Shown in pieces: positions 1 to 47,187 of a stretch of DNA of 47,187 bases. Each line of letters begins with the position of its first letter. The first letter of the stretch is position 1. The translations under genes were made by a program, and so were the position numbers. Origin of the DNA: Bacteroidota bacterium (GTDB taxonomy: Bacteria; Chloroflexota; Anaerolineae; Aggregatilineales; Phototrophicaceae); contig JAPUDW010000340.1 of NCBI GenBank assembly GCA_027492915.1, positions 1 through 47,187 of the forward strand, written 5' to 3'. The notes below the pieces were generated by a model that was not told the DNA's origin, did not search any database, and worked only from the letters and a program-made list of their open reading frames with translations.

Positions 1-90
1 ATTTTGCCTGTGGCTTGATTACGTTCCGTGCTGCTGGGTTATTCGGATAGGCTCTAAAGGGACTTCAAAAACACGCAGAATATTGAATGA

Positions 91-120
91 TCTAAACCTA
101 TTTTGCTTTTCCGCTATAAT
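91..120 (+). promoter_or_regulatory. Putative promoter of the Uma2 gene
   Basis: A perfect TATAAT -10 box lies at 115-120, 35 bases upstream of the Uma2 start. No good -35 box is visible at the usual distance (around 92-97), so activity is inferred mainly from the -10 box and its position. A GAGGA ribosome-binding site at 139-143 follows before the ATG at 155. Confidence 0.4.
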
Positions 121-154
121 ACTTTCAACGTCCAGTGATTGAGGACAGAACTCT

Positions 155-712
155 ATGGTTGCATCCTCGTTGATTGAAAGCCGCGTGAGTCTTGAAGCAT
201 TCGAGGCGTTTATCGTGCTGCCAGAAAACGCCAACCGCGATTTTGAATTCATCGAAGGGAAGATCGTCGAAGTGGTTTCCAATAACTATTCGTCTATGAT
301 CGCTAGTATCCTGACGGGCGAGATTTATCCCATCGTCAAAAAAGGAAAACTCGGTTGGCTGACAGGGGCGGACGGCGGGTATGTGGTGATGGGCGAACGC
401 TATATCCCTGATGTGGCGTTTATCTCGATGGTTAAACAGCCGGAACCGTGTCTGCTGCCTTACAATCCATTGCCGCCTGATCTGGCGATTGAAGTATTAT
501 CACCCACCAACGATGAGCAAGATATTCGCATCAAGATTGTGAATTATTTACTGGCGGGAACGGTGGTTTGGCTGGTTGATCCGTTTAAGAAGTATGTGCA
601 AGTGTTTGTGCCGAACGAACCGCCGCAGACGCTCGGTATTGAGGGCGTGTTGGATGGCGGCACGGTGCTGCTGGGGTTCACGCTGCCGGTCAAGGATATT
701 TTCCCACAGTAG
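155..712 (+). CDS. Uma2 family (DUF820) endonuclease-like protein
   Basis: The 185-aa product has the layout of Uma2 proteins, which adopt a PD-(D/E)XK restriction-endonuclease fold. The first core acidic stretch is FEFIEGKIVEV near residues 31-41, RYIPDVAFIS gives the central Asp, and PDLAIEVLSP gives the Glu strand, followed by a helix and the hydrophobic VVWLVDP strand. Length is typical. The start at 155 follows GAGGA by nine bases. Uma2 genes are numerous in cyanobacteria and Chloroflexota, and their cellular role is largely unknown. The nuclease activity is a family-level inference. The gene stands alone, followed by a palindromic repeat and a gene on the opposite strand. Confidence 0.85.
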   Translation: MVASSLIESRVSLEAFEAFIVLPENANRDFEFIEGKIVEVVSNNYSSMIASILTGEIYPIVKKGKLGWLTGADGGYVVMGERYIPDVAFISMVKQPEPCLLPYNPLPPDLAIEVLSPTNDEQDIRIKIVNYLLAGTVVWLVDPFKKYVQVFVPNEPPQTLGIEGVLDGGTVLLGFTLPVKDIFPQ

Positions 713-787
713 GTTATGGGTGGGTTTAGCTGTTCAACCGCAGGCAGCGTAGGACGCATTGTGGATATGCAAGAGCGTTCCTTATAA

Positions 788-812
788 AAGGGCGCAAGCC
801 TTGCGCCCCTAC
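788..812. repeat. Short palindromic intergenic repeat (GGGCGCAAG type)
   Basis: GGGCGCAAG (790-798) pairs perfectly with CTTGCGCCC (800-808), followed by CTAC. Related words ending in GCGCCCCTAC or GTGCGCGCGTA recur at 16070-16097 and 30950-30975. It lies between convergent genes and has no T-run, so it looks like a dispersed palindrome and not a classical terminator. Confidence 0.6.
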
Positions 813-835
813 AGCCGGTAATTGAGTGAAGCAGA

Positions 836-1243
836 TTACCCCAGTGACTCGACACCCAACTGCGCGAGAATCATGTCCTCCTCTTCCGGCAGGCCGCTGA
901 CGCCAACTGCGCCAATGACCACACCATCGTGGATGATCGGTACGCCGCCACCCCACGCGGTATAGCGCGGGTCGCCAAAGTTGGTCATCGGCCACGGCTT
1001 TTCACGGGAGGAGTCACCGACGGCTTTCGAGGCTTTTTGTTCGCGGGCGGCGGTGAAGGCTTTGTTGATGGCGATATTAATGCTCGGCAGCTTGCATCCA
1101 TCGGTGCGGACGAAGGCAATCAGTTCACCGTGCGAGTCGCAGACGGCGACCGCCGCGCCCTTGCCTTCGGCCTCCAAACGCCCCTGAATGAGGTTGATGA
1201 CCTTCATGGCATCGGTGTGCGAGAGAACAGTACGCTGGTGCAT
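836..1243 (-). CDS. GlcG/HbpS family protein (DUF336)
   Basis: The 135-aa protein matches the GlcG/HbpS fold: an N-terminal helix, then GAAVAVCDSHGELIAFVRTDG, an INIAINKAFTAA helix, and the glycine-rich AWGGGVPIIHDGVVIGAVGVSG strand pair typical of the family. Members include the haem-binding sensor component HbpS and the GlcG proteins of glycolate operons. The biochemical role of most members is unknown. No partner sensor kinase or glycolate gene is adjacent, so neither specific role can be assigned. The ATG at 1243 is preceded only by a weak purine-rich stretch. Family call is firm, function is not. Confidence 0.85.
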   Translation of the reverse strand: MHQRTVLSHTDAMKVINLIQGRLEAEGKGAAVAVCDSHGELIAFVRTDGCKLPSINIAINKAFTAAREQKASKAVGDSSREKPWPMTNFGDPRYTAWGGGVPIIHDGVVIGAVGVSGLPEEEDMILAQLGVESLG

Positions 1244-1643
1244 AATTTTTAAACCCCTTGTTGGTACGTGAATAAAATATGGTTAGCTTGCTGCGCAGTG
1301 GTGACGACATGCCGTTTTTGCAGCCGGTGGCACTTGGGATATTTGGGATATAACGGTGGTAGGGGACAATATTGAGACCATAGGGGTTGGGATTCCTGAG
1401 CGAGTGTTTGGGATAATATGGGATATATCTTCGCCGACAGCAGCGACCATGACCGGAATTTCGTCATGTTACCCAATTTCGGCATGGGTATGGCAGATGC
1501 CATATGTGCTCCTGCGTAAAAAATTATCCAATGCGGAATGGTCTTAGATCATTCCCTACAAGCAAATAATGTTTGTGGTTGGGAAAGCGGAGGAGGCACG
1601 CCTCCTCCCCACAAAAATCCCTCTTTGCGGTCAAAATCCCGTT
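1244..1643. other. 400-bp intergenic region
   Basis: No gene is visible. The left part holds repeated words such as TTGGGATA/TGGGATAT (1336-1430). These could include promoter sequence for the GlcG-like gene, but I cannot assign boxes. The right end contains a GAGGCACGCCTC palindrome (1588-1612) just beyond the stop of the alpha/beta hydrolase. Confidence 0.5.
1588..1612. repeat. Palindromic repeat, GAGGCAYGCCTC family
   Basis: GGAGGAGGC and GCCTCCTCC form a near-perfect palindrome followed by CCCAC. Related copies are at 7692-7720 (GGATGAGGCATGCCTTATCC) and 39199-39224 (GGCTGAGGCATACCCTCAGCC). All three are intergenic and lack a T-run. This looks like a dispersed REP-like element. Confidence 0.55.
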
Positions 1644-2636
1644 TTATCCGCCTAAGCTGGTTGTGAAGAAGCCCACCAGTTTTTCCTCGTATTCGGCGGG
1701 GTGGTCGAACATGGCGCTGACATGCGTGCTGCCTTCCACAATCCACGGCTCGATGGTGACACCTTCGGCCTGCGCAGCGGTGACTAGATCATAGGCATAC
1801 TGCACACTGAGGCGCGTATCGGCGGTGCCGTGGGTGATAAACAGTGGGCGACCGTTCAACTTGGCGATGGTCGCTATCGGGCTTTTGGCGGTGACATCGC
1901 GGCTGGACATGACTTTGCCCATCGTTACACCGGCACCTGCCAGCACCGCAGGGAAACCGTTACGCGCGAGTTCGGCGTTGATAACCGCGTTGATGTCGGC
2001 ATAGCTGCTATCTTCCCATGTGGCGGCGATACGGGGTTCTTCACCCATCGCGATGAGCACGGTTGCCGCGCCAAGCGATACACCGAATAAACCAATTTTC
2101 TCTGGCACGAAGCCCTTCTCGTTCACCAGCCAATCCCATGCGCCTAATACGTCGCGATACTCGATGGTGCCAGCGGCGTAGCGCCCATCGACGACCTGCG
2201 AGTCGCCGTGGTTGCGGAGGTCGATCATCAGCACATTGAAACCGGCATGGTTGAGCATACCGGCTGGCATGAGGACTGTGGCTGACCGCTTGCAACTGTT
2301 CACCCCATGCACCAGAATAACGGTTGGCACAGCAGCTTCATCTACGCCCTGTGCAGGGACGTACCAGCCGTTGATGTTGACGTTATCTTCACGGCTGGGG
2401 AAGTCAACGGTTTGATAATCCGCCATGAGGTAAGGTTGTACATCAATGTCGCCACGGTCACTCGCCGTAAATGAAATCGGCGAATTCGCCAACTGCTCCG
2501 GCGTGTAATTCGGGCAGTTCGCGCTGACTTTCGAAAGCTGGTTATAGACGACCGCGCCACCCGCTACGTAACCGATGCCGACCAGCAATATCAGGACAAC
2601 CACAAGCCCAAGAATGATCTTATTTCTGCGTTTCAC
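1644..2636 (-). CDS. Membrane-anchored alpha/beta hydrolase
   Basis: I place the start at GTG 2636 because AGAGGG lies just upstream. A GTG at 2684 would add 16 residues but has no ribosome-binding site. The product (about 330 aa) opens with KRRNK and a single hydrophobic segment (IILGLVVVLILLVGIGYV), so the catalytic domain should be outside the membrane. Catalytic features are visible: ILVHG (oxyanion loop), the nucleophile elbow GVSLG, an Asp in HGTADTRL, and a His in GSTHVSAMF. This matches the prolyl-oligopeptidase/dienelactone-hydrolase-like class of serine hydrolases. The substrate cannot be read from the sequence. It is transcribed away from the cysteine-synthase-like gene. Confidence 0.85.
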   Translation of the reverse strand: MKRRNKIILGLVVVLILLVGIGYVAGGAVVYNQLSKVSANCPNYTPEQLANSPISFTASDRGDIDVQPYLMADYQTVDFPSREDNVNINGWYVPAQGVDEAAVPTVILVHGVNSCKRSATVLMPAGMLNHAGFNVLMIDLRNHGDSQVVDGRYAAGTIEYRDVLGAWDWLVNEKGFVPEKIGLFGVSLGAATVLIAMGEEPRIAATWEDSSYADINAVINAELARNGFPAVLAGAGVTMGKVMSSRDVTAKSPIATIAKLNGRPLFITHGTADTRLSVQYAYDLVTAAQAEGVTIEPWIVEGSTHVSAMFDHPAEYEEKLVGFFTTSLGG

Positions 2637-2740
2637 AAAACCCTCTTTATGTTCAATAAAATCTATTGCCGCTGATGATACCACCGATCACCGGCGGATG
2701 GTAAAAATTTACTAGACCGTAAATCTATAGGGTGAAAAGA

Positions 2741-2769
2741 TTGACATTCGATTTTGAGTAGGCTAGACT
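2741..2769 (+). promoter_or_regulatory. Strong sigma70-type promoter
   Basis: A perfect TTGACA -35 box (2741-2746) is followed by 17 bases and TAGACT (2764-2769). This is the best-matching housekeeping promoter I found in the window. The predicted start near 2776 would make a leader of about 240 bases before the cysteine-synthase-like gene. Confidence 0.7.
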
Positions 2770-2775
2770 GACTTT

Positions 2776-2966
2776 ACGAATGAAATCAAACGAGATCATA
2801 ATGATGGTGAATTTGTGTTGTTGTCTGAAGCGGGGGCGTTGACCACACTTCAGATCGCTGATTAGACCTAAACTGGCATATTAAAAGCCAACAGCATGTG
2901 AAGAAGCGTGGCGCGTCCCCGATGTGGGAGCGCCGCGCTTTTTGTATCGTGCCGTTGGCTTTTTTG
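2776..2966 (+). ncRNA. Structured leader RNA or small RNA upstream of the cysteine-synthase-like gene
   Basis: This segment lies between the promoter and the next gene. It contains a 7-bp hairpin (TCTGAAG 2824-2830 with CTTCAGA 2848-2854), then a long nested stem-loop ending in a T-run (2883-2965). A terminated transcript of about 190 nt, or a leader that switches between termination and read-through, fits the layout. It does not match a riboswitch class I recognise (no S-box or T-box core seen). The RNA is inferred from sequence only. Confidence 0.45.
2883..2965 (+). terminator. Nested hairpin with T-run (possible attenuator)
   Basis: The outer stem AAAAGCCAAC (2883-2892) pairs with GTTGGCTTTT (2954-2963) and extends through GCA/TGC. 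The inner GC-rich stem runs 2904-2920 with 2925-2940. The outer stem ends in six T's (2960-2965), as in an intrinsic terminator. Because it lies 50 bases before an ATG on the same strand, it may control read-through into that gene. Confidence 0.6.
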
Positions 2967-3015
2967 TTCAGGTGTACCGTAAGCTGCTCGACAAACTAAA
3001 GGACGATTTACGATA

Positions 3016-3972
3016 ATGGCTTTACCGAAATTGGATATACACACCATTTCCCACGTCGATGCCACGACTATCGACAGCTTGATCGGGAACACACCGCTGC
3101 TCAGCTTCCGGCGTGTCACGGCACATCTGCCGGATAACGTGCGGATCTACGCGAAGGCCGAATGGATGAATCCCGGTGGTAGTGTCAAAGACCGCGCCGC
3201 CGCGAATATCGTGCGCGAGGCTGTGCGCAGCGGTGCGCTGACGCACGACAAAATCCTGCTGGACAGCACCAGCGGTAACACGGGTATCGCCTACGCTATG
3301 ATCGGTGCGGCGAAGGGCTATAAGGTCAAGCTGTTCCTCCCCGGTAACATCAGCCCCGAACGGACGGCGATCCTCAACGCTTACGGGGTGGACATCGTTT
3401 ATACCGACCCGCTGGAAGGTTCGGACGGGGCAATCCGTGGGGTGCGAGCGTTGGCAGCGGCTGAACCGGACAAATATTTCTACGCTGACCAGTACAACAA
3501 CGCGGCCAACTGGCAGGCGCACTACAACACGACCGGCGTAGAAATTTGGAAGCAGACGCACGGCAGCGTCACCCATTTTGTGGCGGGGTTGGGGACGAGC
3601 GGCACGTTGATGGGGACGGGGCGGCGCTTGAAAGAGTATAACCGTGACGTGCAGGTGATCTCGCTCCAGCCGGATTCGCCATTTCACGGCCTCGAAGGTT
3701 GGAAGCACATGGAAAGCGCGATTAAGCCCGGTATCTATGACTCGTTTTTCGCCGACCGCGACATTGGCATTAGCACGGAAACCACCTATGAGATGGCGCG
3801 AAAATTAGCGCGTGAAGAAGGGTATCTCGTGGGCATCAGCGCGGCGGCGGCGATGGTGGGCACGCTGCAAGTGGCGGCGGAAATCGCCGAGCGGGGTGAG
3901 CCAGCCGTGATCGTGACGTTGTTCCCCGACAACGCCTATAAGTACCTGAGCGAGAGCTTTTGGAAGGCGTAG
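3016..3972 (+). CDS. PLP-dependent cysteine synthase family protein
   Basis: The 318-aa protein is a fold-type II PLP enzyme. The Schiff-base lysine is K58 in GGSVKDR, the substrate loop is SGNTG (residues 86-90), and the phosphate-binding glycine loop is GTSGT (193-197). These fit O-acetylserine or O-phosphoserine sulfhydrylases (CysK/CysM), which make cysteine from an activated serine and a sulfide donor. The later segment PDSPFHGLEGWKHM differs from classical CysK, so the sulfur donor or acceptor may differ; cystathionine beta-synthase-like activity is an alternative. No cysE or sulfate-assimilation genes are adjacent. The gene is preceded by a strong promoter and a terminator-like leader, and followed by an intrinsic terminator. 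Confidence 0.85.
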   Translation: MALPKLDIHTISHVDATTIDSLIGNTPLLSFRRVTAHLPDNVRIYAKAEWMNPGGSVKDRAAANIVREAVRSGALTHDKILLDSTSGNTGIAYAMIGAAKGYKVKLFLPGNISPERTAILNAYGVDIVYTDPLEGSDGAIRGVRALAAAEPDKYFYADQYNNAANWQAHYNTTGVEIWKQTHGSVTHFVAGLGTSGTLMGTGRRLKEYNRDVQVISLQPDSPFHGLEGWKHMESAIKPGIYDSFFADRDIGISTETTYEMARKLAREEGYLVGISAAAAMVGTLQVAAEIAERGEPAVIVTLFPDNAYKYLSESFWKA

Positions 3973-4046
3973 TTAAACGTTTTAGGGGTTAAGTTCCAAT
4001 TGACCCGCTTGATCCGTAAAATAGGGGTGTGTTCTTGGATTTTCTT

Positions 4047-4080
4047 AGGGACGGCATACGATATGGATGCCGTCCCTTTT
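4047..4080 (+). terminator. Intrinsic terminator after the cysteine-synthase-like gene
   Basis: GGGACGGCAT (4048-4057) pairs perfectly with ATGCCGTCCC (4067-4076), followed by TTTT. It sits between convergent genes and best serves the plus strand. Confidence 0.85.
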
Positions 4081-4103
4081 GTTATTTGGTCAAAATTAGA
4101 TTG

Positions 4104-5183
4104 TCACGGGCTGGCAGCGGCGGGGATGCACAATAACTGCCCTGTTACGATCAGATTGGGATTCCTAATCTGGTTGGCATCCACAATGGCCTGAATGGTC
4201 ACCTTATAGCGGTCGGCAATCTTGCGCAGGGTTTCGCCGCGCATGACGGTATGCGTGACCTCGCAGGCGGCACCGTTGGCGGTGGGTGTGGCGGGAACTA
4301 ATGTCGCATCCGGCGCGAGGGTAGCTGCTGTTGGGGCGGTGGTAACAGCCAAGCCCGGTTCGTCGGCATAGGCACGCGGCGGGGTCACAATTTGCTCAGA
4401 CCAGCCGTTAGCGACCGCAACCTGATTCACGGTGGCCTGAAGCTGCAAACCACGCTGATATTCAAGCTCACTAATGCCACGCAGATTATCGACCACCACT
4501 GCCCCGTTTGAATCGATATGTATATCGGCGGTTTGGTTCGCCACCACTACCGCTGTATCGTCACCGACCCGCTGAATGATGTTGCCACGATGAACAGTGC
4601 AGGTGGTAGGGGTGATGGTGAGCAATGTACCGGGGCTGAAATCGGTATCCACGCCGTTGAACAGCATATTCACGGTGATATTGCCCGGTGTTTGGATGGT
4701 CAAGGTGGGTTCGGCTTCATAGCAGCCGCGTTTACCCAACCCCGGTAGAAAATAGAAGGATTGAAAGGCGTTTTGGCCGCTACCTTCCGGCACTTCATTC
4801 GTCAGCTTTGCATCGCCAGTCAGCATGAAGATCACCCCCTGCCCCGGCAGCGTGTTGGGGACGTTGGCCTGTATGTTCAGCAGGGCAACCCCAAAGCTGT
4901 TATCGGCGGGGTTCAAGGGTTGTGGATGAATTTCGCGCAGTTTGAGGAGTTCGGTACGGTCACCGGGAGCCGTAAAGAAATCGGCAGGGCGCGGGTTGTC
5001 GAAGGTCACACTATCGACCGTTTTAGAAGCATAGCAGGCGGCGTTACGGCTCAGCGGGTTGCAAATGTCGGCGGCTGATTTGAGCGCGGTTTCGACGACT
5101 TCGGGGCAGTCATCCGTTTGGGCATGGACGACAGCGACGGTACAAACGAAGAGGAATAAGGCGAGGAAAATACGTTTACGCAT
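4104..5183 (-). CDS. Exported LysM-domain protein
   Basis: Starting at ATG 5183 (AGGGGG upstream) the product is about 359 aa and begins with a classical signal peptide (MRKRIFLALFLFVCTVAVVHAQ). A ~250-residue region of mostly beta character with several cysteines follows, then a Thr/Pro/Ala-rich linker, and a C-terminal LysM domain (THTVMRGETLRKIADRYKV, then QAIVDANQIRNPNLIVTGQLLCIP). LysM domains bind peptidoglycan or related GlcNAc polymers, so the protein probably sits at the cell wall. The central region is unrecognised. An upstream ATG at 5222 would bury the signal peptide and is disfavoured. Confidence 0.85.
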   Translation of the reverse strand: MRKRIFLALFLFVCTVAVVHAQTDDCPEVVETALKSAADICNPLSRNAACYASKTVDSVTFDNPRPADFFTAPGDRTELLKLREIHPQPLNPADNSFGVALLNIQANVPNTLPGQGVIFMLTGDAKLTNEVPEGSGQNAFQSFYFLPGLGKRGCYEAEPTLTIQTPGNITVNMLFNGVDTDFSPGTLLTITPTTCTVHRGNIIQRVGDDTAVVVANQTADIHIDSNGAVVVDNLRGISELEYQRGLQLQATVNQVAVANGWSEQIVTPPRAYADEPGLAVTTAPTAATLAPDATLVPATPTANGAACEVTHTVMRGETLRKIADRYKVTIQAIVDANQIRNPNLIVTGQLLCIPAAASP

Positions 5184-5261
5184 GATGCGTACCCCCTGTG
5201 AAACAAAACACACCTTCATCATATGAGCATTTTGTTATACGGGCGAATCGTACGATGCGGG

Positions 5262-5693
5262 TTACGACGGCTGTACGGCTTGCAAACCCAACGCGACCGC
5301 AAGGCTGATGACCACGCACCACGGGATGATGCCGAGCGCCATACCGATGACCAGCGAACGCGGTTTGACACCCAGTGATAAGCCGATGAGTGCGCCGATT
5401 TGTGAACCGAGCGTAACAGGCGCGAGCAGCGATAGCCCGATCAAGCCGTAGCGATCCCATACGCGCCAGATGAGCTTGCTCGGATCATGGGTTGTATTGA
5501 TGTTGAAGCGTTTTGTCAGCCGTTCACGGAGGGGTGCGCCGATGAGTACTACCAACAGCGCACCGCTGGTATAGCTTACACCGGCAGTCAGCGCGGCAAT
5601 GGGGATTGGGAGCTGCAAAGCCGCCCCTGCCGGAATTGAGGCGATGTAGTAAAAAAAGGCGAGGCCGAACGTACTGATGATGGCTGGGAGCAT
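5262..5693 (-). CDS. Small multi-pass membrane protein, Sm_multidrug_ex-like
   Basis: ATG 5693 has GAGGA at good spacing and gives a 143-aa protein; the upstream ATG at 5699 is too close to that site. It has about four hydrophobic segments, including a glycine-rich pair (GLIGLSLLAPVTLGSQIGALIGLSLG) and a C-terminal GMALGIIPWCVVISLAVALGL. The arrangement resembles the 'small multidrug export protein' family (PF06695), whose transport role is not well proven. It is divergent from the ABC operon beginning at 5853. Confidence 0.6.
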   Translation of the reverse strand: MLPAIISTFGLAFFYYIASIPAGAALQLPIPIAALTAGVSYTSGALLVVLIGAPLRERLTKRFNINTTHDPSKLIWRVWDRYGLIGLSLLAPVTLGSQIGALIGLSLGVKPRSLVIGMALGIIPWCVVISLAVALGLQAVQPS

Positions 5694-5778
5694 CGACATA
5701 TCCTCTATGAAATGATGCCAGCCTAGCCGCAAAACCCCGAATTTTGAAGGCTGAAAACCGCACCCGTGAAAATTGTGA

Positions 5779-5808
5779 TTGACAAAGCCTTATTAGTCGG
5801 CATACGAT
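5779..5808 (+). promoter_or_regulatory. Promoter of the ABC transporter operon
   Basis: TTGACA (5779-5784) is followed by an 18-base spacer and TACGAT (5803-5808). It lies directly upstream of, and partly overlaps, a large dyad operator, which suggests repression. Confidence 0.6.
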
Positions 5809-5842
5809 ATGTCGTGTGGCGATATATCTATATGCGACATAT
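5807..5842. promoter_or_regulatory. Symmetric operator, candidate PadR site
   Basis: ATATGTCG (5807-5814), the self-palindrome GATATATC (5821-5828) and CGACATAT (5835-5842) share one exact centre (5824.5), with six bases between each element. The dyad overlaps the -10 box and the expected start site. A PadR-family repressor gene (7891-8238) lies downstream in the same direction, so autoregulation of the cluster is a reasonable inference. Confidence 0.6.
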
Positions 5843-5852
5843 AGGCGGTGTG

Positions 5853-6725
5853 ATGGACACGACGATGGCGATCCGCGTGGAGGGGCTGCACAAGCAGTTC
5901 GGGCGCGGTAAACGGCAGGTGAAAGCGGTGCAAAACCTCCATTTGGCGGTGAAGGTCGGACAGGTTTACGGGTTCTTGGGGCCGAACGGCGCGGGCAAAA
6001 CCACGACGATACGGATGCTGCTCGACCTGATTCGCCCGACCAGCGGCGCGGTGACGCTCTTCGGGCAGCCGGTATTCGGGAGCGCTGGTGTGCTGCGGCG
6101 GGTGGGTGCGCTGGTTGAGGGGGCAACATTTTACCCGTACCTGAGTGGACGCAAGAACCTCGAAGTGCTGGCGCGAACCGGCGGTTATTATGACGCGAAA
6201 CGGGTACAGGCGATTATCGAGCAGGTGGGGATGGCTGACCGTGCCGACCGTCCAGCGAAGGGCTACTCGACCGGTATGAAGCAGCGGATGGGATTGGCGG
6301 CGACGCTGCTCGGCGACCCTGACCTGATTATTTTGGACGAGCCGACGAATGGACTTGATCCGGCGGGTATACAGGAGATGCGGTTGTTTATCCGCGATTT
6401 AGCGGACAAGCAGGGGAAAACAGTTTTTCTTTCGAGCCACATGCTGAATGAGATCGAGCAGGTTTGCGACCGCGTGGCGATCATTAATAAGGGCAAGTTG
6501 GTGCGTGAAGGGACGGTAGGCGACCTGCTTGATGAGCAATCGCGGCTATTGGTAGAGGCTGATCCATTGGATAAAGCGCAGGCGGTTCTTGGCGCAAACT
6601 GGACGCTGCACAGCAACGGCGGCCGACACCTGACGGTTGAAGCGCGGCGTGATGCAGTGCCGGATATTATCCGTAAGCTGGTCGAGAACCAGATTAATGT
6701 TTACCAAGTATCACCGCAGCGCTAA
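5853..6725 (+). CDS. ABC transporter ATP-binding protein
   Basis: ATG 5853 is preceded by AGGCGG and gives 290 aa. Upstream in-frame codons would lie inside the promoter/operator. Walker A (GPNGAGKTTT), signature (YSTGMKQRMGLA), Walker B (LIILDEPTNGLD) and the switch His (SSHMLNEIEQ) are all present. The C-terminal tail resembles CcmA/drug-exporter ATPases with a short accessory domain. It pairs with the permease starting 46 bases downstream to form a half-transporter of the ABC-2 class, commonly used for drug or peptide efflux. The substrate is unknown. The operator and PadR gene suggest inducible expression. Confidence 0.9.
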   Translation: MDTTMAIRVEGLHKQFGRGKRQVKAVQNLHLAVKVGQVYGFLGPNGAGKTTTIRMLLDLIRPTSGAVTLFGQPVFGSAGVLRRVGALVEGATFYPYLSGRKNLEVLARTGGYYDAKRVQAIIEQVGMADRADRPAKGYSTGMKQRMGLAATLLGDPDLIILDEPTNGLDPAGIQEMRLFIRDLADKQGKTVFLSSHMLNEIEQVCDRVAIINKGKLVREGTVGDLLDEQSRLLVEADPLDKAQAVLGANWTLHSNGGRHLTVEARRDAVPDIIRKLVENQINVYQVSPQR

Positions 6726-6771
6726 TCACTAGAGGAATATTTCCTTGCCGTTACCCAGAAGGAGGCGAACC

Positions 6772-7647
6772 ATGACTGAGTTGTTCCGCGCCGAGTGGAT
6801 GAAGATCAACGGCAACCGATTCGTCTCCGGCTTAACGGTGTGGGCGTTTCCTATCGGCGTCACTGTGCTCCTGTTGATGGCACTGATTCCGGCGCTGGCT
6901 TCGGAGATGTTTCGCGCACAGGTGAACAACGCACCGCCGACATGGACGATGCAAACGCTGCTGCCGTGGACGATTATCAACTCCATCGTCACCCGCATGA
7001 TTTTGGTGGCGTTCGCGGCGGATGTATTCGCAGGGGAGTACCAGCGTGGTATGTGGAAGAACCTGCTGCCACGCCGCCAGCGGATGACGGTTATCCTGAT
7101 GAAGTTCTTCACGGTGACGCTCATGCTGGGGATCGCGTTTTTGGCGACGTGTGTGCTGGCGGGGGTGGTCAGCGGGATTGTGGTGCGGGTGACGGGTGCG
7201 CCCTATAACCTGACGCTGCCGGACGAAAGCCTGAGCGATTTTTTCAGCAGTTTTGCCCTGCAAGCGTTTGTTGCCATCGTTTCGGCACTGTTGGCGGCGT
7301 GTTTCGCGGCGCTAGGGGGTATCCTCACGCGGTCGATCTTAGGGGCGGTGGGATTCGGGGCGGCGTGTACACTGGGAGAGGAGGCGGTTTTGTTAGTCTT
7401 GTTCTTTTTGGGTAACATCCTGAATGTGCCGGGTATTGTGACGCTGTACCAGTACACGCCGGGGTACAATTTATCTAACATCAGTTCGTGGGCGACTGTC
7501 GGGCAAAGTTACGGCTTACAAGGCGTGATGGAGCCGTATTTCGGCAGTATGAGTGCGGGTGCATCGTTCGTCATTCTTGGTCTGTGGCTGATTGGATTGA
7601 TGGGCCTAACAGTGTGGTTGTTCCGGCGGCAGGATATTCTCGGCTAA
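6772..7647 (+). CDS. ABC-2 type transporter permease
   Basis: ATG 6772 follows the strong site AGAAGGAGG and gives 291 aa; the longer in-frame start at 6745 lacks one. The N-terminus (MTELFRAEWMKINGNRF) is the amphipathic start typical of ABC-2 permeases. Six hydrophobic segments follow, with a long extracytoplasmic stretch before the last pair. VFAGEYQRGMWKNLLPRR is the conserved cytoplasmic EYxxGTxK-like motif. It is the membrane partner of the upstream ATPase, in one operon. Confidence 0.85.
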   Translation: MTELFRAEWMKINGNRFVSGLTVWAFPIGVTVLLLMALIPALASEMFRAQVNNAPPTWTMQTLLPWTIINSIVTRMILVAFAADVFAGEYQRGMWKNLLPRRQRMTVILMKFFTVTLMLGIAFLATCVLAGVVSGIVVRVTGAPYNLTLPDESLSDFFSSFALQAFVAIVSALLAACFAALGGILTRSILGAVGFGAACTLGEEAVLLVLFFLGNILNVPGIVTLYQYTPGYNLSNISSWATVGQSYGLQGVMEPYFGSMSAGASFVILGLWLIGLMGLTVWLFRRQDILG

Positions 7648-7691
7648 AAGGTGGCGGTTGCAAAATAAGTGGTGCGTGTGGTTTGGTGGAG

Positions 7692-7720
7692 CGGATGAGG
7701 CATGCCTTATCCCTACAAAG
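7692..7720. repeat. Palindromic repeat, GAGGCAYGCCTC family
   Basis: GGATGAGGCATGCCTTATCC followed by CTACAAAG. It resembles the elements at 1588-1612 and 39199-39224 and lies in the spacer after the ABC permease. Confidence 0.5.
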
Positions 7721-7822
7721 TGAACCTAAAATTTACAGACTTTTAAATTCATCACTTACCAAATGACCACTACCAGTTAAAAGTTGAACCTGCGCTCCAT
7801 GATTGAGGGTGAAGGTGTAACG

Positions 7823-7853
7823 GTAAGGGGTTTGCCAGCAGCAGACCCTCCTC
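7823..7853. repeat. GGGTTTGCC-type inverted repeat
   Basis: GGGTTTGC and GCAGACCC flank a short loop. A perfect relative (GGGGTTTGCC...GGCAAACCCC) is at 25680-25704. The rest of 7648-7890 holds no gene; this spacer must contain the PadR promoter unless PadR is read from the ABC operon. Confidence 0.45.
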
Positions 7854-7890
7854 ATATAAGTGATGTTCAAGGTAATGAAACGGCAGCACA

Positions 7891-8238
7891 ATGACCGATA
7901 AACCGAGCAAACAAGAGCCTCTTACCGAGGCGACTTTCTTTATTCTTCTGAGCATCGCCCAAAAGCCGAAACACGGTTATGCTATATTAAAAGATGTCGA
8001 AACCCTGAGCGGGGGACGCATCCACTTTAGCACCGGCACGCTTTATGGAGCGATCAGCCGGATGCTGGAGCAGCAGTGGATTGAGCAGATCGAAAATGAC
8101 CAGCCGCCGGACGCAGGTAGGCCGCGTAAAGATTATGCGATGACCCCTGCCGGACGCAGCATCCTGAATGCTGAAGTCGGGCGGATGGAAAGTGTATTGG
8201 CCTCTGCCAAGCGACGATTTGGAGAAGAAGCCGGATGA
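7891..8238 (+). CDS. PadR family transcriptional regulator
   Basis: The 115-aa protein has the PadR winged-helix layout: LTEATFFILLSIAQKPKHGYAILKDVE (helix 1-2), LSGGRIHFSTGTLYGAISRMLEQQWIE (recognition helix), and the wing GRPRKDYAMTPAGR. PadR proteins are usually ligand-responsive repressors of transporters or detoxification genes. The ABC exporter just upstream and the dyad over its promoter make that operon the obvious target. The stop overlaps the ATG of the next gene (ATGA at 8235-8238), so the two are translationally coupled. Such pairs are common for PadR genes and their membrane-protein partners. Confidence 0.9.
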   Translation: MTDKPSKQEPLTEATFFILLSIAQKPKHGYAILKDVETLSGGRIHFSTGTLYGAISRMLEQQWIEQIENDQPPDAGRPRKDYAMTPAGRSILNAEVGRMESVLASAKRRFGEEAG

Positions 8239-8912
8239 GAATCGAGAGTTTTAAGATCACCGCGACCAACGACCTTCGCAACCGCCCCAACGGGATTACC
8301 CCGCTGCTCATTCGCCTGTATACCTTGATGTTGAGACTGTATCCGCAGCCGTTTCGTGCGGCCTTCGCCGACGAGATGCGGGATGTGTTCACGATGACGC
8401 TGCGTGAGTCGCGGGGGATTCTGGCGCTGTTGACAATCATCAGCCGTGAAGTGTGCGGTTTGCCGTTCGGCGTGTGGCAGGTACACCGGCAGGCGCACCA
8501 CCAGTTACCGGCGGCGGTACAACGGGTGCGGCAAATACGCCTAACCGTGCGGATTATCGCCAGTCTGCTCGGCGTGTTTTTGCTCTCTACCCTTAGCGGT
8601 ATTTTGTCGCCTTCTTATAACCTGTATGCGCAGGCGGTTCCGTTTGTGGTCGCGTTGTTCTCGGCGACTGTCAGTATGCTGGTGGGCGTGATGTGGGGCA
8701 GAGTCGGTGGTTTGCTGACGATTGCCAGCGGCGCGGCGATTGGTGGCTGCATGTCGCTCTATTTGTACGTGATGGGATTCCAGACGCTCGGCATTGTGGC
8801 AGTTGTGTTCATCGGCTTTTTGTGGGCGCTGCCGTTCCTGATTTTCGGTCTGTTGTTTTACAAGTTTAGTCATTCGCAGCCCACACCTGTTTGCTGCGAG
8901 TCCCCGTTTTAA
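8235..8912 (+). CDS. Membrane protein coupled to PadR
   Basis: The 225-aa product begins with a soluble part bearing LYPQPFRAAFADEMRDVF. This resembles the N-terminal YPxxFRxxFxxEM motif seen in membrane proteins encoded next to PadR regulators and in ABC permease 'prefix' domains. About four transmembrane segments follow from roughly residue 100 onward. It overlaps padR by four bases. By analogy it may be a partner or ligand-sensing protein of the PadR system, but no function is established. Confidence 0.7.
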   Translation: MRIESFKITATNDLRNRPNGITPLLIRLYTLMLRLYPQPFRAAFADEMRDVFTMTLRESRGILALLTIISREVCGLPFGVWQVHRQAHHQLPAAVQRVRQIRLTVRIIASLLGVFLLSTLSGILSPSYNLYAQAVPFVVALFSATVSMLVGVMWGRVGGLLTIASGAAIGGCMSLYLYVMGFQTLGIVAVVFIGFLWALPFLIFGLLFYKFSHSQPTPVCCESPF

Positions 8913-9058
8913 GATGAAGAATGCCGGATTGTATAATGAAGTTTGAGATTAGGGTGGATAAGACACCTCATCCCCGACCCTTTGTATCTCCATTTCATTC
9001 CGCAGGCGGTCGAGCACTGGTGGAATGCGCAGCAAGCGTGAGCTATTGGTGATGATCG

Positions 9059-9406
9059 TTACTTCTTAAGCTCAACAGCGACAATCCGCAGGGTACTGCC
9101 CCCGACATTTTCCAGCGAGTGCGGTGGTAAGGCTGCGCCCCACATGTATTCGGCGGGGTTTTGCAGCGCCTCGACGGTGCGCGAATCGACCAAGATGTTG
9201 TCCTTGTCATCACGGCGAATGAAGTGACTCCAACTGATGACGTGCAGTACACCTTCCCACTGGTGGGTATGGTTGGCGGTGCGTTCGCCAGCGGGGATGA
9301 GGGTTTCGATGACGCGCACCTGCTCGTTTTCCATAATCAGCCGGTGATGTTCCGGCGCGGCGGTGAGGGCGTCCATCGGGTCGAGTTCAGTTGCGCTGCT
9401 GATCAT
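9059..9406 (-). CDS. Small cupin-domain protein
   Basis: The 115-aa protein is a single cupin barrel. The first cupin motif is seen as G40 followed by H46-x-H48 and E51 (ANHTHQWEGVLHVI). The usual second His position falls near PPHSLENVGGSTLRIVAVELKK. AGGA precedes ATG 9406. Small cupins bind a divalent metal and may be isomerases, dioxygenases or sensors; nothing here fixes the reaction. It is followed by the DUF3891-like gene's 3' end, transcribed in the same direction with a 75-base gap. Confidence 0.75.
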   Translation of the reverse strand: MISSATELDPMDALTAAPEHHRLIMENEQVRVIETLIPAGERTANHTHQWEGVLHVISWSHFIRRDDKDNILVDSRTVEALQNPAEYMWGAALPPHSLENVGGSTLRIVAVELKK

Positions 9407-9481
9407 GATGATGTCCTGTGGTGTAAGACGGTATGCGACCTATTATGGCGCAGGTTTCGCCTTCGTCCCATACCACACCAC

Positions 9482-10207
9482 TTATTTCTTAAAGTCCCAG
9501 CTTAACTCGGTCACAGGCGTTTTCTGCAACGCGGCTTGTAATTCGCGGTCGTCCTTAAAGTGCAATTGATCAAGCTGGATACTTTCGACATGCACGGTGA
9601 AATGTGTTTCCTCAAACGGCCACGGCTGTACGCTCACAATCTCGTCTTTGTACACCACATCGCAGCGCGTGCCATCCGGCGCAGCACTCACTTCGAGGGC
9701 ACGTCCGGCTTCGGGCAGTTCACGCCTGCATAAGATCAACGACATGCGGTCGCACCACTGGAACAGCGCATAGGCGGCATCGGCCTCTTTCCTGGTCATG
9801 TCAAGCGCTGCCCGCCAAAATTTCTGGTTCGCCAGTTGTTCATTTAAAAAGGCCGCGATCTTCGGTGACTCATCGCGCATCGACTCATACAGAAAACTCA
9901 TGTGCATGGAAATCAGCAGTGCCGCCCACTGCCCCTTCGACTGTAACTCGTGCGTCACCAGCGCGGGCTGTTGCAGCGTGGTATGTTCGCGCAGGCTGAA
10001 GTCCAGCGGTGCGCCGACATCGGAAAGGTGTCCGCTGCCCGACCAATCGCCGGACTCGTCGTCGTGCTGAGCCAGCGCCACCAGCGTTTCCACCCAGCGT
10101 TCGGGGCGTTGATCGACGCGCCAATGGGCAGCAAGTTTGGCAGCCAGCAGCGCGTGTGCTGGTTGGTAAATGACTTCCCAGCCACTTTCCGTGGGGTTCA
10201 CAATCAT
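9482..10207 (-). CDS. DUF3891 family protein
   Basis: ATG 10207 is preceded by GAAGGG and gives 241 aa; 47 extra in-frame upstream codons lack a site. The N-terminus (YQPAHALLAAKLAAHW) and the later VALAQHDDESGDW stretch are characteristic of DUF3891, a helical family with conserved His and Asp residues suggestive of metal binding. That metal role is inferred only from the conserved polar residues. Its position upstream of the cupin gene suggests possible co-transcription. Confidence 0.7.
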   Translation of the reverse strand: MIVNPTESGWEVIYQPAHALLAAKLAAHWRVDQRPERWVETLVALAQHDDESGDWSGSGHLSDVGAPLDFSLREHTTLQQPALVTHELQSKGQWAALLISMHMSFLYESMRDESPKIAAFLNEQLANQKFWRAALDMTRKEADAAYALFQWCDRMSLILCRRELPEAGRALEVSAAPDGTRCDVVYKDEIVSVQPWPFEETHFTVHVESIQLDQLHFKDDRELQAALQKTPVTELSWDFKK

Positions 10208-10286
10208 GATGTTATCCCTTCCATGTTTCATCTGTACACAGTGTAGGGAAAGATGAACAGCATCACTAGGGCTGTTGGGTGGGTTT

Positions 10287-12158
10287 TTAACGCGCCACCA
10301 GCAAATAAGGCATCCCCGCTGCGATATACCCCTTAATCGTGTCCACATCCTGCAACATTGTACCGGCAGGCATCTCCAAAACCACGATCACATCACTTAG
10401 CCGTCCGGTTTGGGCATCGGTTGATACGCGCATTGACGTAATCAGCGCCCCGTCAATCATCCGCCGGATGAAGGCTGACCCCGCAGTTGGGGTAGCACTC
10501 GTCGGTGCGTAAATCTGTGCCGAAATTTCACCCTGCGAGATGGTATCACCCCATGTAGCAGTGGCATAAGGCACGTAATTCAACGCTATCTGCTCATCAT
10601 CTCCCAGCACAAAGCCCATCACCATATCGATGGAGTCGCCCACTTCAAGCGCATCACTCGTCCAATTCGACAACGAATTCAGGGTGAGCTGTAGGCTGTA
10701 AGGGCTGGCAGGGGGCGTATCCCCGCTCCTTGTTCGTAAAATAATGGGGTTGTTCATTTCTGAAGCCCATTGTAGAACTGTAGCTTCCTCCGGGGTCACG
10801 GCTAACGATACCGTTCTGAAGCCCTGTGGTTGAACGGCTTCATCGATTTGCAGAATCAATGCCCCTTTTGCCACGCGTGTTGTCCAGTTTTTCGCCGTGA
10901 CATCCTGTTCACTTTCGGGCGTAATGACTTGTTGGAACTCGCTTGGTGCATCCCCTATATCCACATATAAGTAAGATGTAATCACATCCACCGTATCGCC
11001 AACAGCTATTGGTTCATCATCGGGTATTTTTACACCCGTCATCGGCAGTGAGATAGCAACTTTGCCCGCTGGTATGACCATTTCGGAGCTTGCTTCATCT
11101 GCCTTCACCAGTTTGAACCGCATCCCCCCAATCGTTAGCCCTGCGAGGTGGTCGTATACATCCGGTGAAACTGCTATGCCAATCGTTTTGGTGTTCACGC
11201 GCGGCTGCTCCCCGTCAGTCAACGCCCCAAAAACCACCACACCTTCCGCCTGTATTTCCACAGGCGCTTGCTCACAGTCAACCGTACTCACAACCCCAAA
11301 TACGGCTGCGAAAGTACAGGTGGCGTAAATATTGACCGCGTCACCCGCTTGAATAGGATCGTCTGCCACCACGTTCTCAATTGGCATCTCGACAACGCGA
11401 CTTTCCCCCAGATTCGCGATCCGGTTGTTCATCGGTTCTTGCAACCGTAGTGTGACGCTCTGCTCGACTAACCATGCCAGCAAACGCCCTTGATCTGCCG
11501 GTACTGAGACTGTGATGGTCGAGCCACCCTCCGCTTGTGCCAGTACAACCGCATTGAACGCCACAAAGTTCTCGATCAAACGTGTACCATCCGGCAGGGC
11601 AGTTGCGGGAATACCCTCAAAGTTCGGACGGTTGCCAGCAAACGGCAGCAGTGCGAGAATATCGACCACACTGCCTACTTCCGGCGCAAGACTATCTGTT
11701 GATAACGATGTCAATGGTATTTCAACGGCGGCACGGTCAACTGGCAGGTTTGCGGCTAGAATAGGCACATCTGTCGGGGCAGTGGGGGGTGTTGTCGCAG
11801 TTGTTACCTGCTGTGCCAGCGAAACTTCATTGATGGGTGGTTTACGCCCGCTCAGGAAAAGGCTGCCAGCGACTACAACCACCAGCATAGCGGCCACTAA
11901 CGTCAGTGGTAGCCAACCATGCCGCCGTGTTTCGACCGGAAGATAGCCTGAAGTGGAAGTCATAACCGTTTCTCCTTCACGTCGGGTTTCGACTCGTGTT
12001 AACAACTGTGACTCTAATTGCTGTTGGAACGCCTCGCGTGGGATGGGGCGGGTATGTGCGAGTGCATCAATCACGGTATCGCCAATCGGTTGGGTTGTAG
12101 ATAGACGCTTGTCAATCGCATTCAGCAGATGTTGATCGTGGTCATGGTTCAGGTTCAT
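10287..12158 (-). CDS. Membrane-anchored protein with four CpaB/RcpC-like repeats, partner of the ECF sigma factor
   Basis: ATG 12158 (with ACAGGA upstream) gives about 623 aa and overlaps the sigma gene by 17 bases. Residues 1-80 are hydrophilic and probably cytoplasmic, and a single transmembrane helix spans about 81-102. A Thr/Pro linker follows. The outer part contains four ~115-aa units, each with a GDxVDI-like motif (DNA near 11665, 11340, 10990 and 10630) and strands such as VSLAVTPEEATVLQWA. These match the CpaB/RcpC (SAF-fold) domain of Flp pilus assembly proteins. Position and topology resemble an anti-sigma factor with an external sensor, but the N-terminus is not a zinc anti-sigma motif. 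No pilus genes are nearby. Confidence 0.65.
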   Translation of the reverse strand: MNLNHDHDQHLLNAIDKRLSTTQPIGDTVIDALAHTRPIPREAFQQQLESQLLTRVETRREGETVMTSTSGYLPVETRRHGWLPLTLVAAMLVVVVAGSLFLSGRKPPINEVSLAQQVTTATTPPTAPTDVPILAANLPVDRAAVEIPLTSLSTDSLAPEVGSVVDILALLPFAGNRPNFEGIPATALPDGTRLIENFVAFNAVVLAQAEGGSTITVSVPADQGRLLAWLVEQSVTLRLQEPMNNRIANLGESRVVEMPIENVVADDPIQAGDAVNIYATCTFAAVFGVVSTVDCEQAPVEIQAEGVVVFGALTDGEQPRVNTKTIGIAVSPDVYDHLAGLTIGGMRFKLVKADEASSEMVIPAGKVAISLPMTGVKIPDDEPIAVGDTVDVITSYLYVDIGDAPSEFQQVITPESEQDVTAKNWTTRVAKGALILQIDEAVQPQGFRTVSLAVTPEEATVLQWASEMNNPIILRTRSGDTPPASPYSLQLTLNSLSNWTSDALEVGDSIDMVMGFVLGDDEQIALNYVPYATATWGDTISQGEISAQIYAPTSATPTAGSAFIRRMIDGALITSMRVSTDAQTGRLSDVIVVLEMPAGTMLQDVDTIKGYIAAGMPYLLVAR

Positions 12159-12720
12159 TTTGTGTCCTGTCGATTTCAGGGAAATACTGGCGCTGCAAGT
12201 CCTCGATGGCGCGGCACAGGTGGGCGGCAACCGTGCGCTCGTCCAGCCCCAACACATCGGCGATTTCGCTGTTCCGCAGTCCGCCGAAGAAGCGCAGGGT
12301 CACAATCTCTTGCCGACGGGGCGATAGGTTAGCGATGCGCTGGCGTAAACGTTGGAACTGCTCCTGCCGTTGGAAAGCGGCTTCCGGTGTGGGTGTATCA
12401 CTGGCGATGTCCGGCAGTTCATCCAGCGAAAACACCTCGGTGGATGGGCTGCGGTAAAATTGGCTGATGCTGTTCCGCGCGATGCGAAACAACCACGCCG
12501 CAAACGCGCCTTCACCACGATCTTCAAACCCTACCAAACCTTCGACCACCTTCATAAAGATGTCAGCCGTCAGGTCTTCGGCATCCGCTTCCCGCCCAAC
12601 GCGATAGGCCACGTAAGCATACACACGCGGTAAATAGCGCTGATACAGCCTGCGAAAGGCGGCTGGGTCATGCCTTGCGTCTTGAATTATCTGCTGTTCG
12701 TCGGAAATGGTCATGCCCAC
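12142..12720 (-). CDS. ECF-type RNA polymerase sigma factor
   Basis: The 192-aa protein has sigma region 2 (FRRLYQRYLPRVYAYVAYRV, then DAEDLTADIFMKV, and AWLFRIARNSISQFYR) and region 4 (LSPRRQEIVTLRFFGGLRNSEIADVLGLDERTVAAHLCRAIEDLQ). No sigma region 3 or C-terminal extension is present. It is the first gene of a two-gene operon with the membrane CpaB-like protein, whose start overlaps its end. This is the classical arrangement of an ECF factor and its membrane regulator. Confidence 0.93.
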   Translation of the reverse strand: MGMTISDEQQIIQDARHDPAAFRRLYQRYLPRVYAYVAYRVGREADAEDLTADIFMKVVEGLVGFEDRGEGAFAAWLFRIARNSISQFYRSPSTEVFSLDELPDIASDTPTPEAAFQRQEQFQRLRQRIANLSPRRQEIVTLRFFGGLRNSEIADVLGLDERTVAAHLCRAIEDLQRQYFPEIDRTQNEPEP

Positions 12721-12841
12721 TGCGCCATTCGCTGATGTCCGCTTTACTGCCCATTAAAACGCAGAATCAGTACGAATTACTGCAACGAGTTTTTAGGGAT
12801 AGGCGATTGAGGGGATTCGGATGGTTACAACAGAGCAGATG

Positions 12842-12994
12842 TTGTTATTGCAAATTTTGCATTTCATCCGCCGAAATGGCAGGCGGGAGTCTCCCGTACA
12901 TCCGCTGAATTGACATTTTATGTCGGCGGAAGTGAGGGAGCGCGGCGCTGAAATGACACAAAACGGCGGGATTACGGGAGCAATCTGCCGCCGT
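12842..12994. repeat. Dispersed ~150-bp repeat, copy 1
   Basis: This segment is about 85% identical over its central 90 bases to 38582-38737, with no indels there. Shared words include GCCGAAATGGC, GAAGTGAGGGAG and CGCTGAAATGACACA. It contains internal inverted sequences (TCCGC...GCGGA around GACAT/ATGTC). The 497-base spacer 12721-13217 has no gene; it must hold the sigma-factor promoter near its left end. Confidence 0.75.
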
Positions 12995-13046
12995 GCAAAA
13001 TGTGCATTTGCATGGCAGATGTGAGGGAAGGTTTCGCCGAAGGGTT

Positions 13047-13110
13047 GAACCGCAAAGACGCGGAGAAATACATATAAACCGCCAAATCGCCAAGAGAATA
13101 CCGAGAAACA
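13047..13110. repeat. 'AACCGCAAAGACGCGGAGA' dispersed sequence
   Basis: A degenerate copy of a sequence class common in bacterial intergenic DNA. Related stretches are at 16149-16225 (opposite orientation, TCTGCGTCTCTGCGGTTC), 36918-36966 and 46885-46947. No coding role is seen. Confidence 0.5.
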
Positions 13111-13217
13111 CAAAGCTGATTATAGCACAAATATTCTTATTTAATGGTTCGAATTTTCAAACTTTTGTCGCGTTTTCCTAAAGGGGTGATCGATGTTAAA
13201 GTATTGACGTTTTTTAC

Positions 13218-14750
13218 TTAATTGCTTGAACATACTGAGTCCTCGTCCTCCAAAAACACGGCTATTCTGATCGCTTCGCATCCGGCAGCGGTGATCTGTA
13301 TCATGACCGAATCGGCAGGGTCATCGAATGAACTTGAAAAGATAAGCCCTTCATCGACATAAACAGCATGTTTTGCACGATCTGTACCGATAACTGCGTC
13401 TGGTGTACCGAATTCTGCCGTAATTTCATTCATACTCAACTCGTTGATGAATAAAGTGATTAAGTCGACCGTATCCCCAACAACATCGACATAAACGGTA
13501 TCGTTGCTTACACGCATAAGCCCATCTGAGTCAGCTATCGTCAGCGTGTAGATGATGATCTTACCGCTTGGACCAATCGCCCCTGACTCAAATGGAATAT
13601 TCTTTTGAAGCAGGATTTGTTCGAGTTCGCTTTTCGATGTCACTCCCGCAACGATGCCTAGATAGCAAGTCTGAACACAATTTGGTTCGCTGAACATACC
13701 GCGTAGGGGTGATTGATCAGGTATGTGATTTTGAAGTTGAGCGAAATCGATTTGATGCTTCTGAATGCCATCATCCATATACAGCAACTGTGTTCCATCA
13801 GCCGACCAACTTAGTGAAGCAACAGGCTGGCTGATTTGAAACTGCTCAATCAATTCTAAGCCGTTGAGATTCCAGATACGGACATCCCCATTCGTGCTGC
13901 CTGCTGTGAGCATATTGGGAAACAGCGTGTTCCATTCCAGCGCGACAATATTGGAGGTATCGGTGAGGATGGGTACGGTTGAGGTTAAAAATGGCTCAAG
14001 AACGAAAAAACGTATCATATCCTTGTTATCACCCAAGCTCGCACTTGCAGCAATCGCAAGACTATCTGGACTCCAGGCGATGGAGAAAATTGCTGGCGCT
14101 TCATCAATATTCGCTTTTTCGAACTGGTTTGTATCGAGATGATGAACAGTTAGTGAACCATCAAGATCGCCAAGTGCTATCATGCCGCCATCAGAACTCC
14201 AAGCGGCAGACAAGATAGGATCAGGTGAGGGTTCATAAATCGTTACGACTTCGGAAGTGGAGACATCCCAAACATAAGCACGGGGTGAAGCTACGCCGAG
14301 GATCTGGCTAGCATCCGACCGCCAGCTTATTGATGAGATGCCTAAACCCCAAGCCGAAGAAAATGCCGCGCCTTGAAGGTTTTTGAGCTTATTGAAATGG
14401 TCATCGTTTGCAGCGTATGCCCAAATATCAATGTCATTACCCACAGCGATAGCTAGCTTTTGCCCGCTGGAACTCCATTCTAAGGCGGTAATCAAGCCTG
14501 ATGGGTAAGCCAAATGCTGTTTTGCCGATAAATCATCCGCAGCCAATATCGTCACGCCATTCTCATCGCCAACCGCGATTAACGACGAGATGGGATTTAT
14601 ATCGAAGCGCGGCGCATTCAGGTTCGTACCGATTGGGAAATCTTGTGCTTTTGTGACGGCCATACCCCAAAAGATCACAGCCATCAGGCAGAGATAACCG
14701 GAATTTTTGAAAATACGCAAAAGGGATATAAACGTGGTAAACCGCGACAT
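13218..14750 (-). CDS. Exported WD40-like beta-propeller protein
   Basis: ATG 14750 has GAAGGA seven bases upstream; an ATG at 14768 is in frame but poorly placed. The ~510-aa product has an N-terminal hydrophobic signal or anchor (SGYLCLMAVIFWGMAVTKAQ). Repeated blades follow with the ITALEWSSSGQKLAIA and ILSAAWSSDGGMIALG type and a WD-like IWAYA/VRIWNL ending, filling roughly residues 45-330. The C-terminal ~170 residues are a separate unrecognised domain with cysteine pairs (NCVQTC). Propellers of this kind usually scaffold protein contacts. Base composition is a little more AT-rich than its neighbours. Its partner is unknown. Confidence 0.75.
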   Translation of the reverse strand: MSRFTTFISLLRIFKNSGYLCLMAVIFWGMAVTKAQDFPIGTNLNAPRFDINPISSLIAVGDENGVTILAADDLSAKQHLAYPSGLITALEWSSSGQKLAIAVGNDIDIWAYAANDDHFNKLKNLQGAAFSSAWGLGISSISWRSDASQILGVASPRAYVWDVSTSEVVTIYEPSPDPILSAAWSSDGGMIALGDLDGSLTVHHLDTNQFEKANIDEAPAIFSIAWSPDSLAIAASASLGDNKDMIRFFVLEPFLTSTVPILTDTSNIVALEWNTLFPNMLTAGSTNGDVRIWNLNGLELIEQFQISQPVASLSWSADGTQLLYMDDGIQKHQIDFAQLQNHIPDQSPLRGMFSEPNCVQTCYLGIVAGVTSKSELEQILLQKNIPFESGAIGPSGKIIIYTLTIADSDGLMRVSNDTVYVDVVGDTVDLITLFINELSMNEITAEFGTPDAVIGTDRAKHAVYVDEGLIFSSSFDDPADSVMIQITAAGCEAIRIAVFLEDEDSVCSSN

Positions 14751-14879
14751 ATCAAAATCCTTCACCATTCAAATCTTAAGTGGTCATATTCCGCTTGATG
14801 CTGACTTGATCACTTTAATCATATCCTGTGAGCCAATTTTGAATCTGCCGCCTGTCCGTCGGCTGCCCTACACGGCTGC

Positions 14880-15863
14880 TTACGAGGGTTTCCGGCGGAA
14901 AACCCGCAGCACCTTCCAGCGGGAACGCGGGTTTAAGGCTGCTTCGGCAATCGGGCTTTCGGTGGCGACCGATTTTGACCGTGCGCTGGTGATGAGCGCT
15001 ACTGCCAGCACGATCACCAATGCGGCGACGATTTCGCGCATGACCAACACCTCGCCCACCAGCCAACCGATGAACAGCGCCACGACTGGATTTACATAGG
15101 CGTAGGTTGCCACACTGCTGGCGGTTGTGACCGACAGCAGCCACATGTAGCAGCTAAAGGCGACCACCGACGATCCGACGATGAGATAAGCCAGCGCCAG
15201 CCACGACTTCAGCGAGATCATCGAAATATGAAGCTGCGCCGGTTCGCCCATAAACAAACTGACGACAAGGAACATCAAGCCGCTGCACAATAGGTTCATG
15301 CCGGAAGCCTGTGCCGAGGACTGGGGCTTATCCACCCGCCGCGAGAGCAGCGAACCAGCCGCCCAGAAGATCGCGGATGCAATCACCAGCAGGCCGCCAG
15401 CGGGGTCGATCCCGGTATCACCGCCGCCGAACATCAGCACCACACCAGCGAAGCCCAGCACCAACCCCACCAGCACCCGCCCACGCGGACGTTCTTCGCC
15501 CTGCCACAACCAACCGAACAGTGCCATCCACAGCGGAAGCGTGGCGTAAAGCGTCGCCGCCAAGCCTGAAGCCACCGTGCGCTGCCCCGCGACCAGTGTG
15601 CCGTTCGCGCCAAAAAACATAATGAAGCCGAGGACTGCTGCTGAACGCCATTGTGCCCACGTCGGGCGGGGTGCGCCGCTGCGCCACGCGACGGTCATCA
15701 AGATGATACCCGCGCAGGCAAAGCGCACGAACGAAATCATGAAGGTCGGGATGGTTTCGAGCGAGTAATGGATGGCGAGGAAGCTGCCGCCCCACAGAAA
15801 ATAAATGGCGGCGAACGACAGGATCAGCCGCCAGCGGGGTGCGTTCGGTCGGGAGGCCAGCAT
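14880..15863 (-). CDS. EamA-family DMT transporter
   Basis: The 327-aa product (ATG 15863; a TTG at 15884 is possible but has no ribosome-binding site) has ten hydrophobic segments in two EamA repeats. The first begins FAAIYFLWGGSFLAIHYSLE and the second IFWAAGSLLSRRV. PTFMISFVRFACAGIIL and ATLYATLPLWMALFGWL are characteristic family segments. DMT exporters of this type move amino acids, metabolites or drugs out of the cell. Substrate is not predictable. The C-terminus ends in a basic tail (RWKVLRVFRRKPS). Confidence 0.88.
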   Translation of the reverse strand: MLASRPNAPRWRLILSFAAIYFLWGGSFLAIHYSLETIPTFMISFVRFACAGIILMTVAWRSGAPRPTWAQWRSAAVLGFIMFFGANGTLVAGQRTVASGLAATLYATLPLWMALFGWLWQGEERPRGRVLVGLVLGFAGVVLMFGGGDTGIDPAGGLLVIASAIFWAAGSLLSRRVDKPQSSAQASGMNLLCSGLMFLVVSLFMGEPAQLHISMISLKSWLALAYLIVGSSVVAFSCYMWLLSVTTASSVATYAYVNPVVALFIGWLVGEVLVMREIVAALVIVLAVALITSARSKSVATESPIAEAALNPRSRWKVLRVFRRKPS

Positions 15864-16412
15864 AAGTGGGGATACCTCGGTCAACAGGGTTAGTGGTGTT
15901 CAAGGACGGCTGTGTGCCGCCGATTCGTTCGTATTCTAGCAGACCTGTATAGGGTCTTATTAAGTCCATCCGATGTGAAGCTTTCCACCCCACCCTAGCC
16001 CTCCCCGTAGTAAAAGGGAGGGAACAAATACCAAGATAGCATGGTGATGAGTTTAGGTTGGGTGGCACGGCGAGGGCGCATCGCCACGCGCCCCTACGAT
16101 AACAGGTGGTGTTACATAGACACGCTGTCTCACGCCTCTACAAAAAACATCTTTGCGTTCTTTGAGCCTTTGAGCCTTTGCGTTAAAAATCTCTGGTTTT
16201 CTCTGCGTCTCTGCGGTTCAAACATGTCTTTTCAGTGCCGAAAAATGCATGTTCTTTACGTTGGCGTAGGGCAGGCGTCAGGTCGTAGGGTTGGCGTCAG
16301 CCGCGCATAGATCACGGGTGGAGTGTGCATCAGCCGCGCAACCAGTAACCAACGCACCATCTGGCGTATCGTAGAGACATCAACAAAGAACGCACACAAA
16401 TAGGAGAAAATC
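15864..16412. other. ~550-bp spacer built of dispersed repeats
   Basis: No gene. From left to right it holds a CCACCCTAGCCCTCCCC...GGGAGGGA inverted word (15985-16022, relatives at 46271-46310 and 46608-46660), a GGGCGCATCGCCACGCGCCCCTAC palindrome (16070-16097), a reverse copy of the AACCGCAGAGACGCAGAG-type sequence (16149-16225), and short direct repeats of GGCGTCAG/GGCGTAGG (16261-16302). The promoter of the WD40-like gene must lie near 16350-16400 but is not obvious. Confidence 0.55.
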
Positions 16413-17444
16413 ATGCGTAAGATCGTCACTTTCATTACTTTGGTCGTCATGCTGGTCAGCGCGGGGGTTATGGTCGTCGGGGCGCAGGATGACGCCAGCA
16501 GCGTACTACGCGGCGCCTGCCCATTTAACGAAGGCGCTTACTATCAAGCAGGCTTGTTCCCACGCTATGAATTCCGCAACAAGCGGTTGGTGTTGGTGAG
16601 CTGGAACACGGGCAAGACGGTACAGGAAGTCGAAACCTCGTTGGAAACCTCACAGTTGAACGTCATGAACTGGTCGCCGGACTGCCGTTATATGACTGCC
16701 GCCCTCGGTGACTTTGGGAATACCGATACCGTCGTTTGGGATATGACGAACGGCCAGCGTGTAGGTGCATTCGCCAACGCCGGTTTGCGCTGGAGCCCGG
16801 ACAGCCAACAGGCGATTGTCAGCAACCGCGACGGTTTGGCACTATGGACTGTCGGACAAGAATCAGCCGTCAAGATGATGGACTTCCGTGGTGATGACTT
16901 CATCAGCCGTTGGGATACCGAGCATAACGAGGTCTGGCTGCTGCCCACCAGCTATTACTACTCGGCAGCGGGTGTCACCGTCTACAACCGTGCGAACGGC
17001 GAACAGGTCGGCTACTATGACAACCCCGCCGGTCAAAGCGCACAGGTCGGCTTTACCCTGTCGGCAGATGGTTCCCGCGTTATCGTCTACACCGTGCGCT
17101 TGAGCAGCACCAGCGGCGCGGGTGTCACCGTCTGGGAACGCGGCACCACCAACAACGTGCAGGTCGATGCCAACACGGACGGCACCAGCTACGCCGAACG
17201 CATTGCCATCAGCCCCGACGCTCACTATCTGGTCATCGGTGGCAACAACCTGCGGGTATGGGATCTGCAAAACCTGCCTACCGAACTGAACGACCGTGAT
17301 CCGGTGGTGTTCGCTGCCTCGGATGCCAAGATCACCAGCGTTCGCTTCTTGAACGGCAGCACGGTAGAAGCCGTCAGCACGGAAGGTGTAGTGCAGTGGG
17401 ATGTGGTCAGCGGCAACATCGTTACCAACATCGTCAGCCGCTAA
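16413..17444 (+). CDS. Secreted WD40-like propeller protein
   Basis: ATG 16413 follows AGGAG. The 343-aa protein has a clear signal peptide (MRKIVTFITLVVMLVSAGVMVVGAQ) and then propeller blades marked by MNWSPDCRYMTAALGDFG, LRWSPDSQQAIVSNRDG, AISPDAHYLVIGGNNLRVWDL and VVQWDVVSG. The whole mature chain is propeller, about six blades. It is probably released or held at the cell surface. It resembles the propeller part of the 13218-14750 protein but lacks its extra C-terminal domain. An intrinsic terminator follows directly. Confidence 0.8.
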   Translation: MRKIVTFITLVVMLVSAGVMVVGAQDDASSVLRGACPFNEGAYYQAGLFPRYEFRNKRLVLVSWNTGKTVQEVETSLETSQLNVMNWSPDCRYMTAALGDFGNTDTVVWDMTNGQRVGAFANAGLRWSPDSQQAIVSNRDGLALWTVGQESAVKMMDFRGDDFISRWDTEHNEVWLLPTSYYYSAAGVTVYNRANGEQVGYYDNPAGQSAQVGFTLSADGSRVIVYTVRLSSTSGAGVTVWERGTTNNVQVDANTDGTSYAERIAISPDAHYLVIGGNNLRVWDLQNLPTELNDRDPVVFAASDAKITSVRFLNGSTVEAVSTEGVVQWDVVSGNIVTNIVSR

Positions 17445-17466
17445 TTACAAACCGCATTGATATACA

Positions 17467-17495
17467 AAAAGCGCACCCCTGTTGGATGCGCTTTT
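17467..17495 (+). terminator. Intrinsic terminator after the secreted WD40 gene
   Basis: AAAAGCGCA (17467-17475) pairs perfectly with TGCGCTTTT (17487-17495), 22 bases after the stop codon. The T-rich end of the stem serves as the T-run. Confidence 0.75.
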
Positions 17496-17528
17496 CGATT
17501 CTCACAGCAGCGGAAATGGTGAGTATCC

Positions 17529-17703
17529 CATAGCTGTCAAGTTAAGCGTTTTTGCCGCCAGAGGCTAAAGCCATCTGGCTATCTGTTCCGGCGGGAAGGA
17601 GGCTAAAGCCGCCTCGAACCCGCCGGGAGACCTGTGCAGCAGCGACCGTATGCCATAGAAATTGATCATTACAGTGCGAAAACTTCTTAAGTTGACAGGA
17701 ATG
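17529..17703. mobile_element. MITE-like element with ~28-bp imperfect terminal inverted repeats
   Basis: TGTCAAGTTAAG (17535-17546) and CTTAAGTTGACA (17686-17697) are inverted repeats with one mismatch. Similarity continues outward (CAT/ATG) and inward (GTTTTTGCC against GCGAAAAC). The ~175-bp interior has two hairpins with the GGCTAAAGCC core (17557-17579; 17588-17626, the latter with CCGGCGGG/CCCGCCGG arms) and no coding potential. This is the structure of a non-autonomous miniature element. No target duplication is evident and no matching transposase is in the window. Confidence 0.5.
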
Positions 17704-17738
17704 CGGCTCAAATGAGGCGTATCCCTAAGGCAGCGGGA

Positions 17739-19385
17739 TTATAGGCTGCTTGCCTTCTCCTTGCCCAAACCGAACCACGCTGGTATCAATGCCAGCAGGC
17801 ATAATACCGCGCCAATTAAACCGAGTTCGCCCAGCACCCGCACCGCGATACCGGCATAGGCGTTAATGAAGTCCATCGTCTGCCCCGCGTTTTCCAGCGT
17901 CCCTCCCAGTTCGGCTGAAGCCAGTTGGTTGATGCGGTGCAGCGCGAAATTCGTTAGCGAGGCTACCGCGACCGTCATCCCGATCAACCGCAGGATAATC
18001 ACCAGCGCCGAAGCCACGCCGCGGTGATCTTCGTCCGCTGAGTTAATCACGGCTGCGCTAATCGGCGAGAACGTTAGGCCGATACCCACGCCCACAAACA
18101 CCATCTCGGTCGCGACCAGCCAATCGGGCATATCCAGCGTCCACGTTTGCCAGATGGCTGCGAAGCCAATCACCGCCAGCACCAGCCCGATGATGGTTGT
18201 GGTCTTGACCCCGATACGGTCACTCAACCAGCCACCGGGGATGGCAGCCAGCGCCATCGGCACCGTGAGCGCTGAAAGCAGGATACCCGTTTGCAAAGCC
18301 GCGTCGCTGAGTTGGCTGCTATCTTGTATCCGCACGTTCACAAGAATAGGCACGGTCACGAGGCCAATCATCAGGCAGAAGCCGATGAACAGGTTGATAA
18401 TCGAACCGGACGCGAGGTTGCGCTGTCGAAACATCTTCAACTGGATCAGCGGGTCACGCAGCCGCGACTCGACCAGCACGAAGCCGATCAGCGCCACGAG
18501 TGCGATTATCAGCGCCGTGCCGTTCAGCGGGGGCAGATTGCTCACTTCTTGCAGGTTGGTCGGTGAAAGCGATACATCCACGTTCCCGCCCAAACCAATC
18601 ACCAGCGCGATCAACGAAGCCGCGATCAGCACGGTTCCCACAATATCGAAGCGACCCTTCGCCCGATGTTCCGGCACGTTTCGCAGGGCATACAGCGTGA
18701 ACGCCAAACCAATCAGGGTCAACGGCACATTAATCCAAAATAGGGTGCGCCAATCGGGTGGGGGCCAACCCAACCCACCGAGCAGGTTGGTAAAGGTGTC
18801 TTGATGCGTTGCGAAGAAGTTGACGAGGATACCACCGTACAAATGCCCCAGCACCCATCCCAGCGTATCCACCGCACCGACTACGCCCAACGGCTGTGCG
18901 CGGCGTTCCGGTGGGAACAGGTCGCCCACCAGCGCAAGGCTGACCGGCACCAGCGCCCCCGCACCCAACGCCTGTACAATACGCCCGATGATGATTGCCA
19001 GCAGCGTCATTTCGGCTTTATCGGGTCGCTGCCCTAGCCGCCGTGCGATCAGATACAAACCGTCGGTCGGCCATGTGTGCGCGGTTGCCACCATCACCGA
19101 CCCTACCACGAAGATCAGCAGGCACACCACATAAACTTTGCGCCGCCCGATGAGATCGCTCACACGACCCATGAACATCATACTGATGGCGTAGGCCAGC
19201 AGGTAGCCGCTGACCACCCACGATGCTTCATCCAGCGAGCTTTGCAGGGGTAAACCCAGCTTGAGCAGGATTTCCGGCAGGAAGGCCGAAACGATGGTTA
19301 AGTCCAGCGAACCGATGAATACGGGCAGGCAGATTAAGCCCAGCACCAACCACGGGTTTACGTTACGGGTCACTTTTTGGGTCAT
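17739..19385 (-). CDS. 14-TM MFS transporter, DHA2/EmrB-QacA type (P55-like)
   Basis: The 548-aa protein has the length and about fourteen hydrophobic segments of the DHA2 drug:H+ antiporter family. Motif A is GRVSDLIGRRKVY between TM2 and TM3. The first helix contains the family's FIGSLDLTIVSAFLPEI, and EASWVVSGYLLAYA forms TM2. These proteins use the proton gradient to export drugs or lipids. It starts 32 bases after an LppX/LprG-type lipoprotein gene. That order matches the mycobacterial lprG-p55 operon, in which lipoprotein and transporter act together in lipid export. A lipid substrate here is therefore an inference from synteny. Confidence 0.85.
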   Translation of the reverse strand: MTQKVTRNVNPWLVLGLICLPVFIGSLDLTIVSAFLPEILLKLGLPLQSSLDEASWVVSGYLLAYAISMMFMGRVSDLIGRRKVYVVCLLIFVVGSVMVATAHTWPTDGLYLIARRLGQRPDKAEMTLLAIIIGRIVQALGAGALVPVSLALVGDLFPPERRAQPLGVVGAVDTLGWVLGHLYGGILVNFFATHQDTFTNLLGGLGWPPPDWRTLFWINVPLTLIGLAFTLYALRNVPEHRAKGRFDIVGTVLIAASLIALVIGLGGNVDVSLSPTNLQEVSNLPPLNGTALIIALVALIGFVLVESRLRDPLIQLKMFRQRNLASGSIINLFIGFCLMIGLVTVPILVNVRIQDSSQLSDAALQTGILLSALTVPMALAAIPGGWLSDRIGVKTTTIIGLVLAVIGFAAIWQTWTLDMPDWLVATEMVFVGVGIGLTFSPISAAVINSADEDHRGVASALVIILRLIGMTVAVASLTNFALHRINQLASAELGGTLENAGQTMDFINAYAGIAVRVLGELGLIGAVLCLLALIPAWFGLGKEKASSL

Positions 19386-19417
19386 AACAGGTGTCTTTGC
19401 GCCTTTTGGTCGATGAG

Positions 19418-20257
19418 CTATGAACTAGCCGTAGCTTCTGCGGTTGCTTCGGTTGTGGCCTCGGCAGTCGCTTCAACCGTCGCTTCGGCGGTTACATCCG
19501 CTGTGGCTTCTGCCGTGCTTTCAACCTCGCTGTCAGCCGGTTCTTCGAGGTTCGCCTCAACATCAAAGTCATAGAACTCCATGTCCCATGTGGTTGGCTT
19601 TATGGTGTCCGTTCCGGTTTCCGGCTGCACCACCACCAGCTTTTGCGGCAGTTTGTTTTCTTTATCAATATACACATCAATGTTCGTGCGCCCACTGATC
19701 TGCACCAAATACAGCATCATCCACGAAATTTTGTCCCCGTCAGCGGTTGCCGTCAGGTGGTAAACGGGTGTGCCGTCGTCGAGGGTAGTGTCCTCTGCCA
19801 GCGCTACATTTTCCAGCGAGGCAAAGGCTGCCCGTAAACCGCGATCTTCCTGCGTCAGCAAGGCACGCGGGTTAAAACCCGGTAAGAATGTTTGTTTCGA
19901 CCATTTCGTGCCGATCAGCCGCCACCATTGGTCGTCGTCCCGCGCGAAAATTTCAATCTCGACCGGCAGCATTGACAGCGTAACTTTGGCTTTCGCCTGC
20001 ATCAAGTTCGGTGCCACATACTGCGCTTCCATCCGGTTGAAAATCGCCGAGCCAATATCCGTTGCCAGAATATAATCTGCGCCGGTGCGGTCAACGATGA
20101 TCTTCAGCGCGTCTACCGCGAGGATATTTTCGGTCGTCTGCTTGAGTAAAGCTGCCGGATCAGGCGGCGGTTCGTTAGTGGCTGGTGAGCCGGTACATCC
20201 ACTGATGCCCAAAATGACGATTACTACAATAACGACGAACAATGCTAAACGCCGCAC
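19418..20257 (-). CDS. LppX/LprAFG family lipoprotein
   Basis: GTG 20257 is preceded by AGAGAGGA and gives 279 aa. The signal peptide ends in a lipobox (LGISGC), so the mature protein should be lipid-anchored. The body matches the LppX/LprAFG family: LLKQTTENILAVDALKIIVDRTG, VTLSMLPVEIEIFARDDDQWWRL, and TNIDVYIDKENKLPQKLVV. That fold has a large hydrophobic pocket for lipids. The last ~35 residues are a low-complexity Ala-Thr-Glu repeat (TAEATAD, TAEATVE, TAEATTE). It is the first gene of an operon with the MFS transporter. Confidence 0.8.
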   Translation of the reverse strand: MRRLALFVVIVVIVILGISGCTGSPATNEPPPDPAALLKQTTENILAVDALKIIVDRTGADYILATDIGSAIFNRMEAQYVAPNLMQAKAKVTLSMLPVEIEIFARDDDQWWRLIGTKWSKQTFLPGFNPRALLTQEDRGLRAAFASLENVALAEDTTLDDGTPVYHLTATADGDKISWMMLYLVQISGRTNIDVYIDKENKLPQKLVVVQPETGTDTIKPTTWDMEFYDFDVEANLEEPADSEVESTAEATADVTAEATVEATAEATTEATAEATASS

Positions 20258-20366
20258 GTATATGTCCTCTCTAAAATACCGATACCGTCGTCCAGTATAC
20301 ATTCAAACCAGTATACGTTACATAATCGGTTGCGTTGCGGGTCAGTTGTCTTAGTCAGAAGTGTGG

Positions 20367-20393
20367 AAAAGGTTAGTGTCAATCGAACCTTTT
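20367..20393. promoter_or_regulatory. Inverted repeat between divergent genes
   Basis: AAAAGGTT (20367-20374) and AACCTTTT (20386-20393) flank 11 bases in the 180-base region between the divergent lipoprotein and haem-binding genes. It could be an operator, or a terminator-like hairpin. No T-run beyond the stem is present and no upstream gene needs terminating. Confidence 0.4.
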
Positions 20394-20437
20394 GCACCCA
20401 AAAATAGGCGAATGGTTTACTAAAAGGAAAGCGTAAC

Positions 20438-20893
20438 ATGATGCGTAGACGCAAAATTGTAATGGGTTTAATCGCTGCCGCAGTCGTCGTGTTTATTATC
20501 TTCCAACTTTTCCCGATAAGTAACTTCAATCCTGAAATGGCGTTCCCCGGCAACCCGCTTGTTGATGCCCAGTTCACATGGGACTCGGCGCAAACTGAGC
20601 AGTTGGTTCGTGCCGCCTGCTACGACTGCCACAGCAACGAAACCCGCTATCCGTGGTACGGTAACATCGCGCCCGTCTCGTGGTTGGTGTATCAAGACAT
20701 CAACGAAGGCCGCGAGAACTTGAACTTCTCGACATGGACGATCCGCGAAATCGAGGTCGATAACCTCATTGACCAGATTGAAAAGGGGAACATGCCCAAA
20801 CCCATCTACCTGCCGCTGCACCCCGAAGCGAACCTGACCGCCGAGCAAAAAGCGCAGCTCGTCGCCGGTTTACGCGCCACCTTCGACGGTTGA
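20438..20893 (+). CDS. Haem-binding domain protein (Haem_bd type)
   Basis: The 151-aa protein starts at ATG 20438 after AAGGAAAG. An N-terminal helix (IVMGLIAAAVVVFIIFQLFPI) anchors it, facing outward. The domain contains a c-type haem attachment motif CYDCH (in VRAACYDCHSNETRYPWYGNIAPVSW), then WLVYQDINEGRENLNFSTW, and a Met in KGNMPKPIYLPLHPEA that may be the distal ligand. This is the layout of the small PF14376 haem-binding domain. Covalent haem attachment would need a cytochrome c maturation system encoded elsewhere. Confidence 0.88.
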   Translation: MMRRRKIVMGLIAAAVVVFIIFQLFPISNFNPEMAFPGNPLVDAQFTWDSAQTEQLVRAACYDCHSNETRYPWYGNIAPVSWLVYQDINEGRENLNFSTWTIREIEVDNLIDQIEKGNMPKPIYLPLHPEANLTAEQKAQLVAGLRATFDG

Positions 20894-21036
20894 AACTTGC
20901 ATCGAACGGGAATGTTATCAACAGAAACAGTGTCATTTAGCACTGCATTCTCAAAGTACCGAGCCGGTATGATGGGATTGTGGGTCAAAGCTTGATGTTT
21001 GGTATGACCCGCCTTTTAGAATGCAGAGGCTTAATC

Positions 21037-21399
21037 ATGGACGGTTTGTCAGAATTTTCGGTACTCACGCTCTTCGGATTCCTGTCAACACATTCACCCT
21101 TGTCGAACGATCATTCATGGGTCAGCATCATTAAATTCTACGTGACCCTCGTCGTGAGTGTTCTTGGGACGGTCGCCTTATGGGGGTTGATCGGCTATGT
21201 GGGGTCGATGATTTATATTCCGCTGCGTTTGGATATGGCGGTGCTGTTCACCTTAACCGGTATTGCTTTGACTTTCGGTGGTCTGCTCCTTCTGGTCGCG
21301 CATGGCGTTGACAGCATTGATAAACACATCCGCAGCGCCTTGAACGAACGTCATATCCACCATGAACCGAGCAAACCGCGCAAACTATTGCACAATTAA
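21037..21399 (+). CDS. Small membrane protein of unknown function
   Basis: ATG 21037 with AGAGGC upstream gives 120 aa; an earlier in-frame start at 20980 lacks a site. Two or three hydrophobic segments are visible (IIKFYVTLVVSVLGTVALWGLIGYVGSMIYI and AVLFTLTGIALTFGGLLLLVAHGV). A charged, His-rich tail (HIRSALNERHIHHEPSKPRKLLHN) follows. I recognise no family. It stands alone between the haem-binding and glycosyltransferase genes. Confidence 0.6.
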   Translation: MDGLSEFSVLTLFGFLSTHSPLSNDHSWVSIIKFYVTLVVSVLGTVALWGLIGYVGSMIYIPLRLDMAVLFTLTGIALTFGGLLLLVAHGVDSIDKHIRSALNERHIHHEPSKPRKLLHN

Positions 21400-21466
21400 G
21401 CGGGTAAGCTGAACGTTTTAACATAGTCGCATACCCAATGGATTCCCTCCGTTCTTGCTGATAGCA

Positions 21467-21494
21467 TTGCTGGTGAGCGGTTGGCCTTTATAAT
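21467..21494 (+). promoter_or_regulatory. Promoter of the GT39-like gene
   Basis: TTGCTG (21467-21472), 16-base spacer, perfect TATAAT (21489-21494), 51 bases before the chosen ATG at 21545. Confidence 0.5.
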
Positions 21495-21544
21495 CGGTCA
21501 GCCGCACGCCGCTTGTGGTTATTCGGCATTATTGGGAACGGGTT

Positions 21545-23014
21545 ATGCAGTCGATTGTTGCCGTATTGTCTGTGTTGTTGATGTTCATCGCCCCCTATCC
21601 AAGCGTGGTTTGGCTGCTCGGTCGCAGTCCACTTGCCAGCAGTCGAATTTTAGCCGTACTGGTGTCGGCGGGGTTAGGCGTGGGCGTCCTTACATGGCTG
21701 ATGATGGCTGAAGGTATGCTCGGCATCCCTTTCCAACTCGGCTCAATTTTGCTGCCCTTTCTATTGGTGTTCGCCCCCGGCACCTTCTTGTGGTGGCGTG
21801 AACGCGGCACACGCCCATTAGCGGATACCACTGAACCCGCCGTATCACCGCTGCTGTCGCGCCTCGGTTGGGCAGTCGTCATTATCGTCGGGGCAGCCGT
21901 GCTGTTTAACGCGCTGTACTGGCCGTTCTATAAAGCTGATGCGTTGGGCATCTATGCCGACCAAGCCCACTTTATGTATGCCACCGGCGGCCTCATCCCA
22001 CTCTCGCTCCCTAACTACAGCTACTATCAAGCCTACCCGATGCTGGTGCAGTTTTCGTACACCTACAGCTACTTAGCCGCCGGTTGGGAAAACCCTTACC
22101 TAGCCAAACTCATCCCCACCCTGCTTGGTTTAGCCTGTTTGGGCATCGTCTACAGCCTTGGCAGCACTTTGTACAGCAAACGAGCCGGTTGGGTGGCAAT
22201 TATTCTGCTGGCGCTCACGCCGTTGTTCGGGCGCTGGGCTTCCTCCGGTTATGCTGATCTGCCAATGGCCTTTTACTATGCGCTGGCGGCCTTATTCGCG
22301 TGGCGTGTGTGGCAGGCGGGCAGCGGAGTCGATGCGTTTGTGTCAGGTATCGCCATCGGCCTCGGTGCGTGGACGAAAAACGCTATTCTCCCCGGTGTTG
22401 CCCTGTGGTTCGCCTATCTGCTGCTTGGTTTACTGCTTAAGCGGGTGAGCCTGCGTTCGCTGCTGGTTGCGGCGAGTGCCTGTGCCGTGGTGGCTGCCCC
22501 GTGGTATACCCGCAACTTGATCGAAGCCCACCTGCTCATGCCTGCTACCGTGTGGAGCGAACAGGCCGGATGGACGCTTGAAAACCTGCTGGTATTCGTC
22601 ACCCACCCCGAAAACTTCGCCTTCACCGGCTGGCTTATCCTTATCGCCGCTGCTTTTGCCCTGTATCGCATCATTCGCCAGCCGCGCCACGCCAACCACG
22701 AACTGCTCATTGCCGTGTTCACGCTGCCGTTCTTCGGCTTCTGGTGGGTGCTGGCGAGTTATGACCGCCGTTTCCTGCTGTACTTTCTGCCACTTTTGGT
22801 TGTTCTTGCGGCGGGTAACAGCCTCATGCTCTGGCAGCGTGTCCCAACATCAGTCCAACGTCCCTTGCGCTGGGGGCTGGCTGCGGCGGCACTCGCTATG
22901 ACCATCTATATCGTCAGCATCAGTATTGATTACAAGAACGCTATCCTGCGCGACCCCTTCATGAGTGATGATGCCAAGCATGAGGTTGTCCGAACAACAC
23001 CTGACGGTGAATAG
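21545..23014 (+). CDS. GT39/ArnT-like membrane glycosyltransferase
   Basis: The 489-aa product from ATG 21545 (a GTG at 21515 would add ten residues) has about eleven transmembrane helices. An extracytoplasmic loop between TM3 and TM4 holds DALGIYADQAHFMYATGG. SSGYADLPMAFYYALAALFAW matches the conserved segment of dolichyl-phosphate-mannose mannosyltransferases and ArnT-type enzymes. These transfer a sugar from a polyprenyl-phosphate donor to protein or lipid outside the membrane. ERRFxxY-like DRRFLLYFLPLL occurs near the C-terminus. Donor and acceptor are unknown. No other glycan genes are adjacent. Confidence 0.75.
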   Translation: MQSIVAVLSVLLMFIAPYPSVVWLLGRSPLASSRILAVLVSAGLGVGVLTWLMMAEGMLGIPFQLGSILLPFLLVFAPGTFLWWRERGTRPLADTTEPAVSPLLSRLGWAVVIIVGAAVLFNALYWPFYKADALGIYADQAHFMYATGGLIPLSLPNYSYYQAYPMLVQFSYTYSYLAAGWENPYLAKLIPTLLGLACLGIVYSLGSTLYSKRAGWVAIILLALTPLFGRWASSGYADLPMAFYYALAALFAWRVWQAGSGVDAFVSGIAIGLGAWTKNAILPGVALWFAYLLLGLLLKRVSLRSLLVAASACAVVAAPWYTRNLIEAHLLMPATVWSEQAGWTLENLLVFVTHPENFAFTGWLILIAAAFALYRIIRQPRHANHELLIAVFTLPFFGFWWVLASYDRRFLLYFLPLLVVLAAGNSLMLWQRVPTSVQRPLRWGLAAAALAMTIYIVSISIDYKNAILRDPFMSDDAKHEVVRTTPDGE

Positions 23015-23121
23015 CACATCCTGATTAGACATGTTGGACAGCCGAGCCTTGCGGCGTTTTGCGGTAAAGGCTACATTTGAGGGAAATATCGGCATCTATT
23101 CTATATGGCATAAAACTGATT

Positions 23122-23511
23122 ATGGAAATCCCTATTCGTGTCGGCATTTCACCCACCCTCAACATTCGTGGCCTGATTGCATCCCGTGACATCAAGAAGA
23201 ACGAAGTTTTAGAACGCTGTCCCATTGTCCTGATCGACCACCGTGTCGATACCGCTTTCGATAACACCATCCTCAACCGCTACTGCTTCGAATGGACGAA
23301 AAGCCACAGCGCTCTGCTACTCGGCTACGGCAGCTTATACAACCATTCGTATACCCCGAATGTGCGCTACCACTTCGCTTATACCACCAAAGAGATTTTC
23401 TTCCGTGCGCTGCGTCCTATCAAAGCGGGCGAAGAATTATTCGTTAACTATAATGGCGATCCGGTCGACCAAACGGTCATTGAGGGTTACTACACCGACG
23501 CCAAGCACTGA
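23122..23511 (+). CDS. SET-domain protein (putative protein lysine methyltransferase)
   Basis: ATG 23122 gives 129 aa. A TTG 15 codons earlier is in frame but less likely, and neither has a strong ribosome-binding site. The whole chain is a SET domain: GLIASRDIKKNEVLE at the start, GYGSLYNHSYTPNVRY (the NHSxxPN S-adenosylmethionine pocket), and AGEELFVNYNGD (the GEELxxNY motif with the catalytic Tyr). Length matches small bacterial SET proteins. Such proteins may methylate lysines on cellular proteins, but bacterial targets are largely unknown. Confidence 0.85.
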   Translation: MEIPIRVGISPTLNIRGLIASRDIKKNEVLERCPIVLIDHRVDTAFDNTILNRYCFEWTKSHSALLLGYGSLYNHSYTPNVRYHFAYTTKEIFFRALRPIKAGEELFVNYNGDPVDQTVIEGYYTDAKH

Positions 23512-23597
23512 GCTATCGCTCGAAGGAGGGTGAGTGCCTACGCTGGTTTTGAATCACTTAAACCTCAATTTACTCTGCTCATCAGAGGTTTAGGGGT

Positions 23598-24026
23598 ATG
23601 CATCTCAAGTCGCCAACTACTCAATACTGTGCGTTCACCCAGCTTGAAAATCACATTTGGGAGTTTCGATTCCTAAAAGCCAATAATCAGGCGGTCGATG
23701 AATGGGTCGCGTGGCAAAATTATCTCAAGAACACGCAACCCATTCCCGATAAAACCCCTGTGCGAATGCTCTTAGACTTTCGACCGGATGGCCCGATGTC
23801 CACCATGTACGCCCTTCAAAAAACGAGCGAGTGGCGCAGGCAAAATCAAGATATTGAACCGGTTCCAGTGCGGATTGCGATTGTCCTCAAGTCATTAAAT
23901 CGATTTCAAAAAGGCTATGCCGAGATTTTGAAAGAAGGGGTTAATGTGTTTGGGATGCATAAAGTTGTTGTAGAAATATTCCCTGACGCTTACCAACCCG
24001 CGCTGGATTGGCTTTCAAAAACATAA
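23598..24026 (+). CDS. Conserved-looking hypothetical protein, possibly SpoIIAA/STAS-like
   Basis: The 142-aa soluble protein starts at ATG 23598, with purine-rich TTTAGGGGT upstream. Its pattern (IWEFRFLKANNQAVDEWVAWQNYL, then VRMLLDFRPDGPMSTMYALQKTSEW, VRIAIVLKS, VVVEIFPDAYQPALDWL) alternates strands and helices. This resembles the small SpoIIAA-like/STAS fold. I recognise no motif that fixes the function. It lies 62 bases upstream of a MerR-type regulator in the same direction. Confidence 0.6.
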   Translation: MHLKSPTTQYCAFTQLENHIWEFRFLKANNQAVDEWVAWQNYLKNTQPIPDKTPVRMLLDFRPDGPMSTMYALQKTSEWRRQNQDIEPVPVRIAIVLKSLNRFQKGYAEILKEGVNVFGMHKVVVEIFPDAYQPALDWLSKT

Positions 24027-24087
24027 ATCCGTGTTCGTTTGCAACCTTCGTGTATTATTGTAGGGTTTACAGGCTGAAAACGGACTT

Positions 24088-24855
24088 ATGGCTCCAAAAC
24101 ACATCCGCACCACCGATATTGCCCGTGCGCTCGGCGTACACGTCAACACCATCCGTTTGTACGAGGAATGGGGTTTCCTGCCACCCATCCCACGCGGCAA
24201 AAATGGCTACCGTTTGTATACCCGGATGCACTTCGAACAGGCGCGGCTGGCGCAGATGGCAGCCCGTTGGCCTTACCTTGTCGCTGACAAAGCGTTGCTT
24301 GGTGATCTGGTACGCAGCGCAGCGAACGGCGACCTTGGCATGGCGATGGAGTTAGCTTATCTGTACCTCGCCCATGTACGCGTTGAACGCACGCTGGCAG
24401 AAGCGGCGGTTGAGTTCCTCGAACGTTGGGCAGCCGGTCACCTGATGGACTCGGCTCGTCCGCAAATGCACATCCAGCGGGCTGCACGGCACTTAAACGT
24501 CACCGTCGATATGCTGCGCAATTGGGAACGCAACGGCCTCATCAGCGTCCCGCGTGACCCCGCCAACGGCTACCGCTTATATGGTAGTGCCGAGTTCGGT
24601 CGCTTGCGGGTTATCCGCACCCTGGTTCAAGCTGGGTACAGCATGATGGCCGTCCTGCAAATGATGCGCCAGTTCGACATTGGTAAAACCGATAACCTGC
24701 GCGAAGCGCTCAACATCCCCCTCGAACAAAGTGCTAATGAGCATATTGAGGTGGTCGCTGACCGCTGGTTGACCAGTTTGGTCGCGCTCGAAGAACGGGC
24801 GCAGGCCACCATCCGCCAGATCACCTCCATGATTGAGTTGACTTACGCCCGCTAA
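24088..24855 (+). CDS. Transcriptional regulator with two tandem MerR DNA-binding domains
   Basis: The 255-aa protein has one MerR winged-helix domain at about residues 5-50 (TTDIARALGVHVNTIRLYEEWGFL, GKNGYRLY). A second lies at about 127-195 (RAARHLNVTVDMLRNWERNGLI, ANGYRLYGSAEFGRL, then the MerR helix VIRTLVQAGYSMMAVLQMM). A helical region joins them, and a helical C-terminus follows. There is no cysteine in the chain, so a thiol or metal sensor of the MerR/SoxR/CueR kind is excluded. Each HTH carries the family's NGYRxY wing. Two domains in one chain could bind a full operator as a monomer. A dyad lies just downstream (24878-24910). Confidence 0.85.
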   Translation: MAPKHIRTTDIARALGVHVNTIRLYEEWGFLPPIPRGKNGYRLYTRMHFEQARLAQMAARWPYLVADKALLGDLVRSAANGDLGMAMELAYLYLAHVRVERTLAEAAVEFLERWAAGHLMDSARPQMHIQRAARHLNVTVDMLRNWERNGLISVPRDPANGYRLYGSAEFGRLRVIRTLVQAGYSMMAVLQMMRQFDIGKTDNLREALNIPLEQSANEHIEVVADRWLTSLVALEERAQATIRQITSMIELTYAR

Positions 24856-24877
24856 ACCCTACTACAATGCACCATAG

Positions 24878-24910
24878 CCTTATGCTCGAAGTATAGACCG
24901 ATGCATAAGG
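24878..24910. promoter_or_regulatory. 8-bp inverted repeat downstream of the double-MerR gene
   Basis: CCTTATGC (24878-24885) and GCATAAGG (24903-24910) are perfect inverted repeats 17 bases apart, spanning the start of a small broken ORF. It may be an operator of the MerR-like protein or a weak hairpin after its gene. There is no T-run. Confidence 0.4.
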
Positions 24911-25029
24911 AGAAGCCCCACGCTAAAACCCTGCTGGAACAAATGCGGCAGATCGAATTGAGCAGCGATGACCGTGAGTCACTGGCAGAGGAATTGTAGC
25001 GCGCCACCGACCTTGAGGATTTGGTCTAA
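24901..25029 (+). pseudogene. Small ORF with an internal amber codon, possible gene remnant
   Basis: Reading from ATG 24901 gives 32 codons ending LAEEL, then TAG (24997-24999). The same frame continues with RATDLEDLV to TAA at 25027. Acidic, amphipathic text continues across the stop (SSDDRESLAEEL, RATDLEDLV). One base change (TGG to TAG) could therefore have cut a 42-codon peptide. AAGGAG lies inside the first codons, so the true start may be elsewhere. It could equally be a real 32-aa peptide or chance. Confidence 0.3.
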
Positions 25030-25131
25030 AACACGCAAACCCTCCAATGCTTCTCCAACCGCGTAAGATCGTATTTGAGCGATGTGCCGGCCTCGTTCCA
25101 ACCGCCCATGATTGATGAAGGAGACTCTTCA

Positions 25132-25671
25132 ATGGAAACGTTAAAAGCCTATTTCGAGAAGCAGAAGCAGCCCGATATTCACACCCTCGCTGCATACGTG
25201 CAAGCCTACGTCAATGAACACGGACAATCTGTATTCGACGCTAACAAAGCTGAGATGATCGAGAAGTACCCGCTGATCGGCGACAGTGTTTACGGCATGC
25301 ACGGCAAGCGGCTCTTTGATGATCTACACGCGCAGATGAAGGCGTTGGGCTTAAAGGCCACACCGCGCATCCCCGGCAACCTGATGATCTCGCGTGAGTG
25401 GGGCGATGATGAAAGCGACCGCCAGCGCTGGATGTGGAGCAAGATCACGCAGGCGGATGGTACCGCGCTCGGCACCATCGTCTGCGCCTTTTACCACAAC
25501 CATATCGAGATTGATCTGCCGCGCCCGATGAAAGTCATGGCGCTGGAAGAAAGTACACCCAAAGCGGTCATTAGTGCACTGGAGAAAATGTCGCCGGACT
25601 TCGCCAAGGCGCTGGATATGCGTGCCGAAGTCGCGGCGTGGATGGCAAGTATGGAAGGCCAGCAGCAGTAA
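25132..25671 (+). CDS. Hypothetical protein
   Basis: ATG 25132 has AAGGAG at ideal spacing and gives 179 aa; 19 upstream in-frame codons lack a site. It is soluble, with helical character at both ends and a middle strand region (NLMISREWGDDESDRQRWMWSKI, then GTALGTIVCAFYHNHIEIDLPRPMKVMALEE). I recognise no family. No signal peptide or membrane segment is seen. A strong palindrome follows its stop, and the next gene converges from the other strand. Confidence 0.65.
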   Translation: METLKAYFEKQKQPDIHTLAAYVQAYVNEHGQSVFDANKAEMIEKYPLIGDSVYGMHGKRLFDDLHAQMKALGLKATPRIPGNLMISREWGDDESDRQRWMWSKITQADGTALGTIVCAFYHNHIEIDLPRPMKVMALEESTPKAVISALEKMSPDFAKALDMRAEVAAWMASMEGQQQ

Positions 25672-25679
25672 ACATGAGT

Positions 25680-25704
25680 AGGGGTTTGCCGGCGGCAAAC
25701 CCCT
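25680..25704. terminator. Strong palindrome between convergent genes, probable terminator
   Basis: AGGGGTTTGCC (25680-25690) pairs perfectly with GGCAAACCCCT (25694-25704) around GGC. TTTTATA follows only 12 bases later on the plus strand. It also belongs to the GGGTTTGCC repeat type seen at 7823-7853, so it may be a repeat used as a bidirectional terminator. Confidence 0.55.
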
Positions 25705-25731
25705 GCATAATCGTTTTATAGAAACCAGTGG

Positions 25732-26235
25732 TTACTCATCCGCCAATTTGATGGCGACTTCTGTTTGCCATTTCGCAGGGTCGGGTTCGTCACCGGGGTC
25801 GAGGATGTAATTCTCGTAGCGCGAGGCGAACGCATCACCCTCCGGTTCGTGCCAGTGATCCCACTTGATGCCTTCCTTCTCCGCCCATTCAATCAAGATC
25901 CGGTTGGCATCCATCAAGCCGTCATAATGGCCGGTGTACAAAATACTGGCGTAACGCCCCGCTGGCAGCACATCGCTGGTGATGCGGTTATTGCCGGTCA
26001 GCACTTTGGCGACCGGCCACGCCATTTCGACATCCAGCTTGTTCGGCATATCAATGACACGATAGCGGATAATCGACGGGCCAGATTGTTTCTCGTCCTG
26101 CTGCTTCAGCCACGCCAGCACTTCATCATGAAGCTGCGGAATGATGCCGGAGCCGAATTCCTGCGGCGTCACCTGGACGCGGATCGAGACGTAAGGTTGT
26201 TCCTTGTAGGTGACGATTTTGGGCTCAGTAACCAT
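25732..26235 (-). CDS. GyrI-like (AraC effector-binding) domain protein
   Basis: The 167-aa product from ATG 26235 (AGGAG upstream; an ATG at 26241 is too close) consists of one GyrI-like/SOUL-type ligand-binding domain. Visible elements are YKEQPYVSIRVQVTPQEF, MPNKLDVEMAWPVA, LPAGRYASILYTGHYDGLMDANRILIEWAEKEGI and WHEPEGDAFASRYENYILDP. Such stand-alone domains bind small hydrophobic or cationic compounds. It follows the MerR gene by 44 bases on the same strand, and that regulator carries a related domain, so the two are probably co-transcribed. Confidence 0.8.
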   Translation of the reverse strand: MVTEPKIVTYKEQPYVSIRVQVTPQEFGSGIIPQLHDEVLAWLKQQDEKQSGPSIIRYRVIDMPNKLDVEMAWPVAKVLTGNNRITSDVLPAGRYASILYTGHYDGLMDANRILIEWAEKEGIKWDHWHEPEGDAFASRYENYILDPGDEPDPAKWQTEVAIKLADE

Positions 26236-26279
26236 GTGCATAATCTCCTGCTGTAATCAATCAGATCAGTCGGTGTGTA

Positions 26280-27101
26280 TTACGCGACTTTTTCAACCGG
26301 ATATTGAACCTCGGCGGTCGAGTTGTGTGGGTTATTCGCGTCGTTCTTCATGTAGATTTCGCGGTACGGCCCGACGACCTGATACCCAATGGCCTCAATC
26401 CCACTGAGTAAGATCGCGTGTGTTTGGGTGAAATTATCAAATGAGCCTTGATGCACCACCGAGGCCACCTGCGCTTGCGGCAGTTCATACACTTGCACAC
26501 TTTCATTGGCGGGAAACAACTTCTCGACCGGAACCGCCGCTTCCGCAATCTCGTTCGCATGGATGGCGGCGGGTTGGTGCCACAATGCTAGGCAATCGCC
26601 TGTTTCTTTGATGCCATTGGCTGTAAGGTGGCTGTAAACGGCATGGTAGGCCTTATCAAGATACTGCGGCACTTGGTCATTGGTCGGGATGGTCACTTTG
26701 TTGGATGCAATCAACATAGGTGCGACGGTCTTGAGTACAACATCATAATCGGGCATGGTATCCTCCAGTTCAATTTGTCGAAGTCGGGCGGCGATTCGGC
26801 TCAGTCGATCCTGTTCTTCCGCCACCTGCCGTGCAACCTCGGCGTGTTTCGTTTTAAGCATCTCGCGCAGTTGGGCAACGCTGAGGTCAGCGCTTAACAT
26901 CTGCTCGATCTGTTCCAACGAGAAGCCAAGATCTTTCAGCGCCAGTATGCGGTTCAGGCGCGCCAACTGGTACACCTCATAGTAACGATAGCCGGACGTG
27001 CGATCTACTTTGACAGGTTTGATCAAGCCTATGTCGTCATAGTGCCGCAGCGTCACCACCGAAACTTGTCCAAGGCGGGCAAAATCACCAATCTTAATCA
27101 C
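26280..27101 (-). CDS. MerR family regulator with GyrI-like effector domain (BmrR-like)
   Basis: The 273-aa protein has an N-terminal MerR HTH (MIKIGDFARLGQVSVVTLRHYDDIGLIKP, then TSGYRYY) and the helix KDLGFSLEQIEQML. A coiled-coil dimer helix follows (about residues 75-112), then a C-terminal GyrI-like effector domain (from DYDVVLKTVAPM onward, with FPANESVQVYELPQAQVASVVHQG). This is the architecture of BmrR-type activators that sense drugs. It very likely acts on its own promoter, whose 19-base spacer and dyad are the signature of MerR activation. The neighbouring GyrI-only protein may share its ligand. Confidence 0.92.
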   Translation of the reverse strand: MIKIGDFARLGQVSVVTLRHYDDIGLIKPVKVDRTSGYRYYEVYQLARLNRILALKDLGFSLEQIEQMLSADLSVAQLREMLKTKHAEVARQVAEEQDRLSRIAARLRQIELEDTMPDYDVVLKTVAPMLIASNKVTIPTNDQVPQYLDKAYHAVYSHLTANGIKETGDCLALWHQPAAIHANEIAEAAVPVEKLFPANESVQVYELPQAQVASVVHQGSFDNFTQTHAILLSGIEAIGYQVVGPYREIYMKNDANNPHNSTAEVQYPVEKVA

Positions 27102-27133
27102 GAAAAATACTCCCTGTGCGCACAGATGTTCTT

Positions 27134-27164
27134 ACTATATACTCTCAGGTAAGGTGAGAGTCAA
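27134..27164 (-). promoter_or_regulatory. MerR-type promoter with 19-bp spacer and dyad
   Basis: On the minus strand TTGACT (27159-27164) is followed by exactly 19 bases and TATAGT (27134-27139). Between and over them lies the dyad ACTCTCA/TGAGAGT (27141-27147 and 27155-27161). A lengthened 19-base spacer with a central dyad is the hallmark of promoters untwisted by MerR-family activators. Confidence 0.85.
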
Positions 27165-27282
27165 GCAGTTTATTTTGCTTGCTTTTCACAAAGAACAGCA
27201 CGCGAATATCTTGACTGACGACCGTATTGAAACGTGTTAAACTAGAACCATCGTCCTACCGTTCACTGGCTGAGGTGTAGGG

Positions 27283-30200
27283 ATGCTCAACCGGGAACAA
27301 CTCGAACAGGCCATTGCCGCCCAAGAAAGTCTCCGCGCCGCCCTCGGCGATACGGTGGTGGATGCAACTGTCGCCATTCTCCGTGAAAAATTAACCTCGC
27401 TCGATCACCAGAACGCGCTCGAACAGCGTAAACTGGTTACGATTCTGTTTTGCGATATTGTTGGCTCTACCGCCCTTTCCGAAAAGCTCGACCCTGAAGA
27501 CGTGCTCGAAATTATGGATGGCGCGTTAAAAGCTTTCTCTGACGCGGTTGGTGAATTTGGCGGTACTGTTGCGCGGCTGATGGGTGATGGCTTGCTGGCG
27601 TTCTTTGGCGCACCCATCGGGCGTGAGGACGACGCAGTACGGGCGGTACGCTGCGGCATCGCTATTATCCGCGCTACCCGTTTATATGCGGCTACTGTTG
27701 AGGCGCAGTGGGGCGTCACCAGCTTCAATGTGCGTGTCGGCTTGAACACAGGGCCGGTCGCGCTTGGTGAAGTCGGCGGTGTGGCCGGCTCGGAGTGGAC
27801 AGCGATGGGGGATGCGATCAACCTCGCAGCCCGCCTGCAAAGCGCCGCGCCCCCCGGTAACATCCTCATTTCCCACGACACCTATGTGCATGTACGCGGT
27901 ATTTTTGAAACCCGCACCATCGCCCCGATTTTGTTTAAAGGAAAGTCCGAAACCGTACAGGTGTATTTGGTCGAGCGTGAAAAACCACGTACCTTCCGCG
28001 TTACCACGCGCGGGGTAGAGGGTATTGAAACCCAGATGGTCGGGCGCGGTGGCGAACTCAAACAACTCCAAGTCGCCTTTAATTGGGCGAACGAAGAACG
28101 CGAAACCCAGATCGTGACGCTGGTAGGCGAACCGGGTGTAGGTAAATCGCGTTTGCTGCGCGAATTTGATAGTTGGCTGGACGAACGCCCCGAAGGTATT
28201 ATTCACTTCGCCGGACGCGCAACCGGCGACATGCTCAAGCAGCCCTATGCCCTCATCCGCAATATGTTCGCCTTCCGCTTCGAAATTTTAGAAAGCGACA
28301 GCGCCGCCGTTGCCCGTGAAAAGCTGGAACGCGGTATCGCGGGTTTTCTCGGCACAGACAGCACCGCCAAAGCCCACGCTATCGGTAATCTGATTGGCTT
28401 CGACTTTTCGACCAGCCCTTATTTGCTCGGCGAAGATCCTCAGCAGCTCACGCAGATCGGGCAGTTCGCCATCACCGAGTTTTTCGGTAAGGTGGCGGAT
28501 GATACGGCGGTCGTCGTATTTCTTGATGACATCCATTGGGCCGATGATAAGTCGCTCGATCTGGTCAACCATATCGTCCGCGCCAAGCGTGAACTTCAAC
28601 TGCTGGTCGTCTGCCTGACGCGCCCTGCGTTGTTCGAACGCCGAATTCCGCTGTGGATGGATCAGCAAGATTTCCACACGCGCATCGAACTGCGCCCACT
28701 TTCGCAGCAGGATACGCGCACCTTGATTACCGATATTCTGCGCAAAGTGCCAGTCATACCGGATGACCTGTGTGACCTGATTGTGCTTAACGCCGAAGGT
28801 AACCCTTTCTACGTCGAAGAAATTATCAAGATGCTGCTGGACGATGGCGTTATCTTGAAAGGTGATGAGCATTGGTCGGTCGATAGTTCGCGCCTGACGG
28901 ACTTACGCATCCCGCCCACGCTCACGGGGGTCTTGCAAGCACGGCTCGACGCGCTGCCTACTGCCGAGCGCGACCTGTTGCAGCGGGCATCGGTGGTCGG
29001 GCGTATCTTCTGGGACGATGCCGTCAGCCATTTGCAAACCGAGGATGAACCCGCGCTGCAAAATATTCCCGCCCTGCTGGAAGCGCTGCACCGCCGCGAA
29101 CTTATCCGCCGTCGCGAGGATGCCGCGTTTGACGGTACACATGAGTATATTTTCCGCCACAACATTTTGCATGATGTCACCTACGAAAGTGTACTGCGCC
29201 GTTTGCGACGTGCTTACCATGCGCAGGTTGCGGATTGGCTGGTGAAGCGCAGCGGCGACCGTGTGAACGAATACACCACGATGATCGCCCGCCACTACGA
29301 ACAGGCCGGACAATCGCAAAAAGCCATCGCCTTCTTCAGCAAAGCCGCCGAAAGCGCCCTCAACATCAGCGCCTACCATGAAGCAATTGATTGGGCGGAA
29401 CATGCCCTCGCGCTTCTGGATGATCTGGAAGCAGACCCCGCCCGTGATGTGCAAGAGGCACAGTTGCAGGCTTATCTGGGGCAGGCGTACCGCTGGTTGA
29501 GCAACTTCAGCCGCGCCCGCCAGCTTTACGAACAAAGTTTGGTGCTGTTCGAACGCGCAGAAGATAAACCCGGCATCGTCAAAGCACTCTATGAACTCGG
29601 TTGGATGGTCGGGTCGATCATGCGCCGCTACACCGAAGCCGAGCAGTATTTCCAAGTATCGCTTTCCATCGCTCAAGAAATCGAGGATAAGCGTGGTATC
29701 GCGTGGGCGTATAACGGTTTGGGCGCGATGGCGCATTATCAGGGTGACTATACCGAAGCCATCCGCTACTACCAGAGCAGCTTACAAATCGCCCGTGAAA
29801 TCAGTGACCACATGCGCACAGCCGGCGCACTCAACAACCTCGGTCTCGTCAAAGCCGAGTTAGGGCGGCTGGAAGAAGCGCAGGGCGATCTTGAGGCAGG
29901 GTTGCAAATCTTTAAAACCATAGGCAATCGTTCCGGCCTCGCCAGCCCGATCATAAATCTCGGCAATCTGGCACGCTTTCAGGGGAAGCACGAAGAAGCC
30001 GAGCGCCTGTTCCGCGAAGCCCTGACCATCTACGAAGAAACGGGCGACCGTTCCGGCGTGTCGGTGTGTTTGTGGTCGCTCGGCAGCATGGCGCGGGTTG
30101 ATGGTGACTATGAACTCGCCAAGCAGATGTACAGGGAGGCGCTGGCAATTGCCCGTGAGATCGGTTCTCCGGCTGGCATCGGTTCCAGCCTTGAAGATTT

Positions 30201-30924
30201 GTCGATGGTCGCGCGGCTGCAAGGGCAGTATGACGAGGCGCGTGGCTATCTGGATGAAGTGCTGGCGATGGCTGGCGAAGTGGGCGACCACCACGAAGTC
30301 GCTAACGCCCTGCTCAACCTCGGTGGGGTAGCACGGGCGCAGGGCAAATATGACGAGGCAAGGCGCTTCCTAGAAGACAGCGTGGTGATGAATATGGAGC
30401 ATGGCAACCGCCGTGCGCTGGCGCGTGCTATCTTGTTCCTCGGTGATGTGGCGCTGGCACAACAGGATTATGACGCTGCCCGCCGTTACTATCAGGACTC
30501 ACTGGCGATTTACCGCGAGTTCGAACACCGTTTGGGCATCAGCCTGACGCTCGGTGGTTTGGGCGATGTAGGCGTGGCGATGGGCGATATTGAAACGGCG
30601 CGGCAGCACTTCCACGAAGCCTACATGATGGCGCAGGTCATCCGCGATACACCACTGCAACTTTGGCTGTTGACGGGTATCTCCGGCCTTCTTTCCCGCG
30701 AAGGCGAACGTGAACGTGCGGCGGAACTGCTGGGCATGGTGCTGAACGACAGCGCCACCACGCAGGAAACCCGTGATAAGGCTGATGCCATCCTCATAGC
30801 GCTCGGTGATGCGGTTCATACGCCGTTGGTTGCCGCCGCCCTCGAACGCGGCAAAAACATGGCCGACCAGAAGAAACAGCGCGTTAGCCCTGAGGAAAAC
30901 CGCTGGCTGCCGCTGGTAACGTAG
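27283..30924 (+). CDS. Class III nucleotide cyclase - AAA ATPase - TPR signalling protein
   Basis: The 1213-aa protein has an N-terminal coiled region. A class III cyclase domain spans about 48-235, with metal Asp58 (LFCDIVGST) and Asp102 (MGDGLLAFFG) and transition-state Asn180/Arg184 (AINLAARL). The usual purine-selecting Lys position is Arg98 (TVARLMGD). A STAND/AAA-type ATPase follows, with Walker A GEPGVGKSR (282-290) and Walker B VVVFLDDIHWAD. Then come winged-helix-like and helical parts, and at least eight TPR units from about 670 to 1150 (such as ALYELGWMVGSI, AYNGLGAMAHYQGDYTEAI). Such fusions are common in Chloroflexota and actinobacteria; inputs are unknown. Confidence 0.9.
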   Translation: MLNREQLEQAIAAQESLRAALGDTVVDATVAILREKLTSLDHQNALEQRKLVTILFCDIVGSTALSEKLDPEDVLEIMDGALKAFSDAVGEFGGTVARLMGDGLLAFFGAPIGREDDAVRAVRCGIAIIRATRLYAATVEAQWGVTSFNVRVGLNTGPVALGEVGGVAGSEWTAMGDAINLAARLQSAAPPGNILISHDTYVHVRGIFETRTIAPILFKGKSETVQVYLVEREKPRTFRVTTRGVEGIETQMVGRGGELKQLQVAFNWANEERETQIVTLVGEPGVGKSRLLREFDSWLDERPEGIIHFAGRATGDMLKQPYALIRNMFAFRFEILESDSAAVAREKLERGIAGFLGTDSTAKAHAIGNLIGFDFSTSPYLLGEDPQQLTQIGQFAITEFFGKVADDTAVVVFLDDIHWADDKSLDLVNHIVRAKRELQLLVVCLTRPALFERRIPLWMDQQDFHTRIELRPLSQQDTRTLITDILRKVPVIPDDLCDLIVLNAEGNPFYVEEIIKMLLDDGVILKGDEHWSVDSSRLTDLRIPPTLTGVLQARLDALPTAERDLLQRASVVGRIFWDDAVSHLQTEDEPALQNIPALLEALHRRELIRRREDAAFDGTHEYIFRHNILHDVTYESVLRRLRRAYHAQVADWLVKRSGDRVNEYTTMIARHYEQAGQSQKAIAFFSKAAESALNISAYHEAIDWAEHALALLDDLEADPARDVQEAQLQAYLGQAYRWLSNFSRARQLYEQSLVLFERAEDKPGIVKALYELGWMVGSIMRRYTEAEQYFQVSLSIAQEIEDKRGIAWAYNGLGAMAHYQGDYTEAIRYYQSSLQIAREISDHMRTAGALNNLGLVKAELGRLEEAQGDLEAGLQIFKTIGNRSGLASPIINLGNLARFQGKHEEAERLFREALTIYEETGDRSGVSVCLWSLGSMARVDGDYELAKQMYREALAIAREIGSPAGIGSSLEDLSMVARLQGQYDEARGYLDEVLAMAGEVGDHHEVANALLNLGGVARAQGKYDEARRFLEDSVVMNMEHGNRRALARAILFLGDVALAQQDYDAARRYYQDSLAIYREFEHRLGISLTLGGLGDVGVAMGDIETARQHFHEAYMMAQVIRDTPLQLWLLTGISGLLSREGERERAAELLGMVLNDSATTQETRDKADAILIALGDAVHTPLVAAALERGKNMADQKKQRVSPEENRWLPLVT

Positions 30925-30949
30925 CCGTTATCCAAACGCAGATTGTGTA

Positions 30950-30975
30950 AGGGCGCACAAACGGCTGTGCGCGCG
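30950..30975. repeat. GGGCGCAC...GTGCGCGC palindromic repeat
   Basis: A degenerate member of the GGGCGC-type palindromes (others at 788-812 and 16070-16097), just after the cyclase gene. It may act as a weak terminator, but no T-run is present. Confidence 0.4.
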
Positions 30976-30988
30976 TATGATCATCATT

Positions 30989-31006
30989 TCACAATTAGAG
31001 TTGTGA
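30989..31006. promoter_or_regulatory. Operator of the toxin-antitoxin operon
   Basis: TCACAA (30989-30994) and TTGTGA (31001-31006) are perfect inverted repeats six bases apart. They overlap a -10-like GATAAACT at 31005-31012, about 40 bases upstream of the antitoxin start. Autoregulation through such a dyad is usual in type II modules. Confidence 0.5.
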
Positions 31007-31045
31007 TAAACTCGTTTCAAATTGAGTCATGAAAGGTATTTCTAT

Positions 31046-31264
31046 ATGGTTCAACTCATGGAAAAAGCGTTGGCGGAGATCAACAAACTGCCTGCTGAAG
31101 AACAAGAAACCTTTGCGGCGTGGATACTGGACGAGCTCGCTTCTGAACGGCGTTGGGATGCTGCATTTGCCGACTCCGGTGACTTGCTCGATCAGTTAGC
31201 AGATGAAGCACTTGCCGAACATCGTGCTGGGAAAACACTGCTTCTCGACCCCGACAAGTTATGA
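31046..31264 (+). CDS. Type II antitoxin-like small protein
   Basis: ATG 31046 has AAAGG eight bases upstream and gives 72 aa. The chain is acidic and helical (LMEKALAEINKLPAEEQETFAAWILDELASERRWDAAFADS, then LADEALAEHRAGKTLLLDPDKL). The LPAEEQETFAxWILDELASE pattern is typical of a widespread antitoxin group that pairs with RelE/ParE toxins and lacks an obvious N-terminal DNA-binding domain. The stop overlaps the toxin start (ATGA), giving strict translational coupling. DNA binding by this protein is not evident from the sequence. Confidence 0.75.
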   Translation: MVQLMEKALAEINKLPAEEQETFAAWILDELASERRWDAAFADSGDLLDQLADEALAEHRAGKTLLLDPDKL

Positions 31265-31530
31265 AATCATTTACTACAGAGCGCTTTAGGAAGCTGTATC
31301 GAGAATTGCCAGAGGAAAATCGTAAACAGGCGCGAGATGCATATAAACAATTTATCCAAAACCCACAACACCCTAGCATACAATTCAAACGTGTTCGTGC
31401 TGGAAAAGCCGTGTATTCCGCGAGGATAAATATTAATTATCGTGCTTTAGGGATTTTGAATGGTGATGAAATCGTCTGGTTCTGGATTGGTAACCACGAT
31501 GAATATATCAAACTTCTAGCGCGTCTATAA
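31261..31530 (+). CDS. RelE/ParE superfamily toxin
   Basis: The 89-aa basic protein has the RelE/ParE fold pattern: a helical hairpin (FRKLYRELPEENRKQARDAYKQFIQNP), then strands with FKRVRAGKAVYSARININYRALGIL and the terminal DEIVWFWIGNHDEYIKLL. The IGNHDEYxxLL ending is characteristic of mRNA-interferase relatives that accompany the short acidic antitoxin upstream. Whether it cuts ribosomal mRNA (RelE-like) or poisons gyrase (ParE-like) cannot be told here. It is somewhat more AT-rich than its neighbours. Confidence 0.8.
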   Translation: MKSFTTERFRKLYRELPEENRKQARDAYKQFIQNPQHPSIQFKRVRAGKAVYSARININYRALGILNGDEIVWFWIGNHDEYIKLLARL

Positions 31531-31617
31531 GCTTCTGTGAGATAGAATGTCTTGCGCTGGTAAGTGCCATATGCTTAATAGGATTACAAAATATTCCTAT
31601 ATCTTTAGGTGCATCAT

Positions 31618-32091
31618 ATGTTCGAACCACTTCAAACATTATTTCCAAAAGTAACCAGCACTTACGATGTGGTGAGCAGCTTAGAGGTCACGCTCATACA
31701 TCTCAAAAACGTATGTACCTACGATTACGTGTTCCCCAAATATGAGGTCGTCGACCTAACCGAATTGGAAACCAACAGCCCCCAGAGCGCCCACTTTAAG
31801 ATAACCGCCGCGAAGGCGTTCACCTTCTATATATTAGTGACGGGTGTGCTGGAAAAGATCAATGATTTTGAGGTTCGTGTTACCTATGATATGCACATCA
31901 GTGAAGGGCAGTTCACTGTTTTCCGCTTTTTTGTGCTGGCGTTTGCCGTATTCTTTGGGGTCGTGTTCTTAAAAACATTTCTTCCTCACGCATTAGTGTT
32001 CATTATTCTGCCTCCAACCGCGCTGTTCATAGCCATTAGGCAGACGAAGGCTTTTATTGAGGAATTAAACGCACGTTTGCAGAAACTGTAA
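31618..32091 (+). CDS. Hypothetical membrane protein
   Basis: ATG 31618 (ATG 31609 also possible) gives about 157 aa. The first ~100 residues are soluble with beta character (YDVVSSLEVTLIHLKNVCTYDYVFPKYEVVDLTELE; AFTFYILVTGVLEKINDFEVRVTYDM). Two adjoining transmembrane helices follow (FRFFVLAFAVFFGVVFL and ALVFIILPPTALFIAI) and a short cytoplasmic tail. I do not recognise the family. It lies between the toxin and a methyltransferase, without overlap. Confidence 0.55.
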   Translation: MFEPLQTLFPKVTSTYDVVSSLEVTLIHLKNVCTYDYVFPKYEVVDLTELETNSPQSAHFKITAAKAFTFYILVTGVLEKINDFEVRVTYDMHISEGQFTVFRFFVLAFAVFFGVVFLKTFLPHALVFIILPPTALFIAIRQTKAFIEELNARLQKL

Positions 32092-32152
32092 AGATAAACG
32101 TCGAAGCATTTCTCGACCAATTTTGAAATACGGGTTAGGAAAGGTACTGCCC

Positions 32153-32878
32153 TTGTCCCCACTTAAAATGTACGCCGAACTCGCCAAATGGTGGCCGCTG
32201 CTCTCGCCGCCCGATGAATATGCCGGAGAAGTCGCCTTCTTCCTACAAGCGCTGCACGACGCAAAAGCTGCCGAAGGTGGAACACTGCTCGAACTCGGCA
32301 GCGGCGGTGGCAGCAACGCTTTTCACCTCAAGCAGCATTACTACCTGACGCTCACCGACCTCTCGCCAGAGATGCTAGCCGTCAGCCAAACGATCAACCC
32401 CGATTGCGAACACATCGTCGGCGATATGCGAACGCTGCGGCTGGGGCGGCAGTTCGACGTGGTATTCGCCCACGACGCGCTCGATTACATGACGACCGAA
32501 ATTGAACTCCGGCAGGCCGTCGAAACTGCCTTCATCCACTGTAAAGCAGGCGGGATTGCGCTGTTCGTTCCCGACCACATGCGCGAAACCTTCGAGGCTG
32601 AGAGCGATCACGGCGGGCGCGATGGCGAGGATGGGCGAGGCTTGCGCTACCTCGAATGGGCGTTTGACCCTGACGAAAGCGACAGCACTTACACCACCCA
32701 CTACGTATTCATGCTGCGTGAAGGGCAGAACGTGCATGTCGAGCATGACCAGCACATTTGTGGCCTTTTCGCCCACGCTTTCTGGTTGCAAACCCTTGCT
32801 GATGTCGGTTTCCAGACCAAAACGCTGGTGGATTCGTATGGGCGGGATGTGTTCGTCGCAGTCAAACCGCTATCTTAG
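32153..32878 (+). CDS. Class I SAM-dependent methyltransferase
   Basis: A TTG at 32153 has AGGAAAGG at ideal spacing; ATG 32168 is the alternative and begins MYAELAKWWPLLSPPDEY, as in relatives. The ~240-aa product has motif I LLELGSGGGSN, the acidic residue after strand 2 (LTLTDLSPEML), GDMRTL, and the FDVVFAHDALDYM motif IV. A long insertion (ESDHGGRDGEDGRGLRYLEW) is typical of a Chloroflexota/actinobacterial group whose substrate is unknown. No partner gene indicates the acceptor. Confidence 0.82.
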   Translation: MSPLKMYAELAKWWPLLSPPDEYAGEVAFFLQALHDAKAAEGGTLLELGSGGGSNAFHLKQHYYLTLTDLSPEMLAVSQTINPDCEHIVGDMRTLRLGRQFDVVFAHDALDYMTTEIELRQAVETAFIHCKAGGIALFVPDHMRETFEAESDHGGRDGEDGRGLRYLEWAFDPDESDSTYTTHYVFMLREGQNVHVEHDQHICGLFAHAFWLQTLADVGFQTKTLVDSYGRDVFVAVKPLS

Positions 32879-33087
32879 CAATCCATAAGTGGTCAGGATA
32901 AAGTCCAGTATTTACCGATATACTTCCTACTAGATCATGAATCTTATCTCGTTTTCCGGCTGTTTTATAAACAAAGTTTATGTTGATCTTCCATCAGGCT
33001 CACAATCAGAAAGCGTTGTTTTTCGCCGTATGCTCTATCGCTTTGGAACGCCCGTAACTTAAAGTTATTCTGGTGGAAAGCTCGATC

Positions 33088-33900
33088 ATGAAAGATATAT
33101 CAACCTTACCGCCCACCCCCTACGCCGAATTGAATAGCATCCTGCGCGATTTAACCGCAGGTATACAGGCAGCACTGGCGGATAACTTCGTCGGCTTCTA
33201 CTTGCAAGGCTCCTTCGCCATCGGTGACTTTGACGACAACAGCGATTGTGATTTTATTGTTGTCGTCGATCACAAACTATCCACTGAGGAAGTTGACCGC
33301 TTGCAAACGGTTCATGCCGCCATCTTCGACCGCGAACTGTCTTGGGCGAAGCATCTGGAAGGCTCATACTTCCCCAAAGACATCCTGCGCGATCTGGTCA
33401 ACATAGGCAGCAAACTCTGGTATCTCGACCACGGCAGCCGTTCACTCGTTCAAGATGCCCACTGTAATACCGTGCTGGTCCGTTGGGTCGTGCGGGACTA
33501 TGGTATCCCGCTGGCAGGGCCGGAGCCGCAAACGCTGGTTGACCGTATCCCCGTCGAAGCGCTGCGTGGGCAAATCCTCAAGGTGATGAACGACTGGGGG
33601 CGTGATTTAATCGCCAACCCTGAACCCTACAACAACATTTTCTATCAAGCCTTCATCGTCCACAACTACAGCCGGATGCTGCATGACCTCGTTCGCGGCT
33701 ACCCCGGTTCGAAACGTGCAGGGACGGAGTATGTGAAAGCCAACCTCGACCCTGCATGGCACAATCTCATTGACCGCAGTTGGTCAGGACGTGGCGATGC
33801 GTTTATCAACGTGCGTACCCCCGCCGACCCTGATGATTTTGCGGCGACCCTGCACTTTGTGGAGTATATTGTCGGGCAGGCGAATGACCGTTACAAATAA
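33088..33900 (+). CDS. Nucleotidyltransferase with aminoglycoside-adenylyltransferase-like layout (AadA/DUF4111 type)
   Basis: The 270-aa product from ATG 33088 (GGAAAG upstream) has the nucleotidyltransferase signature GSFAIGDFDDNSDCDFIVV, with two metal-binding Asp residues. A helical C-terminal domain resembles AadA/DUF4111 (ALRGQILKVMNDWGRDLI; NYSRMLHDLVRGYPGSKRAGTEYV). AadA enzymes adenylylate streptomycin or spectinomycin, but many chromosomal homologues have no shown resistance role. It lies next to the AT-rich DUF488 cassette on the opposite strand. Resistance should not be assumed from this match. Confidence 0.78.
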   Translation: MKDISTLPPTPYAELNSILRDLTAGIQAALADNFVGFYLQGSFAIGDFDDNSDCDFIVVVDHKLSTEEVDRLQTVHAAIFDRELSWAKHLEGSYFPKDILRDLVNIGSKLWYLDHGSRSLVQDAHCNTVLVRWVVRDYGIPLAGPEPQTLVDRIPVEALRGQILKVMNDWGRDLIANPEPYNNIFYQAFIVHNYSRMLHDLVRGYPGSKRAGTEYVKANLDPAWHNLIDRSWSGRGDAFINVRTPADPDDFAATLHFVEYIVGQANDRYK

Positions 33901-33947
33901 TGGTCAAAATCATGGCAGTAATTTAAGCACCAGTTCGGTACGGAGAA

Positions 33948-34823
33948 TTACCATTCTTCTGGCACCTCACTAAATTCAGGTTGACGATCATCACGACCCT
34001 CTCGCCGATAGTCATCAACTAACTCTGATTTCACAGGACGAACTGCCTGTGGCAAAATCGGGAAATAGTCTGCAAAACAAGCTCCATTTAAATAGTCGGG
34101 AAATGTATAAATTCCTGTTACTTGAATATAACACCACGATTTGTCATTATCTGTCTTTTGAAACGGTCGGGTTAACCCCAAACGTAACCAAACTTCTGAT
34201 GCTGAAAATTTCTGTTCAATTATTGAGCGAATACGAGCTGGATGATAATTCTTTTGTGTACGAAGATGTTGGATATAGTATCGTAGTGATAAATCAGTAA
34301 CTGGAATTTGTTTATAAGTTACACCTGTTGAGTCGGTAAAGTTAAGTGAAAATTTATCCGATTCAACATCACCAAATTTTAAACGATAAAATCCTAGCTT
34401 ATCAATAGAAATTGGCTTGATTGTGCCTAATGAGCGCTCACCATCACCCGGAGCAATATATTTATTTTTGTGGATTTTTGCATGAAAAATTGCTTCTACC
34501 GATTCATGTGCTGTTCGCTCCATGACAGTACGCCAAACACTTTCATCAGGCAAACGCAAAAATTCTACCTGATTTTGATTCCGCCATAAATGATCTTCAT
34601 TGTGAGGCGGCTTTAGCGTAGAGATGGGTTCTAAAAATAAATTCACAACAGCTCGAGGTCGAATCATAACTGAAGAGTCAGTGTCATATAGATGATGCTC
34701 GCATAAAAATTCCGGGTAAGATAATAATGGACGATAACAATTTCCTTTACGATCCACCCCAGCGATACAAACACGATCATCTTTCATACGTGTTACATCG
34801 GTAATAATTAATTCTTGCCACAT
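33948..34823 (-). CDS. Dual OB-domain protein of the DUF488 cassette
   Basis: The 291-aa protein begins MWQELIITDVTRMKDDRVCIAGVD, then GNCYRPLL. This is the characteristic opening of dual-OB-domain proteins. A second beta-rich half includes FYRLKFGDVESDKFSLNF, and WCYIQVTGIYTFPDYLNGACFADYF lies near the end. OB folds usually bind nucleic acids or nucleotides, so a substrate-recognition role for the neighbouring DUF488 proteins is likely but unproven. It starts seven bases after the second DUF488 stop. Coding DNA is strikingly AT-rich (about 37% GC in a counted line, against about 65% in a line of the cyclase gene), indicating transfer. Confidence 0.7.
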   Translation of the reverse strand: MWQELIITDVTRMKDDRVCIAGVDRKGNCYRPLLSYPEFLCEHHLYDTDSSVMIRPRAVVNLFLEPISTLKPPHNEDHLWRNQNQVEFLRLPDESVWRTVMERTAHESVEAIFHAKIHKNKYIAPGDGERSLGTIKPISIDKLGFYRLKFGDVESDKFSLNFTDSTGVTYKQIPVTDLSLRYYIQHLRTQKNYHPARIRSIIEQKFSASEVWLRLGLTRPFQKTDNDKSWCYIQVTGIYTFPDYLNGACFADYFPILPQAVRPVKSELVDDYRREGRDDRQPEFSEVPEEW

Positions 34824-34830
34824 ATAGAGC

Positions 34831-35277
34831 CTACATTAAATGAGTTATTTGTGTTTCAGACCAATACGAGGCGATATATTCAGCGACAAGTCTACGATGG
34901 CAATGTGTAGGCGCATGTTCACTGCAAAGTAAGCAGACGGAATTTTGTGCCCACCATGAGCGTTCTAATTGGGTGATTAAGTCTCGTTGATCTAAGAGTT
35001 GTTTAAAAGCGACCTCATAATGAATCCATGATTTATCATCTCGATATTGACTGAGCAAATCTCCACTTGGCGACATAGAAGACATATAGCGATAATCACA
35101 ATTATTCAAATGACGTAAAAAATATGGTAAATCACGCCCTTTTGCAAAGCCACTAAGTTGAGAATCAGGCTTCAATCGTGTATCGACCAATACAGTAATT
35201 TTGTTATCCTTTAATAATCCAAAAAAGTGCTCCGCCGTTTTCTGTGTAAACCCAATAGTATAAAGTTTGATTGTCAT
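34831..35277 (-). CDS. DUF488 family protein, short form
   Basis: The 148-aa protein has the DUF488 landmarks: LYTIGFTQ at the N-terminus, VLVDTR, a SGFAKGRDLPYFL segment, and the cysteine motif LLCSEHAPTHCHRRLVAEYI. DUF488 proteins are related to the rhodanese-phosphatase fold; the CSE and CHR residues are the presumed active site. GGGGAGA precedes the ATG. It lies between a longer DUF488 gene (14-base gap) and the dual-OB gene (7-base gap), so the three form one operon. Its sequence differs strongly from its neighbour, so this is not a recent duplication. Confidence 0.85.
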   Translation of the reverse strand: MTIKLYTIGFTQKTAEHFFGLLKDNKITVLVDTRLKPDSQLSGFAKGRDLPYFLRHLNNCDYRYMSSMSPSGDLLSQYRDDKSWIHYEVAFKQLLDQRDLITQLERSWWAQNSVCLLCSEHAPTHCHRRLVAEYIASYWSETQITHLM

Positions 35278-35291
35278 TTATAGTCTCCCCC

Positions 35292-35891
35292 TCAAAATAA
35301 AGGAGGTTGATGAGGCATTTCACTATCAGCTTTAAAATCTGATGTTTCTACAATATTAAGATTACCATCTTTTATTATGTGCTGAACCTTAACTTCTATA
35401 TTAACTACTTTGACTAGTGGATCAATAAGCGAACGTGCTATTAAATGGTGTCTATGACAATCAAGCGGATTGCCTTCACTGCACATAATGGCGACAAACC
35501 CTTTAACAGCTTGAGTTTCAGCCATAATTTGCAAAAGTCTCTTAAGTCCTCGCCGATACCATTCAGTCTGCATAACAGCTACATAATCAACTAGTTTGAG
35601 AAATTTTTCCCGGCTAGTATCGTTATCTGGTAACGTTTGATGTTTATAAACAGTTTCATCTTTAGGTTGCCCTCCCAATAATTCTCCGGCATAACGGTAA
35701 TCAAAACCCTGCTCTTTCAAAAAGACTTCTAATACATTTTTATTGAAATGAGGGACGTAACGACTATAAGGTGCGCTGCGAACATCAATCAAAACAGCAA
35801 TATTATTCTGACGTAAAGAAGTAGTGAATTCTTCTTTGCTCAAATTACTATGACCTATAGTATATAAGGTAGGAAGTGAATACTCTTCCAT
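35292..35891 (-). CDS. DUF488 family protein, long form
   Basis: ATG 35891 has AAGGA at good spacing and gives 199 aa. Landmarks are LYTIGHSN, VLIDVRSAPYSRYVPHFN, the FDYRYAGELLGG segment and the presumed active-site strand IMCSEGNPLDCHRHHLIARSL. These are more canonical than in the short paralogue. The C-terminus (VQHIIKDGNLNIVETSDF) ends in a polar tail. It is first in the three-gene cassette. The chemistry of DUF488 is not established; a thiol-dependent reaction on nucleic acid or nucleotide is an inference from the conserved Cys residues and the OB-fold partner. Confidence 0.88.
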   Translation of the reverse strand: MEEYSLPTLYTIGHSNLSKEEFTTSLRQNNIAVLIDVRSAPYSRYVPHFNKNVLEVFLKEQGFDYRYAGELLGGQPKDETVYKHQTLPDNDTSREKFLKLVDYVAVMQTEWYRRGLKRLLQIMAETQAVKGFVAIMCSEGNPLDCHRHHLIARSLIDPLVKVVNIEVKVQHIIKDGNLNIVETSDFKADSEMPHQPPLF

Positions 35892-35971
35892 GTATGAAAT
35901 CCTTTTGGGTATCATCTACTTGATCATTTTATCATTAGGTAATTAAAACACACTTCACAACCAACTTGCGA

Positions 35972-35977
35972 TATAAT
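35972..35977 (+). promoter_or_regulatory. -10 box upstream of the PhyH gene
   Basis: Perfect TATAAT, 40 bases before the ATG at 36018. No convincing -35 box at 16-18 bases. The cassette's own promoter should be in the same AT-rich divergent region, but I cannot locate it with confidence. Confidence 0.35.
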
Positions 35978-36017
35978 CCATATTAACATTCTAAATTAGT
36001 AGGCAGACGATTTGATT

Positions 36018-36866
36018 ATGACTAACACCGACCAAAAAGAATATTTTGACTCGAACGGCTACGTGCTGGTAAAAGGTTTGTTCACGCCTGAAGAAGTCGC
36101 CTATTATCGCGACTACTATATGAACCTGCGTGCATCCGGCACCTACGACGGCGATTTTTCCGGCGTAGACCCCAACAGCAACGACCCCCTCAAACGCTTC
36201 CCTCGCATGATTAACATGCACCGCTGGAACCAAACCAGCCTCGAATGGATGCTCGAACCGCGCATTAATACCATGCTGACGCTGCTGGCGGGACGCGAAC
36301 CCTTCGCTGTTCAAACCATGCTGTACTTCAAACCGGCTGGTGCGCGTGGTCAAGCGCTGCATCAGGATAACTATTACCTGCGCGTGCAGCCCGGTACCTG
36401 CCTCGCGGCGTGGCTGGCGCTCGATGACTGCGACGAGGAGAATGGCTGTATGCAGATTGTCCCCGGCAGCCACAACTGGCCGATGCTCTGCGCCATCAAA
36501 GCCGATACCACCCAGAGCTTCACCGATGTGACCGTGCCTATCCCCGAAGGCACACCCGTCGAACCAATGATTATGGAAGCCGGTGATGTGCTGTTCTTCA
36601 ACGGGGCGCTGGTACACGGCAGTATGCCCAACATCAGCACCGACCGTTTCCGCCGTGCGCTCATCGGTCACTATATCGAAGGTGATGCGGAACAGGTCGC
36701 TACGTTCTACCACCCCGTTTTACGGATGGATGGCACGCCGGTGGAAATCGGTAAAAGCGCTGATGGTCAGCAGTGCGGTGTGTGGGTCGAGCAGGACGGC
36801 ACGCCTGTATTGGAACTCAGTGGTCATCAGGGCGCACCGGGGAAACTCGATTACCTGCGCCAGTAA
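36018..36866 (+). CDS. Phytanoyl-CoA dioxygenase (PhyH) family protein
   Basis: The 282-aa product from ATG 36018 is a double-stranded beta-helix Fe(II)/2-oxoglutarate oxygenase. The N-terminus (FDSNGYVLVKGLFTPEEV) is typical; the HxD pair is LHQDNYYL, and the distal His is in NGALVHGSMPN with a downstream Arg (RFRRALIGHY). GCMQIVPGSHNWP is the family's conserved strand turn. Bacterial members hydroxylate varied small molecules, including ectoine, and many are unassigned. It starts as GC content rises sharply after the AT-rich cassette. Confidence 0.9.
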   Translation: MTNTDQKEYFDSNGYVLVKGLFTPEEVAYYRDYYMNLRASGTYDGDFSGVDPNSNDPLKRFPRMINMHRWNQTSLEWMLEPRINTMLTLLAGREPFAVQTMLYFKPAGARGQALHQDNYYLRVQPGTCLAAWLALDDCDEENGCMQIVPGSHNWPMLCAIKADTTQSFTDVTVPIPEGTPVEPMIMEAGDVLFFNGALVHGSMPNISTDRFRRALIGHYIEGDAEQVATFYHPVLRMDGTPVEIGKSADGQQCGVWVEQDGTPVLELSGHQGAPGKLDYLRQ

Positions 36867-36895
36867 CGCGACACTTAATCTACGCAATGCTGTGG

Positions 36896-36923
36896 GGGAG
36901 GGTCAATGATCCTCCCTTTCTTT
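36896..36923 (+). terminator. Intrinsic terminator after phyH
   Basis: GGGAGGGTCA pairs with TGATCCTCCC (one G-T pair) around a minimal loop and is followed by TTTCTTT. Confidence 0.6.
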
Positions 36924-36966
36924 CCTCTGTATTCTTTGTGCCTTTGTGGTCAAATCTCCTGCGTTC
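36918..36966. repeat. Dispersed 'CTTTGTGCCTTTGTGGTC' sequence
   Basis: Reverse-oriented relative of the AACCACAAAGGCACAAAG/AACCGCAGAGACGCAGAG class of intergenic sequences, also seen at 13047-13110, 16149-16225 and 46885-46947. A separate inverted repeat AACATTC/GAATGTT (36971-36992) follows it. Confidence 0.45.
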
Positions 36967-37034
36967 CTTTAACATTCCCGCCCACGAATGTTAAGATTTT
37001 CCTACGAGCTTCATGCGGTGTTAAAACCTACGTT

Positions 37035-37040
37035 ACAATA
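37035..37040 (+). promoter_or_regulatory. -10 box suggesting a leaderless pssA transcript
   Basis: TACAAT ends only five bases before the ATG at 37046, so transcription would begin at or very near the start codon. No Shine-Dalgarno sequence precedes the ATG, which agrees with a leaderless mRNA. No clear -35 box is visible. Confidence 0.4.
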
Positions 37041-37045
37041 GCCTT

Positions 37046-37768
37046 ATGAAATCTCGTCGCATCCCTATGAAACGCACTTGGATACCGAACAGTGTCACGG
37101 CGTTGAGCGTATTCCTTGGCTACTTGTCAATTATGTATACGTTTCAAGGGTACTTCGTCACGGCAGCATGGCTGATCGTACTGGCGGGTATCCTCGACTC
37201 GATGGATGGCAAGCTGGCGCGTAAGCTCGGCGGTTGTAGCAAGTTTGGCAGCTACTTCGACTCGTTAGCTGATGCCATCAACTACGGTGTCGCTCCGGCG
37301 CTCCTGTTTCAACGGGCGTACTTCACCGACTGGTCAATCCTTGGCAGCATCGTCACCTTCCTGCCCATCGTATGCAGCGCTATTCGTCTGGCGCGGTTTA
37401 ACGTGCTAACGGAGGAAGAAGAGCAAGACGGCTTCTTCGTCGGTTTGCCCACCACCGTCGCGGCGGGGTTGCTGGCGAGCTTCGTCATCTTCATGAATGA
37501 TCTGATGAACACTGAAGGTTCACCAGCATTAGCGGCGGTACTGGTCGCCGGTTCATCCCTGCTGATGGTGAGCGCTGTCCCCTATGAACATAATAATTTG
37601 ATGACACGGCGCGGCTGGAAAGGCTTGCTGTTCCTGCTGGCGATTATCACGCTGCTGCTGTTTCAGGGGCGGGCGATGTTCGCGTGGGTCGCCCTGTACG
37701 TCACCTATGGATTAATCCGCAGTATCTTACATACCCTTCGGGATCTGGAGCAGAGGAAAGCAATTTGA
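37046..37768 (+). CDS. pssA: CDP-diacylglycerol-serine O-phosphatidyltransferase
   Basis: The 240-aa membrane protein has the complete CDP-alcohol phosphotransferase motif DG-x2-AR-x8-G-x3-D-x3-D (DGKLARKLGGCSKFGSYFDSLAD, about residues 54-76). It also has the PssA-type segments LARFN and FVGLPTTVAAG. Six or so hydrophobic helices are visible. It should make phosphatidylserine from CDP-diacylglycerol and serine, the first step to phosphatidylethanolamine. No decarboxylase (psd) is adjacent. It is coupled to the downstream methyltransferase by a TTGA overlap. Confidence 0.9.
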   Translation: MKSRRIPMKRTWIPNSVTALSVFLGYLSIMYTFQGYFVTAAWLIVLAGILDSMDGKLARKLGGCSKFGSYFDSLADAINYGVAPALLFQRAYFTDWSILGSIVTFLPIVCSAIRLARFNVLTEEEEQDGFFVGLPTTVAAGLLASFVIFMNDLMNTEGSPALAAVLVAGSSLLMVSAVPYEHNNLMTRRGWKGLLFLLAIITLLLFQGRAMFAWVALYVTYGLIRSILHTLRDLEQRKAI

Positions 37769-38490
37769 ATCGACAATTCTGGCTAGGGCTTTTGGGCGGG
37801 CTGGCGCTGGCATCCGTGCTGCGGCAGACGAGCAAAAATGCCCTGACGCAATCGCGCCTTGATGCCTACTACAAACGCCGCGCGGAAAATTATAACGATA
37901 CCGATTTGCAAGTCGGCCTCTTCGGTCGCTATCCCCGCATCGAAATGCGCGAGGCCATCATGCAGTTGGCGAACCTTAAAGCTGGCGACAAAGTGCTGGA
38001 TTTCGCCAGCGGTGCGGGAGCGAACTTCCCCTACATCATGGAACGAATCGGCCCGACAGGTAAACTGGTCGCGGTGGATTACAGCCCCGAAATGCTGGCG
38101 ACCGCCCAGCGTATGATTGACGACTACGATTGGGACAACGTCGAACTCATCCAATCCGACGCGGCGACCATGCAGCCGGGGACGGATTTCGACGTGGTGT
38201 TGTGTACGCTGGGGTTGATCGTCATCCCGCGTCACGAGCAGGCTATGCAGCAGGCGTGGGACGCGCTCAAGCCGGGCGGCACCTACGCTATCGCTGACAT
38301 CTGTGAGAGTGACCTGTGGTACGCCCGACCGATTGGCTGGCTGCTCAACATCCTCGACCTGTTCATTATTACCGACAGCACCCGCCGCCCGTGGGAATGG
38401 CTGGCGGCACGGGCGCAAAATTACCGGCGCGAAAGTGTGTTCTTCGGCTTTTTCTACGCGGCAGTCGGCAAGAAACCGACGGGCGATTAG
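37765..38490 (+). CDS. Class I methyltransferase coupled to pssA
   Basis: TTG 37765 overlaps the pssA stop as TTGA and is preceded by GAGGAAAG. It gives 241 aa with a hydrophobic N-terminus (FWLGLLGGLALASVL) that may anchor it to the membrane. Motif I is VLDFASGAGANF, followed by LVAVDYSPEML, a post-motif SDAATM, and VVLCTLGLIVIPRHEQAMQQAW; GGTYAIADICESD resembles UbiE/phospholipid methyltransferases. Coupling to pssA suggests a phospholipid (for instance ethanolamine head group) substrate, but quinone methylation is also possible. The long upstream in-frame extension lies inside pssA and is not used. Confidence 0.82.
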   Translation: MNRQFWLGLLGGLALASVLRQTSKNALTQSRLDAYYKRRAENYNDTDLQVGLFGRYPRIEMREAIMQLANLKAGDKVLDFASGAGANFPYIMERIGPTGKLVAVDYSPEMLATAQRMIDDYDWDNVELIQSDAATMQPGTDFDVVLCTLGLIVIPRHEQAMQQAWDALKPGGTYAIADICESDLWYARPIGWLLNILDLFIITDSTRRPWEWLAARAQNYRRESVFFGFFYAAVGKKPTGD

Positions 38491-38520
38491 CCCTTAGATC
38501 ATCCTCAGTTCGAACACTAT

Positions 38521-38548
38521 AAAAACCATCCGCGAGGGTGGTTTTTTG
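38521..38548 (+). terminator. Intrinsic terminator after the pssA operon
   Basis: AAAAACCATCC (38521-38531) pairs with GGGTGGTTTTT around GCGA, ending in a six-T run. A strong classical terminator. Confidence 0.85.
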
Positions 38549-38581
38549 TTAGGCTAAGAGCGAAAGCTGCTGTAAGTGATT

Positions 38582-38737
38582 CGTTATTTTCGCAAAATTC
38601 GCAGATATTCTGCCGAAATGGCGGGCGGGAAGCTCCTGTGTATCCGCCGAATTGGCGTTTTATGGCGGCAGAAGTGAGGGAGGATGGCGCTGAAATGACA
38701 CAAGTTCGGCGGATTGCTCCCGTACTGCCACCGCCGA
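38582..38737. repeat. Dispersed ~150-bp repeat, copy 2
   Basis: About 85% identical to 12842-12994 over the central 90 bases, in the same orientation and without indels there. Both lie in long spacers. Translating the minus strand shows only about two-thirds amino-acid identity, less than the DNA, so it is not a conserved gene. Confidence 0.75.
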
Positions 38738-38963
38738 CATTCGGGTGTGCTGCTGCTATCGTTGCTGCAAAGGCTTCGGGTGACAGGGTGGAAGTTTTTA
38801 GCCCACAGATTTCAATTTCATAAATATGATTGTTCATGGTGCCAATACATCCCTCATGATTCTTCAGATTCTTCAAATTCAGAATCAATTTTTGTGTGTT
38901 TCCCGAATCATTCTCCCTCAAACTTTGTAAATGTTGCCCTAAAGAGGCTGCTTACGTTCCCTC

Positions 38964-39020
38964 GCATGAGGCTAAAGCCGTCATGCTGATCACCAGACAA
39001 GTTTGCTAAAGCAACTCCAA
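38964..39020. repeat. GGCTAAAGCC hairpin repeat, copy 1
   Basis: A 23-base hairpin (GCATGA, GGC-TAAA-GCC, TCATGC; 38964-38986) is followed by about 30 bases matching 47008-47041 closely (CCAGACAAGTYTGCTAAAGC). The same hairpin core occurs twice inside the MITE-like element at 17529-17703. The surrounding spacer 38549-39501 (~950 bases) holds no gene. Confidence 0.7.
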
Positions 39021-39198
39021 AGGCAGATGTTTGCCTCTAAAAAATTAGGTTTGTTTCTAAGCTATAACGGTCATAAAGCATGTTTCTCGCCTGAGTTATG
39101 ACAAAACGAGTACCGGACAAGCCTTAAATGACTCCTAAAGTTGCAATTGTTAGAAAAATTGCAGTTGCAACATCCTAAGCAGCGAATGTGATTGGTGG

Positions 39199-39224
39199 CG
39201 CGGCTGAGGCATACCCTCAGCCTA
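39199..39224. repeat. GAGGCATRCC palindromic repeat
   Basis: GGCTGAGGCATACCCTCAGCC is a palindrome related to the elements at 1588-1612 and 7692-7720. Confidence 0.5.
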
Positions 39225-39287
39225 TCTAGGACTGACAACGCAACTTACAAAGAATGATAAGAACAGAGTAGCACACATGCGGGTGAT

Positions 39288-39389
39288 TAGGGTGACCATT
39301 TGGTAACTCTTATGCGACGAACTTCCCAACCCTTTTGAGAGAAAAATAGTGTTAAGGCAGTTGGCAAATGGTTAGAAAATGGTTTGTCA
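39288..39389. repeat. GGGTGACCATTTGG repeat, copy 1
   Basis: This ~100-base stretch shares ordered blocks with 46697-46812: AGGGTGACCATTTGG, CTTTTGAG/GTTTTGAG, TGTTAAGG, TTGG, ATGGTT and AATGGTTTGT. The two copies are diverged and differ by small indels. Neither contains an ORF. Confidence 0.6.
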
Positions 39390-39501
39390 TCGATTTTGAG
39401 TGATTTTAGGGGAAACAAAAAGAGGTGCTTACCCGATATTACTAATTCATGATAAATTTATACAAAGAGTTTTATATAACGTTTGATATTAGGGGATGAG
39501 T

Positions 39502-40386
39502 ATGTCGAAAGCGAAATTTGACGCGGTGAAGGAACTTATTAACGAAAAGAAGTATGCGGAAGCAAAAGCGCTTCTTAAGACAATTGATCATCCTACGGCT
39601 CGCGAGTGGGAAGCCAAAGTTGATAAGCTTTCGCCAACACTAGTAACTGCATTTGCACCTAGCTCTCAGGTTAAACCTGATTTAAAACGCCGACGACGTT
39701 GGCCCTTACTCATTCTTGGAGGTACATTTTTAGCATGTATCATCGTTTATGCTATTGGAAGTAATCCTGCCGTTCAAGAAATGAGCCGCGCTACGAGCAC
39801 TGCTCAAGCCATCGCAGTAGCTGGCACAAATGAAGCTTTAACAGTTTCCAATGGGCAAACTGCGACAGTAATTGCACTGACACCTCCAACTGAAACGGCC
39901 ACTACTACACAAACACTCGCGCCAAGTGCCACACCTACAATTACTGAAACACCACTGCCGACATCCACATTTACTCCCACATCAACACCTTCACTTGAAG
40001 ATCAGGCGCGAAAGATTATCAATGAGGTATTGGCAGGCGAAGATGTTGAGAGGATTAGTATTACCGATATAGGATCTCCAAAGCTTTTAGCAGTAGACTA
40101 TCCGATGCCTCAAATATTTGATTACCGCGTAGATTTTGCAGGTACAGAAATGCTGAAAATCGCTTGTGCGCTGCACGGAAACGGCTTTGGAGATGACTGG
40201 CGATATCAGTTTTCAGCTATGATTGATTTAGTGAATAAGACGAACGGACAAACTTCGCGTGATGATGGTCTTTCGGGTCGTGTGAATTCATCTACTGTTG
40301 CTGGATGGAATTGTGAAAATGTTACCTCAATGGACCCGTCATTCGCGTTGGATGATTACATTCTCAATCCGATCCTCAATAAATAA
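39502..40386 (+). CDS. Membrane protein with Thr/Pro-rich linker, unknown function
   Basis: ATG 39502 has AGGGG six bases upstream (ATG 39496 has no room). The 294-aa product starts with a short helix-turn-helix repeat (FDAVKELINEKKYAEAKALLKTIDHPTAREW) seen at the front of several Chloroflexota proteins. A basic stop-transfer (KRRRRW) and one transmembrane helix (PLLILGGTFLACIIVYAIG) follow, at about residues 65-88. A Thr/Pro/Ser linker follows, and then an external ~120-residue domain (QARKIINEVLAGEDVERISITDIG onward) with two or three cysteines. I do not recognise that domain. DNA is more AT-rich than most neighbours. Confidence 0.65.
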   Translation: MSKAKFDAVKELINEKKYAEAKALLKTIDHPTAREWEAKVDKLSPTLVTAFAPSSQVKPDLKRRRRWPLLILGGTFLACIIVYAIGSNPAVQEMSRATSTAQAIAVAGTNEALTVSNGQTATVIALTPPTETATTTQTLAPSATPTITETPLPTSTFTPTSTPSLEDQARKIINEVLAGEDVERISITDIGSPKLLAVDYPMPQIFDYRVDFAGTEMLKIACALHGNGFGDDWRYQFSAMIDLVNKTNGQTSRDDGLSGRVNSSTVAGWNCENVTSMDPSFALDDYILNPILNK

Positions 40387-40464
40387 AAATGTGGTGAGGC
40401 ACTGTCATCCTGAACCATAAGATATTCTGCTTTACAGACTATCTCATCATGCTTTTGAGTGAAA

Positions 40465-40496
40465 CCAAAAGGACGCACGATTGTGCGTCCTTTTGG
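40465..40496. terminator. Bidirectional intrinsic terminator
   Basis: CCAAAAGGACGCAC (40465-40478) pairs perfectly with GTGCGTCCTTTTGG (40483-40496) around four bases, with A/T-rich ends on both strands. It separates the convergent 39502-40386 gene and the ABC exporter genes. Confidence 0.85.
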
Positions 40497-40515
40497 GGAT
40501 GATACGGGTAGCAGG

Positions 40516-42387
40516 TCAATCACCTGCTGCCGTGACCTGCGCGGCAACTTTGCCGGTGCCACCCGCCGCATGAGGTTCGCCTGCCGCGAACGGATCAAGC
40601 TGGGCGGTCAGTTCTTCGCGGAACTGCTGCATATACAGGTTATAGTAATGCCCCTTCAGGCGCATCAACTCGGTGTGGCTGCCCATTTCGCTGATGCCAC
40701 CTTTCTCGATCACGAGAATACGGTCGGCACGGCGAATGGTGGACAAACGGTGAGCGATGATAAAGCTGGTACTGTGCTTCATCAGGGTTTCCATGCCGCG
40801 CTGAATTAACGATTCTGTCAGGGTATCGACGCTCGATGTGGCCTCGTCCATCACGAAGATGTCCGGCTTTGCCAGCACAGCCCGCGCGAGGCTGATGAGC
40901 TGCTTCTGTCCGGTCGAGAGCAGTACACCGCCCTCACCGACTTCTTCTTCGTAGCCCTTTTCCAACTCCATAATGAAGTCGTGCGCACCACCGAGCTTGG
41001 CGGCTTCTTCGATCTCGGCATCGGTCGCGTCCAAACGCCCGTAGCGCAGGTTCTCGCGGATCGTACCGCTGAACAAGTGCGGGGTTTGCAGCACGACACC
41101 CAGCCGCGAATGGATGCTTTCCAGCGTATAGTCGGTGTAATCACGCCCATTGATTTTGATCGTGCCGGTTTTCGGTTCGTAGAAGCGGCAGATCAAATTG
41201 ACGGTCGTGCTCTTACCACCGCCCGTTGGCCCCACCAGCGCAATCGTCTCACCCTGCCGCACCTTGAGGTTGAAGTCCTTCAACACGGGTTTTTCTGGCT
41301 GGTAGTAGAAGTTCACATTCTCGAACTCAATATCCCCGCGCATCGACTCCGGCGCAACCGCACCCGGTTTGTTTACAAGGTCGGAACTGGTATCCATCAG
41401 GGAGAAGAAGCGTTCGGCACTCGCGACCGCCTGCTGCATTTCGGAATAGACACGCGCCAAGTCCTGCACCGGCCACATCATGAAGGTGACGTAAGAGATA
41501 AAGGCCATCAAACCACCGATGCTCATGTCACCGAGATTAACCTGCAAACCGCCGTACCAGATGATCGCACCGATGGCAACCGCGCTCAAGACCTGCACCG
41601 CTGGCAGGAACAACGCACTCAGCCACGCCGCACGGAACGAACGACGGTACATTTCTTCGGCAAGGTTGTCGAACTCGCGGCGGTTGGCCTCTTCGCGGCG
41701 CATAGCCTTGACCACACGCACACCGGTGATGTTCTCGTTATAGGTGGCGGTGATGCGGCTGTTCAGCTTACGGCTGGCGCGGTACTCGACCAATATCTTG
41801 TTCTTGAACCACATCGCCACATACAGCAATATCGGGATCATCACCAGCACGATCAACATCAGCTTCCAATTGATGGTCGCCATAAAGAACAGGGCCGTGA
41901 TGATGTTCATGATCGCCCATGTGATGTCGAGCATACCCCACGTCACAAGGTCGGACATACGCTCGGTATCCGAAGTCACCCGCGACATCAACCAGCCGAC
42001 GGGCGTTTTGTCGAAGTAGGTAAACGACAGCGTTTGCAGGTGGTCGAACACCAGCTTACGCAGGTCGTAGCGCACACGCTGCCCCAACGTTCCGGCAAGG
42101 TAGATGAAGCCAAACACCATTACGGCGAAAATGGCCGCGATGACACCATAAACTTCGAGCGTTTGCACCACGGCGGTCGTATTCTTGGGAACAATACCCT
42201 CGTCAATAATCCGCTTGCTCAGGATGGTGAAAACACCTTCCAGCACCGACACGACGAGTGTACAAAACAAGAAACTAGCGACGGTACGCCAATGCGGACG
42301 CACCGCACCGAGGATACGAAAGAGGGTGTTCGTGTTTACCCTATTATCGGAAAAATCTTCTTCTTCAAACTGGAAGTCCGAGGACAT
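40516..42387 (-). CDS. Type IV ABC exporter subunit with canonical Walker B
   Basis: ATG 42387 follows AGGAGG at ideal spacing and gives 623 aa; an upstream start at 42435 lies inside the partner gene. Six transmembrane helices (about 50-340) precede the nucleotide-binding domain. Walker A is GPTGGGKSTT, the signature is LSTGQKQLISLARA (T for the usual G), Walker B is IFVMDEATSSVD and the switch His is in FIIAHRLST. The gene overlaps the upstream exporter gene by 23 bases. The two should form a heterodimer. Drug or lipid export is likely; substrate unknown. Confidence 0.9.
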   Translation of the reverse strand: MSSDFQFEEEDFSDNRVNTNTLFRILGAVRPHWRTVASFLFCTLVVSVLEGVFTILSKRIIDEGIVPKNTTAVVQTLEVYGVIAAIFAVMVFGFIYLAGTLGQRVRYDLRKLVFDHLQTLSFTYFDKTPVGWLMSRVTSDTERMSDLVTWGMLDITWAIMNIITALFFMATINWKLMLIVLVMIPILLYVAMWFKNKILVEYRASRKLNSRITATYNENITGVRVVKAMRREEANRREFDNLAEEMYRRSFRAAWLSALFLPAVQVLSAVAIGAIIWYGGLQVNLGDMSIGGLMAFISYVTFMMWPVQDLARVYSEMQQAVASAERFFSLMDTSSDLVNKPGAVAPESMRGDIEFENVNFYYQPEKPVLKDFNLKVRQGETIALVGPTGGGKSTTVNLICRFYEPKTGTIKINGRDYTDYTLESIHSRLGVVLQTPHLFSGTIRENLRYGRLDATDAEIEEAAKLGGAHDFIMELEKGYEEEVGEGGVLLSTGQKQLISLARAVLAKPDIFVMDEATSSVDTLTESLIQRGMETLMKHSTSFIIAHRLSTIRRADRILVIEKGGISEMGSHTELMRLKGHYYNLYMQQFREELTAQLDPFAAGEPHAAGGTGKVAAQVTAAGD

Positions 42388-44203
42388 CAGTCGCCTCCTT
42401 TTCCACTTCTTCATCAATACGGGACTGTAGATCAAATATCTGACGGTAAATGCCTGCTTCGCGCATCAGTTGGGTATGATTACCGCGCTGGACAATCCGT
42501 CCCTTATCAAACACCAGAATAACATCAGCGTGCATCACCGTCTGGATACGGTGGGCGATGATGAACGATGTACGTCCCTTCATCAGCTTGAGCAGCGCCT
42601 GACGAATCGCATCTTCGGTTTCGCTGTCCACTGAAGAGGTGGCATCATCCAAGATCAGGATACGCGGGTTCTTCAGCAGGGCGCGTGCCAGCACTACACG
42701 CTGCTTTTGCCCACCGGAAAGTGTCACACCACGTTCACCGACCAGCGTGTTATAGCCATCGGGGAAGGTCATAATAACATCATGGACGGCGGCAGCTTTG
42801 GCAGCGGCGATCACTTCTTCCTCGGTCACTGTACGGCTGACGCTGAAGGTGATGTTGTCACGGATGGTACGCGAGAACAGGAACGGTTCCTGCTCGACCA
42901 CACCCACCTGCCCACGCAGGTAGCCGCGCGGGATTTCGCGCAGTTCGATACCGTCGATGGTAATGCTGCCGGACGTGTAGTCGTAGAAGCGCGGGATCAG
43001 GCTGACCACCGAGGTCTTGCCCGAACCGGTCGAGCCGAGCAGCGCCACACTTTGCCCTGCCTTTACCGAAAAATCAACGTTGTACAGCACGGGGGTATCG
43101 GCGTTGTACTGGAAGCTAACATCCTTAAATTCGATGTCACCGCGCAGGTCGCCTTCCGGATTGTGGTTGCCATCCACCAGCGATTCTTGTTCCTCGCCGA
43201 TCACTTCCATCATGCGCTTGTAAGACACCACACCGGTCGACATATCCACGATCAACCGACCGAGGTTACGCATCGGGTTAATCAATTGACCGAGCAAACT
43301 CACGTAAGCCAGATATGAACCGAGCGACAGCGTACCGTTGATGACCAGCGTCGCGCCAACGAAGTAACCGCCGATAATCTGCCCGAACACCAGCACATCA
43401 CTCAACGGCCAGAACAGCGCGTGCATGACCAAAAAGCCGCGACCACGCCGGTAGTGTTCAAAAATTTCTTTGTCGAACTTCTTGCGTTCGTAGTCCTGAC
43501 GGTTGAACGCCTTAACGACGCGCACGCCGCTCAGGTTCTCTTGCAGGGTCGTGGCGACTTTCGCTTCCTGTTCCTGCAAGTGTTCGTATAAGCGCGAAAT
43601 TCGCCCGAAGAAGAAGAACGACAACCCCGCGATAAACGGCACCACGATAATCGAGATCAACGCCAACTGCTGATTCAGCAAGAAGATGGCGAGGAAGTTG
43701 ATGAGGAACAGCAGCAGGATACGACCGACACCAATCGCCTGATCCGCGAAGAAGCGGCGGATAGCGTCAAGGTCGGAGGTGGCACGCGAAAGCAGCTCAC
43801 CCGTTTGCATGTTGTCGTGGTAGGTAAAGCTCAAGCGTTGGATGTGGTCATACATCGCGTCACGCAGGCGCAGCGCGAGGCCTTCAGCCGTCTTGGAAGC
43901 AAAGCGTCCGCTGAGGAAGCTGAATAAACCCTGCCCACCTGCCAGCAGCACGAAGCCCAACCCTACAAAAGGGGCGAGCCGTGCAACATCCCCTGTTGGC
44001 AGGATGTTATCAACAAAGTGGCGCACTAAAAGGAAGGAGCCGGTGTTCATGAGCGCAGCGCCAGCGAGCATTATTACCGCGATAAAGTAATAATGACGGA
44101 AACCCGACATCATCCGCCAGAAACCACGAAATAAGTTTTTAGAAAGACTTTTGCGTACATCGTATGTATACGCTTGTTTAGGTGGTGTCAACACACCCTC
44201 CAC
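42365..44203 (-). CDS. Type IV ABC exporter subunit with degenerate Walker B
   Basis: The 612-aa protein has the same layout: transmembrane domain about 30-330, then Walker A GSTGSGKTSV, canonical signature LSGGQKQRVVLARA and Walker B ILILDDATSSVD. The catalytic Glu after the Walker B Asp is Asp here. With the partner's altered signature, this predicts one degenerate and one active ATP site, as in BmrCD- or TM287/288-type exporters. The start is uncertain: GTG 44203 is given, but GGAGGG upstream of TTG 44191 is an alternative. It is first in the operon. Confidence 0.9.
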   Translation of the reverse strand: MEGVLTPPKQAYTYDVRKSLSKNLFRGFWRMMSGFRHYYFIAVIMLAGAALMNTGSFLLVRHFVDNILPTGDVARLAPFVGLGFVLLAGGQGLFSFLSGRFASKTAEGLALRLRDAMYDHIQRLSFTYHDNMQTGELLSRATSDLDAIRRFFADQAIGVGRILLLFLINFLAIFLLNQQLALISIIVVPFIAGLSFFFFGRISRLYEHLQEQEAKVATTLQENLSGVRVVKAFNRQDYERKKFDKEIFEHYRRGRGFLVMHALFWPLSDVLVFGQIIGGYFVGATLVINGTLSLGSYLAYVSLLGQLINPMRNLGRLIVDMSTGVVSYKRMMEVIGEEQESLVDGNHNPEGDLRGDIEFKDVSFQYNADTPVLYNVDFSVKAGQSVALLGSTGSGKTSVVSLIPRFYDYTSGSITIDGIELREIPRGYLRGQVGVVEQEPFLFSRTIRDNITFSVSRTVTEEEVIAAAKAAAVHDVIMTFPDGYNTLVGERGVTLSGGQKQRVVLARALLKNPRILILDDATSSVDSETEDAIRQALLKLMKGRTSFIIAHRIQTVMHADVILVFDKGRIVQRGNHTQLMREAGIYRQIFDLQSRIDEEVEKEATDVLGLPV

Positions 44204-44739
44204 AGACAGCTAGACACCCTCGGTTAGGTTCCACCGGGAGTTGTTTCGGCCTCGACTTGAAAAAGGTTGGACGACAGAATGAACCAGAATATATGGGTTT
44301 AGTCGGCAAACGTCTCAATCATCAATCTAACCAGCCTTTCTGTTCGGTGTCAATGCGGGGTGGTCTTTAGTTGTCCTATGACCGACGTTGTGAAGATCAA
44401 CTAAAGTATTGTTGAGGGTTCAAAAAAGATCATAGCAGATCATTTAGGAAGCGTCAAGCACATCTTTTACCCCTCTGAATAAGTACGCTCCGCGTATCAT
44501 TTTTGTTCGATATTGAGCCTGATTTTGCATGATACAAGTCGCTGCTCATCTAGGATTGAATTCACATTGTAAGGGCTATCTGCGCCACCAATCCACACCA
44601 TCACCACAAGCATATTCCAACCATCTTGGAAGCGTATCAGGCAAAAGACAGGAATCCTATTGGTCAAGCGTACAGGTCAATCACTCGTTAAAAACCTTCG
44701 CATGATACAAAGCGAAGAAGGGGTGATATAGCCACCCTT
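44204..44739. other. 536-bp intergenic region
   Basis: No gene is seen. The word GCATGATACAA occurs twice (44527-44537 and about 44699-44709). The right end holds a weak hairpin (GGGTG/CACCC, 44717-44738) that may terminate the DeoR gene on the minus strand. The exporter promoter should lie in the left part but is not obvious. Confidence 0.4.
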
Positions 44740-45495
44740 TCACGCCTGAATGATGCTAATGCCACGGCTGGCGAACGGGTGCAGTACCTCTTCGCTCACC
44801 TCCTGTTCGGTGACGAGATGGGTCAGCGCGTTAATCGGCGCGAGGACGAACGGCGCGACCGTCCCTAGCTTTTCCGCCGAGGCCAGCGCCACCACCGCCG
44901 CCGAGTTGTCGATCATCAGCCGCTTAATCTGCGCTTCCTCATACGAAAAATCGGTAACACCCGCTTCCATATGTAAGCCGTTCACACCGAGGAAACAGAT
45001 GTCCGCGCGGAACTGTGACGCGGCGGTGATGGCCGACGCACCCACCAGCGCCAGCGTCCCTTTATTGAGCGTGCCGCCCAAACCGATGACTTCCAGATAG
45101 GGGTGTTCAGCCAGCGCGACCATCGCCGGCGGGCTGTTGGTGATGACTGTCGCGTGCAGGTCGTGCGGCAGCAGTTGGGCAAGCTGGGTGGTGGTCGTGC
45201 CACAGTCTAGCCAGATCACCTGCCCATCAACCGCTAACCGTGCCGCTGCTTCGGCAATCGAGAACTTCGCGTCCACCTGCTGCTGGCTGCGGGCGAGGTA
45301 GGTGGTTTCAGTTTGGGCTTTAGCGACCGCGCCGCCATGTACCCGCCGCAGCAAACCCGCCTCAGCCAGTTCGTTCAGGTCACGGCGGATGGTATCCTCG
45401 GACACATTCAATTGCACGCTGATCTCGACCGCGACCACTTTCCCCTCGCGCTTGAGCGTGTTGAGCAGGTGCTGTTGGCGTTCTTCTTTAAGCAT
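44740..45495 (-). CDS. DeoR family transcriptional regulator
   Basis: ATG 45495 has AAAGG upstream and gives 251 aa; 16 further in-frame codons lie inside the operator region. The DeoR HTH is visible (ERQQHLLNTLKREGKVVAVEISVQLNVSEDTIRRDLNELAEAGLLRRVHGGA). The sugar-phosphate-sensing domain has VIWLDCGTTTTQLAQLLP, TNSPPAMVALAEHP, VIGLGGTLNKGTLALVG and DICFLGVNGLHMEAGVTDF. Members repress sugar-metabolism genes and are released by phosphorylated sugars. It is divergent from the NudK-like gene, its most likely target. Confidence 0.92.
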   Translation of the reverse strand: MLKEERQQHLLNTLKREGKVVAVEISVQLNVSEDTIRRDLNELAEAGLLRRVHGGAVAKAQTETTYLARSQQQVDAKFSIAEAAARLAVDGQVIWLDCGTTTTQLAQLLPHDLHATVITNSPPAMVALAEHPYLEVIGLGGTLNKGTLALVGASAITAASQFRADICFLGVNGLHMEAGVTDFSYEEAQIKRLMIDNSAAVVALASAEKLGTVAPFVLAPINALTHLVTEQEVSEEVLHPFASRGISIIQA

Positions 45496-45514
45496 GGCGA
45501 TAACCTTTTGCGTT

Positions 45515-45561
45515 AATTTGCATTTTAATTCTTGATTATGCATGAATTTGCGGTTATTATC
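45515..45561. promoter_or_regulatory. Direct repeats in the DeoR/NudK divergent region
   Basis: AATTTGC occurs at 45515-45521 and again at 45545-45551, exactly 30 bases apart. The following bases are similar (ATTTTAATTC and GGTTATTATC). Three helical turns of spacing suits cooperative binding by a multimeric regulator such as DeoR. Confidence 0.5.
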
Positions 45562-45590
45562 CAGATATACGCTTAGTATCGAGGAAAACC

Positions 45591-46187
45591 GTGCAAAAAC
45601 AGATTCGTATCAAACAGGTCGAAACTTTATCAGATGATTGGTACGTTCTCAAAAAGACGACCTTTGAATACCAGCGCCGCGATGGAAGCTGGCAAACCGT
45701 CAGCCGCGAAACCTACGACCGTGGCAACGGCGCGACCATCCTTCTTTATAACACCCGCCAGCAAACGGTTATTCTTACCCGCCAATTTCGGTTTCCGGCG
45801 TATGTGAACCAGCACTCCGGTTTGATGATCGAAACCTGTGCCGGTTTGCTCGACCATGACGACCCCGTGACCAGCATTCAGCGCGAGGCGGCGGAAGAAA
45901 CCGGTTACATCATCCAGCAGCCGCGTAAAGTGTTCGAGGCGTTTATGAGTCCCGGCTCGGTCACGGAACGGCTGTACTTTTTTATCGCCGAATATGCGGC
46001 ACACCACAAGCTGAGCGACGGCGGCGGGTTGGTGGATGACGGCGAGGATATTGAAGTGCTGGAAATCCCGTTTTGCACGGCACTGGAGATGATCGCCTCC
46101 GGTGAAATTGCGGACGGTAAAACGATTATGCTGCTGCAACATCTGGCGCTGTCGGGTCTGATGGCGGCGGCGGCGGCAGCGGGATGA
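45591..46187 (+). CDS. nudK: Nudix hydrolase, NudK/GDP-mannose hydrolase-like
   Basis: GTG 45591 is preceded by GAGGAAAA. The 198-aa protein follows NudK closely: LSDDWYVLKKTTFEYQRRDGSW, SRETYDRGNGATILLYN, LTRQFRFPAYVN, and the Nudix box in ETCAGLLDHDDPVTSIQREAAEETGY (metal-binding REAAEE). NudK-type enzymes hydrolyse GDP-mannose and related sugar nucleotides to sugar phosphate and nucleotide. A sugar-phosphate-sensing DeoR repressor on the other side of the shared promoter region fits that role. The Ala-rich tail (LMAAAAAAG) is unusual but short. Confidence 0.85.
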   Translation: MQKQIRIKQVETLSDDWYVLKKTTFEYQRRDGSWQTVSRETYDRGNGATILLYNTRQQTVILTRQFRFPAYVNQHSGLMIETCAGLLDHDDPVTSIQREAAEETGYIIQQPRKVFEAFMSPGSVTERLYFFIAEYAAHHKLSDGGGLVDDGEDIEVLEIPFCTALEMIASGEIADGKTIMLLQHLALSGLMAAAAAAG

Positions 46188-46696
46188 CAATAGAGCTTTT
46201 AGCGGTTAGCAATTGGCGATTAGCTCCAATCAAGTCGTCCACAGGATAGCTTCGCATATCAGTGTCAGAAACCCCACCCCCAGCCCCTCCCCAAAACACA
46301 GGGAGGGGAGCAGAGCCAGTTGGCACCTACGGTTGGCAGCACGACAAGCGTCGGCAATGGCAATAAGTTACCAGTTGCCAGTTTTCAGTTGCCAGCTAAA
46401 AACAGATTTGCAGCAAATGGTTGAAGGGGTGCCGCTGAAACGTTTGCTGCAAAACAGTTATCAGTTCACAATTGATAGTTATCAGTCCAATGCACAATTT
46501 GCGGAACAAGCAGCACGACAAGCGGCGGCATAGGCGGCGCAAAATAAGTGTCGATTTTGTGCGTGTTGTGTGCATTCAGTGGATGCGGTTGTTAAGATAC
46601 GGCGAGGAGACCCCTAACCCCAACCCTTGCCCTGTTACTACGGGCAAAGGGAGCAAAGACAGTTGTTCCTGTAAACAGCATAGTCGAATATGAAGC

Positions 46697-46812
46697 GTTT
46701 AGGGTGACCATTTGGAAGACCATTTGGTAGCTTTTAAGCGCGGTTGGCGCTAACGGTTTTGAGGGAGTGGAATTGTTAAGGGGGTTGGTGGATGGTTTAA
46801 GAATGGTTTGTG
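46697..46812. repeat. GGGTGACCATTTGG repeat, copy 2
   Basis: Diverged partner of 39288-39389. It also contains a local duplication of GACCATTTGG (46706-46715 and 46719-46728). Confidence 0.6.
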
Positions 46813-46984
46813 GCACAAACGGAAAGTAAACCTACGTAGTAATAAGTTTCAAGTTACAAGCCGGAAGTTGAATGCAAAGACCATTGAACCGCAGAAGCGC
46901 CATCCACAGGAGGCTTCGCACAGAACACAGAGATCAAGGCGGAGAAATATAGTAGGCGCACAAAAATCGTGGGCGGTTTGCGCC

Positions 46985-47041
46985 GCATGAGGCTAAAGCC
47001 ATCATGCTGATCGCCAGACAAGTCTGCTAAAGCGACTTCAT
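46985..47041. repeat. GGCTAAAGCC hairpin repeat, copy 2
   Basis: Hairpin GCATGA-GGC-TAAA-GCC-TCATGC followed by TGATCGCCAGACAAGTCTGC. It matches 38964-39020 with few differences, in the same orientation. Confidence 0.7.
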
Positions 47042-47187
47042 GGTTAAATGTGTTTGAGTAGACAAGCAGTAGAGAGCCAAATGCGCCTACAACGGAACCC
47101 CCTCCGTCGCTAACGCGACACCTCCCCCGTAAACGCTGAGGAGAGGACATGTTTGAAAAAGAGGTTGCAAAAAAGGGAGTTCATCGA

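Follow-up and report, generated by a model that had tools for sequence, protein, structure and literature searches.

A mobile cassette of two DUF488 proteins and a divergent dual-OB protein in a Chloroflexota genome as a candidate PDC-M45-type module for nucleic-acid-directed defence

The analysed window, a stretch of 47,187 nucleotides that represents one contig of a draft genome (6.86 Mb in 445 contigs, 88% complete), carries a compact cassette on its minus strand at positions 33948–35891. In line with the layout given in a preliminary description of this DNA, the ORF listing places three genes on one strand, in the order DUF488-A, DUF488-B and dual-OB, with gaps of 14 and 7 nt. The locus comprises the following features:

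33073–33900, plus strand: nucleotidyltransferase-like gene, left flank (Pfam)
33901–33947, intergenic: left-hand stretch remaining between nucleotidyltransferase gene and cassette (empty-site comparison with genome G414)
33948–34823, minus strand: divergent DuOB protein in the PDC-M45A slot, 291 aa (relatives match PF22557; profile-profile comparison; structural model)
34831–35277, minus strand: DUF488-B (DUF488-N3a; PDC-M45C-like), 148 aa (PF04343, 3.9e-21; PF22751, 1.4e-11; PDC-M45C, 1.3e-49)
35292–35891, minus strand: DUF488-A (PDC-M45B-like), 199 aa (PF04343, 3.2e-20; PADLOC PDC-M45B, 1.5e-38)
35892–36011, intergenic: right-hand gap separating the cassette from the divergently transcribed PhyH gene, presumed to hold the promoter (empty-site comparison)
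36012–36866, plus strand: PhyH dioxygenase gene, right flank (Pfam)

Two translational starts are available for DUF488-A, namely ATG 35891, with an AAGGA-like site lying 8 nt before it (identified by eye), and ATG 35915, which would yield a protein of 207 aa. Promoter and terminator scans of the cassette region gave results at chance level. The cassette pair represents the only DUF488 genes found in this 88% complete draft genome.

The GC content of the cassette is 37.3%, whereas stretches of the same length outside it average 53.8% and never fall below 43.6%, and the GC3 values of its genes (0.25–0.30) lie below those of all other ORFs of at least 130 aa in the window (0.33–0.76). The AT-rich composition relative to both flanks that had been noted from the sequence is thus confirmed, and codon usage, which had been suggested as a check, is atypical as well. 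In G414, a genome of the same genus, the genes for the nucleotidyltransferase and PhyH lie adjacent, separated by about 100 bp and lacking the cassette. Their products share 80% and 91% identity, respectively, with their counterparts in the window, the DNA of the shared flanks is 80–88% identical, and synteny runs on at both sides. Since G414 has the flanking genes adjacent without the cassette, the cassette was gained at this locus as a single unit, in agreement with the earlier proposal that the unit had been transferred as a whole. The alternative, loss of the cassette from G414, is less likely because of the atypical composition. Within the genus, an orthologue of DUF488-B occurs in two of 17 genomes, including that of the window; in the other genome, G411 (69%), the orthologue and the PhyH gene are located on separate contigs. 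Direct and inverted repeats at the cassette borders are short and no better than expected by chance, and no integrase gene was found there; therefore, neither a transposon nor an integrase mechanism can be named.

Both DUF488 proteins score well above the curated PF04343 cut-off (76.4 and 73.4 versus 22.2 bits). DUF488-B also exceeds the curated cut-off of DUF488-N3a (PF22751; 45.2 versus 27 bits), an active DUF488-N3 subclade to which it belongs and whose CSE…CHR residues it retains, whereas DUF488-A has no DUF488-N3a match in Pfam and falls into a separate clade. The CSE…CHR residues described previously in both proteins are intact, with presumed active sites C137-S-E…C145-H-R147 in DUF488-A and C118-S-E…C126-H-R128 in DUF488-B; the two proteins are indeed very unlike each other, sharing about 25–28% identity. 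The retention of these residues extends to all homologues examined, in which C-x-E-x5-CHR is invariant (36/36 for A and 37/37 for B). The first triplet is CSE in 29 of the 36 A homologues and CAE or CVE in the other seven, while 36 of the 37 B homologues have CSE or CTE and one has CAE. Both enzymes are apparently catalytically competent. In a DUF488 tree, which is a quick tree with several long branches, the A proteins form one well supported set separate from B, plasmid members included.

The AlphaFold2 model of DUF488-A (pLDDT 87.5) best matches precorrin-type methylases (Z 9.6, rmsd 3.4, 123 residues) and also resembles PTP-like, Cys-dependent phosphatases (Z 8–9); no rhodanese appeared among the structural matches listed. 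Core strand 132–137 of the model ends at C137, and the next helix begins at H146-R147, so that the model fits the arrangement of the rhodanese-phosphatase group, in which a cysteine ending a core strand is followed by a loop and a helix. The placing of the cysteine and of the arginine at the helix start is the same as in Cys phosphatases, which indicates a related fold only: classical tyrosine and dual-specificity phosphatases have a CX5R loop, whereas both DUF488 proteins of the window have C-x-E-x5-C-H-R (C-x9-R) instead. Assignment of DUF488-A as a classical phosphatase was ruled out because of this loop. Searches of solved structures with the DUF488 and OB alignments gave no convincing sequence relative. 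Burroughs and Aravind (2023) are said to have placed DUF488 in the rhodanese-phosphatase superfamily; they reportedly also described a RapZ-C/DUF488/DUF4326 clade, for which a role in processing DNA ends within conflict systems was predicted.

Searches of Pfam (with E-values up to 10), NCBIfam and PADLOC gave no match for the third protein. Relatives about 35% identical to it, however, pass the cut-off of DuOB (PF22557) with E-values down to 3.1e-18, and a profile-profile comparison of the relatives (n = 20) with canonical DuOB proteins (n = 10, an alignment that included PDC-M45A hits) yielded a probability of 98.7% and an E-value of 1.9e-16 over 207 columns. The AlphaFold2 model (pLDDT 86.7) consists of two OB domains, residues 1–243, and a disordered tail, residues 260–291. 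With DuOB, the window protein shares the two predicted OB domains as well as the N-terminal C-x-A-G and R-P positions; it differs in lying below detection by the Pfam HMM. It belongs to a Chloroflexota-centred subfamily with an N-terminal TDxTRM and a C-terminal CYxQxTGIYTFPDYL motif. Judged by profile comparison and predicted fold, the protein is a divergent DuOB. The dual-OB assignment made earlier therefore stands by way of the relatives, the profile-profile comparison and the two-OB fold, but not by a direct HMM match. Aligned over residues 1–242, the model resembles the baculovirus tandem-OB protein LEF-3 (Z 6.5, rmsd 7.4, 175 residues) and RPA70AB (Z 5.2, rmsd 4.2, 172 residues), and the single domains are nearest to telomere-end-binding protein alpha (POT1/TEBP) and RecO; all of these matches are modest (Z 4–6.5). 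Among the top-ranking structures, nearly all are of proteins that bind single strands or ends of nucleic acids. The predicted fold thus suits the nucleic-acid recognition that had been attributed to the OB protein, and the DuOB protein probably binds nucleic acid. One DuOB homologue carries a fused C-terminal glyoxalase-like domain (L017 3685–4797; PF00903, 1.1e-10).

PADLOC-DB 2.0.0 lists such a trio as the phage-defence candidate PDC-M45, with components A, B and C. Hits of a PDC-M45A model in Chloroflexota are DuOB proteins, the strong ones with E-values of 1e-44 to 2e-68, and in 12 of 20 such loci two DUF488 genes are present within the 1.5-kb flanks; PDC-M45 therefore corresponds to DuOB + DUF488 + DUF488. 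By homology, the window cassette is a divergent PDC-M45 and not a new kind of system. DUF488-A corresponds to M45B and DUF488-B to M45C, the genes are adjacent, and the third component is homologous to M45A in the profile-profile comparison described above. The window DuOB escapes the single-sequence M45A HMMs, which is a matter of sensitivity; a further M45A model, PDLC04656, gave no match in the source genome, a result that is uninformative. The strongest M45A loci are ordered DuOB-A-B, whereas the order in the window is A-B-DuOB. Due to the divergent DuOB and this gene order, a rule that requires M45A would miss the window locus. The literature searched contained no phage-protection experiment on PDC-M45, a defence candidate built of enzyme families without assigned biochemistry. 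The locus reveals a whole Chloroflexota branch of PDC-M45 that is missed by current HMMs, and supplies a clean insertion event.

Using the window OB protein as query, relatives were found in 11 others of 400 genomes of the phylum. Both DUF488 genes are adjacent in seven of these loci, B is located at a contig end in one, a single clear DUF488 is present in one, and two have no DUF488. In named genomes, both DUF488 genes accompany the OB gene in 19 of 24 loci; two loci have neither, and three contain a fragment of the OB gene only. Altogether, the three genes occur together in 35 non-redundant loci, in hosts that include Thermomicrobiales, Dehalococcoidia, Anaerolineae, a Chthonomonas bin and a Fermentithermobacillaceae bin, so that the co-occurrence proposed earlier as a check is borne out. 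A-B-OB is the commonest gene order, but OB-A-B, B-OB with A on the opposite strand, and A-B opposite to OB are also found; because of this variation, the association does not merely reflect one inherited operon. Pairwise distances are correlated (OB-A 0.66, OB-B 0.54, A-B 0.68; permutation maximum 0.25), pointing to a shared history in which co-inheritance and host phylogeny are not separable by the correlation alone. Divergence is greatest for the OB protein, whose mean identity is 28% as compared to 41% for A and 51% for B; in 594 of 595 pairs it has diverged further than B. DuOB genes with no DUF488 within the 1.5-kb flanks occur in several genomes belonging to one Chloroflexota family (L069, L070, L071).

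No recognisable defence neighbour of the cassette was found in the window by Pfam, and the neighbours of Chloroflexota cassettes are mostly ordinary genes, with defence genes a minority (a plain tally with no control set). In one Chloroflexota locus (L110 8920–17766), the cassette, a type IIG restriction-modification-like gene and an SNF2/DrmD-like helicase gene are adjacent on the same strand. Relatives on plasmids, on islands and on some chromosomes adjoin restriction-modification, CRISPR, CBASS and McrA genes. DuOB + DUF488 + DUF488 modules are located between cas1/csx16 and csm6 on an Allochromatium tepidum plasmid, near a CBASS operon on a plasmid of Agrobacterium tumefaciens 1D1108, and upstream of a large SNF2 gene on a Rhodovastum plasmid. 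The location in defence islands that had been anticipated thus holds for plasmid-borne and some chromosomal relatives, but neither for the window nor for most Chloroflexota copies. The window OB protein itself retrieved no relative from viral contigs, plasmids or phages; the plasmid copies came to light only when a DUF488-B or a canonical DuOB served as query. A total of 130 plasmid records contain a DUF488-B relative. In formaldehyde-detoxification regions of conjugative plasmids, comprising frmR, fghA and an alcohol dehydrogenase gene, a B-clade DUF488 gene directly follows uvrA (L073 6001–6432, L116 4001–4432), a position that fits repair as well as defence.

In a second form of the module, DuOB and a B-clade DUF488 are likewise encoded in a compact operon, but, unlike in the window, an mSLOG-DUF4326 protein takes the place of DUF488-A. 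This form adjoins a NotI restriction-modification system on a Klebsiella plasmid and is also present on Citrobacter, Acinetobacter and Moraxella plasmids. On a Klebsiella plasmid of 4,167 bp, DuOB, DUF488 and the DUF4326-type protein are the main recognisable cargo (L124 2370–4028); a gene beside the module possibly serves in mobilisation. When 5,426 E. coli genomes were probed with DNA of this form, 12 gave a match, which covered the DUF488 part. The three E. coli loci that were read contain the full DuOB + DUF488 + DUF4326 set (L125 8311–10042, L126 8318–10031, L127 6255–7938) and lie on integrase islands at ffs, or between icd and an integrase gene near mcrA. The relatives in E. coli and on the 4.2-kb plasmid make DUF488 function directly testable in a laboratory strain. 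In the tree, the plasmid DUF488 proteins of this form group with B; the A slot is therefore the swapped one, and by this grouping B is the constant enzyme, with DUF488-A or an mSLOG-DUF4326 protein filling the A slot. DUF488-A and DUF4326 showed no significant similarity when their profiles were compared, so that their kinship rests on the literature. A Moraxella protein with a very long branch in the DUF488 tree is not a DUF488-A but an mSLOG-DUF4326 protein, and was not counted as A. Judging by the sources consulted, new findings are the divergent branch of DuOB that HMM libraries fail to detect, the empty site and the A-slot swap; the swap beside a constant DUF488-B may already be contained in Burroughs and Aravind (2023).

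Homology, conserved association and the empty site establish, at the level of sequence, the mobility and the three-protein make-up of the module; its role is likely host defence, presumably with anti-phage activity. We give an about even chance to the specific reading that it is a mobile, stand-alone PDC-M45-type module for nucleic-acid-directed host defence, acting by Cys-dependent phosphoryl transfer on ends. DuOB, as a fast-evolving recognition subunit, would bind invading or damaged nucleic acid at a single strand or free end, as its fold suggests. With the cysteine that closes the core strand, the DUF488 pair would carry out phosphoryl transfer, acting on terminal phosphate or ribose groups of the bound nucleic acid, or on a nucleotide derived from it, and the ends could then no longer be replicated, ligated or circularised. 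This reading is supported by the recurrence of the trio in 35 non-redundant loci in several gene orders and with correlated distances, by the invariant cysteine motif, the atypical composition, the empty site and the presence in two of 17 genomes, and by carriage on plasmids and islands near defence genes, including the 4.2-kb plasmid. The similarity of the models to tandem-OB binders on the one hand, and to Cys-phosphatases and precorrin-type methylases on the other, as well as the position of DuOB as the most divergent subunit, argue in the same direction. It is weakened by the moderate degree of structural similarity, by a loop that is not CX5R, by defence genes being a minority among the neighbours in Chloroflexota and absent from the window, and by the B-type relative beside uvrA. 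Of the interpretation offered in the preliminary description, the single unit, the conserved trio, the active sites and a fitting OB fold are retained, whereas the paired thiol-based reaction is, from the fold, better read as Cys-dependent phosphoryl transfer, and the unit was already catalogued. A bolder proposal, which we put forward tentatively and consider rather doubtful, is that the DUF488-DUF488 and DUF488-mSLOG-DUF4326 modules with DuOB represent two versions of a single, as yet undescribed immune chemistry, in which a telomere-end-binding-like protein brings a pair of Cys enzymes to invading termini, capping or stripping the terminal phosphate or ribose.

The replacement of DUF488-A by mSLOG-DUF4326 also bears on an alternative which we regard as unlikely, namely that DuOB and the enzymes sense, degrade or make a small signal derived from NAD+ or ADP-ribose, in an immune or counter-immune role and with no direct action on DNA or RNA ends. 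It agrees with published predictions for DUF4326, according to which these proteins act on ribose-linked terminal phosphates of ADP-ribose (PMC9503650) or bridge NAD+ signalling and DNA modification (PMC7824862). However, the cassette is devoid of an NAD+-cleaving enzyme or effector, and the DuOB fold is like that of tandem OB proteins which bind polymers. Somewhat less probable still is a cassette for DNA-damage or nucleic-acid repair, e.g. for the clean-up of blocked or adducted ends, which would be of general benefit and lie among defence genes incidentally. Such a function would account for the B-clade genes that follow uvrA in formaldehyde-detoxification operons of conjugative plasmids and for the ordinary surroundings of most Chloroflexota copies, but the sporadic presence, the differing insertion sites, the carriage on small plasmids and islands and the fast divergence of DuOB are rather those of a conflict system. 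The compact operon and its presence on plasmids, including that of 4.2 kb, might suggest a toxin-antitoxin-like addiction unit that holds plasmids or islands, one DUF488 being toxic and the other components neutralising; this is very unlikely, as both enzymes always look active, the trio is larger than the usual two-gene unit, and neither the gene order nor the strand is constant. Thiolation or another sulfur modification of nucleic acid, with DUF488 cysteines carrying a rhodanese-like persulfide, would be compatible with the invariant cysteines of both enzymes and with the superfamily to which DUF488 reportedly belongs, but is highly improbable given that no cassette seen contains a gene for a cysteine desulfurase, an ATP-pyrophosphatase or a sulfur carrier, and that phosphatases and methylases are the closest structures, rhodaneses being missing from the matches listed.

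Elsewhere in the window, an AT-richer patch at 31022–31530 contains a small ORF followed by a gene for a ParE-like toxin (PF24732, 5.7e-11), a two-gene unit which is probably a type II toxin-antitoxin pair. A further ORF with low GC3 (0.33), located at 39496–40386 and without a Pfam match, codes for a protein with an apparent membrane anchor and a Thr/Pro-rich linker.
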